A model generated the notes under the pieces. The model ran no database searches, was not told the origin of the DNA, and saw nothing but the letters and a program-made list of their open reading frames with translations. From contig NZ_JACHXV010000004.1 in the NCBI RefSeq assembly GCF_014192375.1, positions 124,001-188,000 on the forward strand: 64,000 nucleotides of DNA, given 5' to 3'. This stretch comes from Endobacter medicaginis. GTDB lineage: Bacteria > Pseudomonadota > Alphaproteobacteria > Acetobacterales > Acetobacteraceae. Positions 1-64,000 of this stretch are shown one piece after another (the first letter of the stretch is position 1; each line of letters opens with the position of its first letter). A program made the position numbers and the translations under genes.

Positions 1-282
1 TCCCGCACCCACCGCCGACTTGAACCAGGCGGCCACGAAGCTGGAGGCCTTACGCCCGGCCTTGACCAGGATACGCCCTTGCCCGCCCGGCCTGCTGACA
101 TCGGCACTGACCCCGCCCCAGGGCTGCTTGCTGTGGATGCTGTGACCCGCTTCCTGGAACGAGAATGCCTGCACGCCGGCGACATCGAAGAAGACCTCGT
201 TGTCGCGCATCGTCACCGCAAACGCGGCACTGGCAATGACACCTGCCAGAGCGGCGCAGGGCAGGATGAGCTTGTTTCGCAT
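1..282 (-). CDS. Secreted protein of unknown function, N-terminal part only
   Basis: I do not recognise the family. The reading frame is open from an ATG at 282 to the window edge (94 codons, no stop), so the 3' end is missing. It starts MRNKLILPCAAL and has a clean signal peptide (basic n-region, hydrophobic core, AFA cleavage site near residue 22), so the product is probably exported to the periplasm. The mature part visible is a small, Gly- and Ser-containing domain with no cysteine. A GGGAG ribosome site lies just upstream of the ATG, which fixes the start. The gene points away from tetR, so the spacer 283-636 is a divergent promoter region. Confidence 0.6.
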   Translation of the reverse strand, partial: MRNKLILPCAALAGVIASAAFAVTMRDNEVFFDVAGVQAFSFQEAGHSIHSKQPWGGVSADVSRPGGQGRILVKAGRKASSFVAAWFKSAVGAG

Positions 283-636
283 TGATGTTCTCCCGACCGG
301 AATGGACGCAGCGCGCCAAAACTGGTCGTGGATCGACACCACTTCAATATGAATCGTTACAAAATCGGGAAGTTTTTTATTCCCTGTTTCCGAATTTTTT
401 CTATCCCGATTTGGCGGACCGCACCAGTTCGAGTGCATGGCTGTGGTCGCCGGACTGGTGGACGCGTCTGGTGCTGGACATGGAGATCCTTTGCGTCCGC
501 AAGAAAGCACGGTCGTAAGTCGCCCGAATGGTCGGTCCCCGCAACGTCAGACTGGCTCAATACGATACGATACCATATGGAATTGAATTACGGATGGACT
601 TGGATTACGGATCGCTGGACGGCAGGGAGAACGACC
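283..636. other. Divergent intergenic region, 354 bases, with inverted and direct repeats
   Basis: No convincing gene is present. The first half (about 340-412) is AT-rich against a GC-rich background. It holds a 9-base inverted repeat, AAATCGGGA at 362-370 and TCCCGATTT at 404-412. A smaller one, GGGAA/TTCCC, is nested at 367-384. Nearer tetR, ATTACGGAT occurs twice (587-595 and 604-612), TACGA/TACGATAC repeats occur around 560-573, and CCATATGG is an 8-base palindrome close by. These are plausible regulator sites for the divergent pair, including TetR autoregulation. That role is inferred from position only. Confidence 0.45.
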
Positions 637-1269
637 ATGGCGCGCCGGCGTGAGCGACAACGCCCGACCCGAGAGCAGACCGGCGAGCAGATCCTCGACG
701 GCGCGGCACAGGCCTTCGCGGAGCGGGGCTTTCACGGGGCGTCGCTCGACAACATCGCCGGACGCGTCGGTCTCACCAAGGGCGCGTTCCAGTCGAGCTT
801 CCGCTCCAAGGAGGAGCTGTTTCTGGCGCTCTACGACCGCGTGATCCTGCGCATCCACGAACGGCTGGTCACGGCCCTGCGCAGTGTCAACGACGACGAC
901 ATCTCGCTGGTGGACGCGCTGCGTGGTTTCGCGCGCGCCTACCCGCTCGATCGCAACTGGTATCTGCTCAACGCGGAATTCACCCTCTATGCGATCCGGC
1001 AGCCCGCGATCGCGCCGATGCTGGCGGAGCGCAAGCGCCGCCTGCTCGACGACATCGCCGGGACCATCGAGGATTTCCTCCGCCGGCGCGGCGCGCGCCT
1101 CGCCGCGGCACCCGAGCGCGTCGCGCGCCTGCTGATGGCGATCTACGACGGCAACCTCGCACAGAGCCTGGTCGATCCGCAGGCCATCGCCCCCGGGGAG
1201 CTCCTGGTCGATCTCGGCGTGCCGCTACTGGAATCGCTGATCCAGCCCGACGGGCAGGCTGGCGCATGA
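637..1269 (+). CDS. TetR/AcrR family transcriptional regulator
   Basis: A 210-residue one-component regulator. Residues about 17-62 form the TetR DNA-binding domain (helix-turn-helix around 35-56, ending in RSKEELF); the rest is a helical ligand-binding domain of family-typical size. The frame is open further upstream, but the ATG at 637 has a CAGGGAGA ribosome site and gives the normal N terminus (MARRRERQRP). The stop overlaps the acyl-CoA synthetase start by four bases (ATGA), so the two are translationally coupled. Since the partners are an acyl-CoA synthetase and a lipase, a fatty acid or acyl-CoA is the likely effector, as for FadR/PsrA-type TetR proteins. The effector itself is not visible in the sequence. 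Confidence 0.85.
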   Translation: MARRRERQRPTREQTGEQILDGAAQAFAERGFHGASLDNIAGRVGLTKGAFQSSFRSKEELFLALYDRVILRIHERLVTALRSVNDDDISLVDALRGFARAYPLDRNWYLLNAEFTLYAIRQPAIAPMLAERKRRLLDDIAGTIEDFLRRRGARLAAAPERVARLLMAIYDGNLAQSLVDPQAIAPGELLVDLGVPLLESLIQPDGQAGA

Positions 1270-3254
1270 ACCACCGTCCGGCCGGAGGGAACGCCGCGCC
1301 GGCGTTCGACGCGCGCCAGGCGTCGCTGCGCACCATGACGGAGATCCGGGCCATCGAGCCGTTCGGACTGCCTCCCGATCTGCCGTGCAACACCTACGCT
1401 GTTCTCTGCCGGGCCGCAGGGAAGACACCGGATCGGATCGCGCTGAGTTTCTTCGCCGAGGCGCGTGCGTTTCGCCGGGCGCGGCACTGGAGCTTTGCCG
1501 AGCTTCTCGGCGAGGTCACCAAATTCGCCAACGTGCTCTACGGACTCGGCATTCGGGCGGACGACGTCACCGCGATCATGCTGCCCAACCTGCCGGAGAC
1601 GCACATGGCGCTCTGGGGGGCGGAGGCGGCCGGGATCGCGATGCCGCTCAACCCGCTGAGCGAGGTCAGCATGCTGGCCGCGCTGCTCAACGCGGCGAAG
1701 GCCCGCGTGCTGGTGACGCTGTCGCCGTTTCCAGGCACGGATCTGCATGAGAAGGCCACTGCCCTCGCCCGGATGGTACCGACATTGCGGCACATTCTGC
1801 TGATCGATCCGGCGGCCCATGTGCGCGGCTTGCGCGGCGTCGCCGCCCGGCTGACGTCATGGCGCTCACGTCTGCGCCACGCGGCGTTTCCGCCGGAAGT
1901 CAGCGTGTCGTCCTTGGCCGTGCGGATGCGGACGGCGCAGAGCCTTGCCCTGCGGGGTGCGCGCCTGATCGCGCCGACCGACATTGCGTCGTATTTCGCG
2001 ACCGGGGGCACCACAGGCCTGCCGAAGATCGCGGTGCGCACGCATGGGCAGGAAGTCGCCAACGTGTGGATGATGACGCGCACGCTCGGCGGCGCGATCA
2101 GCAGCGAGTCGACGATGTTCTGCGGCCTGCCGCTGTTTCACGTCAATGCAGCGCTGGTCAGCGGACTTGCCTGTTTCCTGCGCGGCGCGCGCGTCGTGCT
2201 CGGCAGCCCGCAGGGCTTCCGGGGACCGGGGCTGATCGACCATTTCTGGCAGATCGTCGAACATTACCGCATCAATACGTTCAGCGCCGTGCCGACCGTG
2301 CTGGTGGCACTGCTCGACCGGCCGGTGGGCGCGTCCGACATCTCGTCACTCGCCTGCGTGTTCTGCGGCGCAGCCCCCCTTTCGGCCGATCTGCTGCGCC
2401 GCTTCGAGGCCCATGCCGGCGTGGCCGTCATCGAGGGCTACGGCCTGACCGAGACGGCCTGTGCCGCGGCGGTCAACCCGATCGAGGGGGAGCGCCAGCC
2501 GGGATCCGTCGGCTTCGCCCTGCCGCTGACCGAGATCCGGATCCTCCTGCGCGACGCCGAGGGACGCTTCATCCGCGATGCGGCGCCCGACGAGGTCGGC
2601 ACGGTCGCGATCTGCGGTCCGCATGTGTTCAGCGGCTATCTTGATGGATCGCACAACAAGGGGCTGTGGATCGATCGGGGCGATGGCCGGCGCTGGCTCG
2701 ACACCGGCGATCTGGGGCGGCTCGACGCGCGCGGCTGCCTGTGGCTCACCGGCCGGGCGAAGGACCTGATCATCCGCGGCGGCCACAACATCGACCCTGC
2801 GATCATCGAGGAAGCGCTGCTGCGGCACCCGGCCGTGCTGCACGCCGCGGCGATCGGCCGCCCGGACGCCTATGCCGGCGAGATCCCTGTCGCCTATGTG
2901 CAGCTCCGCCCCGGCGCCACCACGACGCCTGCGGCCCTGCTCGCCGATGTGTCCGGCCAGATCGCCGAGCGCGCGGCCATTCCCAGGGCGATCATGATCC
3001 TCGACGCGATGCCGCTGACACCGGTCGGCAAGATCCACAAACCCAGCCTGCGTCTTCTCGAATTGACCGAACTGGCGACGTCGCAGCTGCGAGAGCGCGG
3101 GATTGCGTTCTCATCCGTACGCGCGGAACCCGGATCCGAAGGCGTCCCGACCCTCGTGGTGCACGCCGGATCCTCATCGCAATCCGCCGTCCTCGGGGCG
3201 TTCGAGCCGCTCGGGACGCCCGTCCTCTTCACCCAGGACGCCGGCGGAGGGTGA
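1266..3254 (+). CDS. Acyl-CoA synthetase (AMP-dependent synthetase/ligase)
   Basis: Activates a carboxylic acid, probably a fatty acid, to acyl-CoA through an acyl-AMP intermediate in the cytoplasm. The 662-residue protein shows the ANL-superfamily motifs: the P-loop FATGGTTGLPK near residue 245, EGYGLTET near 389, the TGDLGRLD hinge region, GRAKDLIIRGGHNI, and the C-terminal catalytic lysine in TPVGKIHKP near 588. It is slightly long, with about 60 extra residues after the last motif. The start overlaps the tetR stop, and a secreted lipase follows 93 bases downstream. Together these suggest use of extracellular lipids: the lipase frees the fatty acid and this enzyme activates it. Chain-length preference cannot be read from the sequence. 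Confidence 0.85.
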   Translation: MNHRPAGGNAAPAFDARQASLRTMTEIRAIEPFGLPPDLPCNTYAVLCRAAGKTPDRIALSFFAEARAFRRARHWSFAELLGEVTKFANVLYGLGIRADDVTAIMLPNLPETHMALWGAEAAGIAMPLNPLSEVSMLAALLNAAKARVLVTLSPFPGTDLHEKATALARMVPTLRHILLIDPAAHVRGLRGVAARLTSWRSRLRHAAFPPEVSVSSLAVRMRTAQSLALRGARLIAPTDIASYFATGGTTGLPKIAVRTHGQEVANVWMMTRTLGGAISSESTMFCGLPLFHVNAALVSGLACFLRGARVVLGSPQGFRGPGLIDHFWQIVEHYRINTFSAVPTVLVALLDRPVGASDISSLACVFCGAAPLSADLLRRFEAHAGVAVIEGYGLTETACAAAVNPIEGERQPGSVGFALPLTEIRILLRDAEGRFIRDAAPDEVGTVAICGPHVFSGYLDGSHNKGLWIDRGDGRRWLDTGDLGRLDARGCLWLTGRAKDLIIRGGHNIDPAIIEEALLRHPAVLHAAAIGRPDAYAGEIPVAYVQLRPGATTTPAALLADVSGQIAERAAIPRAIMILDAMPLTPVGKIHKPSLRLLELTELATSQLRERGIAFSSVRAEPGSEGVPTLVVHAGSSSQSAVLGAFEPLGTPVLFTQDAGGG

Positions 3255-3347
3255 AGATCGCAACACGAACGCAGAGGAAAGGAGGCCCCGGTCCGATTGG
3301 AGAGATGTGATCGTCACGCCTGACAATGACAAAAAAGGAAACGTCCG

Positions 3348-4760
3348 TTGAGAAACAAAACAAGATCGAGGCGCCTGCTCGGCGTGATCGCCGCGGCCGC
3401 GGCAGCTGTCGGCCTGGGCGGGGGCGCACAGTCAGCCGCGGCCATTCCGCTGCCGGCGGAGGATGCGTTCTACACGCCGCCGCCGAATCTGGCCTCCCTG
3501 CCCAATGGCGCCATCATCCGTCAGCGGGATGCCGTCTTCGGTCTCAGTCCGAGCGGCGTCGCGAAACTGGCGGCGGATGCTTTCGGCCTCGCCGCAGGCC
3601 AGCTCCTGTCGTCCGCAACGCAGGCGATCGCCAATGGCTTCGTGACCTACCAGGTTCTCTACAAATCCACCGATGGCGCCGGAGCGCCGGTCGCGGAAGC
3701 AGCGACGATCCTGATCCCGAACCTGCCCTGGGCCGGTTCCGGCACGCGCCCGGTGATTTCCTATCAGACGGCCGAGGACTCGGTCTCGACAAATTGCCAG
3801 CCGTCCTATGTCCTGCAGGCCGGCCTGCTCGCGCAAGGAGGGGGCGCCCTGTCGGGCTCGCTGGAGGCGCTGCTCGCCCTGCCGGCGCTGCTGAAGGGGT
3901 ATGCCATCGTCTATCCCGACTATGAGGGACCGCAATCACAATGGCTCGCCGGCCCGCAGGCGGGACATGCGACGCTCGACGGCCTGAGAGCGGCACTGCA
4001 TTCCGGGCACGGGCTGAGCCCATCGACGCAGGTCGCGCTGTGGGGCTATTCGGGCGGCGGCGGCGCTACCGCGTGGACGGCAACGCTCGCCGGGTCCTAC
4101 GCGCCGGAGTTGAACGTCGTCGGTGCTGCCATCGGGGCCACCTCCAATTCCGACCTTGCCGCGGTGTTCAAATCCGTCGACGGCAGCCTGATCGTGGGCT
4201 TCCTGCCCACAGGCATCGTAGGGACGACGCGAGCGACACCGATCGATCTCGGCCAGGTTCTGACGAATGACGGCATAGCCCTGGTCCAGAAGGCAGCCGA
4301 TCCGAACAAGTGCCTCGGACAGGAGATCCTGACCTTCGCGACGGCGGGTCGAATGGAGAAATACTCCGTCGATCCAAACAGGGATTTCACCCAGATTCCG
4401 ATCGTCAGGCAGTTGCTGACGGCAAACAGCATCGTCGGGCAGAGCGTCGCGCCAGCATTGCCGATCCTCAACTACCATGAGGCCTTCGACAAGGTCGTGC
4501 CGGTCTCGGCGGACAATGCCATGGCCCAGCAATGGTGCCGTGCCGGGACATCCGTTGAGATCATCCGTTATTCCACGCCGATCGTCATCGATCCCACCCG
4601 ACTGGCCGGGCATGTGCTGGGCGCAGCGGAGGGATATCTCGCGGCCCTGCAGTACATCTCCAACCGCTTCGCCGGACTGCCGCAACGCAATGACTGCCCC
4701 AATGCCAATCTGTGGGCAGGGCTGCCGCTGCTGCCCTATCTGCCGGGCCTGGCACGCTGA
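3348..4760 (+). CDS. Secreted lipase (LIP/secretory lipase family)
   Basis: A 470-residue alpha/beta-hydrolase that resembles the secretory lipase (LIP) family, expected to cleave triacylglycerols or other esters outside the cytoplasm. It has a signal peptide (basic MRNKTRSRRLL, alanine-rich core, cleavage near SAAA-IP at about residue 32). The nucleophile elbow GYSGG places Ser at residue 235. Likely acid and base residues are the Asp in HEAFDKVVP and the His in RLAGHVLG. Paired cysteines fit an exported enzyme. The start is TTG at 3348, supported by an AAAAGGAA ribosome site eight bases upstream. It lies directly after tetR and the acyl-CoA synthetase and probably shares their transcript. 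Confidence 0.85.
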   Translation: MRNKTRSRRLLGVIAAAAAAVGLGGGAQSAAAIPLPAEDAFYTPPPNLASLPNGAIIRQRDAVFGLSPSGVAKLAADAFGLAAGQLLSSATQAIANGFVTYQVLYKSTDGAGAPVAEAATILIPNLPWAGSGTRPVISYQTAEDSVSTNCQPSYVLQAGLLAQGGGALSGSLEALLALPALLKGYAIVYPDYEGPQSQWLAGPQAGHATLDGLRAALHSGHGLSPSTQVALWGYSGGGGATAWTATLAGSYAPELNVVGAAIGATSNSDLAAVFKSVDGSLIVGFLPTGIVGTTRATPIDLGQVLTNDGIALVQKAADPNKCLGQEILTFATAGRMEKYSVDPNRDFTQIPIVRQLLTANSIVGQSVAPALPILNYHEAFDKVVPVSADNAMAQQWCRAGTSVEIIRYSTPIVIDPTRLAGHVLGAAEGYLAALQYISNRFAGLPQRNDCPNANLWAGLPLLPYLPGLAR

Positions 4761-4768
4761 CCCGCAGG

Positions 4769-4793
4769 CCCGCTCCGGGGATGCCGGGGCGGG
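4769..4793. terminator. Hairpin between convergent lipase and hom genes
   Basis: CCCGCTCCGG and CCGGGGCGGG form a 10-pair stem with one G-T pair around a five-base loop, between two convergent genes. There is no T-run on either side, so termination is plausible but not certain. Confidence 0.4.
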
Positions 4794-4820
4794 TCTGTCG
4801 CGGCGGATTCACAACACCCT

Positions 4821-6164
4821 CTAGCCGGCCTCGATGCGGATCATCGCCGGCGGTTCCAGAACCACCGACAGGCCGGCGAGGCGCTCGATCGCCTTCTGCA
4901 TCGACGATTCGCCGGTCTCGTGAGTGAGCAGCACGATCGCCACCGCCTCGCCGGGCGCGCGGCCGTGCTGCAGCATGCTTTTCAGCGACACGCCCGCATC
5001 GCGCAGGGCGGCGGCGACCTCGGCGATCACGCCGGGACGGTCGGTGACGTTCAGCCTCAGGTAATAGGCGCCGCGATGCTGGCTCATCGGCATCGAGCTC
5101 GCCGATTGCAGCGTCGCACTCGCTGCCCCCCAGACCGGAGCGGCATGGCCGCGGGCGAGGTCGATCAGGTCGGCGACCACCGCGGTCGCGGTCGGGCCCG
5201 CGCCGGCGCCGCGCCCTTCGAGCATCACCCGGCCCACGAAATCGCCCTCGGCCACCACCGCGTTGAACACGCCCTCGACCTGAGCCACGGGTGCGGATTG
5301 CGGCACCAGGCAGGGATGCACCCGCGTCTCGATGCCGGCAGCGCTGCGGCTGGCGATGCCGAGCAGCTTGATGCGGTAGCCGAGCTGGCGGGCGAAATCG
5401 ATGTCCTGCGCGCTGATGCGGCGGATGCCCTCGACATGCACGGAGGCGAAATCCACCGGCCGGCCGAAGGCGAGCGCGGCGAGGATGGCGAGCTTGTGGG
5501 CGGCGTCGATGCCGTCGATGTCGGTGGAGGGATCGGCCTCGGCATAGCCGAGCGCCTGCGCATCGGCGAGCACAGAGGCGAAGTCGCGCCCGGTCTCGCG
5601 CATGGTGGTCAGGATGTAGTTGCAGGTGCCGTTGAGGATGCCACCGATCCGGGTCAGACGGTCGGCGGCCAGCCCCTCGCGCACCGCCTTGATGACCGGG
5701 ATGCCGCCGGCCACCGCCGCCTCGAAGGCGAGGGCCACGCCGCGGCTCTCGGCCAGCCGGGCGAGGCGCGCGCCATGCACGGCGATCAGCGCCTTGTTGG
5801 CGGTGACCACCGGCTTGCCGGCGTCGAGTGCGGCCTCGACCAGTCGCGCCGCCGGCCCGTCCGCCCCGCCGATCAGCTCGACCACGACATCCACCTCGGG
5901 GTCGGTGGCGAGGGCGCCGCTGTCGTCGTGCCAGCGCAGGTCGGAGACGTCGATGCCGCGCTCGCGGGCACGGTCGCGCGCCGAGATCGCGGTAACCACG
6001 ATCGGCCGGCCGGCGCGCGCGGCAACGAGATCGGCATTGGCGCGCAGCAGGCGCACCACCCCCGCGCCCACCGTGCCGAGCCCGGCGATGCCGATGCGCA
6101 GGGCGGTGGTGCAGGCGCGGTCCGCGCCGTGCTGGCGGGGCTTTTCGGCGACGTCGCTCATCAT
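4821..6164 (-). CDS. hom: Homoserine dehydrogenase
   Basis: Reduces L-aspartate semialdehyde to L-homoserine with NAD(P)H, the branch to threonine and methionine. The 447-residue form has an N-terminal Rossmann fold (IAGLGTVGAGV, residues 26-36), the central catalytic domain with GGILNGTCNYI and ADPSTDIDGIDAAHK, and a C-terminal ACT domain (LNVTDRPGVIAEVA) that usually gives threonine feedback control. The frame is open upstream to 6218, but those codons lie inside the aminotransferase gene. Two adjacent ATGs at 6164 and 6161 are the natural starts, ten bases after the aminotransferase stop. The two genes form an amino-acid operon. Confidence 0.95.
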   Translation of the reverse strand: MMSDVAEKPRQHGADRACTTALRIGIAGLGTVGAGVVRLLRANADLVAARAGRPIVVTAISARDRARERGIDVSDLRWHDDSGALATDPEVDVVVELIGGADGPAARLVEAALDAGKPVVTANKALIAVHGARLARLAESRGVALAFEAAVAGGIPVIKAVREGLAADRLTRIGGILNGTCNYILTTMRETGRDFASVLADAQALGYAEADPSTDIDGIDAAHKLAILAALAFGRPVDFASVHVEGIRRISAQDIDFARQLGYRIKLLGIASRSAAGIETRVHPCLVPQSAPVAQVEGVFNAVVAEGDFVGRVMLEGRGAGAGPTATAVVADLIDLARGHAAPVWGAASATLQSASSMPMSQHRGAYYLRLNVTDRPGVIAEVAAALRDAGVSLKSMLQHGRAPGEAVAIVLLTHETGESSMQKAIERLAGLSVVLEPPAMIRIEAG

Positions 6165-6174
6165 CGGGTCCGCT

Positions 6175-7407
6175 TCAGGAGGCTTTTTCGAGCGACGCGC
6201 CGGTGTCGGTGTCGGCACCCGGCGAGTTCTGCCGCCCGGTCAGGAAGGCGCGGATGTTGCGCGTCGCCTGGCGCAGGCGCTGGGTGTTCTCGACCAGGCC
6301 GATGCGCACGAAGCCGTCGCCATGCTCGCCGAAGCCCAGCCCGGGGGCGACCGCCACGCCGGCATTGGCCAGCAGCAGCTTGGAGAACTCCACGCTGCCG
6401 AGATGGGCGTATTTCGGCGGGATCGGCGCCCAGGCGAACATCGAGCCGTCGGGAGCAGGCACGTCCCAGCCGGCCGCCGACAGGCCGCGCAGCAGCACGT
6501 CGCGGCGCTCCTTGTAGAGCGCGCGGATGTCGGCGACGCAGTCCTGCGGCCCGTTGAGCGCGGTGACGGCGGCGACCTGGATCGGGGTGAAGGCGCCGTA
6601 GTCGAGATAGGACTTGATGCGCGTCAGCGCGGAAATCAGATGCGGGTTGCCGGCGGCAAATCCCATCCGCCAGCCGGCCATCGAATAGGTCTTCGACATC
6701 GAGGTGAACTCGACGGCGATCTCCTTCGCCCCCTCCACCTGCAGGATCGAGGGCGGCGGGGTGTCGCCGAAATAGATCTCGCAATAGGCGAGATCCGACA
6801 GGATCCAGATGCCCTCGCGGCGGCAGAAGGCGACGATTTCCTTGTAAAAGTCGAGATCGGCGACGAAGGCGGTCGGGTTGGACGGGAAGTTGACGATCAG
6901 CGCGGTCGGTTTGGGCACCGAATGGCGCACCGCGCGGTCGAGCGCGCGCAGCATCTCCTCGCCCGGCTCGGCCGGGATCGAGCGCACCGAGGCGCCGGCG
7001 ATGATGAAGCCGAACTGGTGGATTGGATAGGACGGGTTGGGCACCAGGATGGTGTCGCCCGGGCTGGTGATGGCGGAAGCGAGATTGGCCAGCCCTTCCT
7101 TGGAGCCGATGGTGGCCACCACCTCGGTCTCCGGGTCGAGCTTCACGCCGAAGCGGCGCGCGTAGTAGCCGGCGAGGGCCTTGCGCAGGCCGGGGATGCC
7201 CTTGGAGGTCGAATAGCGGTGGCTGCGCGGGTCGGCGACGGTCTCGACCAGCTTCGCGACGATATGCGGCGGGGTCGGGCTGTCGGGATTGCCCATGCCG
7301 AGATCGATGATGTCCTCACCGGCGGCGCGCGCGGCGGCCTTGGCCTTGTTCACCTCGGCGAACACGTAGGGCGGCAGGCGGCGGATGCGGTGGAATTCTT
7401 CGGTCAT
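6175..7407 (-). CDS. alaC: Class I aminotransferase, AlaC / LL-DAP-aminotransferase type
   Basis: A pyridoxal-phosphate aminotransferase of 410 residues. The PLP lysine is K239 in SMSKTYSMAGW; other landmarks are LGMGNPDSPTPP, PNPSYPIH and NFPSNPTA. The sequence fits the alphaproteobacterial group placed immediately before hom, which is annotated either as alanine (glutamate-pyruvate) transaminase AlaC or as LL-diaminopimelate aminotransferase. I favour the alanine/glutamate role because no other diaminopimelate gene is nearby. A GTG lies one codon before the chosen ATG at 7407; either could be used. It precedes hom by ten bases and is probably cotranscribed with it. Confidence 0.8.
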   Translation of the reverse strand: MTEEFHRIRRLPPYVFAEVNKAKAAARAAGEDIIDLGMGNPDSPTPPHIVAKLVETVADPRSHRYSTSKGIPGLRKALAGYYARRFGVKLDPETEVVATIGSKEGLANLASAITSPGDTILVPNPSYPIHQFGFIIAGASVRSIPAEPGEEMLRALDRAVRHSVPKPTALIVNFPSNPTAFVADLDFYKEIVAFCRREGIWILSDLAYCEIYFGDTPPPSILQVEGAKEIAVEFTSMSKTYSMAGWRMGFAAGNPHLISALTRIKSYLDYGAFTPIQVAAVTALNGPQDCVADIRALYKERRDVLLRGLSAAGWDVPAPDGSMFAWAPIPPKYAHLGSVEFSKLLLANAGVAVAPGLGFGEHGDGFVRIGLVENTQRLRQATRNIRAFLTGRQNSPGADTDTGASLEKAS

Positions 7408-7543
7408 CACTCAGGTCTCGGTTGAACGTCCCCGTGCGCCGGTGGCGGGCACGGGGCTGGCAGCAAACGCGCTCGGAGCGGGCAGCGCAAGCACGAACAG
7501 GCATCGCAGGGCTCGTCCATGCGTCATTTTCGACCCCGCCCCC

Positions 7544-8248
7544 TCACGGGGCGATCGTCACCGCCCCGGCGCCGTTGCGGCGGAGGATGTCGGCGAGCGC
7601 TCCCGAGCGCTTCAGCCCGTCGACAAAAGCGCTCAGCGCGTCGATCGCCTCCACCCCCTTGTCGGCGGAGGTGCCGATCGCCTGGCCGATGGTCATGAAC
7701 GCACCGTCCAGCAGACGCAGGCCGCCCAGGCGCTGACGGTCGGCCTCGAGCTGCTGGCGCACCCCGGCCGCCACCTCGCAGCCCTGGGCGATGAATTGCG
7801 GCACCACCTCCTGCGAGGTCGGCACGCGGACGATCCGGGCATGCCGCAGGTGGCGGGTGAGGAACAGGTCATAGGCGCTGGCGGTCGCGGTCACGACGCG
7901 GTGGGCCGCATCGTCCACCTCGTCAAGGTCGCGGATCGGCGAGGTATTCGCCACCAGATAGCAGCCCTCGATCAGCACGTAGGGCGGGGTGAAGGCGATG
8001 CCCTGCCCGCGCTCGGGATCGACGGCGAAGAAGCCGATATCGGCCTGCCCGTGCCGCACCGCTTCCACCGCCTGCCTGGCGGAATCGACCACCAGATGCG
8101 TGACCTCGACGCCGAGCTCATGCGCGAGCGCTGCGGCGATGTCGACCGACACACCGCTCACGCTGCCATCCGCCGCGCGTCGCGCCAGCACCGCGTTGCC
8201 CGGATTGATCGCCGCGCGCAGCCGGCCGTCGGGAGCGAGGGCGGACAT
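7544..8248 (-). CDS. Solute-binding-protein family 3 domain protein without signal peptide
   Basis: A 234-residue protein with the fold of polar-amino-acid ABC-transporter binding proteins: GVSVDIAAALAHELG, the ADIGFFAVDPER segment, and a second lobe with an amphipathic C-terminal helix (LSAFVDGLKRSGAL). It lacks the usual export signal and starts directly with the mature domain (MSALAPDGRLRAAINPGN). The ATG has a TGATG one-base overlap with the stop of the upstream lipoprotein gene, so the start is well fixed. No ABC permease or ATPase gene is nearby. It is therefore either a cytoplasmic ligand-sensing protein or an enzyme-like derivative; the ligand is unknown. Confidence 0.75.
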   Translation of the reverse strand: MSALAPDGRLRAAINPGNAVLARRAADGSVSGVSVDIAAALAHELGVEVTHLVVDSARQAVEAVRHGQADIGFFAVDPERGQGIAFTPPYVLIEGCYLVANTSPIRDLDEVDDAAHRVVTATASAYDLFLTRHLRHARIVRVPTSQEVVPQFIAQGCEVAAGVRQQLEADRQRLGGLRLLDGAFMTIGQAIGTSADKGVEAIDALSAFVDGLKRSGALADILRRNGAGAVTIAP

Positions 8249-9213
8249 CAGGGCTGCTCCACGATTCGCACGTCGTGACCGAACGCATCCGCCGCCAGCC
8301 GCACTGCGCCCTGCGGCACGCCATCAGCGACCAGCATGCCGGCAACGACCTTCGCCCGACGCCAGGCGAGGGCGAGGGCGGCGACCTGCGCGTCCGGCTG
8401 CGCGGAGATGGCGTCGCCATAGCCATGCACGATGATCGTGCCGTGCCGCCAGCGCCCGGCGACGCCGCGCACCTGACCGCCCTCGCCGTTCTGAAGGGTA
8501 TCGGCGCGCCAGTCGAAGGCGACGTCGGTGCCGGTCTCGACCAGGGGCGGGATGTCGGGCGGCTTCGGGGTGGCGTGGTGGGTGACGGTGATGCCGTGGA
8601 TCCAGGGAATCGGCGGCGGTGCGGGGGCGAAATCGGGCATCGGCGCATTGGTCGCCTCGGCCGGCGGGGCGGCCTGCAACTCCGGCATGGCGATGTCGGG
8701 CGCGTCGTCCGCCGCGGCATTCGGCGCCGGCTTCGCGGCCGGTTTCGGTGTCGGAGCGGGAGGCGGTGCCGTTTCCGGCGTGGAGGCGGCAAAGACGAGC
8801 TGCGAGCGCTGCGAATCGGCGGCGGGCGCCGGTGGTGCGGCTGGAGGCGCGGGCTTTGCCGGCACGCCCGGCTTCGCTCCGGTAGCCGGTGCGGTGCCGA
8901 CCTGCGTGCCGGGCGGCGGCAGCGGGTTGTCCGCGTCGCGTCGCAGGGCGGCGTTGCGCTGGTCGACCAGAGTGTTGGTCAGCGCGATCCGCTCCTGCGG
9001 GCTGGGCAGGGCGGGAGGTGCGGTCGGCGTGGTGCCGATCAGCGGATAGGGCTGGCCGAGCCCGGGCGGCGGCGGGCGGTCCTGGGCGATGCGGCCGCCC
9101 TCGAGGCCGTGCCACCAGTCGACCGGCGTCTCGACGGCGTCATGATGCCCGCAGCCGGACATGCCCAGCAGGACCGGCAGGCACAGGCCCCATCCGCGTT
9201 TCGACCCGAGCAC
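8248..9213 (-). CDS. Proline/alanine-rich lipoprotein with degenerate OmpA-like C-terminus
   Basis: A 321-residue predicted lipoprotein. The N terminus MLGSKRGWGLCLPVLLGMSGC gives a lipobox with Cys21; Met at -3 is slightly unusual. Residues about 40-220 are a low-complexity Pro/Ala-rich linker, suited to spanning the periplasm. The last 100 residues resemble an OmpA-like peptidoglycan-binding domain (IIVHGYGDAISAQ, then LAWRRAKVVAGMLVADGVP), but the usual GHTD motif is changed, so binding is uncertain. The start is a GTG at 9213 with an AGGAGG ribosome site eight bases upstream. It is coupled to the solute-binding-domain gene. An envelope-anchoring role is inferred. Confidence 0.7.
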   Translation of the reverse strand: MLGSKRGWGLCLPVLLGMSGCGHHDAVETPVDWWHGLEGGRIAQDRPPPPGLGQPYPLIGTTPTAPPALPSPQERIALTNTLVDQRNAALRRDADNPLPPPGTQVGTAPATGAKPGVPAKPAPPAAPPAPAADSQRSQLVFAASTPETAPPPAPTPKPAAKPAPNAAADDAPDIAMPELQAAPPAEATNAPMPDFAPAPPPIPWIHGITVTHHATPKPPDIPPLVETGTDVAFDWRADTLQNGEGGQVRGVAGRWRHGTIIVHGYGDAISAQPDAQVAALALAWRRAKVVAGMLVADGVPQGAVRLAADAFGHDVRIVEQP

Positions 9214-9382
9214 CCTGATGACCTCCTGCGGTGGCGTGTTGCGTTTGCGCGCCCCCTTCCTATCTCAGCAGAGACAAATTAACGACTGCCTGCCAATCGA
9301 CATTCCACCCCCCTTGCCACAGGATGACGCGAAAGCCGCCTCGTCCTGCGGGGCGCACGCGATGGATGAACCGGAGACCAGC

Positions 9383-10042
9383 ATGACTTTCCACAACCTC
9401 ACGCGGGCCGATGACGAGGACCCCGATGTCCCCGCCCCGCAGGGGCCGGAGCCGAAGGAGCCGGATGACAACAAGAGTCTCGGCAGCCCGGTCAACGAGC
9501 TGGAGCGCCGGCTGTTCGACCAGCGCAAGGTGCTGCTGTTCGGCGCCATCGACGACAAGGTGGCCCGGGACGTCACCGGCCGGCTGCTCGCCCTGGCGGG
9601 TGCGTCCGACAAGCCGATCGATCTGTATGTCAACTCGCCCGGCGGTCATGTCGAGAGCGGCGACACCATCCACGACATGATCCGCTTCGTCGATCCGATC
9701 GCCCCGGTGCGCATCATCGGCACCGGCTGGGTGGCATCGGCCGGCGCGCTGATCTTCGTCGCCGGCCACAAGGACCGCCGATTCTGCCTGCCCAAGACCC
9801 GTTTCATGATCCACCAGCCGCTCGGCGGCGTGCGCGGTCCGGCGGTCGACATCGACATCGAGGCACGCGAGATCGTCAAGATGCGCGAGCGGCTGAACCG
9901 GCTGTTCGCCGAGGAGACCGGCCAGACCTACGAGAAGGTCGCCAAGGACAGCGACCGCAACTACTGGATGAGCGCGGAAGAGGCGATCGCCTACGGCATG
10001 GTGACGAAGATCATCACCTCGGCCAAGGAGCTGTCGTCGTGA
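9383..10042 (+). CDS. ClpP-like serine protease subunit, atypical paralogue
   Basis: A 219-residue ClpP-family protein with a charged 40-residue N-terminal extension. The core shows NSPGGHVESGDTIHDMI, the nucleophile Ser119 in WVASAG (normally QAASMG) and the base His144 in MIHQP. By alignment with typical ClpP (RDRxLSA or DRDYFMTA), the acid position falls on Asn193 in DRNYWMSAEEA, so the triad is altered. The ATG at 9383 was chosen for its GGAG six bases upstream; ATG 9362 is possible. It is distinct from the standard clpP at 44239. The stop overlaps the DUF3126 start (GTGA). It may work with another unfoldase or be a weak or modified peptidase. Confidence 0.8.
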   Translation: MTFHNLTRADDEDPDVPAPQGPEPKEPDDNKSLGSPVNELERRLFDQRKVLLFGAIDDKVARDVTGRLLALAGASDKPIDLYVNSPGGHVESGDTIHDMIRFVDPIAPVRIIGTGWVASAGALIFVAGHKDRRFCLPKTRFMIHQPLGGVRGPAVDIDIEAREIVKMRERLNRLFAEETGQTYEKVAKDSDRNYWMSAEEAIAYGMVTKIITSAKELSS

Positions 10043-10287
10043 CGCCGAGCGACATCGACCGCGTCCAGACCTACCTGCGCCGGCTGTTCGGCACGGCGCG
10101 GCTGAAGGTGGTGCCGCCGCCGAAGAAGGGCCTGACCGTCGAGGTCAGCATCGATGACGAGGTGATCGGCACGCTGCATCGCGACGAGGAGGAGGGCGAG
10201 GTGTCGTATTCGATGAACGTCATCATCCTCGAGGAGGACCTGCCTCCGGTGCCCAAGACTCCGGCACGGGCCGGCGCGAGAAAATAG
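10039..10287 (+). CDS. DUF3126 family protein
   Basis: An 82-residue cytoplasmic protein of the alphaproteobacterial DUF3126 family; function unknown. It begins TPSDIDRVQTYLRRLFG after a GTG start, continues with a small beta-rich core (LTVEVSIDDEVIGTLHRDEEEG, SYSMNVIIL) and ends in a short basic tail. The GTG overlaps the ClpP-like stop by four bases, so production is coupled to that protease-like protein. A strong terminator follows at once, so the two form a complete bicistronic unit. A link with the protease is an inference from coupling. Confidence 0.75.
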   Translation: MTPSDIDRVQTYLRRLFGTARLKVVPPPKKGLTVEVSIDDEVIGTLHRDEEEGEVSYSMNVIILEEDLPPVPKTPARAGARK

Positions 10288-10288
10288 G

Positions 10289-10318
10289 AAAAAGCGGCCC
10301 CCACGGGCCGCTTTTTTT
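10289..10318. terminator. Strong intrinsic terminator, works in both directions
   Basis: An A-run, then AAGCGGCCC, a short CCAC-containing loop, GGGCCGCTT and seven T residues. It follows the DUF3126 stop by two bases and abuts the stop of the convergent atzE gene at 10318, so it can serve both transcripts. Confidence 0.9.
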
Positions 10319-11697
10319 CATTGGAATGCACGTTCCAAACGCCGGGCGGCTGCGAACAGGCGCGCCTCGGCCCAGGGCGGTGCGATGAGCTGCACCCCCA
10401 GCGGCAGTGCGGCGCCCGGGACCGGGGCGGCGATCACCGGCAGGCCGACGAAGCTGATCGGCTGCGCATACAGACCGAGATTGGCGCGCGCCGAGACCTC
10501 CACCCCGTCCAGGATGATGGTCGCATCGCCGATCGGGGGCGCCGACACGGGTGTCGCCGGGGCGAGCAGCAGGTCGAACTCCTCGAACACCGCCGACACC
10601 TGCGCGGCGAAGGCGCGGCGGACGCGCTGGGCGTGGTGGACCACCGACGCCGGCAGCATCGTCCCGGCCAGCAGGCGGTCGCGCACCGCCGGGTCGTACA
10701 GATCGGCATGGGTGCGCAGGATCGGCAGATGCAGCGCACCGCCCTCTGCGCCCGTGATGCAGAACGCCGCGGAGCGCGCCGCCTCGGCCATCGGCAGTGT
10801 GACGTCATGGCGCGTCCCGCCCTCGGCGAGCATGGCGGCAGCGCGCTCCACCGCCGCCCCGGCCTGGCCGTCGGCGCGATCGGCGAACCAGCCGCCGAGC
10901 ACGCCGATGCGCAGGCCCGGCGCCTGCGCGTCGAGGTCGCCGACCGGATCGACACGACCGGTGCAGGCCGGATCGCGCGGGTCGCCGCCCTGCATCAGCT
11001 CGTAGGCAAGGGCGAGATCGCGCACCGAGCGGGCGAACGGGCCGACATGGTCGAAGCTGGCGACGAACGGCCAGGCGCCGGCCCGCGACAGTCGGCCATA
11101 GGTCGGCTTGAGGCCCCAGATGCCGCACAGCGAGGCGGGCACGCGGATCGAGCCGTTGGTGTCGCTGCCGAGCGTGATCGCCGCGAGTCCCGCCGCCACC
11201 GCCGCCGCCGAGCCACCTGACGAGCCGCCGGCGATCCGCTGCGGATCGGCAGGATTGCGGGTCGGGCCGACATGGGCATTCTCGGTCGAGAACCCGTAGG
11301 CGAACTCGTCCATGTTGAGCGCGCCGACCAGCACCGCACCGGCGCCCCGCAGCCGGGCCAGCGCGGTGGCGTCCCGGGTCGGTGGCGGCAGGCCCAGGGC
11401 GCCGAGCACCTTCGATCCGGCCCGGGTCGGCAGGCCGGCGATATCGAACAGGTTCTTCACCGCCACCGGCACCCCGGTGAGCGGGCCAGGGTCCTCGCCA
11501 CGGGCCAGGGCGGCGTCGATCGCCGCCGCCTCGCCGCGGGCCGCGTCCACGCGCAGATCGGTGTAGCAGTTCAGCACCGGATCGCGGGCCGCGATGGCGT
11601 CCAGCGTCGCCTCCAGCAGGGCTGCGGCGCTGGTGGTGCCGTCGCGGATCGCGGTGGCCTGTGCGACCGCGTCGTCCATCAGCAGCGTCGCGCTCAT
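10318..11697 (-). CDS. atzE: AtzE-like amidase (amidase-signature family)
   Basis: A 459-residue amidase-signature hydrolase. The Ser-cisSer-Lys triad is present: Lys81 in GVPVAVKNLF, Ser159/160 in GGSSGGSAAA and nucleophile Ser183 in GSDTNGSIRVP. It resembles AtzE, the 1-carboxybiuret hydrolase subunit of cyanuric-acid breakdown. The diagnostic context is the small AtzG-type partner encoded immediately upstream with an ATGA overlap, because AtzE and AtzG form a complex. Here the first gene is a formamidase rather than atzD or atzF, so the true substrate may be another small amide or urea derivative. Released ammonia would feed nitrogen assimilation. Confidence 0.8.
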   Translation of the reverse strand: MSATLLMDDAVAQATAIRDGTTSAAALLEATLDAIAARDPVLNCYTDLRVDAARGEAAAIDAALARGEDPGPLTGVPVAVKNLFDIAGLPTRAGSKVLGALGLPPPTRDATALARLRGAGAVLVGALNMDEFAYGFSTENAHVGPTRNPADPQRIAGGSSGGSAAAVAAGLAAITLGSDTNGSIRVPASLCGIWGLKPTYGRLSRAGAWPFVASFDHVGPFARSVRDLALAYELMQGGDPRDPACTGRVDPVGDLDAQAPGLRIGVLGGWFADRADGQAGAAVERAAAMLAEGGTRHDVTLPMAEAARSAAFCITGAEGGALHLPILRTHADLYDPAVRDRLLAGTMLPASVVHHAQRVRRAFAAQVSAVFEEFDLLLAPATPVSAPPIGDATIILDGVEVSARANLGLYAQPISFVGLPVIAAPVPGAALPLGVQLIAPPWAEARLFAAARRLERAFQ

Positions 11698-11897
11698 GGC
11701 GCGTCGCCGGGACGAAACACCGGCGCCGGCTCCGCCTCGGGCGGCAGCGGCACCGCCAGCGCGATCGCCGCATGGCGCGACAGCAGCGCGAGATTGGCGG
11801 CGATCCCCGGCCGGTGCTCCGGCAAGACATGGAGGCCCAGGATCGCGGCTGCCTCATCGATCACACCGTCGATCAGCCCGTCGGAAAGCTCGGCCAT
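11694..11897 (-). CDS. atzG: AtzG-like small subunit (DUF4089)
   Basis: A 67-residue helical protein that matches the DUF4089/AtzG pattern (VIDEAAAILGLHVLPEHRPGIAANLALLSRHAAIAL). In the cyanuric-acid pathway AtzG is an accessory subunit that stabilises AtzE, similar in role to GatC with GatA. The gene lies between formamidase (five-base gap) and atzE (four-base overlap), so the three are surely cotranscribed. The ATG at 11897 is the only sensible start. Confidence 0.8.
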   Translation of the reverse strand: MAELSDGLIDGVIDEAAAILGLHVLPEHRPGIAANLALLSRHAAIALAVPLPPEAEPAPVFRPGDAP

Positions 11898-11902
11898 GCG
11901 AC

Positions 11903-12847
11903 TCAGCCCGGCAGGATCGATTTGGGGATCATCGCATGGATGCCGACCTCGCCGTTCACCGTCTGGGTGACGCGGAAATCCACCGCCAGCGAACAGGTCT
12001 GGTAGGCCTGGCCCGCGCTCCAGCCGGCCCTGTGCGCGATCAGCGCGATCGCCTCGCGCAGCGCCTGCTTCATGGCGTCATCGAGATTGGGGGCGAACCC
12101 CATGGTGATCAGATGCGTCGGCGTCTCCGCACGCGGCATCGACGCATGCACCGCCTTGTGGAGCTGGAAGGTGAACACGCCGTTCAGCGCCGTCTCCAGC
12201 GCGTTGACGCAGACCTCGCCATCGCCCTGCAGACCATGTCCGTCGCCGGCGGAGAAATTCGCGCCCGGAACCCAGACCGGCAGATACAGCGTCGATCCGG
12301 CGGTCAGTTCGCGATTGTCCATGTTGCCGCCGAACTTGCGCGGCTCCTTGCTCGACAGCCGGCCATATTCCGGCGGCGGCGCGACGCCCATGATGCCGAA
12401 GAACGGCCGCAACGGCAGCTCGGGCCCCCAGGGCAGCTTCGCCACCTTCCGTGTGCGGTCGATGGGGATATGGGAGAGATTGGCGGTGGTGAAATCGCCC
12501 GGCAGCGTGCCGGCCAGCGGGCGATAGCCGCAATAGCCCCAATCCATGCCCGGCTCGATCGAATCGATGCGGATTTCCAGCAGGTCACCGGGTTCGGCAC
12601 CGCGGATCGCCACCGGGCCGGTGGTCATGTGGGTGCCGATGCGCGGCAGGCCGGCATCGTGGATGCGTCGCAGCAGGCCCGGCACGACGAAATCGGTGCC
12701 ATCGGCGGGCATCACCTCCGGACCGCCGGAGAGACACTCGAAGCTGACGGTGTCGCCCGGGTCGATGGTCAGCACCGCGGGGATCTTCGAATCGAAGATG
12801 CCGAGGGTGATCGTCTCGGGTGTGGCGGCAAGATGATGCGTCGTCAC
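11903..12847 (-). CDS. fmdA: Acetamidase/formamidase family protein
   Basis: A 314-residue enzyme of the FmdA_AmdA family, which hydrolyses formamide or other short amides to ammonia and the acid. Landmarks are the N-terminal jelly-roll-like part (TIDPGDTVSFECLSGG), TGPVAIRGAEPGDLLEI, the AGDGHGLQGDGEVC segment, and a C terminus with QTCSLAVDFRVTQ. The frame is open far upstream to 13234, but the family N terminus fits GTG 12847, which has GAGG about ten bases upstream. It heads the fmdA-atzG-atzE operon and is divergent from the AI-2E-type permease, so its promoter lies in 12848-12972. Confidence 0.85.
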   Translation of the reverse strand: MTTHHLAATPETITLGIFDSKIPAVLTIDPGDTVSFECLSGGPEVMPADGTDFVVPGLLRRIHDAGLPRIGTHMTTGPVAIRGAEPGDLLEIRIDSIEPGMDWGYCGYRPLAGTLPGDFTTANLSHIPIDRTRKVAKLPWGPELPLRPFFGIMGVAPPPEYGRLSSKEPRKFGGNMDNRELTAGSTLYLPVWVPGANFSAGDGHGLQGDGEVCVNALETALNGVFTFQLHKAVHASMPRAETPTHLITMGFAPNLDDAMKQALREAIALIAHRAGWSAGQAYQTCSLAVDFRVTQTVNGEVGIHAMIPKSILPG

Positions 12848-12972
12848 GTCTGTCAGGCCTCGTTGCGTCTGTGGGCCGCCGCCGCCGACGAAGGCCCGGC
12901 ATGGTGCCCGATGTGAACCTGGCGCACAGTGTGACGCGCGGCGCCGTGGAGCGCCATCCTTGAGGAACCGAA

Positions 12973-14094
12973 ATGGCTGCCGATTCCGTCCCTTCCCCGA
13001 CCGCGGAGAGCACCTGCGCGGCGACGGCGCGGGGAGAACAGCAGCGCGACGTCGCACGCCTGCAGCGCATCGCGCGCACGGTGCTCGCGATCGCGCTGGT
13101 GCTGCTGGGGCTCTACACGCTGGGTAATTTCCTTCCCGCGATCGCCTGGGCCGTGGTGTTCGCGATCGCCACCTGGCCGCTGTATCAGCGTTGCGCGGCG
13201 CGGTTCGGCACTGGCGGCAACATCGCCCTGCCACTGGTGTTCAGTGCCGCGGTCGGGCTGGTGTTCATCATCCCGCTCAGCCTGGTGGCGCTGGAGGCGG
13301 GGCGCGAGGCGCACGGGCTGATCGCCTGGGTCAACCAGGCCCGCCACCAGGGCCTGCCGGTGCCGGGCGCGGTGCATCACCTGCCGTTCGGCCGCGAGGC
13401 GGTGGCGAGCTGGTGGAGCGAGCATCTCTCCGATCCCGACGACGCCTCCGACCTGCTCGACCGGATGAACGAGGGCGGGCTGCTCGCACTCAGCCGCAAC
13501 ATCGGCACCCAGCTCGCCCATCGCGGCACGCTGTTTCTGTTCACGCTGGTCACGCTGTTCTTCCTGTTCCGCGAAGGCGACAGCATCACCGCACAGATGC
13601 GAATCGCCTCGCGCCGGCTGTTCGGCCCGCGCGGCGAGACCATCGCACGGCAGGTGGTGGCCTCCATCCACGGCACCGTGGACGGGCTGGTGCTGGTGGG
13701 TCTCGGCGAAGGCGTGCTGCTCGGCATTGCCTATATCCTCGCCGGCATCCCGCACCCGGCCCTGCTCGGCGCGGTCTCGGCGGTGGCGGCGATGATCCCG
13801 CTCGGCGTGATCGTCGCCCTCGGCGTCGCCTGCCTGTTCGCGCTCGCCAAGGGCATGGTGGCGGTGGCGATCGGGCTCGGCGCGTTCGGGCTGCTGGTGG
13901 TGTTCGTCGCCGACCATTTCATCCGCCCCACCCTGATCGGCGGTGCGACCCGGCTGCCGTTCCTGTGGGTGCTGCTCGGCATTCTCGGCGGGGTGGAGAG
14001 CTGGGGCCTGCTCGGCTTGTTCGTCGGCCCGGCGGTGATGGCAGTGCTGATGCAACTCTGGCGCGATTTCACCGGGCGCGGCTTCGAGACGTAG
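12973..14094 (+). CDS. AI-2E family transporter (PerM/YdiK type)
   Basis: A 373-residue inner-membrane protein of the AI-2E exporter-like superfamily. After a short cytoplasmic N terminus there are two early membrane helices (residues about 38-75), one near 95-115, a soluble central domain, and four or five helices in the C-terminal half. The conserved signature region is around GLVLVGLGEGVLLGIAYILAGIP-like residues 236-256 and the FIRPTLIGG motif near 317. Family members have been linked to autoinducer export, Na+/H+ exchange or unknown substrates, so no substrate is assigned. A GAGGA ribosome site supports the ATG. It stands alone between a divergent amidase operon and tRNA-Pro. Confidence 0.85.
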   Translation: MAADSVPSPTAESTCAATARGEQQRDVARLQRIARTVLAIALVLLGLYTLGNFLPAIAWAVVFAIATWPLYQRCAARFGTGGNIALPLVFSAAVGLVFIIPLSLVALEAGREAHGLIAWVNQARHQGLPVPGAVHHLPFGREAVASWWSEHLSDPDDASDLLDRMNEGGLLALSRNIGTQLAHRGTLFLFTLVTLFFLFREGDSITAQMRIASRRLFGPRGETIARQVVASIHGTVDGLVLVGLGEGVLLGIAYILAGIPHPALLGAVSAVAAMIPLGVIVALGVACLFALAKGMVAVAIGLGAFGLLVVFVADHFIRPTLIGGATRLPFLWVLLGILGGVESWGLLGLFVGPAVMAVLMQLWRDFTGRGFET

Positions 14095-14145
14095 GGATCA
14101 GCGGCGGCAACCCGAACGAGAGAGGCGATCGACCTTACGGAAATA

Positions 14146-14219
14146 TCGGGCAGGCGGGATTCGAACCCACGACCCCCAGTCCCCCAGACTGATGCGCTAC
14201 CAGGCTGCGCTACTGCCCG
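14146..14219 (-). tRNA. tRNA-Pro (anticodon GGG)
   Basis: The reverse strand folds into a full cloverleaf: acceptor CGGGCAG/CTGCCCG, D arm with GCGCAGCCTGGTAGCGC, anticodon loop CTGGGGG (anticodon GGG), and T arm GGTTCGAATCC. The discriminator is A and the CCA end is not encoded. It lies between the AI-2E permease and merR. Confidence 0.95.
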
Positions 14220-14295
14220 TCAGGACCGCCTCTCTCGCGGTGCCGGCGGGATGTAGCAGCCTGGGCGGCGCGCGGCAAGACGAAGCAATGCGTCT

Positions 14296-14880
14296 TCAGC
14301 CACGCAGGCTAGCGCGCAGGCTGAGCAGACTGTCGAGCAGTTCGCGCAGCGCCGCGCGGTCGACAGGTCCCGCTTCCGGACGGGCGGCGGCAGGGCGCGG
14401 CAACGGCACCGGCGGCCCGACCGGACGGGCGGGGATCTCGAGCACGCGCTGCGGCGGCGGATCGAACGGCAGCTCGTCCGGCTCGTCGGCCTCGGCCGCG
14501 CCCGGCGGCGGCAGCCCTGGCCCGTCGAGCGGCGCGCCCTCGCGCAGCAGCCGCTGCACGCCCTTGATCGTGTAACCCTGCACATAGAGCAGGCTGGAGA
14601 TCCGGCGCAGCAGCTCGACGTCCTCGGGCCGGTAGTAACGTCGGCCACCGCCGCGCTTGAGCGGGCGGACCTGCGGGAAGCGCTGTTCCCAGAAGCGCAG
14701 CACATGCTGCGGGATGTGAAGGTCGTCGGCCACCTCGCTGATCGTGCGAAAAGCCGTCGGTGCCTTCTTCACCCGGGCGCGATAGCCTGCCGGGCCGTCT
14801 TCGGCAGGGTCGTGCAGGGGCTCCGACGGATCGTCATGCCCCGTCTCGGGCCACGGCTCGTCGTCCGGCTCAGTCGTCAT
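14296..14880 (-). CDS. MerR family transcriptional regulator
   Basis: A 194-residue DNA-binding protein. A 40-residue acidic N-terminal tail is followed by a MerR winged helix-turn-helix (residues about 43-112) with the characteristic [20 protein letters not shown] and [10 protein letters not shown]. The C-terminal part is Pro-rich and ends in a short leucine-containing helix; no metal-binding cysteines are present. In alphaproteobacteria this gene regularly follows ihfA, and here the two overlap by 11 bases. The role is not known; the missing metal site argues against a metal sensor. Confidence 0.85.
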
Positions 14881-15190
14881 CGCCCAGCTCCGACATATCG
14901 CCGGTCTGGCCGTTCACCCGCGCCTTGAGCACCTGGCTCGGCCGGAACACCAGCACCGAGCGCGGCAGAATCGCCACCTCGATGCCGGTCTTGGGATTGC
15001 GCCCGACACGACGCCCTTTCTGCCTGACAGAAAAGGTTCCGAACCCACTGATCTTGACGGATTTTCCTGCTTCGAGCTCAGCAGCGATGCGCTCGAGTAC
15101 GGTCTCCAGCAGGCTGGCCGACTCGTTGCGCGACAGGCCGACCTCGGCATAGATCCGCTCGGCAAGCGTGGCGCGCGTGATCGTGCTCAT
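14870..15190 (-). CDS. ihfA: Integration host factor, alpha subunit
   Basis: A 106-residue member of the HU/IHF family, a nucleoid protein that bends DNA at specific sites as a heterodimer with IhfB. The sequence has the family layout: two N-terminal helices ([20 protein letters not shown]), the dimer core, [20 protein letters not shown], and the beta-arm [10 protein letters not shown] with the intercalating Pro region, followed by a charged tail. It is slightly longer than the usual 99-100 residues because of that tail. It lies in the conserved plsX-fabH-ihfA-merR order. Confidence 0.93.
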
Positions 15191-15264
15191 GGCACAACCC
15201 TACGCAGCCGCGACGGTCGGCGTCAATTTGCATCCGACACGAAACAGGCGGGTGAACACCCTGC

Positions 15265-15300
15265 ATTTCAACGATAAAACGTCGAGTGTTGCCGTAACAC
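15265..15300 (-). promoter_or_regulatory. Possible ihfA promoter with small inverted repeat
   Basis: Read on the minus strand there is TGTTAC, 17 bases, then TATCGT, a weak but correctly spaced -35/-10 pair about 75 bases before ihfA. The -35 side overlaps the inverted repeat GTGTT-GCCGT-AACAC at 15286-15300. The rest of the 15191-15331 gap shows nothing else clear. Confidence 0.3.
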
Positions 15301-15331
15301 CGCACTGGTTGGCCCCACCTCGCCGAGCCCG

Positions 15332-16309
15332 TCACATGCGCAGGAGTGCCGAGCCCCACGTCATGCCGCCGCCGAGCGCCTCGAGCAGCACGAGCTGCCC
15401 GGGCTGGATGCGTCCGTCGCGATGCGCCTCATAGAGGGCGAGCGGGATCGAGGCCGCCGAGGTGTTGGCGTGACGGTCCACCGTCACCACCACCCGGTCC
15501 GCCGGCAGGTTCAGCTTGCGACCGACTCCGTCGATGATGCGCAGATTGGCCTGGTGCGGCACCAGCCAGTCAATGTCCTCGGCAGTGAGCCCGTTCGCCT
15601 CCAGCGCCTCGCTGACCGCGCCCGACAGCTTGCCGACTGCATGACGGAACACCTCGCGGCCGTTCATATGCAGATAACCGCTCCGCTCGCGCTGGCCGAC
15701 GGCGCCATCGACATAGAGCAGATCACCCAGGCTGCCATCGGCATGCAGATGCGTCGACAGGATGCCGCGCTTCGGCTGGCCCTCGCCCTGAGGTTCGGCG
15801 CGCAGGAACACGGCCCCTGCGCCGTCGCCGAACAGCACGCAGGTGCGTCGGTCGTTCCAGTCCATCAGCCGCGAATAGACCTCGCTGCCGATCACCAGCG
15901 CGTTGCGGATGCGCCCCGAGGCGATGAACGCCTCCGCCACCGACAGCGCATAGATGAAGCCGCTGCACGCAGCGGAGATGTCGAAGCCAAAGCCGTCGAT
16001 CGCACCGAGTTCGTTGAGCACGCGCACCGCCGAGGCCGGGAACGCGTCATCCGGGGTTGCGGTGGCGAGGATCACCGCCTCGACGCCGTCATGCGCCACC
16101 CCGGCCGCGTCGAGGGCAATCCGCGCCGCTGCGGCGGCCATCGAGACGGTGTTCTCTCCGTCCTCGACCAGATGTCTCTGGCGGATGCCGGTCCGCTCGA
16201 CGATCCAGTCGTCGGTGGTCTCGATCGTCGAGGCCAGGTCCGCGTTCGTGACCACCCGGCGCGGCAGATACCCGCCAATACCGGCCACGACCACCTGTGT
16301 CGGATTCAC
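15332..16309 (-). CDS. fabH: 3-oxoacyl-ACP synthase III (beta-ketoacyl-ACP synthase III)
   Basis: Condenses acetyl-CoA (or another acyl-CoA primer) with malonyl-ACP to start fatty-acid synthesis. The 325-residue protein has the complete Cys-His-Asn triad: Cys115 in ISAACSGF, His252 in VPHQAN and Asn282 in RHANTSAAS. ERTGIRQRH near the N terminus and GGGMTWGSALLRM at the C terminus are typical. The start is a GTG whose sequence overlaps the plsX TGA (GTGA), so translation is coupled. With plsX it links fatty-acid and phospholipid synthesis. Confidence 0.96.
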   Translation of the reverse strand: MNPTQVVVAGIGGYLPRRVVTNADLASTIETTDDWIVERTGIRQRHLVEDGENTVSMAAAAARIALDAAGVAHDGVEAVILATATPDDAFPASAVRVLNELGAIDGFGFDISAACSGFIYALSVAEAFIASGRIRNALVIGSEVYSRLMDWNDRRTCVLFGDGAGAVFLRAEPQGEGQPKRGILSTHLHADGSLGDLLYVDGAVGQRERSGYLHMNGREVFRHAVGKLSGAVSEALEANGLTAEDIDWLVPHQANLRIIDGVGRKLNLPADRVVVTVDRHANTSAASIPLALYEAHRDGRIQPGQLVLLEALGGGMTWGSALLRM

Positions 16310-17421
16310 GATACCACCTGCCCCATGTCGCGGGCCGTTTTCGGATCAGCCTCGCCTGTCACGACCGTCGCCGCGGCGGCCTGTGTGCCGTGAGCCACTT
16401 GGGCCAGCCCGTCGCGGATACGGCCGATCGCCTGATGCGTCACAAGATCCCAGGCGAGGTCGGTGGCGTGGGCGAAGCCCTCCGCATCGGCGCCGCCATG
16501 CGACTTCACCACGATGCCGTTCAGCCCGATCAGCACCGCGCCGTTGTAGCGGGCCGGATTGAGCCATTCGCGCAGCCGCTCCAGCCCTGGCCGGGCCAGC
16601 AGATAGCCGATCTTGGCCAGCAGGCTGCCGCCATAGACCTGCTTGAGCAGGCTGCCGACCAGGCGGAATGCGCCCTCGCCGGTCTTGAGCGCGATATTGC
16701 CCGAGAACCCGTCGGTAACCACCACATCGGTGGTGCCGGCGGTGATGTCGTGGCCCTCGACGAAGCCGTGGAACTGGTCGGCGAGCGGGCTGGCGCGCAG
16801 GGTCTCGGCTGCCTGCCGCAGCTTCTCGTCGCCCTTCTGCTCCTCGGAGCCGACATTCAGCAGCCCGACCCTCGGCGATGGCAGGCCGAGCACGCAGCGG
16901 GCGAAGACCTCGCCCATGATCGCGAACTCCACCAGATTGCGCGGATCGCAGGCGAGATTGGCGCCCAGATCGAGCATCACCACATCGCCCTTCGCCGACG
17001 GACCGATCGCTGCCAGCGCAGGACGGTCGATGCCGGGCATGGTCTTGATGACGATCTTGGCGAGGGCCAGCATCGCACCGCTGTTGCCGGCGGAAATCAC
17101 GCCTGCCGCCTCGCCGGTGGCGACCGAATCGATCGCCCGACGCAGCGACGAGTCGCGCAGTCGCAGCGCGACGGTCGGCTTCATCTCGCCGCTGACCCGC
17201 TCCGAGGCGTGGCGCAGCGTGACCTGGCCGGGCTGAAACGCCTTGGCCGCAATCAGCGGTGCGACCACCGCCTCGTCGCCGAACACCAGGAACCGCCCGC
17301 GTGGATGACGCGTGGCGGCGATGGCGAGTCCGTCGATGACGATTCCGGGGGCGCCGTCACCGCCCATCGCGTCGACCGCAAGGTCGAAGCGGTCGAGGGA
17401 CGGATCGATTCCAGCATCCAT
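16306..17421 (-). CDS. plsX: Phosphate acyltransferase PlsX
   Basis: Converts acyl-ACP and phosphate to acyl-phosphate, the substrate of PlsY, at the start of phospholipid synthesis. The 371-residue protein has the PlsX signature DLAVDAMGGDGAPG near the N terminus, the SAGNSGAMLALA segment, LDLGANLACDP, and VVVTDGFSGNIALKTGEG. It is a peripheral-membrane enzyme without signal or membrane helix. The family usually starts just before the DAMGGD motif; the ATG at 17421 gives a 12-residue leader, which is acceptable. It sits between rpmF and fabH. Confidence 0.96.
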   Translation of the reverse strand: MDAGIDPSLDRFDLAVDAMGGDGAPGIVIDGLAIAATRHPRGRFLVFGDEAVVAPLIAAKAFQPGQVTLRHASERVSGEMKPTVALRLRDSSLRRAIDSVATGEAAGVISAGNSGAMLALAKIVIKTMPGIDRPALAAIGPSAKGDVVMLDLGANLACDPRNLVEFAIMGEVFARCVLGLPSPRVGLLNVGSEEQKGDEKLRQAAETLRASPLADQFHGFVEGHDITAGTTDVVVTDGFSGNIALKTGEGAFRLVGSLLKQVYGGSLLAKIGYLLARPGLERLREWLNPARYNGAVLIGLNGIVVKSHGGADAEGFAHATDLAWDLVTHQAIGRIRDGLAQVAHGTQAAAATVVTGEADPKTARDMGQVVS

Positions 17422-17459
17422 GTCCGGTTCAGCCGTGCCTGCGTGCGCCGTGGGGCGGT

Positions 17460-17672
17460 TCAGGCGCGCACGGCACCCTTGAGGCCGCGGCCGTCATTGC
17501 CGCCGGCGACGACCTCGCGGCCGTCATAATGGCCGCAATGGCTGCAGACATGATGCGGGCGCTTGAGCTCGCCGCAGTTGCTGCACTCCGCGTAGGAGGG
17601 CGCGCTGAGCGCATGGTGGCTGCGGCGCATGCCGGCACGCGAAGGCGAAGTCTTTCTCTTGGGAACAGCCAT
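17460..17672 (-). CDS. rpmF: 50S ribosomal protein L32
   Basis: A 70-residue L32. The start [20 protein letters not shown] is diagnostic. Four cysteines in two CxxC pairs (30/33 and 43/46) form a zinc ribbon, so this is the zinc-binding (C+) form. The C-terminal extension after the ribbon is common in alphaproteobacteria. The ATG at 17672 is correct, although the frame stays open upstream to 17903. It lies between yceD (258-base gap) and plsX (38-base gap), the usual arrangement. Confidence 0.97.
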
Positions 17673-17930
17673 GGGACTGAGCCCCTCCGGTTGATGACGG
17701 TCGGTGCGGACGCGTGATCGGCGTCCATCCGGTTCCGAATGGTCGATATGTAAGCGCGGCCGTCTATCAGAGCACCCGGCGCGAAGCAAGGGATTCCCGC
17801 CATTGCCTGACGCCGGCAGGCTGCCGAGCGACCGGCCGGGGTGACTGGGCGACGCTTTTGCGTGCCGGAGCCGTCCTCGACCCGCCAGGATCCGCTCGCC
17901 CATCCTCGCCGCTGCTCTCCCCGCCGCCGG

Positions 17931-18479
17931 CTAGCCTGGCTCGCCGCGCCGCGCCAGCACCGCGAACGGGTTCGGCCGGGCACCGTCGGCCTCGGCGTCG
18001 TCGGCATCGATCGGCGCGCTGTCGATCGAATCGACGCCATCGAGCACCACGCCAGGCCGGCGCGGATACGGGTCGAGGGCGAGGCCGAGCTGCTCGACCG
18101 CCGCCTCGCCAAGGTCGATCTGACTGCCGCCATAGCCGATCTCGTCGACCGCATCGATGTCGTCATCCTCGGCGAGTTCCCCCTCGGGCACGAAGCGCAG
18201 CGCGAAGCGCTCGCGCGTCACCTCCTCGAACGGCTCCAGAGAGGCGACGCAGATGCGGGTAGTGTGCGCCTCCAGTTCGCCCCGTGCATCGATGGTGCCG
18301 CCATGCACCGCGCCGAGTTCGAAGCGGCAGCGCAGCGACGCCACCGCCGGCACGTTCAGCCGACGCGCCAGCGGCGCCAGTTCCTCCGGCCGGGCCTCGA
18401 CCTCCACGGTCAGGCCCTGACGGCCGATCCGGTCGACGGGAATGCGCCGGCTCAGCTCCGGCGGATGCTCTGTGGTCAT
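17931..18479 (-). CDS. yceD: DUF177 / YceD family protein
   Basis: A 182-residue protein of the YceD (DUF177) family, encoded next to rpmF in most bacteria and associated with 23S rRNA accumulation in plants and bacteria. Recognisable parts are RCRFELGAVHGGTI-like beta structure, the acidic stretch EGELAEDDDIDAVDE, IDLGEAAVEQLGLALDPYPR and the C-terminal NPFAVLARR signature. Two cysteines are present, but not a full zinc site. The ATG at 18479 was chosen because upstream in-frame codons run into the divergent bamE gene. Its promoter shares 18480-18631 with bamE. Confidence 0.88.
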   Translation of the reverse strand: MTTEHPPELSRRIPVDRIGRQGLTVEVEARPEELAPLARRLNVPAVASLRCRFELGAVHGGTIDARGELEAHTTRICVASLEPFEEVTRERFALRFVPEGELAEDDDIDAVDEIGYGGSQIDLGEAAVEQLGLALDPYPRRPGVVLDGVDSIDSAPIDADDAEADGARPNPFAVLARRGEPG

Positions 18480-18631
18480 GCGTCTGATCTGAGCGCATCG
18501 CCCCGCCCTTGCAAGCCCGTCGCCAAGAGGCAGCACAGCCGAATTGACAGCGTGATGCCGATAGGGCACCCGATCAGCAACAAGCCGGTCCCCCGCCATC
18601 GCGGGGTGCGGCGGGATGTCGAGGCGGCCCG

Positions 18632-19192
18632 ATGCGATCTTCTCTTGCGCAAACCCCTGCCAGGCGCCGCCGGCTCGGCTGGGCGGCCGTGATCGTGCCG
18701 ACCCTTGCCATCGCCCTGAACGGATGTTCGCTGTTCGCCCCAATCCCGACCCAGCGCGGCCTGCTGTTCGAGCAAAACGACCTCGCCAACATCCAGCCCG
18801 GCTCCTCGACCCAGGCCGACGTGCAGCAGATCCTCGGCACGCCCACCACCCGCGCCACCTTCGATGACAACACCTGGATCTATATCAGCGAGGTCACCGA
18901 GCCGGTGGTGATGGGCTTCCCGCGCATCGACCAGCAGCGGGTGATCGCGCTCAGCTTCGCGCCCTCCGGCACGCTGCAGACGATGAAACTGCTGACCGGC
19001 AAGGACGCGCGCGAGGTCGCCATGGTCAGTCAGACCACCCCCTCGCCGGGCTCCAAGGCCTCGATCCTGCAGCAGTTGCTGGGCAATGTCGGCCGCTACA
19101 ACCCGGCCTCGGGCCTGGGTGGCCTCGGCGGTCTCGGCAGCATGGGCAACAACGGCTACGGCCACGGCGGCAGCGGCAACTCCCTGCCCTGA
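18632..19192 (+). CDS. bamE: Outer-membrane assembly lipoprotein BamE (SmpA/OmlA family)
   Basis: A component of the BAM complex that inserts beta-barrel proteins into the outer membrane. The 186-residue precursor has a basic n-region, a hydrophobic segment and a lipobox ending ALNGC, with Cys32 as the lipidation site. The SmpA/OmlA domain follows: IQPGSSTQADVQQILGTP, TFDDNTWIYIS and RVIALSFAPSGTL. The C-terminal 40 residues are a Gly/Asn-rich tail not seen in the core family. A GAGG ribosome site lies seven bases before the ATG. It is divergent from yceD, the standard alphaproteobacterial order. Confidence 0.93.
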   Translation: MRSSLAQTPARRRRLGWAAVIVPTLAIALNGCSLFAPIPTQRGLLFEQNDLANIQPGSSTQADVQQILGTPTTRATFDDNTWIYISEVTEPVVMGFPRIDQQRVIALSFAPSGTLQTMKLLTGKDAREVAMVSQTTPSPGSKASILQQLLGNVGRYNPASGLGGLGGLGSMGNNGYGHGGSGNSLP

Positions 19193-19211
19193 GCCATCCG
19201 CGGATGCGTCG

Positions 19212-20579
19212 TTACAAGGGCAGGAACACCCGCGCCCTGGCGCCGCCTTCGGGACTGGTCTCGATCGTCACCTCGCCGCCATGGGCGCGCAGGATGTCGC
19301 GGGCGATGGCGAGGCCCAGCCCGGTGCCGCCGCCCGCACCCGCCTCGAAGGCGCGGAAGATCGCCTCGCGACGCGCCTGAGGCACGCCGGGACCGTCATC
19401 ATCGACGAACAGCAGCGCCTGCCGGTTCAGCGCGGTCAGCCGCAGCGTGACATGCGCCGCATGACGGCGGGCGTTGTCGACCAGATTGGTCAGCGCGCGA
19501 CGCACCGCATCGGCCCGCAGCACGATCGGCAGGCTGCGCGGCGCCTCCACCACCACCTGCGCGGCCCCGGCCCGGCGCGCGCCGACGGCGATCTCCTGCA
19601 CCATCGCGGCCAGGTCGGTGAGTTGGGCGGCTTCGGCCCCCTCGCCGCGTGCGAACGCCAGATAGCCGCCGACCATCCGTTCCATCTCCTCGACATCGTC
19701 GACCAGCCCGGCGATGTCGGGGGCGAGATCGGCCGCCTCGATCGTGCCCTGCTGCGGCAGCATCGCCAGCGTCAGCCGCATGCGTGTCAGCGGCGTGCGC
19801 AGGTCGTGCGACACGCCGGCCAGCAGGTCGGTGCGCTGGGCGACGAAGCGGATCAGACGCTCGCGCATGCGGTTGAAGGCGCTTGCCGCCTTGCGCACCT
19901 CCTGCGCGCCCTCCGGCTTGATCGGCCCATCGTCGCGGCCGATGCCAAAATTCTCCGCCGCCCGTGCGAGGCGCCGGATCGCGCGCACCTGGTTGCGCAT
20001 GAACAGCGAGGCGACCGCGGCGAACAGCACCGACGAGCCCGCCACCCAGGCGACGAACAGATACAGCGGCTCGGTGTCCAGACGCTTGCGCGGCGCATCG
20101 ACGTCCAGCACCCCGTCATGGAGCTGGATATGGAGCTGGACCGTGTGCGGATCCGACACCCAGTCCATGGTGAAGGGGCGCGCGATGGTCTGGCGCAGGG
20201 CGGAGGCGAGGTCGTCGTCCATCGGGCCGATGATGTTGGACCGGCGCAGCGGCACCAGGGTGGCGCCGGGGCGGATGCGCATCGAGAGCTGGAAATTGTC
20301 CTGCGCGCGCAGCAGCGTCTCGGCGCGGTCGCGAGGGTCGTGGTCGTGTTCGAGCAGCACGATGGTCTGCATAATCTCGCCGGCCACCGCGCTCGACAGC
20401 CGCCGCGACAGCAGGTTGAGATGCGCGCCGTAATAGAGGAACAGCGCCACCGCCTGGGTCGCCACCAGCGGGATCAGCACGATCAGCAGCGAGCGCCCGA
20501 GCAGACTGCGCGGCAGCACCCGGCGCAGCGGCCGCTCCACCTTCTGCCCCAGGTTGAACCCGCCGATGCCGAGGCGCAT
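19212..20579 (-). CDS. Sensor histidine kinase, EnvZ type
   Basis: A 455-residue inner-membrane kinase that phosphorylates the response regulator encoded six bases upstream. It has two membrane helices (about 29-51 and 171-193) around a 120-residue periplasmic sensor. A HAMP linker follows (about 194-246), then the H box GVSHDLRTPLTR with His258, and the ATP-binding domain with N box NLVDNA (about 365-370), DDGPGVP (394-400) and GGTGLGLAI (417-425). The dimerisation and ATPase parts are complete, so it should be active. The stimulus is unknown. Confidence 0.9.
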   Translation of the reverse strand: MRLGIGGFNLGQKVERPLRRVLPRSLLGRSLLIVLIPLVATQAVALFLYYGAHLNLLSRRLSSAVAGEIMQTIVLLEHDHDPRDRAETLLRAQDNFQLSMRIRPGATLVPLRRSNIIGPMDDDLASALRQTIARPFTMDWVSDPHTVQLHIQLHDGVLDVDAPRKRLDTEPLYLFVAWVAGSSVLFAAVASLFMRNQVRAIRRLARAAENFGIGRDDGPIKPEGAQEVRKAASAFNRMRERLIRFVAQRTDLLAGVSHDLRTPLTRMRLTLAMLPQQGTIEAADLAPDIAGLVDDVEEMERMVGGYLAFARGEGAEAAQLTDLAAMVQEIAVGARRAGAAQVVVEAPRSLPIVLRADAVRRALTNLVDNARRHAAHVTLRLTALNRQALLFVDDDGPGVPQARREAIFRAFEAGAGGGTGLGLAIARDILRAHGGEVTIETSPEGGARARVFLPL

Positions 20580-20585
20580 GGAGCG

Positions 20586-21287
20586 CTAGTTCCCCGGCCG
20601 CAATACGTAACCGCGACCCCGCACCGTATGCAGGAAGCGCGGCTCGCGCGGGTCGGTCTCGAGCTTGCGGCGCAGGCGGGTGACCTGCACGTCGATCGCC
20701 CGCTCGGCGGTCTCGTCCATCCCCAGCGCACGCACGATCTCCTCGCGCGAGAGGATTTCGTTCGGGTGCCGCGCCAGCAGGGTCAGCAGCGCCGCCTCGC
20801 CGCCGGTCAGATGCGCCGCCCCTTCGCCTTCCAGCCGCCCGCTGACGGGATCGAACTCCGCCGCCCCCAGCCTTACCGGACGGTCGTTCTCGCTCGGCGC
20901 GGGCGGCGCGATGCGCCGCAACAGCGCACGCAGCCGCAGCAGCAGCTCGCGCGGCTCGAACGGCTTGCCGAGATAATCGTCCGCGCCCGCCTCCAGCCCG
21001 GCGATACGGTCATCCGGCGCCCCGCGCGCGGTCAGCAGCAGGATCGGCAGGCCGCTGCCGGCCGCGCGCAGCGACTCGGTCAGGTCCAGCCCGCTCTCGC
21101 CCGGCATCATCACATCCAGCACCAGCGCATCGGGCATCATCGCGTCGAGCAGCCGACGTGCCTCCACTGCGGAAGCAGCCCCCGACACCCGAAAGCCGTT
21201 CTCGGTCAGATAGCGCTGCAGCAGCCGCCGCAGGCGCGCATCGTCATCGACGACCAGCACATGACCCGGCTCGTCCAGACTGTTCAT
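20586..21287 (-). CDS. OmpR/PhoB family response regulator
   Basis: A 233-residue two-component regulator. The receiver domain (8-120) has the acidic pair Asp14/Asp15, phosphoacceptor Asp58 in LVLDVMMPG, Thr86 and Lys108 in GKPFEP. The winged-helix OmpR domain (about 135-230) ends in FLHTVRGRGYVLRPG. The ATG overlaps the upstream marR stop by four bases, and the kinase follows after six bases. The marR-ompR pairing resembles petP-petR of Rhodobacter capsulatus, where PetR is needed for cytochrome bc1 synthesis. A similar respiratory target here is a guess from family order. Confidence 0.92.
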   Translation of the reverse strand: MNSLDEPGHVLVVDDDARLRRLLQRYLTENGFRVSGAASAVEARRLLDAMMPDALVLDVMMPGESGLDLTESLRAAGSGLPILLLTARGAPDDRIAGLEAGADDYLGKPFEPRELLLRLRALLRRIAPPAPSENDRPVRLGAAEFDPVSGRLEGEGAAHLTGGEAALLTLLARHPNEILSREEIVRALGMDETAERAIDVQVTRLRRKLETDPREPRFLHTVRGRGYVLRPGN

Positions 21288-21856
21288 CGACGCGCGTCCC
21301 GGTTCGGCTCCGGCTCGACCAGCCCACGCGTGTCGGTCTCCATCAGCCCGCGCAGCACGCGGCGGAACCCCTCCACCGCCGGCCCGCCCGCCTCGCGATA
21401 CGCGGCCACCAGCCGCTCGCGCTGCGCCTCGAACAGCCGCCGTTCCAGTGCCCGGCCCGCCTCGGTCAGCGACAGGCGGCGCTGGCGTCGGTCGCGCGCG
21501 CCGCGGGCCTGCAGCACATAGCCGCGCGCGATCAGCGCGCCGAGCACGCGGGCGAGGGACTGCTTGGTGATGCGCAGCAGACCGAGCAGCTCGCTCACCG
21601 TCAGCTCCGGGCGCGAGCCGACGAAATGCAGCACCCGGTGATGCGCCCGGCCCAGGCCGAGTTCGTCGAGCACCGCATCCGCCGCTCCGGTCAGGTCACG
21701 ATAGGCGAAGAAGATCATGTCCTGCGCCAGCCGCAGCTGCTCCTCGCGCAGGAACAGCAATCCCGCCCCGGCCGGGTTCGGCGCGGTCTCCACCGGCGCC
21801 GGCCGGAGGGCGGGATCGGATCGACTCGGAGGCGTGGCGCGGGCAGGGGTCGGCAT
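21284..21856 (-). CDS. MarR family transcriptional regulator (PetP-like)
   Basis: A winged-helix regulator of about 190 residues. Residues about 30-170 form the MarR fold, with recognition region LTVSELLGLLRITKQSLARVL-like at about 88-108 and the wing AQGARDRRQRRLSLT-like at 121-135. A Pro-rich N-terminal tail precedes it. An in-frame TTG at 21865 is possible, but ATG 21856 is the more natural start; neither has a clear ribosome site. It heads the marR-ompR-envZ operon and is divergent from ilvE, with an inverted repeat in the shared promoter that could be its operator. Confidence 0.85.
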   Translation of the reverse strand: MPTPARATPPSRSDPALRPAPVETAPNPAGAGLLFLREEQLRLAQDMIFFAYRDLTGAADAVLDELGLGRAHHRVLHFVGSRPELTVSELLGLLRITKQSLARVLGALIARGYVLQARGARDRRQRRLSLTEAGRALERRLFEAQRERLVAAYREAGGPAVEGFRRVLRGLMETDTRGLVEPEPNRDARR

Positions 21857-21877
21857 CGATGGCAAGTAAGACAGCTT

Positions 21878-21895
21878 CGTTGACTTGCCTCAACG
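21878..21895. promoter_or_regulatory. Inverted repeat in the marR/ilvE divergent promoter
   Basis: CGTTGA and TCAACG, perfect 6-base arms around a 6-base spacer. On the plus strand it overlaps a TTGACT -35 box (21880-21885), which is 17 bases before a weak TAGGAG -10. On the minus strand it overlaps TTGAGG, 17 bases before CTTACT. A MarR dimer bound here would cover both -35 regions. Confidence 0.45.
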
Positions 21896-21943
21896 CCCCT
21901 CCTAGGAGTCGAGGCCTCTCTTCGACACGACAGGACGGACCCG

Positions 21944-22846
21944 ATGGCCCTGGTGCCCTTCGACGATCGCGACGGTTTGATCTGGTGGGATGGCGAGTTG
22001 ATCGACTGGCGCGACGCCAAGCTGCATGTCCTGTCCCATGGCCTGCACTATGCCTCGGTCGTGTTCGAGGGCGAGCGCGCGTATGCCGGCAACATCTTCA
22101 AGCTGCGCGAGCACACCGAGCGGCTGATCGCGTCCGCGCGGATCCTCGGCTTCGAGATCCCCTGGACCGCCGAACAGATCGATGCCGCCTGCGTCGAGAC
22201 CCTGGCGGCCAACAACTATACCGATGCCTATGTGCGCCCGCTGGCCTGGCGCGGCTCGGAGCAGCTTTCGGTGTCGGCGCAGAACACCAAGATCCACCTG
22301 ATGATCGCCTGCTGGGCCTGGCCGAACCTGTTCGGCGAGAACCGCATGAAGGGCGTCCGGCTGGGCCTGGCGAACTGGAAGCGCCCGCACCCCGAGACCG
22401 CGCCGACCGCATCCAAGGCCGCCGGCCTCTACATGATCGGCACGATGAGCAAGCACCATGCCGAGGCCGAGGGGTTCGATGATGCGCTGATGCTCGACTG
22501 GCAGGGCAATGTCGCCGAGGCCACCGGTGCGAACATCTTCTTCGCCATCGACGGGAAGCTGCACACCCCCACCCCGACCTGCTTCCTTGATGGCATCACC
22601 CGCCGCACGGTGATGGCGTTGGCCGCCAAGCGCCAGATCGAGGTGGTGGAGCGCATCATCGCGCTCGACGAGATCAAGGACGCCCAGGAAGTGTTCCTCG
22701 CCGGCACCGCCGCCGAGGTCACGCCGGTCCGCGCGATCGGCGACCTCACCTTCACCCCCGGCGCGATCACCGAGACCCTGCTGGGCGATTACGAGGCTCT
22801 GGTGCGGCTCTCGCCCGAGGAAGCGGCCCAGCGCCTCGCGGCCTGA
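21944..22846 (+). CDS. ilvE: Branched-chain amino-acid aminotransferase
   Basis: Transfers the amino group between glutamate and the 2-oxo acids of leucine, isoleucine and valine. The 300-residue fold-type IV PLP enzyme has the catalytic lysine K158 in TASKAAG, HGLHYASVVFEGERAY near the N terminus, the EATGANIFF loop (192-200) and GITRRTVMALA in the C-terminal half. The length matches the short IlvE class. An AGGAC ribosome site is about eight bases before the ATG. It is divergent from the marR operon, an arrangement kept in many alphaproteobacteria. Confidence 0.95.
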   Translation: MALVPFDDRDGLIWWDGELIDWRDAKLHVLSHGLHYASVVFEGERAYAGNIFKLREHTERLIASARILGFEIPWTAEQIDAACVETLAANNYTDAYVRPLAWRGSEQLSVSAQNTKIHLMIACWAWPNLFGENRMKGVRLGLANWKRPHPETAPTASKAAGLYMIGTMSKHHAEAEGFDDALMLDWQGNVAEATGANIFFAIDGKLHTPTPTCFLDGITRRTVMALAAKRQIEVVERIIALDEIKDAQEVFLAGTAAEVTPVRAIGDLTFTPGAITETLLGDYEALVRLSPEEAAQRLAA

Positions 22847-22898
22847 CGCCTGGCGAAGGCGTATCGTCACGTGCAGGAAATGATTCTAGCCTGACGCG

Positions 22899-24464
22899 AT
22901 GGCGACCCAGGACTCCGATCTCGAACGTCCGGCGGTACTGGGTGCCCCGTTCATCGCCCATCATCCGATGTGGCGACGCATGCTCTATGTGGCGATCGGC
23001 ATCTTCCTCTCGCTCGCCGCCGCCACCGAGAATGCGCTGCTGAGCGCCAACATCTCCTCGGTCGCGGGCGAGGCCGGGCTGACCAGCGCCGAGGCGAGCT
23101 GGCTGGTGATCGCCTTCGTCTCGGGCTCGTCGTTCGCCAATCTCGTCGTCATCAAGGGTCGCCAGCAGTTCGGCCTGCATCTGATGCAGCGGCTGATGCT
23201 GGGGCTCGACATCGCAAGCGGCCTGGTCTGCGTGGTCTGGCCGGCCTATCCGGCGCTGCTGGTCAACCGCGCCCTCAACGGGCTGATGGTGTCGACCTGC
23301 GTGGCGAGCGGCATCTACTACTTCATCCAGGCGCTGCCGAAATCGTACCGGCTGTCGGCGATCGTGCTCGGCATCTGCAGCGTGCAGATGGCGACCCCAC
23401 TCGCGGCGATGGTGCCGGTCGACACCCTGACGGCGCTCGGCAATGCGGGCTTCATCCGGCTGGCGACAGCGATGTCGGCGCTGTGCCTGCTGCTGGTGGT
23501 GGCGTTCCCGCTGCCGCCGACCTACACCGCCCGCGTCATCAACCCGCTCGACGGTCTTTCGGCCGGGCTGCTCTACGCCACCATCCTGCCGCTCACGGCG
23601 GTGCTGGCGCTGGGCCGGACGTTGTGGTGGACCGACACGCCCTGGCTCGGCGCCCTGCTGGTGATGGCGACGCTGTTCGGTGCGGCGGCGATCGCGATGG
23701 AGCTGTGCCGGACGACGCCGCTGCTGCAGGTCGAATGGCTCTCGAGCTGGGTGGTGATCCAGTTCGTCGCCGTCGCCGTGATGGAGCGCATCGTGCTGGG
23801 CGAACAGAGCACCGGGGTCTCGGGGCTGTTCTCGCAGGCCGGGCTGATCAACGACCAGCTGCATACGTTCTACGGATTCGTGCTCGCCGGCATGGTGTGC
23901 GGCGCGATCGCAGTCGCCTTCCTGATCACGCCGAAGACCATCCCTGTGCTGTGCATCGCGGCACTGTTCCTGATCGGCGTCGCAGCCTGGATCGATACCG
24001 GCAGCAACGAACTCAGCCGGCCGCGGGAGTTCTGGTTCTCGCAGATGCTGCTCGGCCTCGGCACGACGATGTTCGTCGCCCCGGCACTGGTCTACGGGAT
24101 CTCGCTGGTGCTGAAATCGGACCCGTCGCATTTCATCTCGACGATCCTGGTGTTCTCCGCCGCCCAGAGCCTCGGCAGCGTGATCGGCTCTGCGGTGCTC
24201 GGATCGTTGCACTACTACTATCAGCAATACACGCTGCTCTCGCTCAGCCAGCAGCTTCCCGCCACCGCCGACACCGCCGCCCGGCTGCGCGCGCTGGGCC
24301 GGTCCGCGCTGTCGTCGATGCTGCAGACGCAGTCCAATACGCTCGGCTATCTCAACGTCTTCGGCTTCGTCCGCGACCTTGCGATCGCCGTCGCCCTGTT
24401 CATGCTCGGCCGCATCCTGTGGCGCGCATGGCGCGAGACCGGCCAGGAGAAGCCCACCCGATGA
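22899..24464 (+). CDS. MFS multidrug transporter (DHA2/EmrB-like)
   Basis: A 521-residue inner-membrane transporter with about 14 predicted helices, which suits the DHA2 drug:H+ antiporter group. The N terminus has ATENALLSANISSV followed by ASWLVIAFVSGSS, close to the EmrB/aromatic-acid exporter pattern; the classic GxLaDrxGrkxxl loop is replaced by VIKGRQQFG. The stop overlaps the start of the HlyD gene (ATGA), and an outer-membrane factor follows. The three proteins form a tripartite pump that exports drugs or metabolites through both membranes. The substrate is unknown. Confidence 0.85.
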   Translation: MATQDSDLERPAVLGAPFIAHHPMWRRMLYVAIGIFLSLAAATENALLSANISSVAGEAGLTSAEASWLVIAFVSGSSFANLVVIKGRQQFGLHLMQRLMLGLDIASGLVCVVWPAYPALLVNRALNGLMVSTCVASGIYYFIQALPKSYRLSAIVLGICSVQMATPLAAMVPVDTLTALGNAGFIRLATAMSALCLLLVVAFPLPPTYTARVINPLDGLSAGLLYATILPLTAVLALGRTLWWTDTPWLGALLVMATLFGAAAIAMELCRTTPLLQVEWLSSWVVIQFVAVAVMERIVLGEQSTGVSGLFSQAGLINDQLHTFYGFVLAGMVCGAIAVAFLITPKTIPVLCIAALFLIGVAAWIDTGSNELSRPREFWFSQMLLGLGTTMFVAPALVYGISLVLKSDPSHFISTILVFSAAQSLGSVIGSAVLGSLHYYYQQYTLLSLSQQLPATADTAARLRALGRSALSSMLQTQSNTLGYLNVFGFVRDLAIAVALFMLGRILWRAWRETGQEKPTR

Positions 24465-25621
24465 GCGGACAGACCGACCAGCCCGCCTCGTCCGAGGACG
24501 CGCCGAAACAGCCCCCCGCCACCTGGCGGCCACCCTCGCGGACCATTCCGGTGCTGCTCGGCATGATGGTGCTGGCCGTGGTCATCGTGCTGTGCATCCT
24601 CAGCGCCTTCGAGCTGACGCCCTTCGGCGCCGGCGGCCCGCACACCGACGATTCCTACGTCCACGGCCGCGTCACCGTGATCGCACCGCAGGTCTCGGGC
24701 TATATCGCCCGCGTCACCGTCAACGACTACCAGCGCGTCCACAAGGGCGACGTGCTGGTGCAGATCGACCCCAGCAGCTACCGCGCCCAGGTCGAGCAGG
24801 CGCAGGCGAACGTCGCCAGCGCGGCCGCCAACCTCGCCAACAACCAGCAGGCCCGGGAAACCGCCGCCGCCCAGTTGCAGCAACGTCGTGCAGCCCTGCT
24901 GTCCGCGCAGGCGAGCGAGGTCCGCGCCCGGCGTGACTTCGACCGCGCCCGCGCCCTGGTCGGCGACGGCAGCGTCTCGCGCGCCATCTACGACCAGGAC
25001 GAGGCGACGCTGCGCAGTGCGCGCGCCACCGTCGCGCAGGCCGAAGCCGATATCGCCGCCGGGGTCGCCGCCGTCGATTCCGCCCGCGTGCAGGAGCGTT
25101 CCCTGGCCGCCAACCTGCAGAACGCCCAGGCGGCGCTGGATTCGGCGAAGATCGATCTCAGCCGCACCACCATCACCGCCGCGGCCGATGGCCGCCTCGG
25201 CGAGACCGGCGGCACCTGGGTCGGCGCCTTCGTCTCGGCCGGCACCACCCTGTTCTCGCTTGTGCCGGACGAGCGCTGGGTGGTCGCCTATTTCAAGGAG
25301 GCGCAGACCGCCCGTATCCGCGTCGGGCAGGCGGCCAGCTTCACCGTCGACGCGCTCGGCGGCCAGCGCTTCACCGGCCGCGTACTGCGCATCTCGGATG
25401 CGACGGGCAGCGAATTCTCCGCCGTCAAGCCCGACACCGCGACCGGCAATTTCGTCAAGATCCCGCGCCGCATCGGGGTCTATATCGCCGTCGACCCGAA
25501 CCAGCCGCTCCTCGACCGGCTCGGTCCCGGCATGTCGGTGGAGAGTTTTGTCTCGACAACCGGCGGCACGGCGCCCCCTGCCGACGCCCAGACCATCACC
25601 GCGACCCAGACCGCGCCATGA
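24461..25621 (+). CDS. HlyD/EmrA family periplasmic adaptor
   Basis: The membrane-fusion subunit of the tripartite pump, 386 residues. One membrane anchor at about 29-51 is followed by the lipoyl half-motif VIAPQVSGYIARVTVNDYQ, a long Ala/Gln-rich coiled-coil hairpin (about 105-215) and the beta-barrel region (DGRLGETGGTWVGAF, LVPDERWVVAYFKE). This is the EmrA/FarA layout, which pairs with MFS transporters. The start is the ATG at 24461 that overlaps the transporter stop. The frame is open far upstream only because of GC-rich codon use inside the MFS gene. Confidence 0.92.
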   Translation: MSGQTDQPASSEDAPKQPPATWRPPSRTIPVLLGMMVLAVVIVLCILSAFELTPFGAGGPHTDDSYVHGRVTVIAPQVSGYIARVTVNDYQRVHKGDVLVQIDPSSYRAQVEQAQANVASAAANLANNQQARETAAAQLQQRRAALLSAQASEVRARRDFDRARALVGDGSVSRAIYDQDEATLRSARATVAQAEADIAAGVAAVDSARVQERSLAANLQNAQAALDSAKIDLSRTTITAAADGRLGETGGTWVGAFVSAGTTLFSLVPDERWVVAYFKEAQTARIRVGQAASFTVDALGGQRFTGRVLRISDATGSEFSAVKPDTATGNFVKIPRRIGVYIAVDPNQPLLDRLGPGMSVESFVSTTGGTAPPADAQTITATQTAP

Positions 25622-26964
25622 AGTGGCGCGCACTCGTGCTGCTGGCGGCAGGGCTGGCCGGCTGTCGCGGCCCCTACCCGACGCCTCCGAAAGGCGCCGC
25701 CGTCACCGCCCCGCCCTTCTGGCGCCACGAACTTGGCAGCGGCGCGACCGACGCCAGACTCGACCCACATTGGTGGGACCGTTTCGGAGATCCGGTGATC
25801 GGCCAGCTCGTCGCCCGGGCCCTCGCCCACAACCCTGACCTGCAGAGCGCCATCCAGCGCGTGTTCGAAGCCCAGGCGGAAACCCGTCTCGCACTGAGCG
25901 CACAGTTGCCGCACATCACCGGCGAGGTCGACGGCACCGGCCGGGCGCATGTCAACGGCATCGACTACAGCCAGTACATCATCGGCGGGGCACTGTCCTT
26001 CGATGTCGACCTGTTCGGCCGCCTGCGCGAGGCGACCCGCGCCGCCCGCGCCCAGGCGCTCGCCACCGCCGCCGACCGCGACACCGTCCGCCTGCGCCTG
26101 ATTGCCGACACCGTACGCGACTACGTGGCGCTGCGCGCCTCCGACGCCGCCCTGGCGCTGTTACAAGACACGCTGACCAACCGCCAGGCCGAAGCCGCGC
26201 GCGTGCGCCATCAGGTGGCGGTCGGCTACGCACAGGCCTCCGCCGCCTATCAGGCGGATTCCCAGGTCGCTGCGGCCCTCGCCCAGATCGCCTCCACCCG
26301 GCTGACCATCACCCAGCAGGAGACGGCGCTCGCCACCCTGCTCGGCAGCCCGCCTGCCGACATCCCGCGCGGGCGGCCGCTGATGGAGCTGCCGCTGCCT
26401 GGCCCCGTGGCGCCGATCCCTGCCCGCGTGCTCGCCCGGCGCCCCGACCTGATCTCGGCGGCCGACCAGATCGTCGCCGCCGACCACTCGCTGGCCTCCG
26501 CGCGCGCCGCCTTCCTGCCCGACATCACGCTTTCGCCCGAGATCGTGACCTCGGCCGGCGGGCTGCAGTTCAGCGGCACCATGTGGTCGGTCGGCGGCAG
26601 CCTGCTCGCCCCGATCTTCGTCGGTGGACAGCTCCGCGCCAATGCCGACATCGCCGCCTCGGAACGCGACCAGGCCGCCTGGGCCTACCGCGCCGCGTCC
26701 CTCGCCGCATTTGCCGAGGTCGAGAACGCGCTGGCCGCCATCACCCGCCTCGCCGAGCAGGAACAGGCGGCAGCGCGCCTGCTCGACGACAACGACCGCA
26801 CGCTGCGCGACACGAAGCATCGCAACAGCGTCGGCTACACCGACTATCTCACCGTGCTCGACGCGGAACGGACCTCACTGTCCTCCGCCCTCGACCTGAT
26901 CCAGATCCGCGCGGCGCGCCTGTCGCAGGCGGCAACGCTGTACCAGGCGATCGGCGGAGGATAA
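25618..26964 (+). CDS. Outer-membrane efflux lipoprotein, NodT/OprM type
   Basis: The outer-membrane channel of the pump, 448 residues. The signal peptide ends in a lipobox LAGC with Cys16. Two OEP domains follow, each starting with a helix pair (NPDLQSAIQRVFEAQAE; RRPDLISAADQIVAADHS), with YTDYLTVLDAER near the C terminus. The ATG overlaps the adaptor stop by four bases (ATGA), so the three pump genes are coupled throughout. It differs from the TolC protein encoded at 52513, which is not a lipoprotein. A hairpin after the stop ends the operon. Confidence 0.92.
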   Translation: MKWRALVLLAAGLAGCRGPYPTPPKGAAVTAPPFWRHELGSGATDARLDPHWWDRFGDPVIGQLVARALAHNPDLQSAIQRVFEAQAETRLALSAQLPHITGEVDGTGRAHVNGIDYSQYIIGGALSFDVDLFGRLREATRAARAQALATAADRDTVRLRLIADTVRDYVALRASDAALALLQDTLTNRQAEAARVRHQVAVGYAQASAAYQADSQVAAALAQIASTRLTITQQETALATLLGSPPADIPRGRPLMELPLPGPVAPIPARVLARRPDLISAADQIVAADHSLASARAAFLPDITLSPEIVTSAGGLQFSGTMWSVGGSLLAPIFVGGQLRANADIAASERDQAAWAYRAASLAAFAEVENALAAITRLAEQEQAAARLLDDNDRTLRDTKHRNSVGYTDYLTVLDAERTSLSSALDLIQIRAARLSQAATLYQAIGGG

Positions 26965-26971
26965 TCGTCTC

Positions 26972-27002
26972 AAAGCCTGTTCCGGCCGGTGCCGGGCCTT
27001 TT
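26972..27002. terminator. Hairpin terminator between convergent genes
   Basis: AAAGCC, a small bulge, the inner stem CCGGC-CGGT-GCCGG, then GGCCTTTT. The stem is imperfect but ends in a T-run, and it lies between the efflux operon and the convergent siderophore-interacting gene. Confidence 0.5.
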
Positions 27003-27013
27003 GAAACGGTCTC

Positions 27014-27790
27014 TCAGCCCTCGATCCGCGCATGCGCGCCGGCTTCGCCAAGACGCCAGTAGCCGGCGGCATGGACACGTGCGCGCGGGATCTGGCGTTC
27101 CTCGACCAGATGGCTGCGCAGGCGGCGGGCAGTGTCGATCTCGGTGGCGATCCAGATCTCGCCTGCGAGCAGCGGCGCGTCGAGCGATTCGATTGCCTGG
27201 TCGAGCAGGCGGGTGCAACCCGGCGCGGCGGCGCGGCGGTGGCGCCACAGGAGATGCAGCCCGGCAGGGGTGGAGAGCGGCAGTTCGGCAGCCTCGTCGG
27301 CAATCTCGATGATCGCGGTCACAGAGGTTCCGAGCGGCAGTTCCTCGAGCCGGCGCGCGATCGACGGCAGGGCGGTCTCGTCGCCGATCAGCAGCCAGCG
27401 GTCGGTGGGCGGCACCGGGCGGGAGCCGCGCGGGCCGCCTATCGACAGGCGCTGGCCGATCCGCGCCGCTTCGGCCCAGGCCGAGGCCGGCCCGGCATGC
27501 CGGTGCAGGACGAAATCGATCGTCAGCTCACCGCGCACCGCATCGAAGCGGCGCGGCGTATAATCGCGCGCCACGCTCTCGCCCTCCGGCGTGTCGAAGA
27601 ACAGCTTCACATGGTCATCCGGGGCGAGGGAGGTGAAGCCCTCCATCTCCGGACCGCCGAAGACGATCCGGCGCATCGCCGGACTGATCGTCTTCACGGC
27701 CACCACCTCGCCGGTCCGGCGCGGAACACCTGCACGCGGAGCGGCCAGGCCGCCTACGCCTCGCGGGCTCGCGGGAAACAGCGCGCTCAC
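27014..27790 (-). CDS. Siderophore-interacting protein / ferric-chelate reductase (YqjH/ViuB family)
   Basis: A cytoplasmic NAD(P)H-dependent flavoprotein of 258 residues that reduces iron(III) in imported siderophores. The FAD-binding domain comes first, with the RDYTPRRFD motif near residue 97, and the SIP domain second, with LIGDETALPSIARRLE and a C-terminal Trp/Arg-rich end (HAAGYWRLGEAGAHAR). The start is a GTG that overlaps the stop of the PadR gene (GTGA), so both are made from one transcript. This copies the E. coli yqjI-yqjH pairing, in which the PadR protein represses the reductase. Confidence 0.88.
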   Translation of the reverse strand: MSALFPASPRGVGGLAAPRAGVPRRTGEVVAVKTISPAMRRIVFGGPEMEGFTSLAPDDHVKLFFDTPEGESVARDYTPRRFDAVRGELTIDFVLHRHAGPASAWAEAARIGQRLSIGGPRGSRPVPPTDRWLLIGDETALPSIARRLEELPLGTSVTAIIEIADEAAELPLSTPAGLHLLWRHRRAAAPGCTRLLDQAIESLDAPLLAGEIWIATEIDTARRLRSHLVEERQIPRARVHAAGYWRLGEAGAHARIEG

Positions 27791-28503
27791 CGCTCGCTCT
27801 CCGGCGTCGGACGGAGGATCTGCCGCGTGGCCTCGTCGAGGATGCGGGCAATCCGCCGCGCCTCGTCAGGAGCAGCCCCCCGGGCGCGGATCAGTGCCGA
27901 TTTGAGCGCGTGACGGGCACGGTGGAGCTCCTCCGCGGCGGCGGGATCGGCGTCGCCCACCCCGCTGAACGCCTCGCGGACCGCCTCCATCCGCCCACCG
28001 ATGCGGTCGAGAAAGCCGAAGATCGCCTCGACCTCCTGGCGGCCGGCATCGAGATGCGCCCGACCCGCGCCGGTGATGGTGTAGAGCTTGCGATTGCCCT
28101 CGGCGGTCGCCTCCGCGAGCCCGGTCTCGTCGAGGAAGGTGAGCGCCGGATAGACCATGCCGGGGCTCGGCGCATAGAAGCCGCCGGAGCGCTGCTCCAG
28201 CTCCCGGATCAGCTCGTAGCCATGGGCAGGCGCCGATTCCAGCAGGGCCAGCAGCAGCAGCTGGAGCTGGGCGCTGGTGAACTTTCGCGCGGCGATGTGC
28301 TCGCCGAAACCGGCGGTGAAGTCACGGCCGAAGCGACGGCCGAACCGTCCGCCGCGGCGCCCGTCGCCACGCGGGTCATCATCGCGACCGCGCGGTGGAC
28401 CGCCATCGCGCCCGCGGTCGGGGCCGCCGTGGCTGGCCCAGCGGGCGAAGGCATCGAATTGACGCTCGAAGGCATCGTGGATGGGCTCGCGTCTGAAACG
28501 CAT
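27787..28503 (-). CDS. PadR family repressor (YqjI-like)
   Basis: A 238-residue regulator. The first 65 residues are a Gly/Arg/Asp-rich linker (PDRGRDGGPPRGRDDDPRGD). Next comes a PadR winged helix (about 70-150) with LALLESAPAHGYELIRELEQ and YAPSPGMVYPALTFLDETG, and a C-terminal helical dimer arm. E. coli YqjI has a His/Cys-rich nickel-binding N terminus; here that region has almost no His and no Cys. The ATG at 28503 was preferred to the one at 28524, because it has GGAG eight bases upstream and because 28524 falls inside the palindromic operator. Autoregulation is therefore very likely. Confidence 0.88.
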   Translation of the reverse strand: MRFRREPIHDAFERQFDAFARWASHGGPDRGRDGGPPRGRDDDPRGDGRRGGRFGRRFGRDFTAGFGEHIAARKFTSAQLQLLLLALLESAPAHGYELIRELEQRSGGFYAPSPGMVYPALTFLDETGLAEATAEGNRKLYTITGAGRAHLDAGRQEVEAIFGFLDRIGGRMEAVREAFSGVGDADPAAAEELHRARHALKSALIRARGAAPDEARRIARILDEATRQILRPTPESER

Positions 28504-28514
28504 CGCATTTACTC

Positions 28515-28545
28515 CGTAAGACATGTCTTACGATATGTTTTGCGA
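28515..28545 (-). promoter_or_regulatory. Palindromic operator and promoter of the padR-SIP operon
   Basis: CGTAAGACATGTCTTACG (28515-28532) is a perfect 18-base palindrome. A degenerate copy of its right part follows in tandem: ATATGTTTTGCGA at 28533-28545 matches ACATGTCTTACGA at 10 of 13 positions with a 12-base period. On the minus strand TTGCAA (28554-28559) and an AT-rich TATCGT-like -10 lie just upstream, so a bound repressor would cover the start of transcription and the ribosome site. Confidence 0.7.
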
Positions 28546-28580
28546 TAGATGAGTTGCAAGCGAAATCGGCACACGCCCCC

Positions 28581-29183
28581 TCACCCGACCTGTGGCGCCA
28601 CGCGGCGCAGCCGGCCCGTCAGCCGCGCCCGCAACCGGCCGAGCCGCGCCACCCCCGCGAGACGGCGGTCGAGGAACTCCATCGTCGCCTCGCCGCCACT
28701 CATGTCCGACAGCCAGAACAGCAATGTGGCACTCCACACTGCCGCGAGGATGGCGCGCTTGGTGTACCAGGAGAAATCCGCCGAGGTGTCGCCGGCCGCA
28801 TGCCAGATCGAATCAACCGTGCGCGCGGTGATCCGCGCCGTCGCGCGCGCATGGAGGGGGAGTGCGAGGATCGCCAGGGCCCGGCGGATCGCCTCGCGCT
28901 CGCCGGCCGCCTGGTCCAGCCGCAGTCCGATCAGCGCACGGATACGCTGGGTCAGCCCGGCGGTGCGGCCGGCGAAAAGGGCACGAGCGGCCGTCTCCAT
29001 GCGGCGATCGGCATAGTCGACATAGGCCTCGACGAGGTCGATGGTGCCGCCGGGAAACAGCAGGTCGGCATCCGCTCCGGCGGCCTCGCGCAGATTGGCG
29101 ATCGTCCAGCCGCCGAAGGCGATGGCCGGCAGCACGGCCTCGATGGCTGCATCACGTTCGGCGCTGCGTTCGATCGGCGGCAT
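28581..29183 (-). CDS. COQ9 family protein
   Basis: A 200-residue helical protein of the COQ9 family. In eukaryotes COQ9 is a TetR-fold lipid-binding protein that assists COQ7 in ubiquinone synthesis; alphaproteobacterial members are presumed to act likewise. Family marks are AIEAVLPAIAFGGWTIANLREAA (TetR-like helices without a DNA-reading helix), FPGGTIDLVEAYVDYADRRM and the C-terminal SWYTKRAILAAVWSATLLFW, which matches the lipid-contact region. ATG 29183 has AGGAAA upstream. It follows def by 13 bases. Confidence 0.82.
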   Translation of the reverse strand: MPPIERSAERDAAIEAVLPAIAFGGWTIANLREAAGADADLLFPGGTIDLVEAYVDYADRRMETAARALFAGRTAGLTQRIRALIGLRLDQAAGEREAIRRALAILALPLHARATARITARTVDSIWHAAGDTSADFSWYTKRAILAAVWSATLLFWLSDMSGGEATMEFLDRRLAGVARLGRLRARLTGRLRRVAPQVG

Positions 29184-29196
29184 GCTCGTTTCCTTC

Positions 29197-29724
29197 TTAC
29201 ATCGGCCCGAACCGGGCCACCTCGTCCTCGAACCCCATCCGCGACGCGTCCTCCATCCTGGCCGGGTAGAGAATGCCGTCGAGGTGATCGTATTCGTGTT
29301 GCAGCACATTGGCGAGGAACCCGCCCGCCTCACCCTCGACGACTGCGCCGCTGCGGTCGACACCGCGATAGCGTACCCGTTCGGCGCGTGGCACCACCCC
29401 GCGCAGGCCCGGGATCGACAGGCAGCCTTCCAGCCGTCCCACCCGTGACTCGCCCAGCAGTTCGAGTTCCGGATTGATCAGGACCCCAGCCTCGACCGGC
29501 GGATCACCCTCGCCGGCGCTGCGTTCGGCGGGCACGCGATAGACAAACAGACGCAGCGAGCGATGCACCTGGGGTGCGGCGAGCCCCACCCCTCGCGCAT
29601 CCAGCATCGTCTCCAGCATGTCATCGACCAGCCGGGTAATTTCGGGATCGGTCGGATCGGTGACAGGATCGGCACGTCGCAGCAGCACCGGGTGGCCCAT
29701 GCGGGCGATTTTCAGCAAGGCCAT
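29197..29724 (-). CDS. def: Peptide deformylase
   Basis: Removes the N-formyl group from new proteins; a metal enzyme, usually iron-dependent. The three motifs are complete: GVGLAAPQ (45-52), EGCLSIPG with metal ligand Cys101, and QHEYDHLDG with His143, Glu144 and His147. At 175 residues it has normal length. There is no fmt gene next to it; instead a COQ9-like gene follows, so this may be a second deformylase in the genome or an unlinked def. The upstream neighbour rpsU is divergent. Confidence 0.95.
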
Positions 29725-29820
29725 GCGGACCAGTCTAGCGTCTCTCCGGCCCAGGCCAAAACACCCTGACGCGGAGGACAGAGCTCACCGCGCCCCGCCG
29801 GTCGGCCATGCGCAAAAGGC

Positions 29821-29850
29821 TTGGAGAATCGCAAACCGGCATGTTATACG
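29821..29850 (+). promoter_or_regulatory. Candidate rpsU promoter
   Basis: TTGGAG at 29821-29826 and TTATACG at 29844-29850, with 17 bases between, about 115 bases before rpsU. It is the only AT-rich -10-like element in the gap 29725-29962; the rest of that gap shows no gene. Confidence 0.4.
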
Positions 29851-29962
29851 CCGCGCTCCTTGGCGGACTGGCCTGGGGCGCACAGACACATGCGCCCGAT
29901 GCTGTGGCCGCAAAACCGAAAGAGTTCGTCGCGCGAGCGCGCGACCAGGAGATGACGGCCCA

Positions 29963-30166
29963 GTGCAGGTTCTCGTTCGCGACAACAATGTCGACCAGGC
30001 GCTCAAGGCGCTGAAGAAGAAGATGCAGCGCGAAGGAGTGTTTCGCGAGATGAAGCTGCGTCGCCACTACGAGAAGCCCTCCGAGCGCAAGGCGCGCGAG
30101 GCGGCCGAGGCCGTGCGCCGTGCGCGCAAGATGGAGCGCAAGCGCATCGAGCGCGAGGGGTTCTAA
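29963..30166 (+). CDS. rpsU: 30S ribosomal protein S21
   Basis: A 67-residue basic protein of the small subunit, needed for efficient initiation on canonical mRNAs. It begins [20 protein letters not shown] after a GTG start at 29963, and ends [13 protein letters not shown], the usual Arg/Lys-rich tail. AGGAGA about ten bases upstream supports the GTG; longer in-frame extensions have no ribosome site and do not fit the family length. It is monocistronic and followed by a strong terminator. Confidence 0.95.
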
Positions 30167-30224
30167 AAACCTCTCCGCGTGGGGCCTGCGGGCCTCGCGG
30201 CTTGACGCCGAGGACGGATACGAG

Positions 30225-30261
30225 AAACCGGAGCTTCCCAGCGGGGGGCTCCGGTTTTTTT
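30225..30261 (+). terminator. Intrinsic terminator of rpsU
   Basis: AAACCGGAGC and GCTCCGGTTT form a 10-pair stem around a 13-base loop, followed by a run of T (seven in all). It lies 60 bases after the rpsU stop and before the convergent guaD gene. Confidence 0.85.
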
Positions 30262-30285
30262 GCGGCCGGCCGATCCGTGCCGCCG

Positions 30286-31584
30286 TCAGTGCCGGGCCAC
30301 CCGTCGACCGCCAACGATGGTTTCGGCCACGGCGCGGTCGTCTCCCATCGTCATCAGCATGAACAGCGTCTCGTCGAGGTCACGCATCGGCCGGTCGGCG
30401 CGATGCGCCATTGCCGGGGTGGCGCGAGGGTCGAGCACGACCAGATCGGCGGCCAGACCCGGCGCGATCCGGCCGATCTCGCCCGCCAGACCCAGCGCCT
30501 CCGCATTGCCGCGCGTCATCAGCCGAAACGCCGCCCGCGCCGGCCAGCTCTGCCCCTGGAGCTGGAGGATCTTGTAGGCCTCCGCGGCGGTGCGCAGCAT
30601 CGAGTAGTCGGTGCCGCCGCCGATATCGGTGGCCAGCGACAACCTGACCCCCGCCGCGCGCATCCGGGCGAGATCGAACAGCCCTGAGCCGAGAAAGAGG
30701 TTCGAAGTCGGGCAGAACACCGCCACCGAGCGCCGCCGCGCGATCACGTCGAGCTCGCGATCCGACAGATGGATGCAATGCCCGAGCAGGGTGCGCTCGG
30801 TGAGAAGACCGTGCCGGTCATAGATGTCGGTATAGTCGCGCGCCTCAGGATAAAGACCGCAGGCGGTGGCGATCTCGGCGTGGTTCTCGCTCAGATGCGT
30901 CTGCACCCAGCATTCCGGATGCGCGCGCACCAGTGCCGCGCTCGCTTCGAGCTGGGCGGGGGTGGAGGTGATCGCGAAACGCGGCGTGATCGCGTAGCCG
31001 GCCCTGCCCTGCCCGTGCCATCGCGACAGCAGGGCGACACTCTCGGCCGCCCCCGTCTGCGCCGTATCACACAGCTCGGGCGGCGCGTTGCGGTCCATCA
31101 TCGTCTTGCCGGAAATCAGCCGCATCCCGCGCGATGCCGCCGCGGCGAACAGTGCGTCCGCCGCAGCGGCATGCACCGACGAATAGGCGCACACGCTGGT
31201 GGTGCCGTTGCGGAGCAGTTCATCGAGAAAGAAGCCGGCCAATGTGGCGGCATGGGCCGGGTCGGCGGCACGGGCTTCCTCGGGAAACACGTAGCCGCCC
31301 AGCCAGTCCAGCAACTGCTTGCCATAGGAGCCGATCACCTGGGTCTGTACATAATGCGCATGGGTATCGATGAAGCCCGGCAGGATCAGCCGGCCGCGAT
31401 GATCGAGCGTCTCGATGCCCGGATGGGCGTCCAGCAGTGCTGCCGGTCCCACCGCGGCGATGCGGCCACGCGACACCACCACCGCGCCGTCGTCGAACAC
31501 CGTCGGGGTGTCGTCTTCGGCATCGAAGCTGACGATGCAGCCGCGCAGGGCGTAGCTGTCGGGCGGGGTCGGTTCGGCGGGCAT
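30286..31584 (-). CDS. guaD: Guanine deaminase
   Basis: Deaminates guanine to xanthine, an entry step of purine catabolism. The 432-residue amidohydrolase has the zinc ligands His75 and His77 in FIDTHAHYVQTQ, a further His in THLSENHAEI, the HCIHLSD segment and the late Asp in ATDIGGGTDYSM. GKTMMDRNAPP and CPTSNLFLGSG are specific to guanine deaminases. The C-terminal part includes LFMLMTMGDDRAVAETIVGG. It is divergent from uraD with only 41 bases between the coding regions, so the two purine genes are probably co-regulated. Confidence 0.93.
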   Translation of the reverse strand: MPAEPTPPDSYALRGCIVSFDAEDDTPTVFDDGAVVVSRGRIAAVGPAALLDAHPGIETLDHRGRLILPGFIDTHAHYVQTQVIGSYGKQLLDWLGGYVFPEEARAADPAHAATLAGFFLDELLRNGTTSVCAYSSVHAAAADALFAAAASRGMRLISGKTMMDRNAPPELCDTAQTGAAESVALLSRWHGQGRAGYAITPRFAITSTPAQLEASAALVRAHPECWVQTHLSENHAEIATACGLYPEARDYTDIYDRHGLLTERTLLGHCIHLSDRELDVIARRRSVAVFCPTSNLFLGSGLFDLARMRAAGVRLSLATDIGGGTDYSMLRTAAEAYKILQLQGQSWPARAAFRLMTRGNAEALGLAGEIGRIAPGLAADLVVLDPRATPAMAHRADRPMRDLDETLFMLMTMGDDRAVAETIVGGRRVARH

Positions 31585-31625
31585 CCGGCCAAACTAGCCT
31601 CTCGCCAGCACCGCCGAGAAGGTCC

Positions 31626-32147
31626 ATGCTCCATTGCATGAGCGATCCGGTCATCGACGCGCTGAACAGTGGCACAGAGGCGGAATTCGTCGCCCGGCTC
31701 GGTGCGGTCTACGAGCACTCGCCCTGGATCGCCGAAGCCGCCTGGGCGAAGCGGCCGTTCCGGGACCGCGACGACCTCGCCCGCCGCATGCAGGACGTGC
31801 TGATGCAGGCGCCGCGCGCGCAACAGGATCAGGTGATCCGCGCGCATCCCGATCTCGGCGGCCGGCTGGCACGCGCGGGCGTGCTGACGCCGCATTCGCG
31901 CGACGAGCAGGCCTCGCTCGGCCTCGATCACCTCGCCAGCGAGGATTACGACCGGCTCGACCAGTTCAACCGCGACTATGCGCAGAAATTCGGCTTTCCG
32001 TTCATCGCTGCCCTGCGCGACCACAGCCTCGGCAGCCTGATCGACTCGATGTCGCGGCGCGTCAGCAACACGCCCGACGAGGAACATGCGGCCGCCCTGT
32101 TCCAGATCGGGCGCATCGCCTGGTACCGCATCAACGACCTGCGCTGA
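31626..32147 (+). CDS. uraD: 2-oxo-4-hydroxy-4-carboxy-5-ureidoimidazoline decarboxylase
   Basis: Third step of the urate-to-allantoin route: decarboxylates OHCU to S-allantoin. The 173-residue helical protein has the catalytic His74 in IRAHPDLGG, EHSPWIAEAAW near residues 30-40 and a C-terminal RIAWYRINDLR with the substrate arginine region. The start is uncertain. ATG 31626 is three bases after GAGAAGG, while ATG 31638 (MSDPVIDAL) fits the family N terminus but is far from that ribosome site. Partner genes for urate oxidase and HIU hydrolase are not in the window. Confidence 0.9.
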   Translation: MLHCMSDPVIDALNSGTEAEFVARLGAVYEHSPWIAEAAWAKRPFRDRDDLARRMQDVLMQAPRAQQDQVIRAHPDLGGRLARAGVLTPHSRDEQASLGLDHLASEDYDRLDQFNRDYAQKFGFPFIAALRDHSLGSLIDSMSRRVSNTPDEEHAAALFQIGRIAWYRINDLR

Positions 32148-32196
32148 ACGCCAGCGCCTCCGCCACGTTGATTCCTGACAAGAACGAACCAGCGGG

Positions 32197-33612
32197 ATGG
32201 AAATGCCGGATACGACCCTGTCGAACTGCGTGCGGGATGCCGCGACCCAAGCCGCAGGCCTGCCGCGCCGACGCTCGGTACCGGTCTCGCTGATCGCCGC
32301 CGTCGCAGCCCTGGGCGGGCTGCTGTTCGGCTACGACACAGGCATCATCTCCGCCGCCCTGCTCTTCATCGGCGACACCTTCGCCCTCGACGACACGGTC
32401 AAGCAGATCGTCACCGCCGCCATCGTCGCCGGCGCGCTGGTCGGCTGCCTGGCGGCCGGCCCGGCAGCCGACCGGCTCGGACGGCGGCTGGGGATCATCC
32501 TGTCGGCGACCATCTTCGCGGTCGGCTCGATCGCGTCGGCCTATGCGGGATCGCCCCTCACGCTGGTCGCCTCGCGCCTGCTGCTGGGCCTCGCGGTCGG
32601 CGCGGTCACGCAGGTGATCCCGGTCTATATCGCCGAGCTCGCCCCGGCCGCGCGTCGGGGCTCGATGGTGGTGCTGTTCCAGCTCGCCATCGTCGGCGGC
32701 ATCCTGGCCTCGACCATCGTCGGCTGGTGGCTGGGCGGGTCGGGCAACTGGCGGCTGATGTTCGCCCTCGGCGTGGTACCTGCGGCGGTCCTGCTCGCCT
32801 CGATGCCGTTCCTGCCGGAAAGCCCACGCTACTTCGTGCTCAAGGATCGTCTGGCCGAGGCGTTCGCCATCCTGCGCGATGTGCGCGGCAGTGAGGCCGA
32901 AGCCGCCGCCGAGCTGGAGGCGATCCTCGCGCAGCCGCGCGAGGACGGTTCATGGGCATTGCTGTTCTCGCCGAAGATCCGTCCCGCGCTGATCGCCGGC
33001 ATGGGGGTGGCGATGTTCAGCCAGATCACCGGCACCAACGCGACGATCTACTACGCGCCCACCATCCTCGCCTCGGCCGGGTTCGGTGCAGGCGCGGCAC
33101 TCGCCACCCAGCTCGCGATCGGGGTGACGATCGTGATCGCCACCATCATCGGCCTTTCGGTGGTCGATCGCTGGGGACGGCGGACGCTGATGCTGCGCTT
33201 CCTGCCGGTGGCCGCCATCAGCCTGGTCCTGCTGAGCGTGTCGTTCATCGGCGGCAATCCCACGGGGGCGGCCCGCTACACGGCAGCGGCGGGGCTGTTC
33301 GGCTACGAGATCTTCAACATCGGCTCGATCTCGGTGGCGATCTGGCTGGTCGGCGCGGAGGTGTTCCCGCTGGCGATCCGCGGCAAAGGAATGAGCATGG
33401 TCGCACTCAGCCACTGGCTGTTCGACCTCATCGTGTCGCTCACCACGCTCACCCTGGTGGCGAAGCTGGGCACGGCGGGTGCGTTCGGCCTGTTCGCGCT
33501 CATCAACGCGGCGGCCTGGCTGTTCGTCTGGCGGGCCGTGCCGGAGACCAAGGGGCGCTCGCTCGAGGAAATCGAGGCAAGCCTCAACGAGGGACGGTTC
33601 GCGCGCCACTGA
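32197..33612 (+). CDS. MFS sugar-porter family transporter
   Basis: A 471-residue inner-membrane symporter with 12 predicted helices. Sugar-porter signatures are present: LGGLLFGYDTGIISAAL in helix 1, ADRLGRRLG in loop 2-3, PESPRYFVLK after helix 6, QITGTNATIYYAPTI in helix 7 (the QQxxGxN sugar motif appears as SQITGTN) and PETKGRSLEEIE at the C terminus. It would import a monosaccharide or polyol with protons. It follows uraD by 49 bases and may share its transcript, but no sugar-catabolic gene is adjacent, so the substrate is open. ATG 32203 is an alternative start. Confidence 0.88.
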   Translation: MEMPDTTLSNCVRDAATQAAGLPRRRSVPVSLIAAVAALGGLLFGYDTGIISAALLFIGDTFALDDTVKQIVTAAIVAGALVGCLAAGPAADRLGRRLGIILSATIFAVGSIASAYAGSPLTLVASRLLLGLAVGAVTQVIPVYIAELAPAARRGSMVVLFQLAIVGGILASTIVGWWLGGSGNWRLMFALGVVPAAVLLASMPFLPESPRYFVLKDRLAEAFAILRDVRGSEAEAAAELEAILAQPREDGSWALLFSPKIRPALIAGMGVAMFSQITGTNATIYYAPTILASAGFGAGAALATQLAIGVTIVIATIIGLSVVDRWGRRTLMLRFLPVAAISLVLLSVSFIGGNPTGAARYTAAAGLFGYEIFNIGSISVAIWLVGAEVFPLAIRGKGMSMVALSHWLFDLIVSLTTLTLVAKLGTAGAFGLFALINAAAWLFVWRAVPETKGRSLEEIEASLNEGRFARH

Positions 33613-33732
33613 CGATCCCACCCCTCAAGCGCGGCCGGATGGAGGCTTACGGACCGGGTGTCAGCGTGGGATATCTGCGGTGGTCGGCCGACGCAAGGCA
33701 ACGCCAGCGATATCTGGAGGCGGGAGGGGCGG

Positions 33733-34644
33733 ATGAAATTGCATCACCTACGTGCGCTGGTCGCAATGGCCGACGCCGGGACGTTCAATGCCGCCGCCGA
33801 GACGCTGCATATCACGCAGGGCGCGCTGAGCAAGGCGATCAAGGAACTGGAAGCCTCACTGGGGATCGCGCTCTTCGAGCGCTCGAACAGGGGCGTCCGC
33901 CTTACTGCACAGGGGCATCGTCTGGTGATCCATGCCCGCCACATCGGCGAGAGCGTAAGACGCGCCAAGGATGACCTTCACGAGACCGAGGATGGCGGAC
34001 GCGTCATCGCCACCATCGGTGTCACGCCCGTCGTGTCGATCATGCGCGAGATCAGCGACGCGATCATCGCGTTCCGCCGCCACAATCCGAAGACCCGTCT
34101 GCGGGTTCTGGAGATGAGACCCAGCCAGATGATGCAGGAGCTGCGCGACGGCACGCTCGATTTCGCCGTCAGTTCGCAGATGCCAATCAACAGCCGCCCG
34201 GACGAGTGCGTGTTGCTCAGACAGATCCCCACCCTTGTCACCTGCCACAAGGCTCACAAGCTGCGCGGAGCCGACAGCGTACGAGATCTGCTCGACGAAG
34301 AATGGGTGGCACAGGACTCGATGGACGACGTGACGTCGCCGTTCTACCGAATGTTCACCGAGCTCGGACTGCCGTTTCCCCAGCGGGTAACGGAATGTAC
34401 GGCTTCCGTCACCGCCCATCTGCTGGCCGTGCATACCGACAGCATCATGCTTCTGTCGGGTGCGTCCTTCACCCATCAGACGATCCTGCAGTCACTGGTG
34501 CCGATCCGGGTCCGCGAGACACTCCCGTCACGCGATCTGGTGCTGATCGCACGTAATCGACATGTTTTTGCGGCGCCGGTGCTGCGGCTCTACGAGACAT
34601 TCCGCAAGACCCTGTCCAGCCCGGAGCGGTCCAGCACGCTCTGA
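33733..34644 (+). CDS. LysR family transcriptional regulator
   Basis: A 303-residue LTTR. The N-terminal winged helix (1-60) reads MKLHHLRALVAMADAGTFNAAA then ITQGALSKAIKELEASLG; the remainder is a periplasmic-binding-like effector domain. The ATG at 33733 follows a GGGAGGGGCGG ribosome region and gives the family N terminus, so the 25 extra upstream codons are not used. It points the same way as the transporter, amidase and TonB-receptor genes that follow, and a dyad in the 34645-34777 gap could be its site. GATATCTG occurs twice upstream of it (33670 and 33709). Confidence 0.88.
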   Translation: MKLHHLRALVAMADAGTFNAAAETLHITQGALSKAIKELEASLGIALFERSNRGVRLTAQGHRLVIHARHIGESVRRAKDDLHETEDGGRVIATIGVTPVVSIMREISDAIIAFRRHNPKTRLRVLEMRPSQMMQELRDGTLDFAVSSQMPINSRPDECVLLRQIPTLVTCHKAHKLRGADSVRDLLDEEWVAQDSMDDVTSPFYRMFTELGLPFPQRVTECTASVTAHLLAVHTDSIMLLSGASFTHQTILQSLVPIRVRETLPSRDLVLIARNRHVFAAPVLRLYETFRKTLSSPERSSTL

Positions 34645-34689
34645 GAAACGGTTCCAGTGGCGGATCATGCCCTCCACGCGGCCGGGATC

Positions 34690-34714
34690 AATTTTCATAC
34701 CCTTGAATAAAATT
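34690..34714 (+). promoter_or_regulatory. AT-rich dyad upstream of the MHS transporter, candidate LysR box
   Basis: AATTTT and AAAATT, perfect 6-base arms around a 13-base spacer, 63 bases before the transporter ATG. The region also contains T-N11-A spacings typical of LysR sites and a TAAAAT -10-like hexamer without a good -35, as expected for an activator-dependent promoter. Confidence 0.45.
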
Positions 34715-34777
34715 ACGCTGCCTCATCGCATCCGTCACGATAGGTTCACAACGGAAGCACAATGAAGAGGCAGCAAC

Positions 34778-36082
34778 ATGGCTTGCCACGCAACTAACGT
34801 CACCGAGATGCAAATTGACGCTTTCCATCATGGGGAATTCGGAAAGTCATCAAAAATCGGCACCATGGCAGCAGTGACCGGAAACGCGCTCGAAGTCTAT
34901 GACTTTACTGTATACAGCTTTTTTTCAATCTACATTTCTCGTGAATTCTTTCCGGTGGGCAGCGAACTCGTATCGCTGCTCGTCTCGCTGGCCACGTTCG
35001 GCGTGGGATTTTTCATCCGGCCGTTCGGGGCGGTGCTCATCGGCCATTACGCCGACCGGCATGGCCGCAAGCCGGCCCTGACATTGACCATCGGCCTGAT
35101 GTTCATCGGAACCGCGGCCATCGCATTCACCCCGTCCTACGCGCAGATCGGCATCGCCGCGCCGCTGCTGGTGGTCGTCGGACGGCTGCTGCAGGGCTTC
35201 TCCTCGGGCGGCGAGATCGGAACGGCCACGACCTGGCTGCTCGAAAGCACTGTCCGTCGACGGCGCTGCGAGCTGGTAAGCTGGCAGGCGGCCAGCCAGG
35301 GCGCCGCCGCAGCGTTCGGCGCCCTCGTGGGGCTTTCGCTGCACGCCCTCGTGCCCGAGACCGCCATGCAGGCCTGGGGATGGCGCACCGCCTTTCTCAT
35401 CGCGCTGCTGATCGGTCCGGTCGGTCTGTATATCCGCGCCAAGCTGCGCGAGACGGCGCTGCCCGCCACGGACGTTGCGCTGCACTGGTTCGACATCTTC
35501 GCCGCTGAATGGAAGATCCTGCTCCAGGGGGTCCTGCTGATGGCAGGCAGCACGGTCTCCTCGTACGTCATGATCTACTACATGCCGGTCTATCTGGTGC
35601 GTTCGCTCGGGTTTTCTCAGACCCTGGCGTTTGTCGTGCCGTGCATCGCCGGCCTCACCATGCTGATCGTCAGCCCGCTCGGCGGACGCTTGGCCGATCG
35701 CCACAAACTGCGCCGGTCCCTGCCGCTCGGACTGGGCGTGGTACAGATGGTACTGATCCTGCCGCTGTTTCATCTGCTGGTGTCGAAATCGCCGATGCTC
35801 GTGATTCTCCCGGCGATGTCGGCGTTCTTCGCCTTGGGCGCTCTGGGCTCCGGCGCGGGGACGGCCCTGATGATCGAGGCCTTTCCGCGTCGCCACCGCG
35901 CGGCCGGAATGGCGATCTCCTATAGCTGCGGTGTCACCGTCTTCGGAGGGTTCGCTCCGATGATCGTCACCTGGTTGATCTCGGTCACCCACAGCGTCAT
36001 GGCGCCGGCCTGGTACCTGCTCGCGGCCACGACCATCAGCCTGATAACGGTGCTCTTCTATCCACCGGAAAACGCGAAATAA
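34778..36082 (+). CDS. MFS transporter, metabolite:H+ symporter (MHS/ProP-ShiA) family
   Basis: A 434-residue inner-membrane protein with 12 predicted helices. MHS marks are GNALEVYDFTVYSFFSIYIS in helix 1, GFFIRPFGAVLIGHYADRHGRKPAL in the helix 2-3 region and GRLLQGFSSGGEIG in helix 4. Family members import organic acids, betaines, proline or shikimate with protons. An AGAGG ribosome site is seven bases before the ATG. It stands between lysR and the amidase, so its substrate is probably the amide taken up by the TonB receptor or the carboxylic acid released by the amidase. Confidence 0.87.
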   Translation: MACHATNVTEMQIDAFHHGEFGKSSKIGTMAAVTGNALEVYDFTVYSFFSIYISREFFPVGSELVSLLVSLATFGVGFFIRPFGAVLIGHYADRHGRKPALTLTIGLMFIGTAAIAFTPSYAQIGIAAPLLVVVGRLLQGFSSGGEIGTATTWLLESTVRRRRCELVSWQAASQGAAAAFGALVGLSLHALVPETAMQAWGWRTAFLIALLIGPVGLYIRAKLRETALPATDVALHWFDIFAAEWKILLQGVLLMAGSTVSSYVMIYYMPVYLVRSLGFSQTLAFVVPCIAGLTMLIVSPLGGRLADRHKLRRSLPLGLGVVQMVLILPLFHLLVSKSPMLVILPAMSAFFALGALGSGAGTALMIEAFPRRHRAAGMAISYSCGVTVFGGFAPMIVTWLISVTHSVMAPAWYLLAATTISLITVLFYPPENAK

Positions 36083-36133
36083 GCCTCGACGACGCGACCG
36101 TCGGTTTTCCCAAAGCAATATCGAGAACCCGAA

Positions 36134-37564
36134 ATGAATCACATTGACTCGACCGGTTCGCCGGCCGACCTCAGCGCACGCGATCTTCACGAACGCTATC
36201 GCGACGGCTCCCTCTCGCCGGTTGACGTCGTCCGCTCGGTGCTCGATCGGATCGAGGCATGCGAGCCTGCCCTGCATGCCACCTACGCGATCAGCGCCGA
36301 CGCGGCACTGGCGGAGGCCCGGGCATCGGAGACACGCTGGCGCGGCAACGCTTCGCTCGGCCCGCTGGACGGCGTCCCGGTCACGGTCAAGGAGAACGTC
36401 GCCAGCAAGGGCACTCCGGTCCCGCTGGGCAGCGCGGCGAGCGACCTCGTCCCCGCCGAGGACGATGCACCGCCGATGGCACGGCTTCGCGAAGCAGGCG
36501 CCATCCTGGTGACCAAGACCACGATGCCGGATTTCGGTCTCCTGGCGGCCGCACCCTCCAGCTTCCATGCACTGACACGCAACCCGTGGGACCTTAGCCG
36601 AACCCCGGGCGGATCGAGCTCCGGAGCCGCCGCCGCCGCGGCGGCCGGCTACGGACCACTGCATGTCGGCACCGACATCGGCGGCTCCATCCGCATTCCC
36701 GCCGGCTTCTGCGGCGTCTTCGGTCTCAAGCCAAGCTGGGGGCGCGTTCCGCATCTCAATCCGTATTTCCTGCGTGTTACCGGACCGATCACGCGCGAGG
36801 TTGCCGACGCAGCAAAGATGATGGAGGTCCTGTCCCTACCGGACGAGCGCGACTACATGAGCCTGCCTTACCAGCCGCTGCCCTGGAGCGATCTCGCGCC
36901 CACCGACCTGAGGGGTCTTCGGCTGGCACTGCTGCTGGATGCTGGCAGCGACCTTGCTGTCGATCCGGAAGTGGTCGCTGCGGTGAGCGGCGCTGCGAGA
37001 ATTCTCGAGGCACAGGGAGCGACGATCGTGCCAGTCGACAACTGGGTCGAAGACGAGATGCGGCAGGGTTTCAGCACCTTCATGCATATCCGCGCGGCAG
37101 CCGATCTGGAGGAACTCAGGCCGGAGCAGCAGCAAAAGCTCCATCCCATCATCCGCGAGGCGATCGCGCGGCAACCCGAGATCGACGCAAAGGCGCTCCA
37201 TCGGGCGCAACGCAGTGTTCTCGCCATGAAGCAGCGGACGACTCAGGTGAGCGCCGGGTTCGATTTCGTGCTGTCGCCGGTGTCGCCCGGACCCGCTTTC
37301 GCCGCGGAACTGTGGTGTGCGGATCCTGAGATCGGAATCGTGAGCGATACCGTGTTCACGTCCGTCCACAACGTCTCGGGACAGCCAGCGGCCTCGATCA
37401 CGTGCGGCTACACGAAAGCCGGCCTGCCGATCGGCCTGCAGATCGCCGGCCGCCGGTTCGACGACGTCGGCGTGCTGAGGCTGTCGCGTGCCTGGGAACT
37501 GCTGCGTCCCGAGCCGCGCGCCTGGCCCACGCAACAGGTCATTCGATCGGCCGCGATGACCTGA
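36134..37564 (+). CDS. Amidase (amidase-signature family)
   Basis: A 476-residue cytoplasmic amidase. The triad is intact: Lys86 in VPVTVKENV, cis-Ser162 in GGSSSGAAAA and nucleophile Ser185 in GTDIGGSIRIP. It lacks a signal peptide and is not the GatA type, since no gatB or gatC is nearby. The sequence is of the general aryl/alkyl-amide hydrolase kind and shares little detail with the AtzE protein encoded at 10318. It is 51 bases after the MHS gene and 146 before the TonB receptor. Likely role: cleavage of an imported amide to an acid and an amine or ammonia; the exact substrate is not evident. Confidence 0.85.
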   Translation: MNHIDSTGSPADLSARDLHERYRDGSLSPVDVVRSVLDRIEACEPALHATYAISADAALAEARASETRWRGNASLGPLDGVPVTVKENVASKGTPVPLGSAASDLVPAEDDAPPMARLREAGAILVTKTTMPDFGLLAAAPSSFHALTRNPWDLSRTPGGSSSGAAAAAAAGYGPLHVGTDIGGSIRIPAGFCGVFGLKPSWGRVPHLNPYFLRVTGPITREVADAAKMMEVLSLPDERDYMSLPYQPLPWSDLAPTDLRGLRLALLLDAGSDLAVDPEVVAAVSGAARILEAQGATIVPVDNWVEDEMRQGFSTFMHIRAAADLEELRPEQQQKLHPIIREAIARQPEIDAKALHRAQRSVLAMKQRTTQVSAGFDFVLSPVSPGPAFAAELWCADPEIGIVSDTVFTSVHNVSGQPAASITCGYTKAGLPIGLQIAGRRFDDVGVLRLSRAWELLRPEPRAWPTQQVIRSAAMT

Positions 37565-37710
37565 TCGACCGCAAGGCCTCCATGCGCCGCGCCACCGCAC
37601 ACCGATCAATGAAATCGCGAAGCGAGCCACGCGCGAGGGACAGGATCGGGGTCGGCCGCGCACGACATCCACAAGACCGGAAAGAGTTTTCGCAAGTTAG
37701 GAAACAACGC

Positions 37711-40038
37711 ATGTCCTCACGACAAGGTGCCGCTCTCGTCTGCGTCCTGCTCGACAGCACGGTCATGACAGATCCTGCAGCAAGGGCGGCGACAGGGTCC
37801 GGCCCGAAGGCGGATGTCGCTCACGCCTCGGCACAGATGCGCCCCGCCTCTCCAGCGTCGCACGGCACGGGCCGCCGAACCCGCATCGCGACAGCGGAGG
37901 AGACGCTCAACGTTACCGCGTCGCGCAACGCCTTTCGCTTCTCCAGCGCGCAGCACATCGCCGATTCCGCAACCCGGATCAGCGCCGAGGAACTCATCAA
38001 CCGCAACGTCGTCGCGGCGACCGACCTGCAGCAGATCGTTCCCAACGTGACGATTCAGACGATGAACGGAACCTCGACGGTCAACTACCTCGTGCGCGGC
38101 ATCGGCATGAACGACTACACTCAGAACGCAATGCCTTCCGTTCTGACCTACGTCGACGGCGTGGCTTTCCCGCTCGCACAGATGAGCAATGGCATGCTGT
38201 TCGACCTGGGCTCGGTCGATGTCGTGCCGGGGCCGGTGGGCACCCAGCACGGACAGTCCGAGACCGGCGGCGAGATCAACATCCAGACCGCCGATCCGAC
38301 GCCGCAATGGCATGGCGGGGTCTCGCAGGACATCGCAAGTTACGCGCGCGCGCGGAGCAACTTCTTTCTCTCCGGACCGCTGTCACCGACCCTTTCGTGG
38401 CGACTGTCGGGACAGTCGCAGCAGGGCGGCGGGTGGCAAACGAGGCCACTCGATGGCGCGCATCTTGGAGACGCCAGCCAAGGCGCACTGAGATCGAAGC
38501 TGCGCTGGCAGCCGGATGACAAGACCGACATCACGCTGACCGGCCACTGGGTGCAGGACAATTCGGAGGTCGTCACTGGAAAGCCGTTCCTCAATGTCCA
38601 GCCGGTCGGGACGATACCGAAGATGGGTTTCGAACAGGCGGTGTGGGACCTGCGGCCACAGTTCGCAGCCCTCGTGGGACGTCCGGCCGGCATCAAGCCC
38701 TCCGAGCACAACACGTTCTGGGGCTCGGATTTGAGGGCGTCGCGCGTGCTCGGCCCGGTCACGCTGAGCGCCATCAGCGCATTCGAAACGGAGCGGATCG
38801 CCGAATACACCGATCAGGACGCCACCCAGTATGCGACCGGCGACCAATACCGCAATGTGGTTGCGAATTCGTTCTCACAGGAGATCGACCTGCGGAATAC
38901 GGATCGGCAGTCCCGCTTCCAGTGGAGCGTGGGCGCCTATTACAACCGGGTTCGCATGGCGCAGCAGTTCTTCTACGACTTCACCAACTACCTGCCGCAG
39001 CGCGGCTATCTGTCGGAAACGTCCTACCGGCAGAACCAGCAGACGTTTTCGCAGTTCGCCCACGCGTCATATCGGTTCGCACATGACGTCACGCTGTTCG
39101 GCGGGATCACGCACGAGGCCGATGACCGCCAGCTTCTGGGGCTGAGGACGCGGCGGTTCGGCGTCAGCGACCTTCACTTCGACAACGAAGCGACATCGGC
39201 AAACCAGTTCAGCGGTGTCGCGGGGATACAGTGGCAGCCCACGTCGAAGACGATGACCTATTTCAAGGTCTCGAAGGGGTTCAAACCCGGCGGTTTCACT
39301 GCCAACAATACCGTCATTCAACAGCAGCTTGCGCCTTACAAGCCGGAAACACTGCTGGCCTACGAACTGGGCTTCAAGAGCGACATCATCTCCCAGGTAT
39401 TGCGGCTCAACGGCGCCGCATTCTTCTACGACTACCACGACCAGCAGGTGCTGACCTCGCTCCTGGTGCCGAACTACGGGCCGATCGGCGTGTTTCTCAA
39501 TGCTCCCAAATCGCAGGTCTGGGGCATCGAACTGAGCGCCGGGCTCCATCCGATCAAACATGTCTTTCTTAGCGGCAACATGGGCTACCAGCGCGCGACC
39601 TATCAGAACTACCAGGCGCTCGATACGACGGCGGTCGCGGCCTATGCCAAGGCGCATAACGGGACGTGGCAAGCCTTCTACACAGACTACGCTGGGGTCG
39701 ATACCGGCCTGCCGAAGCTCTCGCTTAACGGCACCGCTGAATACCGGTTCGAACCGTTCAGGCGTTACGAATGGGCCAACGGCGTCGATGGAAGCTATCG
39801 CGGTGCGCAAGCTCTCAGCCCGGGCGTCAGCTCCGGGCCGTTTCTGCTGCCGGCATATTTCCTGCTGGGAGCCCATTCGACCCTACGTCCAGCATCGGGC
39901 CGCTGGTCGCTCACGGTCTATGCCTCGAACATCTTGCAACGACACTACCAGATCAGCGCCGGCATGGTCACCACGACCTACTACTACATTCCCGCAGCAC
40001 CTCGTTTTATCGGCGGACGGTTCGGCGTCAGTTTCTGA
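37711..40038 (+). CDS. TonB-dependent outer-membrane receptor
   Basis: A 775-residue 22-strand beta-barrel receptor for active uptake across the outer membrane. A TonB-box-like EETLNVTA lies near residue 67. The plug domain (about 85-195) has DLQQIVPNVTIQ, YLVRGIGMNDY and PSVLTYVDGVAF, and the barrel ends in Phe (RFGVSF). This is the sphingomonad-like class used for plant compounds, vitamins or metals; there is no siderophore gene nearby. The ATG has AGGAAA eight bases upstream. The N terminus is a poor signal peptide (an Asp interrupts the hydrophobic core ALVCVLLDSTVM), so export needs confirmation. It closes the lysR-MHS-amidase cluster. Confidence 0.87.
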   Translation: MSSRQGAALVCVLLDSTVMTDPAARAATGSGPKADVAHASAQMRPASPASHGTGRRTRIATAEETLNVTASRNAFRFSSAQHIADSATRISAEELINRNVVAATDLQQIVPNVTIQTMNGTSTVNYLVRGIGMNDYTQNAMPSVLTYVDGVAFPLAQMSNGMLFDLGSVDVVPGPVGTQHGQSETGGEINIQTADPTPQWHGGVSQDIASYARARSNFFLSGPLSPTLSWRLSGQSQQGGGWQTRPLDGAHLGDASQGALRSKLRWQPDDKTDITLTGHWVQDNSEVVTGKPFLNVQPVGTIPKMGFEQAVWDLRPQFAALVGRPAGIKPSEHNTFWGSDLRASRVLGPVTLSAISAFETERIAEYTDQDATQYATGDQYRNVVANSFSQEIDLRNTDRQSRFQWSVGAYYNRVRMAQQFFYDFTNYLPQRGYLSETSYRQNQQTFSQFAHASYRFAHDVTLFGGITHEADDRQLLGLRTRRFGVSDLHFDNEATSANQFSGVAGIQWQPTSKTMTYFKVSKGFKPGGFTANNTVIQQQLAPYKPETLLAYELGFKSDIISQVLRLNGAAFFYDYHDQQVLTSLLVPNYGPIGVFLNAPKSQVWGIELSAGLHPIKHVFLSGNMGYQRATYQNYQALDTTAVAAYAKAHNGTWQAFYTDYAGVDTGLPKLSLNGTAEYRFEPFRRYEWANGVDGSYRGAQALSPGVSSGPFLLPAYFLLGAHSTLRPASGRWSLTVYASNILQRHYQISAGMVTTTYYYIPAAPRFIGGRFGVSF

Positions 40039-40040
40039 CA

Positions 40041-40055
40041 GAGGGGATTCCCCTC
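40041..40055 (+). terminator. Short hairpin after the TonB-receptor gene
   Basis: GAGGGG-ATT-CCCCTC, six perfect pairs starting two bases after the stop. No T-run follows, so termination would be weak. Confidence 0.35.
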
Positions 40056-40107
40056 GTTCCAGGGGCCCGCTCGCTGCACCGTTCCGTGTCGTAGGAGCCT
40101 CGTGGGA

Positions 40108-40182
40108 TGGTGGGCGGTGACGGTTTCGAACCGCCGACCCTCTCGGTGTAAACGAGACGCTCTACCGCTGAGCTAACCGCCC
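40108..40182 (-). tRNA. tRNA-Val (anticodon UAC)
   Basis: The reverse strand gives acceptor GGGCGGT/ACCGCCC, D arm TAGCTCAGCGGTAGAGC, anticodon loop TTTACAC (UAC) and T arm GCGGTTCGAAACCGT, with discriminator A and an encoded CCA end. Confidence 0.96.
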
Positions 40183-40203
40183 AAACCGTTGCGAAGCGAT
40201 TCA

Positions 40204-40226
40204 GACCGCCGGCTTTACCGGCGGTC
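40204..40226 (-). terminator. Hairpin downstream of lon
   Basis: GACCGCCGG-CTTTA-CCGGCGGTC, nine perfect pairs, 18 bases after the lon stop on the minus strand. No T-run is present, so it may act as an RNA-stabilising stem as well as a terminator. Confidence 0.45.
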
Positions 40227-40243
40227 ATCGCACCCTGCCCGCT

Positions 40244-42691
<2,448 letters not shown>

Positions 42692-42763
42692 TGTCGATTG
42701 ACCTCCGATGGGACAGTCCGGCCCGTCCGCACCCGTTCGTGGCATGCGCAGCGCCGTCTGTGT

Positions 42764-42801
42764 CCTGCCCGCCTGCGTCCCGCATGGGCCCGCCGGGCAG
42801 G
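42764..42801 (-). terminator. Inverted repeat between clpX and lon
   Basis: CCTGCCCG and CGGGCAGG, perfect 8-base arms with a 22-base GC-rich loop, just after the clpX stop. There is no T-run. It may separate clpX and lon expression, but the evidence is only structural. Confidence 0.3.
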
Positions 42802-42814
42802 GATGATCCGTGCA

Positions 42815-44071
<1,257 letters not shown>

Positions 44072-44166
44072 TGCCACTCCCGCCCCGGGACCCCGTCTTG
44101 GCTTCGGGTCCCGGTCCTCGCCTGGAAGGTGATGCCCCTTGTTCTGGGCACAACCCTCCCGTTGTA

Positions 44167-44189
44167 TGAAACAGGGCAGGCCTGTTTCA
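44167..44189. promoter_or_regulatory. Perfect inverted repeat between clpP and clpX
   Basis: TGAAACAGG-GCAGG-CCTGTTTCA, nine perfect pairs. On the minus strand it begins six bases after a TTGACA consensus -35 (44196-44201), where a -10 should be. It could be an operator, or an RNA hairpin controlling clpX after clpP. The surrounding 44072-44238 gap has no gene. Confidence 0.45.
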
Positions 44190-44238
44190 GTCCCATGTCA
44201 AGCGCGCGATCGCCCCGACCGCGCGGTGACAGCCCAAT

Positions 44239-44883
44239 TCAGGCCTTCGCGGCGCCTTCCGCGTCGCGCGGATGCTTGCGCACCACCTCGTCGACCAAGC
44301 CGAATCCGACCGCCTCCTCCGCCGAGAGATAGGAGTCGCGGTCGAGCCTGGCCTCGATCGCCTCCAGGGTCTGCCCGGTATGCTGCTCGTAGATCTCGTT
44401 CAGCCGGCCGCGCAGGTAGAGGATCTCGCGGGCCTGGATCTCGATGTCGCTGGCCTGACCCTGCGCACCGCCCGAGGGCTGATGCACCATCACGCGCGCG
44501 TTGGGCAGGATGTAGCGCTTGCCCTTCTCGCCGGCGGCGAGCAGCAGCGAGCCCATCGAGGCCGCCTGGCCGATGCAGACGGTCGAGACCGGCGAGCGGA
44601 TATACTGCATCGTGTCGTAGATCGCGAGCCCGGCCGAGACCACGCCGCCGGGGCTGTTGATGTAGAACGAGATGTCCTTGCCCGGATTGGTGCTCTCGAG
44701 GAACAGCAGCTGGGCCGAGATCAGCGAAGCCACCCCGTCATAGACCGGACCGGTCAGGAAGATGATGCGCTCCTGGAGCAGGCGCGAATAGATGTCGAAA
44801 GCACGCTCGCCCCGGGCGGTCTGCTCGACCACCATCGGCACCAGCGCGTTGTTGTAGACCTCGACCGGATGACGGTCACGCAT
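44239..44883 (-). CDS. clpP: ATP-dependent Clp protease proteolytic subunit ClpP
   Basis: The standard 214-residue ClpP. Catalytic triad Ser109 in [11 protein letters not shown], His134 in MVHQPSGG and Asp183 in [10 protein letters not shown]. The N terminus ([30 protein letters not shown]) includes the usual propeptide and axial-loop region. The frame is open upstream to 45009, but ATG 44883 gives the family length; a start at MIKVGAV 25 codons earlier cannot be excluded. It sits between tig and clpX. The ClpP-like protein at 9383 is a separate paralogue. Confidence 0.97.
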
Positions 44884-44989
44884 AGCGCTCAAACCCCCGA
44901 TTACCCTGCCATCCGGGTGGACGGCGCCAACTTTGATCATGTCCCAAGGAAGATAGCGCGCTTTGGCGCCCGCACCAGACCCCCGAACG

Positions 44990-45033
44990 AAAAGGGCCCG
45001 GCCGGCCATGCCGGGCGGACCCCTTTTTTCTGA
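44990..45033 (-). terminator. Terminator after tig
   Basis: Read on the minus strand, a GC-rich stem (GGGTCCGCCCGGC with GCCGGCCGGGCCC, two mismatches) ends in TTTT. On the plus side a T6 run flanks it. It lies 60 bases after the tig stop and before clpP, so clpP probably has its own promoter as well. Confidence 0.55.
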
Positions 45034-45093
45034 ACCCGGGTGCCCGTCGTGGATTGCGTCCGGCGTGGTCAGATGGCGCAGGCCACAATAGGC

Positions 45094-46425
45094 TCAGAGG
45101 TCGGCGGGCGGCATCTCGGCCAGCTCTTCCGGCGTGACGGTCTTGTCCTCGACCTTGGCCAGCTCGATGACGTAGTCCACCACCTTGTTCTCGAAGATCG
45201 GACCCCGCAGCGATTCGGCGGCCTGCGGGTTCTTGGAGAAGAACTCGATCACCTGCTGTTCCTGACCGGGGTAGCGCATCGCCTCGGCGCGCATCGCCCC
45301 GAACAGCTCCTCCTGGGTCACCGAGATGTTGTTGACGCGGCCGGCTTCGGCTAGCAGCAGGCCCAGCTTCACCCGACGCTCGGCGATCTTGCGGTAATCG
45401 GCCTTCAGCGTCTCCTCGTCCTTGCCCTGGTCGTCCGCGTCCTGCTGGCCAGCCTTGCGGTCGGCCTCGACGCGTTGCCAGATGGCGCCGAATTCGGCAT
45501 CCACCATGCCCGGAGGGGCTTCGAAATCGGTCTTGTCGGCGAGCTGGTCGAGCAGTTCGCGCTTGATGCGCATGCGCGAAATCTGCTCGTACTCGCCGCG
45601 CACCTGACCGGCGATCGCCTCGCGGATCTCACCGATGTTCTCGAAGCCGATCTTCTCGGCCAGTGCATCGTCGAGTGCCGGGTCGATCGGGCGCTTGAGA
45701 TCATGGACGGTGATGTCGAAGGTCGCATCCTTCCCGGCCAGCTCGGTGGCGGTGTAGTCGGCCGGGAAGCTGACATTGATGGTGCGGGTGTCGCCCTTCT
45801 TCAGGCCGGCGAGCTGCTCGGTGAAGCCGGGGATGAAGCCCGGACCCTCGACCTCGACATCGACGCCGTTGGCGGTGCCGCCCTCGAAGGCCTCGCCGTC
45901 GATCTTGCCGACGAAATCGACGTTCAGCACCTCGCCCTTCTCGGCGCCGCGATCCTCCTCGATGGTCTCGAAGCTGCGCTGGCGACGGGCGATGTCGGTG
46001 AGCGCACGCTCGACCGTGGCATCGTCCACCTCGGCGGTCAGCCGGGTCAGCGAAAGCTCGGAGAAGTCAGGCAGGGTGATCTCGGGCAGCAGGTCGAGCG
46101 CAATCGAGAATTCCAGATCGCCCTTGCCGTCACCGCCGCGCACCAGTTCGACGCGCGGCTGGCCGGCGGGGCGCAGGGCGCGCCCGTCGAGCACCTCGCG
46201 GGTGGCGTCGTTGACGGTCTGCTCCAGCACCTCGCCCTCGACGGCCGCACCGTAGCGCTGGCGCACGATCGACAGCGGCACCTTGCCGGGACGGAAGCCC
46301 GGCATGTTCATGGTCTTTCCCAGCTCGACCAGCCGCGCGCTGCGCTTGCTCTCCAGCGCATCGGCGGGCACGGTGACGGTGAAGCCGCGCTTGAGCCCCT
46401 CGGAGAGCGTCTCGGTGACCTGCAT
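45094..46425 (-). CDS. tig: Trigger factor (ribosome-bound chaperone and prolyl isomerase)
   Basis: A 443-residue chaperone that meets nascent chains at the ribosome exit. The N-terminal ribosome-binding domain has the GFRPGKVPLSIVRQRYG signature near residue 43. The FKBP-type PPIase domain (about 150-245) shows EVLNVDFVGKIDGEAFEGG and GFIPGFTEQLAGLKKGD. The C-terminal helical domain is complete and ends EELAEMPPADL. It opens the tig-clpP-clpX-lon cluster; tRNA-Leu lies upstream. Confidence 0.96.
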   Translation of the reverse strand: MQVTETLSEGLKRGFTVTVPADALESKRSARLVELGKTMNMPGFRPGKVPLSIVRQRYGAAVEGEVLEQTVNDATREVLDGRALRPAGQPRVELVRGGDGKGDLEFSIALDLLPEITLPDFSELSLTRLTAEVDDATVERALTDIARRQRSFETIEEDRGAEKGEVLNVDFVGKIDGEAFEGGTANGVDVEVEGPGFIPGFTEQLAGLKKGDTRTINVSFPADYTATELAGKDATFDITVHDLKRPIDPALDDALAEKIGFENIGEIREAIAGQVRGEYEQISRMRIKRELLDQLADKTDFEAPPGMVDAEFGAIWQRVEADRKAGQQDADDQGKDEETLKADYRKIAERRVKLGLLLAEAGRVNNISVTQEELFGAMRAEAMRYPGQEQQVIEFFSKNPQAAESLRGPIFENKVVDYVIELAKVEDKTVTPEELAEMPPADL

Positions 46426-46560
46426 TGGTCGGGAAATCCCTTACAAAAAATCGGCCCATCCGGCGATCGGGCCACGAAAAGCGATGACGGGGCTGCGGGG
46501 CATCGACGGGAGCGGCGGGTCTGACGAGAGTGGGCGCTCCCTGCCCCGTCCCGCCTGGTC

Positions 46561-46645
<85 letters not shown>

Positions 46646-46671
46646 TTCAGCCGCAGCCGTGAGCGGCGGCT

Positions 46672-48150
46672 TTAGCCCAACGCCTTCCGCCGGGCAAGGG
46701 CGTGCGCCTCCGCCCAGGCGGTGCCGAGCCAGGGGGCGATGTCCTCGGCGATCACGCCATCGCCGGACCGGCCGTGCCGGGCGAGTTGGGCGGCATGGCC
46801 GTGCAGCCAGACCGCAGCACAGGCGGCATCGAAATCGTCGATCCCGCGTGCCAGCAGGGCCCCGGTGATACCCGACAGCACGTCCCCTGCCCCGGCCGTC
46901 GCCAGCACCGGCGGCGCGTCGGTATTGATCGCGATCCGGCCATCGGGAGCGGCGATCACGGTATCGGTGCCCTTGAGCACCACCACCGCGCCGATCGCCT
47001 TCGCCGCCGCACGCACCTCGTCGGGGCGTCCGCGCCAGTCGGGCGAGGTGGACGAACGACCGAACACCTTCGCGAACTCGCCGACATGCGGGGTGACGAT
47101 GCGCACGCCGCGCAGCCGCTTCGGCCGGCCGGCGCAGGCGGCGAGCGCGCCGGCATCGGCAATGACCTGGCGCCCGGCCTTGAGCAGCAGCTTCAGCGCC
47201 TCGCCCGCCTGTGCGGGCGGCAGGCCGGGGCCGCAGACCCAGGCGAGTCGGCGCGGATCGACGACCTGCGCCGAAAGCGGGGACGCATCGACGATCAGAC
47301 CGGGATCGCCGGTCCGGTAGAGATCGGCGCCGCTCTCCGCGGCGATGGTGACCAACCCGGCGCCGGCACGGCGCGCGGCACCGGCGGCGAGACGCGCCGC
47401 ACCGGTCATCTCGGCCGCACCGATCACGCCGACCGCGCCGCGGCTGTATTTGTGGCTGTCGCCGCCGCCGGCCGCGGTGTCGGGGGCGAGCGGCGGCAGC
47501 GTCCACAGTCCCGGGGCGTTGCGCCAGGCGTCGAGTTCCAAGCGCTCCAGAGCCGCAGGCGGGATGCCGATATCGACGATCTCCAACGTGCCGCACAGCG
47601 CCCGGCCGGGCAGCAGATAGTGGCCCGGACGCGCCCAGGACAGCGCGATGGTCAGGTCGGCGGCGCGCACCCTGCCCTTCGCCAGTCCGGTGGCGCCATC
47701 GAGGCCGCTCGGCACGTCGATCGCGGCCAGGGCAGGTGCTGCGGCGAGCAGATCGGCGACGCGGTCGTCGATGTCGCGGCTGAGCCCCGCGCCGAACACC
47801 GCGTCGACCACCAGCCCGGCACGGGCGGCCGCCTCGGGCAGGAACAGCGCGATGGGCCCGCGCCACCGCGCGGCCATCGCCGCCGCCGGACTGCCCTCGC
47901 GCGGCGGCGAGAGTGCTGCGACGCGCACCGGCCAGCCGGCACGTTCGAGATGACGCGCGACCACATAGCCGTCGCCGCCATTCGCACCCGGCCCGCAGGC
48001 GACCAGCACCGGGCGCGGCGTCCAGTGCCGCAGGATCGCACGCGCCGCCATCCGGCCGGCATTCTCCATCCAGGCCAGCACATCGCCAGCCGAATCGATG
48101 GCAGCGGTCTGCGCGGGGGTCAGCAGGGCGAGGCGGTTCGGTGCGGTCAT
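46672..48150 (-). CDS. nnrED: Bifunctional NAD(P)HX epimerase/dehydratase
   Basis: Repairs damaged hydrated NAD(P)H. The N-terminal epimerase domain (YjeF_N, residues about 1-205) has CGPGANGGDGYVVARHL and AIDVPSGLDG. The C-terminal ADP-dependent dehydratase (carbohydrate-kinase-like, about 225-490) has SHKYSRGAVGVIG, CGPGLPPAQ, TPHVGEFAKVFG and NTDAPPVLATAGAGDVLSG. The 492-residue fused form is common in proteobacteria. The ATG at 48150 matches the family start. It follows tRNA-Leu on the map and is divergent from a small membrane protein gene at 48219. Confidence 0.93.
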   Translation of the reverse strand: MTAPNRLALLTPAQTAAIDSAGDVLAWMENAGRMAARAILRHWTPRPVLVACGPGANGGDGYVVARHLERAGWPVRVAALSPPREGSPAAAMAARWRGPIALFLPEAAARAGLVVDAVFGAGLSRDIDDRVADLLAAAPALAAIDVPSGLDGATGLAKGRVRAADLTIALSWARPGHYLLPGRALCGTLEIVDIGIPPAALERLELDAWRNAPGLWTLPPLAPDTAAGGGDSHKYSRGAVGVIGAAEMTGAARLAAGAARRAGAGLVTIAAESGADLYRTGDPGLIVDASPLSAQVVDPRRLAWVCGPGLPPAQAGEALKLLLKAGRQVIADAGALAACAGRPKRLRGVRIVTPHVGEFAKVFGRSSTSPDWRGRPDEVRAAAKAIGAVVVLKGTDTVIAAPDGRIAINTDAPPVLATAGAGDVLSGITGALLARGIDDFDAACAAVWLHGHAAQLARHGRSGDGVIAEDIAPWLGTAWAEAHALARRKALG

Positions 48151-48218
48151 CTCCCGTCCCAACGCGAAATCGCGTAGAGAGTGCCGCAACCGAACGCCGA
48201 TCACGGAGCAATTCTCCC

Positions 48219-48689
48219 ATGCCTGCCGCTTCAACCCTGTGGGGCCTCGTGCTCGCCATCCATCTGCTCGGCATGGCGGTCTGGGTCGGGGGCATGGCCT
48301 ATGCGCTGTTCGTGCTGCGCCCCAGCCTCGGCCTGCTGGACGCCACCCCGCGCATCTCGGTGCATCTGCAGAGCCTGCACCGGTTCTTCCGCATCGTGTG
48401 GCATGCGATGCCGATGGTGCTGATTTCCGGCTGGGCAATGCTCTATGGCGTCTACGGCGCGGCGGCCAACGCGGAGTGGCACATCCAGGCGATGCAGGGG
48501 CTCGGGATCGTGATGGCGGCGGTATTCGCCTACATCTTCTTCGGCCCCTACCGCAGCCTGCGGCGGGCCATCCGCCCGGCACCGGCGACGCTGGAGAAGG
48601 TGCGCAGGCTGGTGTCGGTCAACCTGCTGCTGGGCGTGATCGTGGTGACGATCGCCGCCCTCGGTCACGCCTTCCCGGTCGCCGGCTGA
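48219..48689 (+). CDS. CopD-like integral membrane protein
   Basis: A 156-residue inner-membrane protein with four predicted helices (about 5-28, 48-70, 83-103, 130-150). The first helix, LAIHLLGMAVWVGGMAYALFVLRP, is typical of CopD/PcoD-domain proteins; histidines in helices 1 and 2 (HLL, HRFF, WHAM) could bind heme or copper. Other copper genes are not nearby, so the substrate link is only by family. GGAG lies ten bases before the ATG. It is divergent from nnrED and convergent with the next gene. Confidence 0.7.
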   Translation: MPAASTLWGLVLAIHLLGMAVWVGGMAYALFVLRPSLGLLDATPRISVHLQSLHRFFRIVWHAMPMVLISGWAMLYGVYGAAANAEWHIQAMQGLGIVMAAVFAYIFFGPYRSLRRAIRPAPATLEKVRRLVSVNLLLGVIVVTIAALGHAFPVAG

Positions 48690-48698
48690 GCCGCGTCA

Positions 48699-49031
48699 TC
48701 AGCGCCAGTAGGGCGCAACCCAGACATTGCGCCAGCCGCGCCTGACCCAATGTCCCGGCACCCAGGCGTGGCGGTAGCGGACCGCCACATAGTGGCCCGG
48801 CACCCAGCCATAACCGCCGCCATTCCACTCCCATGCACCGCGCACCCAATACATTGCCGGACCGGGCGGCGGGGGTGGCGGGGGCGGTTCGAAACGGACC
48901 GGGGGTGGCGGTGGCGGCGGCCCCCAAGGCTGGGCGGCGGCGGGTCGGACCGCCACGCCGGACGCGAGTGCGGCGACCGCGAGCCCTCCCAGCACGACAC
49001 TGCGCATCCGGGCCGGCAGGTGGGTGAACAT
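48699..49031 (-). CDS. Small secreted Pro-rich protein with WVPGHW-type repeats
   Basis: A 110-residue exported protein. It has a signal peptide (MFTHLPARMRSVVLGGL, cleavage AAAQ near residue 33), then two polyproline stretches, then a Trp/Tyr/Gly-rich part with repeated units WVPGHYVAV, WVPGHWVRR and WRNVWVAPYW. Such YxWxxGxW repeats occur in small proteobacterial envelope proteins of unknown role. AAGGAGG seven bases before ATG 49031 is a strong ribosome site, so the 23 upstream codons are not used. It lies directly after valS on the minus strand. Confidence 0.72.
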   Translation of the reverse strand: MFTHLPARMRSVVLGGLAVAALASGVAVRPAAAQPWGPPPPPPPVRFEPPPPPPPPGPAMYWVRGAWEWNGGGYGWVPGHYVAVRYRHAWVPGHWVRRGWRNVWVAPYWR

Positions 49032-49124
49032 CGGCAAACCTCCTTGTTGTCCTGCCGATGAAACGGGCGGATCGTGGCGTTTGCGCGGCGGCCGCGTCAC
49101 ATCATGTTGCCGCCGCGCGCGACG

Positions 49125-51833
49125 TCAGCCGAGCCGTGAGAGCGCGGCGTCGAGGCGCTCGATATCGGCGCTCCAGCCGGCGACGCGGTCGCGGTTCTCC
49201 TCCACCACCTCGGGCTTGGCGCGGGCGACGAAATCGGGATTGTCGAGCTTGCGCTGGCTCTTCTCGCGTTCCGCCACCAGACGTGCGCGCTCCTTGCCCA
49301 GACGCGCACGCTCGGCCTCGAGATCGACGATGCCCTCGAGCGGGATCACCAGCGTCGCCTCATCGAGCACGAGCTGTGCCGCACCCTTCGGCAACGAACC
49401 GCCGAGCACGGCGATCTCGCACACCCGTCCCATGCGACGCAGCGCCTCCGACCAGCGCTCCGCGCGCGCCAGGGTGCGCGGGGCCGCGTCGCGCAGCAGC
49501 AGCGGCGCCAGCACAGAGGGTGCCACGCCCATCTCCGTGCGCAGGGCGCGCAACTCGCCGATCAGCCGGGTCAGCCAGTCGATCTCCTCACGCGCCTCCG
49601 CAGCGCCCGCGGGCGCCAGGCCGGGCTGGGGCCAGTCCGCGGCGGCCAGCGTGCCCGATCCGCCGAAGCCGAACGACTCCCACAGCGTCTCGGTCACGAA
49701 CGGCATCACCGGCTGCATCAGGCGCAGCAGCGTGCCGAGCACATGCGCGATCACCGCACGCAGCTCGTCCTGCGCCGCTCCCGCCTCGCCCGCCAGCAGG
49801 GGCTTGGCGAGTTCGAGCAGCCAGTCGCAGAACACGTTCCAGGTGAAACGGTAGAGGCTGGCGGCGTACTCGTCGAAGCGGAACGCCTCCAGCGCAGCCG
49901 TCGCCTCGGCGATCACCCGGTCGGTCTCGGAGAGAATCCAGTGCGAGATCGGCTGGGTGGCGGTGGCCGGGTCGAAGCCGGGCACCGGCGCGACGGCGTT
50001 CATCTCGCAGAAGCGTGCGGCATTCCACAGCTTGGTGACGAAGCTGCGATACTCCTTCACCCGCGACGGGCCGAGCTTGATGTCGCGGCCCGGACCGGTG
50101 AGCGCGCAGATGGTGAAGCGCAGCGCATCGGCGCCGAACTCGTCGATCAGCGTGATCGGATCGAGCCCGTTGCCGAGGCTCTTCGACATCTTGCGGCCCT
50201 GCTCGTCGCGCACCAGACCGTGCATGCACACGGTGCGGAACGGAACCTCGCCGGTGATGTGCAGGCCGAACATCATCATCCGGGCCACCCAGAAGAAGAT
50301 GATGTCGAAGCCGGTGACCAGCACGTCGGTCGGATAGTAGCGCTCGAACTCGGGGGTCTTGCGGGGCCAGCCGAGGGTGGAGAACGGCCATAGCCCCGAG
50401 CTGAACCAGGTATCCAGCACGTCCGGATCCTGTTCGAGCGCGGTCTCGGTGCCGTAATGCACCCGCGCCTGCGCCTGCGCCTCCGCGGCATCGAGAGCGA
50501 CGAAGACATGGCCGTCGGGGCCATACCAGGCCGGGATGCGATGCCCCCACCAGAGCTGGCGACTGATGCACCACGGCTTGATGTCGCGCATCCAGGCGAA
50601 GAAGGTGTTTTCCCAACTGCGCGGCACGAACACCGTGCGCCCCTGCTCGACCGCCTCGATCGCGGGCTTCGCCAGGGTGGCCGCGTCGCAGTACCACTGC
50701 GTGGTCAGGCGCGGCTCGACGATCGCGCCGCCGCGTTCGGCATGCGGCACCTGAAGCGTGTGCGGCTCGACGCGCTCGAGCCAGCCGAGGCGCTCGAGTT
50801 CGGCGACGATCGCGCGCCGCGCGGCCTCGCGGGGCTGGCCATCGATGCCGGTGACGAAATCGCGCGACGACAGGCCATCGATCTCGACCAGATCGCTCTC
50901 AATCTCGGCGATGGTCAGCTTCGCCTGCGCATCGAGAATGGTCGGCATCGGCAGGTCGTGGCGTCGGCCGACCTCGAAATCGTTGAAATCGTGCGCTGGC
51001 GTGATCTTGACCGCGCCGGTGCCCTTCTCGGGATCGGAATAGGCGTCGGCGACGATCGGGATCAGCCGGCCGGTCAGCGGCAGCACCACATGGCGGCCGA
51101 CCAGGGCGGCATAGCGGTCATCCTCGGGATGCACCGCAACCGCCGAATCGCCGAGCATGGTCTCGGGGCGGGTGGTGGCCACCGTGATGGTCTCGTCCGT
51201 CGGCCGCCCGGCCGAATCGGCGAGCGGGTAGCGCAGATACCACATCGAGCCGCGCGTCTCGCGGTTCTCGACCTCGATGTCCGACAGCGCCGAGCCGAAT
51301 TCCGGATCCCAGTTGACCAGCCGGCGGTCGCGATAGATCAGCCCCTCGCGAAACAGCCGCACGAACACCGTGCGCACCGCCTCCGACAGCCCCTCGTCCA
51401 TGGTGAAGCGCTCGCGCGACCAGTCGGGCGAGGCGCCGAGGCGGCGGAGCTGGCGGGTGATGGTGTCGCCAGACTGCGCCTTCCACTGCCAGACGCGCTC
51501 GATGAAGGCGTCGCGGCCGATCTGCTTGCGGTCGATGCCGTCCTTCGCGAGCTGACGCTCGACCACCATCTGGGTGGCGATGCCGGCATGGTCGGTGCCG
51601 GGCTGCCACAGCGCATCGCGCCCTTCCATGCGGCGCCAGCGGACCAGCACGTCCTGGAGCGTGTTGTCGAGCGCGTGGCCGGCATGCAGCGTGCCGGTGA
51701 CGTTCGGCGGCGGCATCATGATGGAGAAGGGTCGCTTGTTCGACTCCGGATGCGCCGCGAAACGGCCATCCGCCTCCCATTGCGCGTATTGGCGCTGCTC
51801 ACTGGCGGCAGCATCGAACGACTTGTCGAGCAT
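49125..51833 (-). CDS. valS: Valyl-tRNA synthetase
   Basis: Charges tRNA-Val. The 902-residue class I synthetase has the HIGH-type motif PPPNVTGTLHAGHAL near residue 45, the CP1 editing domain (TTRPETMLGDSAVAVHP), WWGHRIPAWYG, KMSKSLGNG near 550, an anticodon-binding domain and the C-terminal coiled coil (RLGKERARLVAEREKSQRKL) that ValS uses to hold tRNA. Length and all motifs are normal. It follows popZ after 90 bases, as in many alphaproteobacteria. Confidence 0.98.
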   Translation of the reverse strand: MLDKSFDAAASEQRQYAQWEADGRFAAHPESNKRPFSIMMPPPNVTGTLHAGHALDNTLQDVLVRWRRMEGRDALWQPGTDHAGIATQMVVERQLAKDGIDRKQIGRDAFIERVWQWKAQSGDTITRQLRRLGASPDWSRERFTMDEGLSEAVRTVFVRLFREGLIYRDRRLVNWDPEFGSALSDIEVENRETRGSMWYLRYPLADSAGRPTDETITVATTRPETMLGDSAVAVHPEDDRYAALVGRHVVLPLTGRLIPIVADAYSDPEKGTGAVKITPAHDFNDFEVGRRHDLPMPTILDAQAKLTIAEIESDLVEIDGLSSRDFVTGIDGQPREAARRAIVAELERLGWLERVEPHTLQVPHAERGGAIVEPRLTTQWYCDAATLAKPAIEAVEQGRTVFVPRSWENTFFAWMRDIKPWCISRQLWWGHRIPAWYGPDGHVFVALDAAEAQAQARVHYGTETALEQDPDVLDTWFSSGLWPFSTLGWPRKTPEFERYYPTDVLVTGFDIIFFWVARMMMFGLHITGEVPFRTVCMHGLVRDEQGRKMSKSLGNGLDPITLIDEFGADALRFTICALTGPGRDIKLGPSRVKEYRSFVTKLWNAARFCEMNAVAPVPGFDPATATQPISHWILSETDRVIAEATAALEAFRFDEYAASLYRFTWNVFCDWLLELAKPLLAGEAGAAQDELRAVIAHVLGTLLRLMQPVMPFVTETLWESFGFGGSGTLAAADWPQPGLAPAGAAEAREEIDWLTRLIGELRALRTEMGVAPSVLAPLLLRDAAPRTLARAERWSEALRRMGRVCEIAVLGGSLPKGAAQLVLDEATLVIPLEGIVDLEAERARLGKERARLVAEREKSQRKLDNPDFVARAKPEVVEENRDRVAGWSADIERLDAALSRLG

Positions 51834-51923
51834 GGGGGTCAGGACGGGCTTTCGGCGTGGATCAGGAGAGCGCGGGTGTCCGCCCGCACGGGCGGCGGTG
51901 TCAACCCGCGCGCCCGCCGGACG

Positions 51924-52463
51924 TCAGGATGTGCCGGAGATGCGGGCGATCTCGGCGCGCACCATCCGCTCCACCATCGGCGGCAGGTGAACGTCGAGCC
52001 AGGTCCGCAGCAGCTCGCGGACCTCGTCACGCACCACATCCTCGATGGTCAGCCCACCGGACCGATAGACGGATGCGGACGGCTCGGCGGCCGGGGGGTG
52101 CTGGGCGGCAAGGGCCGCGCGCAGCGTGGCCAGCGACGCAGCGCTCTCGCTGGCCGGCCCCTCCCTGAGCAGCGGCTCCGCCGGGAGGTCCGACGGACCG
52201 GCGGCCTGCGGCAGGACTGTCTCGGCGATCTGCGGCTGGTGAAGATCGGCCACCGGCTCGGCCGCGGCCGGATGCACGGGCGCGGGCTCGGGGTCGACCC
52301 GCATCGAGCGATGCAGGTCGATCACCTCCTCCGCGGGAAGCTCGGCCGCGTCCGATGCGGACGCCTCTGCCTCGTCGGAATGCAGGATGCGCCGGATCGA
52401 CGCGAGGATATCGTCCATATCGCCCTCGGTGCCATCGCCGGGGGCCTTCGATCCAGGTTCCAT
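51924..52463 (-). CDS. popZ: PopZ-like polar organising protein (DUF2497)
   Basis: A 179-residue scaffold that in Caulobacter forms a polymer at the cell pole and tethers ParB-parS. The three-part layout is clear: the N-terminal hub helix MDDILASIRRIL (from residue 16), a Pro/Glu/Ala-rich disordered middle (about 35-135) and the C-terminal oligomerisation helices GLTIEDVVRDEVRELLRTWL and PPMVERMVRAEIARI. ATG 52463 has CGGGAG eight bases upstream; the ATG nine codons earlier does not. Its place between tolC and valS is the conserved alphaproteobacterial context. Confidence 0.88.
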   Translation of the reverse strand: MEPGSKAPGDGTEGDMDDILASIRRILHSDEAEASASDAAELPAEEVIDLHRSMRVDPEPAPVHPAAAEPVADLHQPQIAETVLPQAAGPSDLPAEPLLREGPASESAASLATLRAALAAQHPPAAEPSASVYRSGGLTIEDVVRDEVRELLRTWLDVHLPPMVERMVRAEIARISGTS

Positions 52464-52512
52464 CGTCCGCACTCCCGTCATGGCCGTCACCGGCGCGCTG
52501 CCCGCTGCGTGG

Positions 52513-54015
52513 TCATCGTCCCGGCTGGGTCAGCGCGTAGTCGCCCGTGCCCCAGAGCCGGTTCTTGACCGCATTGTAATAGGCGGTGTCGTCATACAGC
52601 GGCACGTTGAGATGCAGGTCTCGCGCCGTCAGCCTGCCGGCGGCCTGCGCGGCCTGATAGGAGGCGTAGACCATGTTGCTGAGCGCCTGCACCAGCGAGA
52701 CCTGGGCGGTCAGCAGGGTCTGCTGCTGCTGGAGCACCTCGAGCGTGGTCGAGGTGCCGACGATCGCCTGCCGCTCGACGCCGTCGAGCGCCACCACGCC
52801 GGCCCGGATGGCGGCGCGGCTGCTCTCGATCGAGGCGCGATAGGCGGTGAGGTTCTGCCAGGCCGCCACCGTCTGCTGCACCGCCTCGCGACGCTGCACA
52901 TCGACCTGTCGGTGCGCCTGCTCGGCGGTCTGCCGCGCCTGACGCACGGCGGCATATTCGCTGCCGCCCTGATAGATCGGCACCTGGAGCTGCACGAGGG
53001 CGGCCAGGCCGCGCGAACTGTAGCCGGCCTGACCCTGGTTCTGGGTGTCATAGGCCTGACCTTGGAGACTGAGCTTGGGCATCAGCGCCGCGAAGGCGAC
53101 ATCCACCTGATCCTTGGCGGCGGATTCGGCGAACAGCGCCGCGACGACGTTGGGGTTGTTCTCGCCGGCGAGCGCGATGGCGTCTTTCTGGGTACGCACG
53201 GGCAGGGTCAGCGGCTGCGGTGGCTCCAGATTGGGCGCCGGGGGGGCGCCGACATACTGGGTGTAGGTGGCGATCGCGGTCTGGAGCGTGCCCTCGGATT
53301 GCTGACGCTGCGCCCGCGCGGTCGCGAGTGCGGATTCCGCCTGCGCGACATCGGTGCGGGTGATCTCGCCGACACGGAAACGGTCGGTGGTGGCGCGGAC
53401 CTGTTCCTCGAGCACCTTCTCGTTGTTGGTGTTGAGCTGCACGAGCTGCTGGTCGAGCACCACCGAGATGTAGGAATTGACCACGTTGAGCATCACCTGC
53501 TGCTCGGTGGCGAGCAGGGTGGCGCGCTCCGACATCACGCGGTTGACGGCCTGATGCGTGGTCGCGGTGGTGCGACCGCCGGAATAGAGCGGCTGGTTGA
53601 TGGTGCCCGACACGCTGTGACCGAAGGCATGCAGCGGCAGCAGGGTATTCTGACTGATGGGACGGCCGGCGGCGTCGACACCCCTCGACGTATAGTGCGA
53701 GTTACCGTCGTAGTAGCTCTCGGACGCGGTGATCGACACGGTCGGCCGCCACCCGGCGAGCGCGGTCGGCACGTCCTCGTCGACACTGCGCAGGTTTGCG
53801 CGCTCGGCCTTCAGCGTCGGATTGTTGAGATAGGCATAGGCCATCGCCTGCTGGAGCGTATGCGGCACCAGGGTGGGCGGGCCGCTGCCATCGTATTTCT
53901 GGGCACAGGCGGGACCGGCGCCGCCGAACGCGGTGCCTGCGCAGAGCAGGGCCGCAAGCCCGGCCCGGCGCAGCGGGAGGGGTGCGCCCGCGGCAGAAAT
54001 GTCGTGAGATCCCAT
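52513..54015 (-). CDS. tolC: TolC family outer-membrane channel
   Basis: A 500-residue outer-membrane exit duct for type I secretion and efflux. The signal peptide ends near PACAQ (residue 39). Two OEP repeats follow, beginning with AYAYLNNPTLKAERANLRS and GENNPNVVAALFAESAAKDQ, each with the long helices of the periplasmic tunnel and short strands of the beta-barrel (NQPLYSGGRT, QVPIYQGGSE). There is no lipobox, in contrast to the efflux factor at 25618. ATG 54015 has CAGGAG upstream; earlier in-frame ATGs would bury the signal peptide. pcm lies upstream and popZ downstream. Confidence 0.93.
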   Translation of the reverse strand: MGSHDISAAGAPLPLRRAGLAALLCAGTAFGGAGPACAQKYDGSGPPTLVPHTLQQAMAYAYLNNPTLKAERANLRSVDEDVPTALAGWRPTVSITASESYYDGNSHYTSRGVDAAGRPISQNTLLPLHAFGHSVSGTINQPLYSGGRTTATTHQAVNRVMSERATLLATEQQVMLNVVNSYISVVLDQQLVQLNTNNEKVLEEQVRATTDRFRVGEITRTDVAQAESALATARAQRQQSEGTLQTAIATYTQYVGAPPAPNLEPPQPLTLPVRTQKDAIALAGENNPNVVAALFAESAAKDQVDVAFAALMPKLSLQGQAYDTQNQGQAGYSSRGLAALVQLQVPIYQGGSEYAAVRQARQTAEQAHRQVDVQRREAVQQTVAAWQNLTAYRASIESSRAAIRAGVVALDGVERQAIVGTSTTLEVLQQQQTLLTAQVSLVQALSNMVYASYQAAQAAGRLTARDLHLNVPLYDDTAYYNAVKNRLWGTGDYALTQPGR

Positions 54016-54121
54016 CCAGCTCCACTCCTGCGCCCGGCGGCCCTGTGCCGGCCCATCCGCCGCATCCATCGATGATACGGTGCGACCCGTTAAGAAAACC
54101 CCAAACATGCGGTCCCCGCCC

Positions 54122-54886
54122 TCAGAACACGAAGGCGGGCGCTGCGGCGAGTTCGGCGATCGGCCGCACCGCCGCGTCGAACAGTGGCACCGGTCGCAGA
54201 CCGCCGCCCACCTCCTCGGCCAGCGACGCGCAGGCCACCCGCCCGGCCCGCTGCGGCGAGATCACCGTCACCACCCGGCCGCCGGCCCGAAGCTGGGCGG
54301 CGAGGGCGGACGGGATGCAGGCGACGGCGCCGTCGATGACGATCAGGTCGTAGGGCGCACCGGCGCCCACCCCGGCAGCGAGCGGGCCAACGCTCCAGAT
54401 CACCGGCTCGACCGAGCGCCGGTCGGCGAAGGTATCGCGATCGGCGGTGAGCGACGCGCCGAGCGCGGCGAGCGCCGGATCGCTCTCCAGCGCCACCACC
54501 TCAGCCCCCAGGCAGGCCAGCAGGGCCGCGACATAGCCCGTCGCTGCACCGACCAGCAGAACCTTCTCGCCGGCGCGCACGCCCGCGGCCTGGACCAGCC
54601 GGGCAATCACCCGCGGCTCGGTGAGCGCGCGCCCGGAGGTGATCTCCACCTCGCCGTCGCGATAGGCCAGCAGCCGGGCCGCCTCGGGCACGAAACGCTC
54701 ACGACGGATCTGCCGCATCGCCTCGATGATTCGCGGGTCGTTGACCTGGTTCGGCCGCACCTGCCCGTCGACCATCAACCCGCGTGCCTGGGCGAACGGA
54801 TCGCTCCCGGACGGGTGATGACCGGCGATTCGGGAATCGCCGGCAACCAGACCCGATGGCGCAACCATGCTGAGACTCTGGCTCAT
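54122..54886 (-). CDS. pcm: Protein-L-isoaspartate O-methyltransferase family protein
   Basis: A 254-residue SAM-dependent methyltransferase. The N-terminal MVDGQVRPNQVNDPRIIEAM and RERFVPEAARLLAYRDGEVEI are typical of the alphaproteobacterial PCMT-like protein found before tolC. The SAM site is VLLVGAATGYVAALLA, followed by VVALESDP. It contains the PCMT fold, but the canonical GSGYxxA loop is GAATGYVAA, and many members of this clade are not proven repair enzymes. The start at 54886 has AGGAT seven bases upstream and adds an unstructured 35-residue leader; MVAPSG at 54868 is an alternative. Confidence 0.82.
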   Translation of the reverse strand: MSQSLSMVAPSGLVAGDSRIAGHHPSGSDPFAQARGLMVDGQVRPNQVNDPRIIEAMRQIRRERFVPEAARLLAYRDGEVEITSGRALTEPRVIARLVQAAGVRAGEKVLLVGAATGYVAALLACLGAEVVALESDPALAALGASLTADRDTFADRRSVEPVIWSVGPLAAGVGAGAPYDLIVIDGAVACIPSALAAQLRAGGRVVTVISPQRAGRVACASLAEEVGGGLRPVPLFDAAVRPIAELAAAPAFVF

Positions 54887-55097
54887 CTGCCTATCCTGTC
54901 GAGACCGCATCCTGCCGGCGCACACGCGCCAGACCGGGCAAGTCTAGCCCGAAGCGCGCGCATCGCACAGCCCGCCTGACCGTATGGTCAATGGACGTGT
55001 CGCCGCAAGCACGTCGCCCGTCGCGCCCCTCGGGCCGTTCGACACTCCCTTGACCTCGACAGGCGCGCGCGACATACAGCGCGGACCCGCGCACCGA

Positions 55098-55171
55098 GGT
55101 CCGGTGGCAGAGTGGTGATGCAGCGGACTGCAAATCCGCGAATGTGGGTTCGATTCCCGCCCGGACCTCCA
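55098..55171 (+). tRNA. tRNA-Cys (anticodon GCA)
   Basis: Acceptor GGTCCGG/CCGGACC, D arm GGCAGAGTGGTGATGC, anticodon loop CTGCAAA (GCA), T arm GTGGGTTCGATTCCCGC, discriminator T and an encoded CCA end. Confidence 0.96.
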
Positions 55172-55195
55172 TTGCCCGACAGACGGCCCCGCTCC

Positions 55196-55861
55196 TCAGA
55201 CCCGCGCGTGAGCCAGATTCGCCTCGATCGCCAGCCGGGCAGTCTCCAGCATCGCGCGCAGATCCCCGCAGCTCGCGCCGTCGCGCGCCTGCACCGACAT
55301 GCCCTGCAACAGCGCGCCGATGAACCGGGCGAGGCTGTCGGGGCGGGTTTGCGGGCGCATCTCGCCCTCCTCGACGGCGCGGCGGATGCGTGTCTCGATG
55401 GCGCCGAGCATGTCAGCGCGCAGCCGCGCCGCCATCGCCGCAAGGGTGGCGTGTTCCTCCGCGCAGGTCAGCAGCGCCGTGGCGATCATGCAGCCCTGTG
55501 GCTTGTCGGGACAGCAATAGGCGCGAGCCGAATTCTCCAGCAGACCAAGCAGGCTGGGCTGGATGCGGCTCTCGCGCTCGAGCGAATCGACGAAGGCGGA
55601 CGCGACCTTCTGGCGGTACCAGCCAAGCGCCTCCTCGTAGAGCTCGGCCTTGGAGCCGAAGGCGGCGTAGAGGCTCTGCGCGGTGATGCCCATCGCGGCG
55701 GTGAGCACACTGATCGAGGCGCCCTCGTAACCCTGCGCCCAGAACGTCTCGACCGCCCGCGCCAAGGCCGCGGCCCGATCGAAGCCGCGCGGACGCCCGC
55801 GCGAACGGGTCGGCGCGGGAAGAGCGGGAGTCGACTGGGGGGAATTGGGCAGGTGGTCCAT
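55196..55861 (-). CDS. TetR/AcrR family transcriptional regulator
   Basis: A 221-residue regulator. A Pro/Arg-rich N-terminal tail with the AT-hook-like SRGRPRGFDR leads into the TetR domain (about 27-80; YEGASISVLTAAMGITAQSLYAAFGSK). The C-terminal part (GLLENSARAYCCPDKPQGCMIATALL) resembles the TetR_C_16/AefR-like subgroup and contains several cysteines. The long upstream open frame to 57130 is a shadow of the membrane-protein gene; ATG 55861 gives the family length. It has its own promoter gap of 86 bases and no clear target beside it. Confidence 0.85.
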   Translation of the reverse strand: MDHLPNSPQSTPALPAPTRSRGRPRGFDRAAALARAVETFWAQGYEGASISVLTAAMGITAQSLYAAFGSKAELYEEALGWYRQKVASAFVDSLERESRIQPSLLGLLENSARAYCCPDKPQGCMIATALLTCAEEHATLAAMAARLRADMLGAIETRIRRAVEEGEMRPQTRPDSLARFIGALLQGMSVQARDGASCGDLRAMLETARLAIEANLAHARV

Positions 55862-55947
55862 CACAGGTCTTGCCGCGTCGCGTCCTCTGCCGTCATCGAA
55901 CCTCCATGTAGCGCGACTATCGCACGATTGAAGACAAACGGCGCCGC

Positions 55948-57171
55948 TCAGTGCATGGTCACCGCGCAAAGCAGCCAGCAGCAGCCGAGCCCGACCCCGC
56001 CCAGCGCCACGAGCCCGCGTGGCAGCGCGATACCGCCGATCAGCAGACTGCCCAGCAGCCACGACTCGGTGAAGGCGCGGAAATACGACAGCGGCTCGAT
56101 CCACGGCCCCGTCATCACCAGCGTCATTGCCGCCAGCGGCGCCCAGGCGGCCGCCACCACGCGGCAGCCCGGATCGCGGACCGCGCGCGGCAGTGCCGCC
56201 AGCACGAACAGCGTCCACGCGCCGAGCCCGGCGATGGTGGCCGCGACGACCAGATGCAGGGTGGGGCCGAGGATGTGGCCCATGCCGTGATAGGCAGGGC
56301 GGCCGTGCAGCGCGTCCGACAGGGCGCCCAGCATCCCTTCCAGCGGCCAGCCGAGATTGGCCGCGCCCTCCGCCGCCGAGGCGGTCTGACCGAAGGCGTG
56401 ATGGAGCACGAGCTGCCATGCCACCGCCGGCAGTAGCGCCGCGGCCGAGGCGGCGAGAAGCCGCAGCTCGGTCGGGTCGGTGCGCCGGCGCACGAGCCCT
56501 GCAAGGCAGCGGCACCCGTACAGCAGGCCGAGACCGGCCAGGGCGAGAATCCCCGTCTCCCGGGTCAGGCAGGCCGCCGCGCCGGCCGCGAACAGCGCCA
56601 GCGGAGAACGCGCGATCGCGGCCCGCACCGCGAGCAGCACCAGGGCGGCGGAGCAGATCTCGGTGGTGTCGCGCATGAGCGAGATCACGAAGCCCGGCCA
56701 GGCCAGCATCGCCAGGCAGCACCAGCGCGGCCGGCCGAGCGTGCGCGACAGATCCGCCGCCAGCCAGGCAATCAGGCCAAGCCCGGCCAGATTGAGGCCC
56801 AGCATCGCGTCGGCGACCAGCCCGGGCCGGCCCAGCGACACCCCCCAGGCAAGCAGCGGATAGAACACGCGCATCATGCGCAGCGACGGCGCGTCCAGCG
56901 TGATGCCATGCGCGGTGGGTACGAGAGCGAACGGGTCGAGGGCGATGCGGTAGTAGAACTGCCCGTCGAAACCCGGGCTGTGCGGCCGCACCACGATCGG
57001 CGCCGGCAATGCTGCGGGATCGACGAACAGGTCGCCGGCGATGACGAAGACGGAGGCATCGCCCTGGGCGCGGATGAGCGGCGGCAGCAGGATCAGCCCG
57101 TACACCAGCACCACGATCGCGGCGAACCACGCCGCGAAACGCCCGTCGGCGCGGCCTGCCACGATCGCCAT
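55948..57171 (-). CDS. Multi-pass membrane protein, GT-C glycosyltransferase-like
   Basis: A 407-residue inner-membrane protein with about nine to ten helices. A large periplasmic first loop carries HSPGFDGQFYYRIALDPF, with an acidic residue before the aromatic stretch, as in GT-C-type lipid-linked sugar transferases. It resembles the group described as AZOBR_p60025-like cell-surface glycopolymer formation proteins, as far as I can judge without a search. CLTRETGIL in the middle loop is another conserved-looking patch. The ATG overlaps the argC stop (TGATG), so translation is coupled to arginine synthesis, probably by chance of operon order. Confidence 0.65.
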   Translation of the reverse strand: MAIVAGRADGRFAAWFAAIVVLVYGLILLPPLIRAQGDASVFVIAGDLFVDPAALPAPIVVRPHSPGFDGQFYYRIALDPFALVPTAHGITLDAPSLRMMRVFYPLLAWGVSLGRPGLVADAMLGLNLAGLGLIAWLAADLSRTLGRPRWCCLAMLAWPGFVISLMRDTTEICSAALVLLAVRAAIARSPLALFAAGAAACLTRETGILALAGLGLLYGCRCLAGLVRRRTDPTELRLLAASAAALLPAVAWQLVLHHAFGQTASAAEGAANLGWPLEGMLGALSDALHGRPAYHGMGHILGPTLHLVVAATIAGLGAWTLFVLAALPRAVRDPGCRVVAAAWAPLAAMTLVMTGPWIEPLSYFRAFTESWLLGSLLIGGIALPRGLVALGGVGLGCCWLLCAVTMH

Positions 57172-58085
57172 CAGAGCGAGAGCATCAGCCGGATGTTCTG
57201 GATCGCCGCACCCGAGGCCCCCTTGCCCAGATTGTCGAGCCGCGCGGTCAGCACCGCCTGGCCGAGGCGGGCATTGCCGTGCACCCGCAGCTCGAGCCGG
57301 TCGCTGCCGGCCAGTTCCTCCCCCGTCAGGCGCTCTTCCGGGCGGCCCGGCAGCACGCTCACATGCGCGCTACCGGCATAATGCGCGGCCAGCGTCTCGT
57401 GCAGGAGCTGCGGCGTGGGTCTTCCCGGCAGGGCGGCGAGATGCAGCGGGATCGACACGATCATCCCCTGCGCGAAATGCCCGACGGAGGGGACGAAGAT
57501 CGGTCGTGTGGTGAGCCCGCTGCGGGCGACGATCTCGGGGATATGCTTGTGCTCGAGGCCGAGCGCGTAGAGATGGAACGCTGGGCCACCATCGGCCTCG
57601 TGATCGGCGATCATCGACTTGCCACCCCCGCTGTAGCCGCTGATCGCATTGATGGTCAGCGGTGTCGCGGGCGGGATGATGCCACTCGCCACCAGCGGGG
57701 CGAGCAGGGCGATCGCGCCGGTCGCGTAGCAGCCGGGATTGGAGACGCGCGCGGCCTCGGCGATCAGCGCCGGCTGCGCGGCGGCGAGTTCGGGGAAGCC
57801 ATAGACCCAGTCGGGCGAGACGCGATGCGCGGAGCTCGCGTCGAGGAGCCGGGGCTGCTCCGCGCCTTCAATGGACGCGGCCATCGCCGACGCTTCGACC
57901 GATGCCGCATCCGGCAGGCAGAGCACGACGAGATCGGCGGCGCGCATCAGTGCGAGGCGGGCCTCGCGGTCCTTGCGGCGGTCCGGATCGATGCTGAGCA
58001 CGGTGACGGGAAGGTCGCGCAGGCGCTCGCGGATGCCGAGCCCCGTGGTGCCTGCCTCGCCATCGATGAAGATCGTCGGTGCCAT
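57171..58085 (-). CDS. argC: N-acetyl-gamma-glutamyl-phosphate reductase (type 2)
   Basis: Third step of arginine synthesis: reduces N-acetylglutamyl phosphate to the semialdehyde with NADPH. The 304-residue short form has FIDGEAGTTGLGIRERL at the NADP site, catalytic Cys119 in VSNPGCYATG and the partner His in LGLEHKHIPEI. GYSGGGKSMI is the type 2 substrate loop. ATG 58085 gives the family start MAPTIFIDGE; an ATG four codons earlier is possible. It follows rpsI after a strong terminator, a gene order often seen in alphaproteobacteria. Confidence 0.94.
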   Translation of the reverse strand: MAPTIFIDGEAGTTGLGIRERLRDLPVTVLSIDPDRRKDREARLALMRAADLVVLCLPDAASVEASAMAASIEGAEQPRLLDASSAHRVSPDWVYGFPELAAAQPALIAEAARVSNPGCYATGAIALLAPLVASGIIPPATPLTINAISGYSGGGKSMIADHEADGGPAFHLYALGLEHKHIPEIVARSGLTTRPIFVPSVGHFAQGMIVSIPLHLAALPGRPTPQLLHETLAAHYAGSAHVSVLPGRPEERLTGEELAGSDRLELRVHGNARLGQAVLTARLDNLGKGASGAAIQNIRLMLSL

Positions 58086-58211
58086 CGTCCCTGTCATGCT
58101 CCGTGCAGGGTGTGGAGATAGTCCGAAAGACGGCAGATGCGAAGCGCCGCATGACGCTCCCGGCAGGGTCGCCACCTTCGTGGAGCAGCGCGGGACACAG
58201 AGCCAGGACGC

Positions 58212-58246
58212 AAAAAGGGGGTGGGCCATTGGCCCACCCCCTTTTT
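58212..58246. terminator. Strong intrinsic terminator after rpsI
   Basis: A5 then GGGGGTGGGCC, a three-base loop region, GGCCCACCCCC and T5. The stem is perfect over 11 or more pairs and has T-runs on both strands, so it works in either direction. It separates rpsI from argC on the minus strand. Confidence 0.9.
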
Positions 58247-58307
58247 CGTGTACCGATCGCGGATCGGCGACCCCGACACTCTCGCTGGTCGAGACCCCCG
58301 CGCCGGA

Positions 58308-58805
58308 TCAGCGCTTCGAGAACTGGAAGCTGCGACGGGCCTTCATCTTGCCGTATTTCTTGCGCTCGACGACACGCGGATCGCGGGTGAGGAAGCCGGC
58401 GGCCTTGAGGATGCCGCGCAGCCCCGGCTCGTAATAGGTGAGCGCACGGCTCAGGCCATGGCGCAGCGCACCGGCCTGACCCGAGAGCCCGCCACCCTTC
58501 ACCGTGCAGAACACGTCGAACTGGTTGTAGCGATCGGCGACCAGGAACGGCTGGGTGAGCAGCATGCGCAGCACCGGACGGGCGAAATAGGTGCCGACCG
58601 GCTTGCCGTTGACGATGATGTCGCCCTTCCCCGGCTTGATCCAGACACGGGCGATGGCGTTCTTGCGGCGGCCCGTCGCGTAGGAACGACCCTGCGCGTC
58701 GCGCTTCGGCTCGCGGGGCGCGTTCTCCGAGGAGGTGGCGATGTTGAGGCTGCCGAGATCAGCGAGCGAGCCGGTGCCGACGGGGCGGACTTGGGTTTCG
58801 GACAT
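58308..58805 (-). CDS. rpsI: 30S ribosomal protein S9
   Basis: A 165-residue S9 with the usual alphaproteobacterial N-terminal extension of about 40 residues. The core begins [20 protein letters not shown], continues with [19 protein letters not shown] and ends in the tRNA-contacting tail [11 protein letters not shown]. It follows rplM after five bases; the two form the standard L13-S9 operon. A perfect terminator is located 60 bases downstream. Confidence 0.97.
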
Positions 58806-58810
58806 GATGT

Positions 58811-59293
58811 TCAGGCCCCGATCGAGCTGCTGTTGACGCTGTTCTTGCGGTTCAGCGCGGCGACGTCGAGTGCGACCGGCTGCTGACCGTCATGCGGGTG
58901 GGTGGTGCCGCCATAGACGTGCAGGTTGCGCATCTGCTGGCGCTGGAGCGGGCCGCGGGTGATCATCCGCTCGACCGCCTTCTCGATGAGGTGGCCGGGG
59001 TTCTTGCCCGACAGGCGCTGGGCGACGGTGCGCTGCTTGATGCCACCCGGATAGCCGGTGTGGTAGTGGAACAGCTTCTGGCCAGCCTTGTTGCCGGTCA
59101 GCTTCACCTTCTCGGCGTTGATGACGACGACGTGGTCGCCGCAATCGATATGCGGGGTGAACTGGGCCTTGTGCTTGCCGCGCAGGCGGTTGGCGATGAT
59201 GACGGCGAGACGGCCGAGCACCAGACCTTCCGCGTCGATCAGCACCCAGTTCTTGGAAACCTCCGCAGGCTTCAGCGAGAGGGTGGATTTCAT
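58811..59293 (-). CDS. rplM: 50S ribosomal protein L13
   Basis: A 160-residue L13. Recognisable parts are [20 protein letters not shown], the [18 protein letters not shown] segment, [13 protein letters not shown] and the [21 protein letters not shown] end region. In E. coli L13 represses its own operon at the mRNA leader; here the leader in 59294-59457 was not resolved. It is divergent from the VOC gene at 59458. Confidence 0.97.
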
Positions 59294-59414
59294 GAGACGC
59301 TATTCCATCGACAGAATCAGAGTGGCGCGGGTTATGGAGAGACGGAGGCGGCGCGTCAACGCTTTTCTGCATGAAACATGCGGCGATATCGCTGAAAATA
59401 CGATGGATTTCATG

Positions 59415-59434
59415 TCTGGTATGATGATACCGGA
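59415..59434 (+). promoter_or_regulatory. Inverted repeat over an extended -10 promoter of the VOC gene
   Basis: Arms TCTGGTAT and ATACCGGA (7 of 8 pairs) with a GATG spacer. Inside it, TGGTATGAT is an extended -10 box (TATGAT at 59420-59425), about 33 bases before the VOC ATG. A dimeric regulator bound here would block this promoter; it is also close enough to affect divergent rplM. Confidence 0.45.
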
Positions 59435-59457
59435 CAAGCTCGAGGGAGACAGACCGG

Positions 59458-59805
59458 ATGGCGCGGATCAATTTCGTCGAGTTGCCAGCGGCAGGGTTCG
59501 TCGCCTCACGACGCTTCTATACCGAGGCGTTCGGCTGGGAGATGACCGGTTTCGGGCCGAGCTATGCCTGCACGATGACCGGCGATGTCGATCTCGGGTT
59601 GCAGGGCGATGCCGTCGAGGCCACGGCCGCGCCATTGCCGGTGATCGAGGTCGGCGATCTCGAGGCGGCGTTGGCTTCAGTGCGGGAGGCGGGCGGGCAG
59701 ATCAGCAAGCCGGTATTCGGCTTCCCGGGCGGGCGGCGATTCCATTTTCGCGACCCGAGCGGCTGCGAGCTGGCGGTGATGCAGGCGGACGCGACCCAGG
59801 GATAG
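59458..59805 (+). CDS. VOC family (glyoxalase/bleomycin-resistance fold) protein
   Basis: A 115-residue single-domain protein of the vicinal oxygen chelate superfamily, which includes glyoxalases, dioxygenases and antibiotic-binding proteins. It has INFVELPAAGFVASRRFYTEAFGWEM at the N terminus and FHFRDPSGCELAVMQ at the C terminus, where a Glu metal ligand is usual. The first expected His ligand is replaced (NFVEL), so metal binding may be incomplete and a binding rather than catalytic role is possible. GGGAG precedes the ATG. It stands alone between rplM and a convergent SPFH gene. Confidence 0.78.
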   Translation: MARINFVELPAAGFVASRRFYTEAFGWEMTGFGPSYACTMTGDVDLGLQGDAVEATAAPLPVIEVGDLEAALASVREAGGQISKPVFGFPGGRRFHFRDPSGCELAVMQADATQG

Positions 59806-59824
59806 GCGCCGTGCCAAGCCGGGG

Positions 59825-60760
59825 TCAGCGCGTCGGGCTGGCGCCGATGAACGGCAGCGGCGCGCCGGCACCGAGATATTGGGGCATGGTGCCGGTCCAG
59901 CGGTCGAGCGCCTTGGCCTGGAGCAGTGACGGCGTCAGCGAGGCAGAGATCAGCGCGTTGGCCTTGGACTGCGCCTCGGAGGTGACCAGCAGCGCCTGCG
60001 CCTCGCCCTGGGCGTTGGCGATCTGCGCCTCGGCGTGGGCTTTGGCCTCCACCACCTGCTTCTGGGCGACGATCTTCGTCTGGTCCAGCGTATACTGCGC
60101 CTGGAGTGCCTGCTGCTGGGCGATCTGCTTGGCCTCGATCGCTTGGTCATATGCCTGCGAGAAGGCGAAATTGGCGATGTTCACGGCCTCCACATTGAGG
60201 TGGTAGGGCACCAGCGAGCGCACCACCAGCTCCTTGATCTGGCCGTCGACGATGTCGCGCTTGGTGACCAGTTCCTCGGCATTGTAGGCGGCGGTGACGG
60301 CCTTGACGTCGTTGGACACGGTCGGCGCGATGATGCGGCGGCCGAACGTGTCGAAATCGCGGAAATCGCGCCAGAAGCCGGGCGCATCGGCCGGGTTGAG
60401 GTGAAAGGTGACGGAGACCGAAGTGTGCACCGTCTGGAGATCGTGCGTGGCACCCAGCTCGTCGGAGGTGACGGTCTGCGGCTGGGTCGAGACCAGCTCG
60501 ATGCGCTGGTAGAACGGCACCGTCACATGCAGCCCGGGGCCGAGCGCGGTGGGCTGCACCGATCCGAAATCGAGCAGCACGCCGCAATAGCCCGACGAGA
60601 TCTGCCGGAAGGTACCGGCGAAAAGGAACAGCACCGCGAACAGCAGCGCCAGCCCGCCGACGATGCGCATCGGCGACGGCCAGCGGAAGGAGGGCGCGCG
60701 CGGCAGCCGGCCGCCCTGTCCGGGAAGCAGCCAGGGCGAGGGAGGATCGGGGTCGGCCAT
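59825..60760 (-). CDS. SPFH/Band 7 (prohibitin-like) membrane protein
   Basis: A 311-residue inner-membrane protein. One membrane helix (about 32-50: IVGGLALLFAVLFLFAGTF) follows a 30-residue Pro-rich cytoplasmic tail. The SPFH domain (GVLLDFGSVQPTALGPGLHVTVPFYQ, then LQTVHTSVSVTFHLN) and a long Ala/Gln/Glu-rich coiled coil (about 195-260) follow. Prohibitin-like proteins form large ring assemblies that organise membranes or restrain FtsH. No NfeD partner is nearby. It is divergent from the NAD(P)-binding gene with a gap of only 35 bases. Confidence 0.85.
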   Translation of the reverse strand: MADPDPPSPWLLPGQGGRLPRAPSFRWPSPMRIVGGLALLFAVLFLFAGTFRQISSGYCGVLLDFGSVQPTALGPGLHVTVPFYQRIELVSTQPQTVTSDELGATHDLQTVHTSVSVTFHLNPADAPGFWRDFRDFDTFGRRIIAPTVSNDVKAVTAAYNAEELVTKRDIVDGQIKELVVRSLVPYHLNVEAVNIANFAFSQAYDQAIEAKQIAQQQALQAQYTLDQTKIVAQKQVVEAKAHAEAQIANAQGEAQALLVTSEAQSKANALISASLTPSLLQAKALDRWTGTMPQYLGAGAPLPFIGASPTR

Positions 60761-60795
60761 CGCGAATCACTCTACGATCATGGCAGAACGGCGCA

Positions 60796-61650
60796 ATGAC
60801 CCAGAAAATCCATGTCATCGGCGCCTCGGGCCGCTCGGGCCTGGCCGTCAGCCGCGCCCTGGCCGCTCGCGGCGCGTCGGTGGTGCCGGTGGTGCGCAAC
60901 CCGGCGCGCTGGCGGCCCATCGCCGGGTCGGAGGCGCCGCGGATCGCCGACCTGACCGACCCGCGCGCGCTGGCAGAGGCGATCGGCGATGCGCAGGCGG
61001 TGATCTCGTGCGCGCATGCGCGCCATATCGGCGCGATCCTGACCGCGACGCAGGCCCGGCGGCTGGCCTTCCTCGGCAGCACGCGGCGATTCACCCGATG
61101 GCCCGATTCACACGGCGACGGGGTGATCGCCGGCGAGGCGGCGCTGCGGAGCTCCGGACGTGCGGGGGTGCTGCTGCACCCGACGATGATCTATGGCGCG
61201 GCCGGCGAGGACAATGTCCGGCGGCTGGCGGCCCTGCTGCGTCGGCTGCCGGTGGTGCCGCTGCCGGGCGGCGGCCGCGCCCTGGTGCAGCCGGTTTATC
61301 AGGATGATGTCACACAGGCGCTGTGCGCGGTGATCGAGCGGGACTGGAGCGGACCGCAGAGCTTCGTCATCGCCGGACCGGAGGCAATGCCGTATCGCGA
61401 TTTCGTCGCCGCGGTCGCACGGGCGGCGGGACTGAGGCGGCCACGGTTCGTGGGCGTGCCGGCGGCTGCACTGATCGCGGCAAGCCCGCTCACATTGCTG
61501 CCCGGCCTGCCGCGCATCCGCGGTGCCGAGATCCGCCGCTTGCTGGAGGACAAGGCGTTCGACATCGCGCCCGCACGCGCAGCGTTCGGCTTCGCACCCA
61601 TCAGCCTCGCGCAGGGCCTGGCGTCGACGTTCCGTCCAGACGCGCCCTGA
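60796..61650 (+). CDS. NAD(P)-binding protein (atypical SDR, NmrA/NDUFA9-like)
   Basis: A 284-residue Rossmann-fold protein. The nucleotide site is VIGASGRSGLAVSRAL (residues 7-22), and MIYGAAGEDNVRRLA near residue 133 includes the Tyr of extended SDRs, without the following YxxxK lysine, so it is likely an atypical, perhaps non-enzymatic member like NDUFA9 or NmrA. The C-terminal half has PVYQDDVTQALCAVIERD, also typical of NDUFA9-type proteins. No ribosome site is evident before ATG 60796. The 3' end overlaps convergent mobA by 50 bases. Confidence 0.78.
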   Translation: MTQKIHVIGASGRSGLAVSRALAARGASVVPVVRNPARWRPIAGSEAPRIADLTDPRALAEAIGDAQAVISCAHARHIGAILTATQARRLAFLGSTRRFTRWPDSHGDGVIAGEAALRSSGRAGVLLHPTMIYGAAGEDNVRRLAALLRRLPVVPLPGGGRALVQPVYQDDVTQALCAVIERDWSGPQSFVIAGPEAMPYRDFVAAVARAAGLRRPRFVGVPAAALIAASPLTLLPGLPRIRGAEIRRLLEDKAFDIAPARAAFGFAPISLAQGLASTFRPDAP

Positions 61651-62194
61651 GCCGGGCGAGGTCGTCGGGCGTGTTGACGTTGTCGAGGCTTCCGGCGGGC
61701 AGTTCCTCCGCCCGCGCCCCGATCGCGCGGGCATAGTCCGACACGCGCGGGCCGCGCGAGGCCACCGCCAGCATGTCGCGCAGCACGCGACGCGACGCGA
61801 CCGGCCACATCCCGACCAGCCAATGCATCCGCCCCCCGCTGGCGGCATGGGCGGGCGCAGACCCGAGGCGTTCGACCAGATCGTGCGGGATCAGCGGCGT
61901 GTCGCCCGGCACGGTGACGAGAATCTCAGCCCCCTGCCCCGCCGCCCAGTCCAGCCCGGCCAGCACGCCGGACAGCGGCCCCATATCGGCAAATTCATCG
62001 GCCAGCACTGGCATGCCGAAGACGGAGAAACGCGCCGGATCGCCATTCGCGCTGATCGCCAGACGATCGACCTGGGCCTCAAGCCGCGCCAGCACATGCT
62101 CGAGCAGGGTGTGCCCGCCCGCCATCAGCAACGGCTTGTCGCCGCCCCCCATTCGCGAGGCCAGACCGCCCGCCAGGATCAACCCGACCTTCAA
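61601..62194 (-). CDS. mobA: Molybdenum cofactor guanylyltransferase
   Basis: Adds GMP to molybdopterin to form the bis-MGD cofactor of molybdoenzymes. The 197-residue protein has the GTP/pyrophosphate loop LILAGGLASRMGGGDKPLL (residues 5-23), ADMGPLSGVLAGLDW and VPGDTPLIPHDL, and a C-terminal NVNTPDDLARL. The start is probably TTG 62194, since no ATG or GTG lies at the family N terminus and no ribosome site is clear. The last 50 bases overlap the 3' end of the convergent NAD(P)-binding gene. Confidence 0.9.
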   Translation of the reverse strand: MKVGLILAGGLASRMGGGDKPLLMAGGHTLLEHVLARLEAQVDRLAISANGDPARFSVFGMPVLADEFADMGPLSGVLAGLDWAAGQGAEILVTVPGDTPLIPHDLVERLGSAPAHAASGGRMHWLVGMWPVASRRVLRDMLAVASRGPRVSDYARAIGARAEELPAGSLDNVNTPDDLARLRARLDGTSTPGPARG

Positions 62195-62249
62195 GATGTG
62201 ATGGGTCGAAAGCCGGGACAGATCGCCCCGGTCCTGTTCGACAGAATGC

Positions 62250-62326
62250 TGGGGCGAACGACGGGGCTCGAACCCGCGACATCCAAGACCACAACCTGGC
62301 GCTCTACCAACTGAGCTACGTCCGCC
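62250..62326 (-). tRNA. tRNA-His (anticodon GUG)
   Basis: The reverse strand has the extra G at -1 pairing with C73, acceptor GCGGACG/CGTTCGC, D arm TAGCTCAGTTGGTAGAGC, anticodon loop TTGTGGT (GUG) and T arm GCGGGTTCGAGCCCCGT, with CCA encoded. The G-1:C73 pair is the identity element of tRNA-His. Confidence 0.96.
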
Positions 62327-62341
62327 ACAGCGGCGCTCGCT

Positions 62342-63571
62342 TTACGGAAACGAGGCAGGCGCGTCAAGCGATGGACGGGCGGTTTGGGGCATAAGCCAGG
62401 CGTGCAGGCGCGAGACCGCCTCGTCGAGCACGCGCTCGCGCTTGCAGAAGGCGAAACGCACGCAGCGGCCCTCGAGTCCGCTGGTGGCACCGTCATAGAA
62501 GGCGGAGAGCGGGATCGCGGTGACGCGGGCCTCCCGGGTCATGCGCTGGCAGAAGGCGAGGTCGTCCTCTCCGGGGCGCAGATGGGCGGAAATATCGGCA
62601 ATCAGGAAATAGCTGCCGTCGCAACCGAGCACGTCGAGGCCGAGCGCGCGCAGGCCGGCCGCCAGCCGGTCGCGCCGCGCCGCGAGGGTGGCGGCGAGCT
62701 GCGCGAAATAGGCATCGTCGAGACCCAGGCCGAGGGCGGTGGCGCGCTGGAGATTCGGCGCGGTGGTGAAGGTGAGATTCTGGTGCGCCTTGGCAATGGT
62801 GGGCGCGAGCGAGGCGTCGGCGGTGACGTAGCCGACCTTCCAGCCGGTGAAGGAGAAGGTCTTGCCGGCGCTGCCGATGCGGATCGCACGATGGCGCATG
62901 CCGGGCAGCGTCATCAGCGGGATGTGGCGCGCCGCGCCGAAGACGAGATGCTCGTACACCTCGTCGCAGACCGCATAGGCGTCGTGGCGTTCGAGCAGGC
63001 CGGCGAGGACGGCCAGCTCCTCGCGGGTGAACACCTTGCCGGTCGGGTTCATCGGCGAGTTGAACAGCAGCGCCTTCGTCTTCGGCCCGAATGCCGCCTC
63101 GAGGGCGGCGACCGGCAGGCGCCAGTCGGGCGGCTCCAGCCGCACCAGGCGCGGGGTGGCACCAAGCAGGCGCAGGGTCGGCAGGTAGGTGTCGTAGAGC
63201 GGTTCGATCACCACCACCTCGTCGCCGGGCGCGACCAGTGCGGCGAGCGAGGCGGCGAGCGCCTCCGTCGCACCCGAGGTGACGATCACCTCGCGGGCGG
63301 GGTCGATCTCGAGGCCGTGGAAACGACGGTTGGCGGCCGCCACCGCCTCGCGCAGCACGGGCAGGCCGGTCAGCGGCGGATACTGGTTGCGCGCCTCGCC
63401 CAGATCTGGATCGGACAGGGTCCGGGCGGCCTCGGCGACCAGCTCGGCCGGGCCCTCGGTGTCGGGGAAGCCCTGGCCGAGATTGATCGCCCCATGCTCC
63501 GCGGCGAGGGCGGACATCACCGTGAAGATGGTGGTGGGCAGGGCCGACAGACCGGGGTTGAGCGGCTTCAT
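62342..63571 (-). CDS. Class I/II PLP aminotransferase (YbdL / kynurenine-aminotransferase type)
   Basis: A 409-residue cytoplasmic aminotransferase. PLP lysine K237 in GSAGKTFSFTGW; INLGQGFPDTEG near the N terminus, SGATEALAASL, NSPMNPTGKV and CDEVYEHL are the usual fold-type I landmarks. The closest described groups are methionine aminotransferase YbdL and kynurenine/glutamine transaminases; it is not the AlaC type encoded at 6175. It lies just after tRNA-His and is divergent from glnB. Substrate is not certain. Confidence 0.85.
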   Translation of the reverse strand: MKPLNPGLSALPTTIFTVMSALAAEHGAINLGQGFPDTEGPAELVAEAARTLSDPDLGEARNQYPPLTGLPVLREAVAAANRRFHGLEIDPAREVIVTSGATEALAASLAALVAPGDEVVVIEPLYDTYLPTLRLLGATPRLVRLEPPDWRLPVAALEAAFGPKTKALLFNSPMNPTGKVFTREELAVLAGLLERHDAYAVCDEVYEHLVFGAARHIPLMTLPGMRHRAIRIGSAGKTFSFTGWKVGYVTADASLAPTIAKAHQNLTFTTAPNLQRATALGLGLDDAYFAQLAATLAARRDRLAAGLRALGLDVLGCDGSYFLIADISAHLRPGEDDLAFCQRMTREARVTAIPLSAFYDGATSGLEGRCVRFAFCKRERVLDEAVSRLHAWLMPQTARPSLDAPASFP

Positions 63572-63575
63572 CTGA

Positions 63576-64000
<425 letters not shown>

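Follow-up and report, generated by a model that had tools for sequence, protein, structure and literature searches.

A candidate autoregulatory PadR operator that overlaps the promoter, and possibly the start codon, of a padR-ferric reductase gene pair in Endobacter medicaginis

Introduction

The 64,000-base stretch of the Endobacter medicaginis genome analysed here (the window) contains an 18-bp perfect palindrome at the head of a gene for a PadR-family repressor, which in turn overlaps a gene for a siderophore-interacting ferric reductase. The arrangement raises the questions of whether the palindrome is an operator, which regulator would bind it, and how it is placed with respect to the promoter and the start codon of padR. 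A pair of similar proteins is known from E. coli, where NfeR (YqjI) represses nfeF (yqjH), and the sections of PMC7981267 that deal with this system also describe an 85-fold increase in nfeF upon deletion of nfeR in Klebsiella and report relief of NfeR repression by excess nickel in E. coli. An earlier note on this DNA, made from the sequence alone, had drawn the parallel to YqjI and had proposed a repressor operator before padR, a proposal that the conservation described below makes probable.

Results

The padR gene (PF03551, winged-helix repressor; E 7.6e-18 for the domain match) occupies positions 27787–28524 of the minus strand and encodes 245 amino acids if read from 28524 or 238 if read from 28503. 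Its end shares four bases (GTGA) with the gene for the siderophore-interacting FAD ferric reductase, SIP (27014–27790, minus strand; PF08021 and PF04954). The genome holds a single PadR match and a single SIP match, the latter being the only PF08021 protein found. The N-terminal tail of the window PadR is rich in Gly and Arg and contains three His in 82 residues; it has no Cys, nor does the rest of the protein. A structure model of the 245-residue form, built with 19 relatives, is confident and PadR-like for most residues from about 84 onward, whereas residues 1–76 mostly have a pLDDT below 50. The closest structural matches of the model are PadR/LmrR-type proteins, and the predicted PadR fold is the feature that the window protein has in common with LmrR.

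Upstream of padR, 56 bases from a start at 28524 or 77 bases from one at 28503, lies a COQ9-family gene (28581–29183, minus strand) that carries the NCBIfam name diverge_rpsU. The region 28581–30166 also includes a peptide deformylase gene on the minus strand, and a small Lys/Arg-rich open reading frame on the plus strand, ending at 30166, resembles ribosomal protein S21 by eye. Farther on, an amidohydrolase-family gene (30286–31584, minus strand) adjoins a gene for an OHCU decarboxylase (31626–32147, plus strand), which suggests a purine/urate degradation cluster at 30286–32147.

The palindrome CGTAAGACATGTCTTACG, at 28515–28532 and with no strand of its own, is symmetric at 18/18 bases, as the earlier note had it, and is composed of head-to-head half-sites AAGACA|TGTCTT that we propose as the operator dyad. 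Even with up to three mismatches allowed, the complete 3.63-Mb genome has a single copy. Its length by itself was dropped as evidence, since perfect palindromes of at least 18 bases number 1.1 on average in first-order random sequences with the window's composition (40 sequences) and the window contains one. What does count is its position in the short gap before padR and the preservation of its core in relatives. The tandem copy described previously is also real, with its step of 12 bases, and the two 13-base stretches, ATGTCTTACGATA (28523–28535) and ATGTTTTGCGATA (28535–28547), are identical at 11/13 positions rather than 10/13.

Read along the minus strand, the window has three such units. 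The core unit, TATCGTAAGACA (28524–28535), matches the family core TATCTTAAGATA at 10/12 positions; a degenerate unit, TATCGCAAAACA (28536–28547), lies 12 bases upstream of it, within the promoter spacer, and a third, TGTCTTACGGAG (28512–28523), lies 12 bases past it and ends in a Shine-Dalgarno-like GGAG. The palindrome is the core and the downstream unit paired head-to-head.

Conservation was examined in two sets of loci: PadR relatives from genome contigs, and a family set in which 57/120 genomes matched and the 30 top places, including that of the window, were made into loci. A core was counted if it agreed with TATCTTAAGATA at 10 or more of 12 positions and lay at most 420 bases before the PadR domain. 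By this measure, a TATCTTAAGATA-like core precedes padR in 80/80 contig relatives (the best 80 of 87), with 0.34 expected from shuffles, and in 14/30 family loci (window included), with 0.22 expected. The consensus was read from these same loci, many of which are closely related to one another (95 distinct best-match stretches in 111 loci, with the window entered twice), so that the counts overstate independence. L003, L004, and L005 have the same operators as L038, L037, and L036, respectively, in the contig set.

The symmetry of the window palindrome is kept at a mean of 5.0/9 pairs in relatives, and the core's own symmetry averages 6.0/9 in one group and 6.8/9 in the other. Judged by these alignments, perfect symmetry is peculiar to the window and the core is the conserved part. 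The test named in the earlier note, a scan of relatives for the same palindrome upstream of padR-SIP pairs, thus finds the core unit but not the perfect symmetry. A search by genus returned the window's own genome only and gave no congeneric comparison.

The flanking units are less constant. For these counts, 83 loci with a TTG-anchored core were used, after exclusion of four duplicates, the 16 family loci with a more distant PadR, and eight that lacked such an anchor. Of the 29 loci in the window's group, 12 have a downstream unit that scores at least 9/12, as do 42 of the 54 others; it falls below this in 17 and 12, respectively. The upstream unit stands 12 bases away in 15 of the 83 loci (7 and 8 by group), 14 bases away in 39, and 15–17 bases away in 22, and seven loci have no unit at threshold; ties in spacing were settled toward 14. 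The varied step implies that a fixed helical phase is no general property, and a conserved 12-base phase was rejected as a candidate because only 15/83 loci have that step. The notion that two units lie on one helix face therefore does not extend to the family.

We assign the promoter to a -35-like TTGCAA (28554–28559) and a -10-like TATCGT (28530–28535), both on the minus strand and separated by 18 bases. The -35 element is a weak match, and a generic sigma-70 scan of 28300–30400 found no promoter; the call was made because relatives align. When these are aligned on the core, they have a TTG whose hexamer lies 17–19 bases before the core, followed mostly by TATCKT, and the window shares this geometry, which places the core at the -10 position wherever it can be anchored. 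The conserved core thus includes the -10-like TATCGT, whose last three bases are also covered by the palindrome, a putative overlap of operator and promoter. The palindrome had been described as lying between a -35/-10 pair and the padR start. That placement is wrong, as the palindrome overlaps the -10-like element and has an in-frame ATG on its axis; the overlap and the possible leaderless start within the palindrome both went unnoticed.

This ATG (28522–28524, minus strand) falls on the dyad axis five bases past the -10-like element. The window's group, in which its use was followed, comprises 31 non-duplicate loci (the window, L003–L015, L032–L035, and L039–L051) and is defined by rank in the hit list, not by taxonomy, such that L039 is labelled Acidobacteriaceae and L033 only Rhodospirillales. 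The axis ATG is in frame and open in 24/31 of these loci; it is out of frame or stopped in one, absent in four, and cannot be anchored in two. Among the 24, it is the sole possible start in five, a further 17 have no other start led by a Shine-Dalgarno motif, and two (the window and L011) do have one. With 22/24 in-frame loci lacking another Shine-Dalgarno-led start, the padR mRNA of the window's group is probably leaderless. Other lineages have an ATG at the operator position in 29/60 loci, in frame in 10 and out of frame or stopped in 19, and all 10 in-frame cases have a Shine-Dalgarno start elsewhere. The operator consensus thus often holds an ATG by itself, and it seems that this operator ATG became a start codon in the window's lineage.

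For the window itself the second start makes leaderlessness less certain than in its relatives. The ATG at 28501–28503 (minus strand) has GGAG (28515–28512) eight bases upstream, and it is a serious, if somewhat less than even, prospect that padR is translated only from there, with the same operator, a leader of about 21 bases, and an axis ATG that reflects operator consensus and nothing else. The GGAG, the Shine-Dalgarno starts of the other lineages, and the four loci of the window's group without an operator ATG (L007, L008, L009, and L012), whose ATG starts come with Shine-Dalgarno-like motifs, speak for this reading. Against it stand the frame, which is open from 28524, and the window's group, with its preponderance of in-frame axis ATGs, few other Shine-Dalgarno starts, and five loci with no other start at all. 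On balance, we moderately favour leaderless use of the ATG at 28524 in the window.

With a sequence profile built from 25 operators, the padR promoter is the sole match in the window's own genome at E ≤ 10, and the idea that the regulon here extends past padR-SIP was rejected for want of a second site. With strict filters and E ≤ 0.1, the profile matches 10 of the 120 family genomes, the window's own included, and every match in these 10 sits 11–343 bases before a padR match. Six of the 10 had contributed to the profile and four (G005, G012, G029, and G039) had not; four genomes that carry a core (G024, G036, G047, and G084) were missed by this search.

The core is also present in those 38 of the 80 loci in which tblastn detects no SIP within 700 bases after padR (a few of these contigs end soon after padR). 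The site thus follows padR even where SIP is not detected, which argues for autoregulation. Eight next open reading frames in SIP-less loci, picked by length and position, encode two MFS transporters, a flavodoxin-fold reductase, OmpW, an ABC transporter, an AraC-type regulator, an ornithine-cyclodeaminase-like protein, and an FAD oxidase. The frame after padR encodes an MFS transporter in L054 and L066 and a flavodoxin-fold/FMN reductase in L074, and this variety suggests that the PadR promoter may pair with different partner genes.

The PadR tails differ as well. With start codons assigned by rule, those of L054, L060, L070, and L074 are very His-rich (23–26 His in 109–121 residues), and those of the Devosia loci L091 and L098 have no His in 48 residues. 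As read from these sequences, the putative sensor tail is strongly variable within one operator family.

A second form of the site links the window to E. coli. The eight-base motif GATATATC occurs in 15/16 family loci that lack the core and encode a more distant PadR (0.1 expected), twice in the nfeF-nfeR spacer of E. coli, and also in 15/94 close loci. In L020, L028, and L031, SIP is present, a TATCTTAAGATA-like core is absent, and GATATATC is present. AAGAYA/TRTCTT and AGATA/TATCT thus seem to represent two variants of a single half-site. An E. coli-like form exists in the window's own family as well, at L025, which has two perfect AAGATATATCTT palindromes 18 bases apart (1327–1356) upstream of padR, and its PadR tail is His-rich (15 His in 59 residues).

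The window PadR is 40% identical to NfeR over 84 aa of the DNA-binding domain, and the window SIP is 34% identical to NfeF over 239 aa. Both systems combine a PadR-family repressor, a SIP ferric reductase, and head-to-head palindromic sites. In E. coli the two genes diverge from a spacer that contains two GATATATC sites, whereas those of the window are co-directional and overlapping, with one array. NfeR has an operator of the AGATATATCT type; the window operator contains no GATATATC but has the related AAGACA|TGTCTT, and TTAGATATATCTAA and TAAGACATGTCTTA, aligned on the axis by eye, agree at 10/14 positions. A possible start codon within the operator is a feature of the window and not of E. 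coli nfeR-nfeF.

The tails set the two proteins apart. In NfeR, the 58 residues before the winged helix include 12 His and 7 Cys, a His/Cys-rich N-terminal tail that has a role with metal, whereas the window PadR has only the three His and no Cys noted above. The absence of an E. coli-style tail makes nickel sensing by the window PadR doubtful, and with the divergent gene order missing too, we do not file the window unit as NfeR. The YqjI parallel of the earlier note holds for the related sites of the nfeF-nfeR spacer and should not be extended to metal sensing.

Discussion

Our preferred reading, which we hold with considerable confidence, is that PadR represses its own gene through this site, the operator of a padR-SIP operon akin to NfeR/YqjI. 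The sequence itself shows the palindrome, the half-site units, the conserved core and its single occurrence in the genome, the gene order, and the in-frame ATG; binding, repression, co-transcription, transcription start point, and signal are inferred. PadR dimers would bind AAGAYA/TRTCTT half-sites that extend from the promoter spacer through the -10 into the start of the transcript. Bound PadR would shut its own promoter and hence the overlapping, co-directional ferric reductase gene, and a signal, whether iron, a different metal, or a redox/flavin ligand, would release it, such that both proteins are made. Transcription would probably begin at the ATG on the palindrome axis; the mRNA would then lack a leader, and the operator, the transcription start, and the start codon would occupy the same bases. 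The finding of increased nfeF in the Klebsiella deletion strain and that of nickel relief in E. coli lend support to the NfeR parallel.

Other explanations of the palindrome fare less well. A terminator scan lists 28515–28532 on the plus strand, with the tail ATATGTTTTG, as an intrinsic terminator, a hairpin in RNA and not a protein site. The PadR, SIP, COQ9, and deformylase genes are all on the minus strand, however, so none reads into a plus-strand terminator, and no T run follows the palindrome on the minus strand. Moreover, the core sequence persists in relatives while the arms of the palindrome pair at a mean of only 5/9; the terminator was rejected because the arms are not complementary there, and we regard it as very improbable. 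That the palindrome is a functionless product of chance is the least credible reading of all: random windows hold about as many palindromes of this length and relatives do not keep the perfect symmetry, both in its favour, but the core is conserved at a constant place relative to promoter and gene, and for the core the sequence comparison already contradicts chance.

It is also unlikely, if less remote than these, that the site is the operator of a regulator other than the adjacent PadR. The core stands before padR with no detectable SIP and with other next genes (the eight neighbours), the genome has a single site, at padR, and the two forms of the site track closer and more distant PadR proteins, yet the 15/94 close loci that also hold GATATATC temper this last point.

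The proposed arrangement resembles that of the acuR-acuI-dddL operon of Rhodobacter sphaeroides, an alphaproteobacterial operon of autorepressor and enzyme with the repressor gene first. The acuR gene is leaderless and its inverted-repeat operator overlaps the promoter, an arrangement also reported in relatives (PMC3017554, in the part concerned with this promoter). According to the same part, AcuR is of the TetR family, responds to acrylate, and has the operator TAATAGAC-n6-GTCTATTA, and its leaderlessness was mapped by 5' RACE, whereas that of window padR is deduced from sequence. For a PadR autorepressor, several dimers have been proposed on its own promoter, as described in a section of PMC4534193. 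E. coli mRNAs including that of rcnR combine a 5'-terminal AUG with a Shine-Dalgarno-led start, and in the cases covered by the relevant section of PMC4965119 the first AUG begins an upstream reading frame of its own, unlike in the window, where both ATGs share one frame.

A search by eye of 28495–28560 did not reveal ATGT-N8-ACAT, the classical PadR operator motif. The open-licence literature yielded nothing on the combination of PadR, siderophore-interacting protein, and operator, and no title on a leaderless PadR arrangement appeared among the matches listed.

Our most speculative proposal, and one that we hold doubtful, is that in acetic acid bacteria and their kin the PadR operator, -10, transcription start, and start codon may form one fused 24-base element whose parts could not change independently, that both ATGs may give two PadR forms here, and that loss of the tail may go with a signal other than nickel.

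The window unit is a variant of a regulatory unit known from E. coli, and the second half-site form ties its site to those of NfeR. It offers a precise candidate operator, open to test, for a PadR subgroup that occurs in Acetobacteraceae, Burkholderiales, and other bacteria, and suggests that one type of autoregulatory promoter accompanies varied partner genes. Should padR prove leaderless, this would be a further alphaproteobacterial leaderless autorepressor operon, with a repressor family other than that of acuR, and an example of an ATG-containing operator that turned into a start codon.
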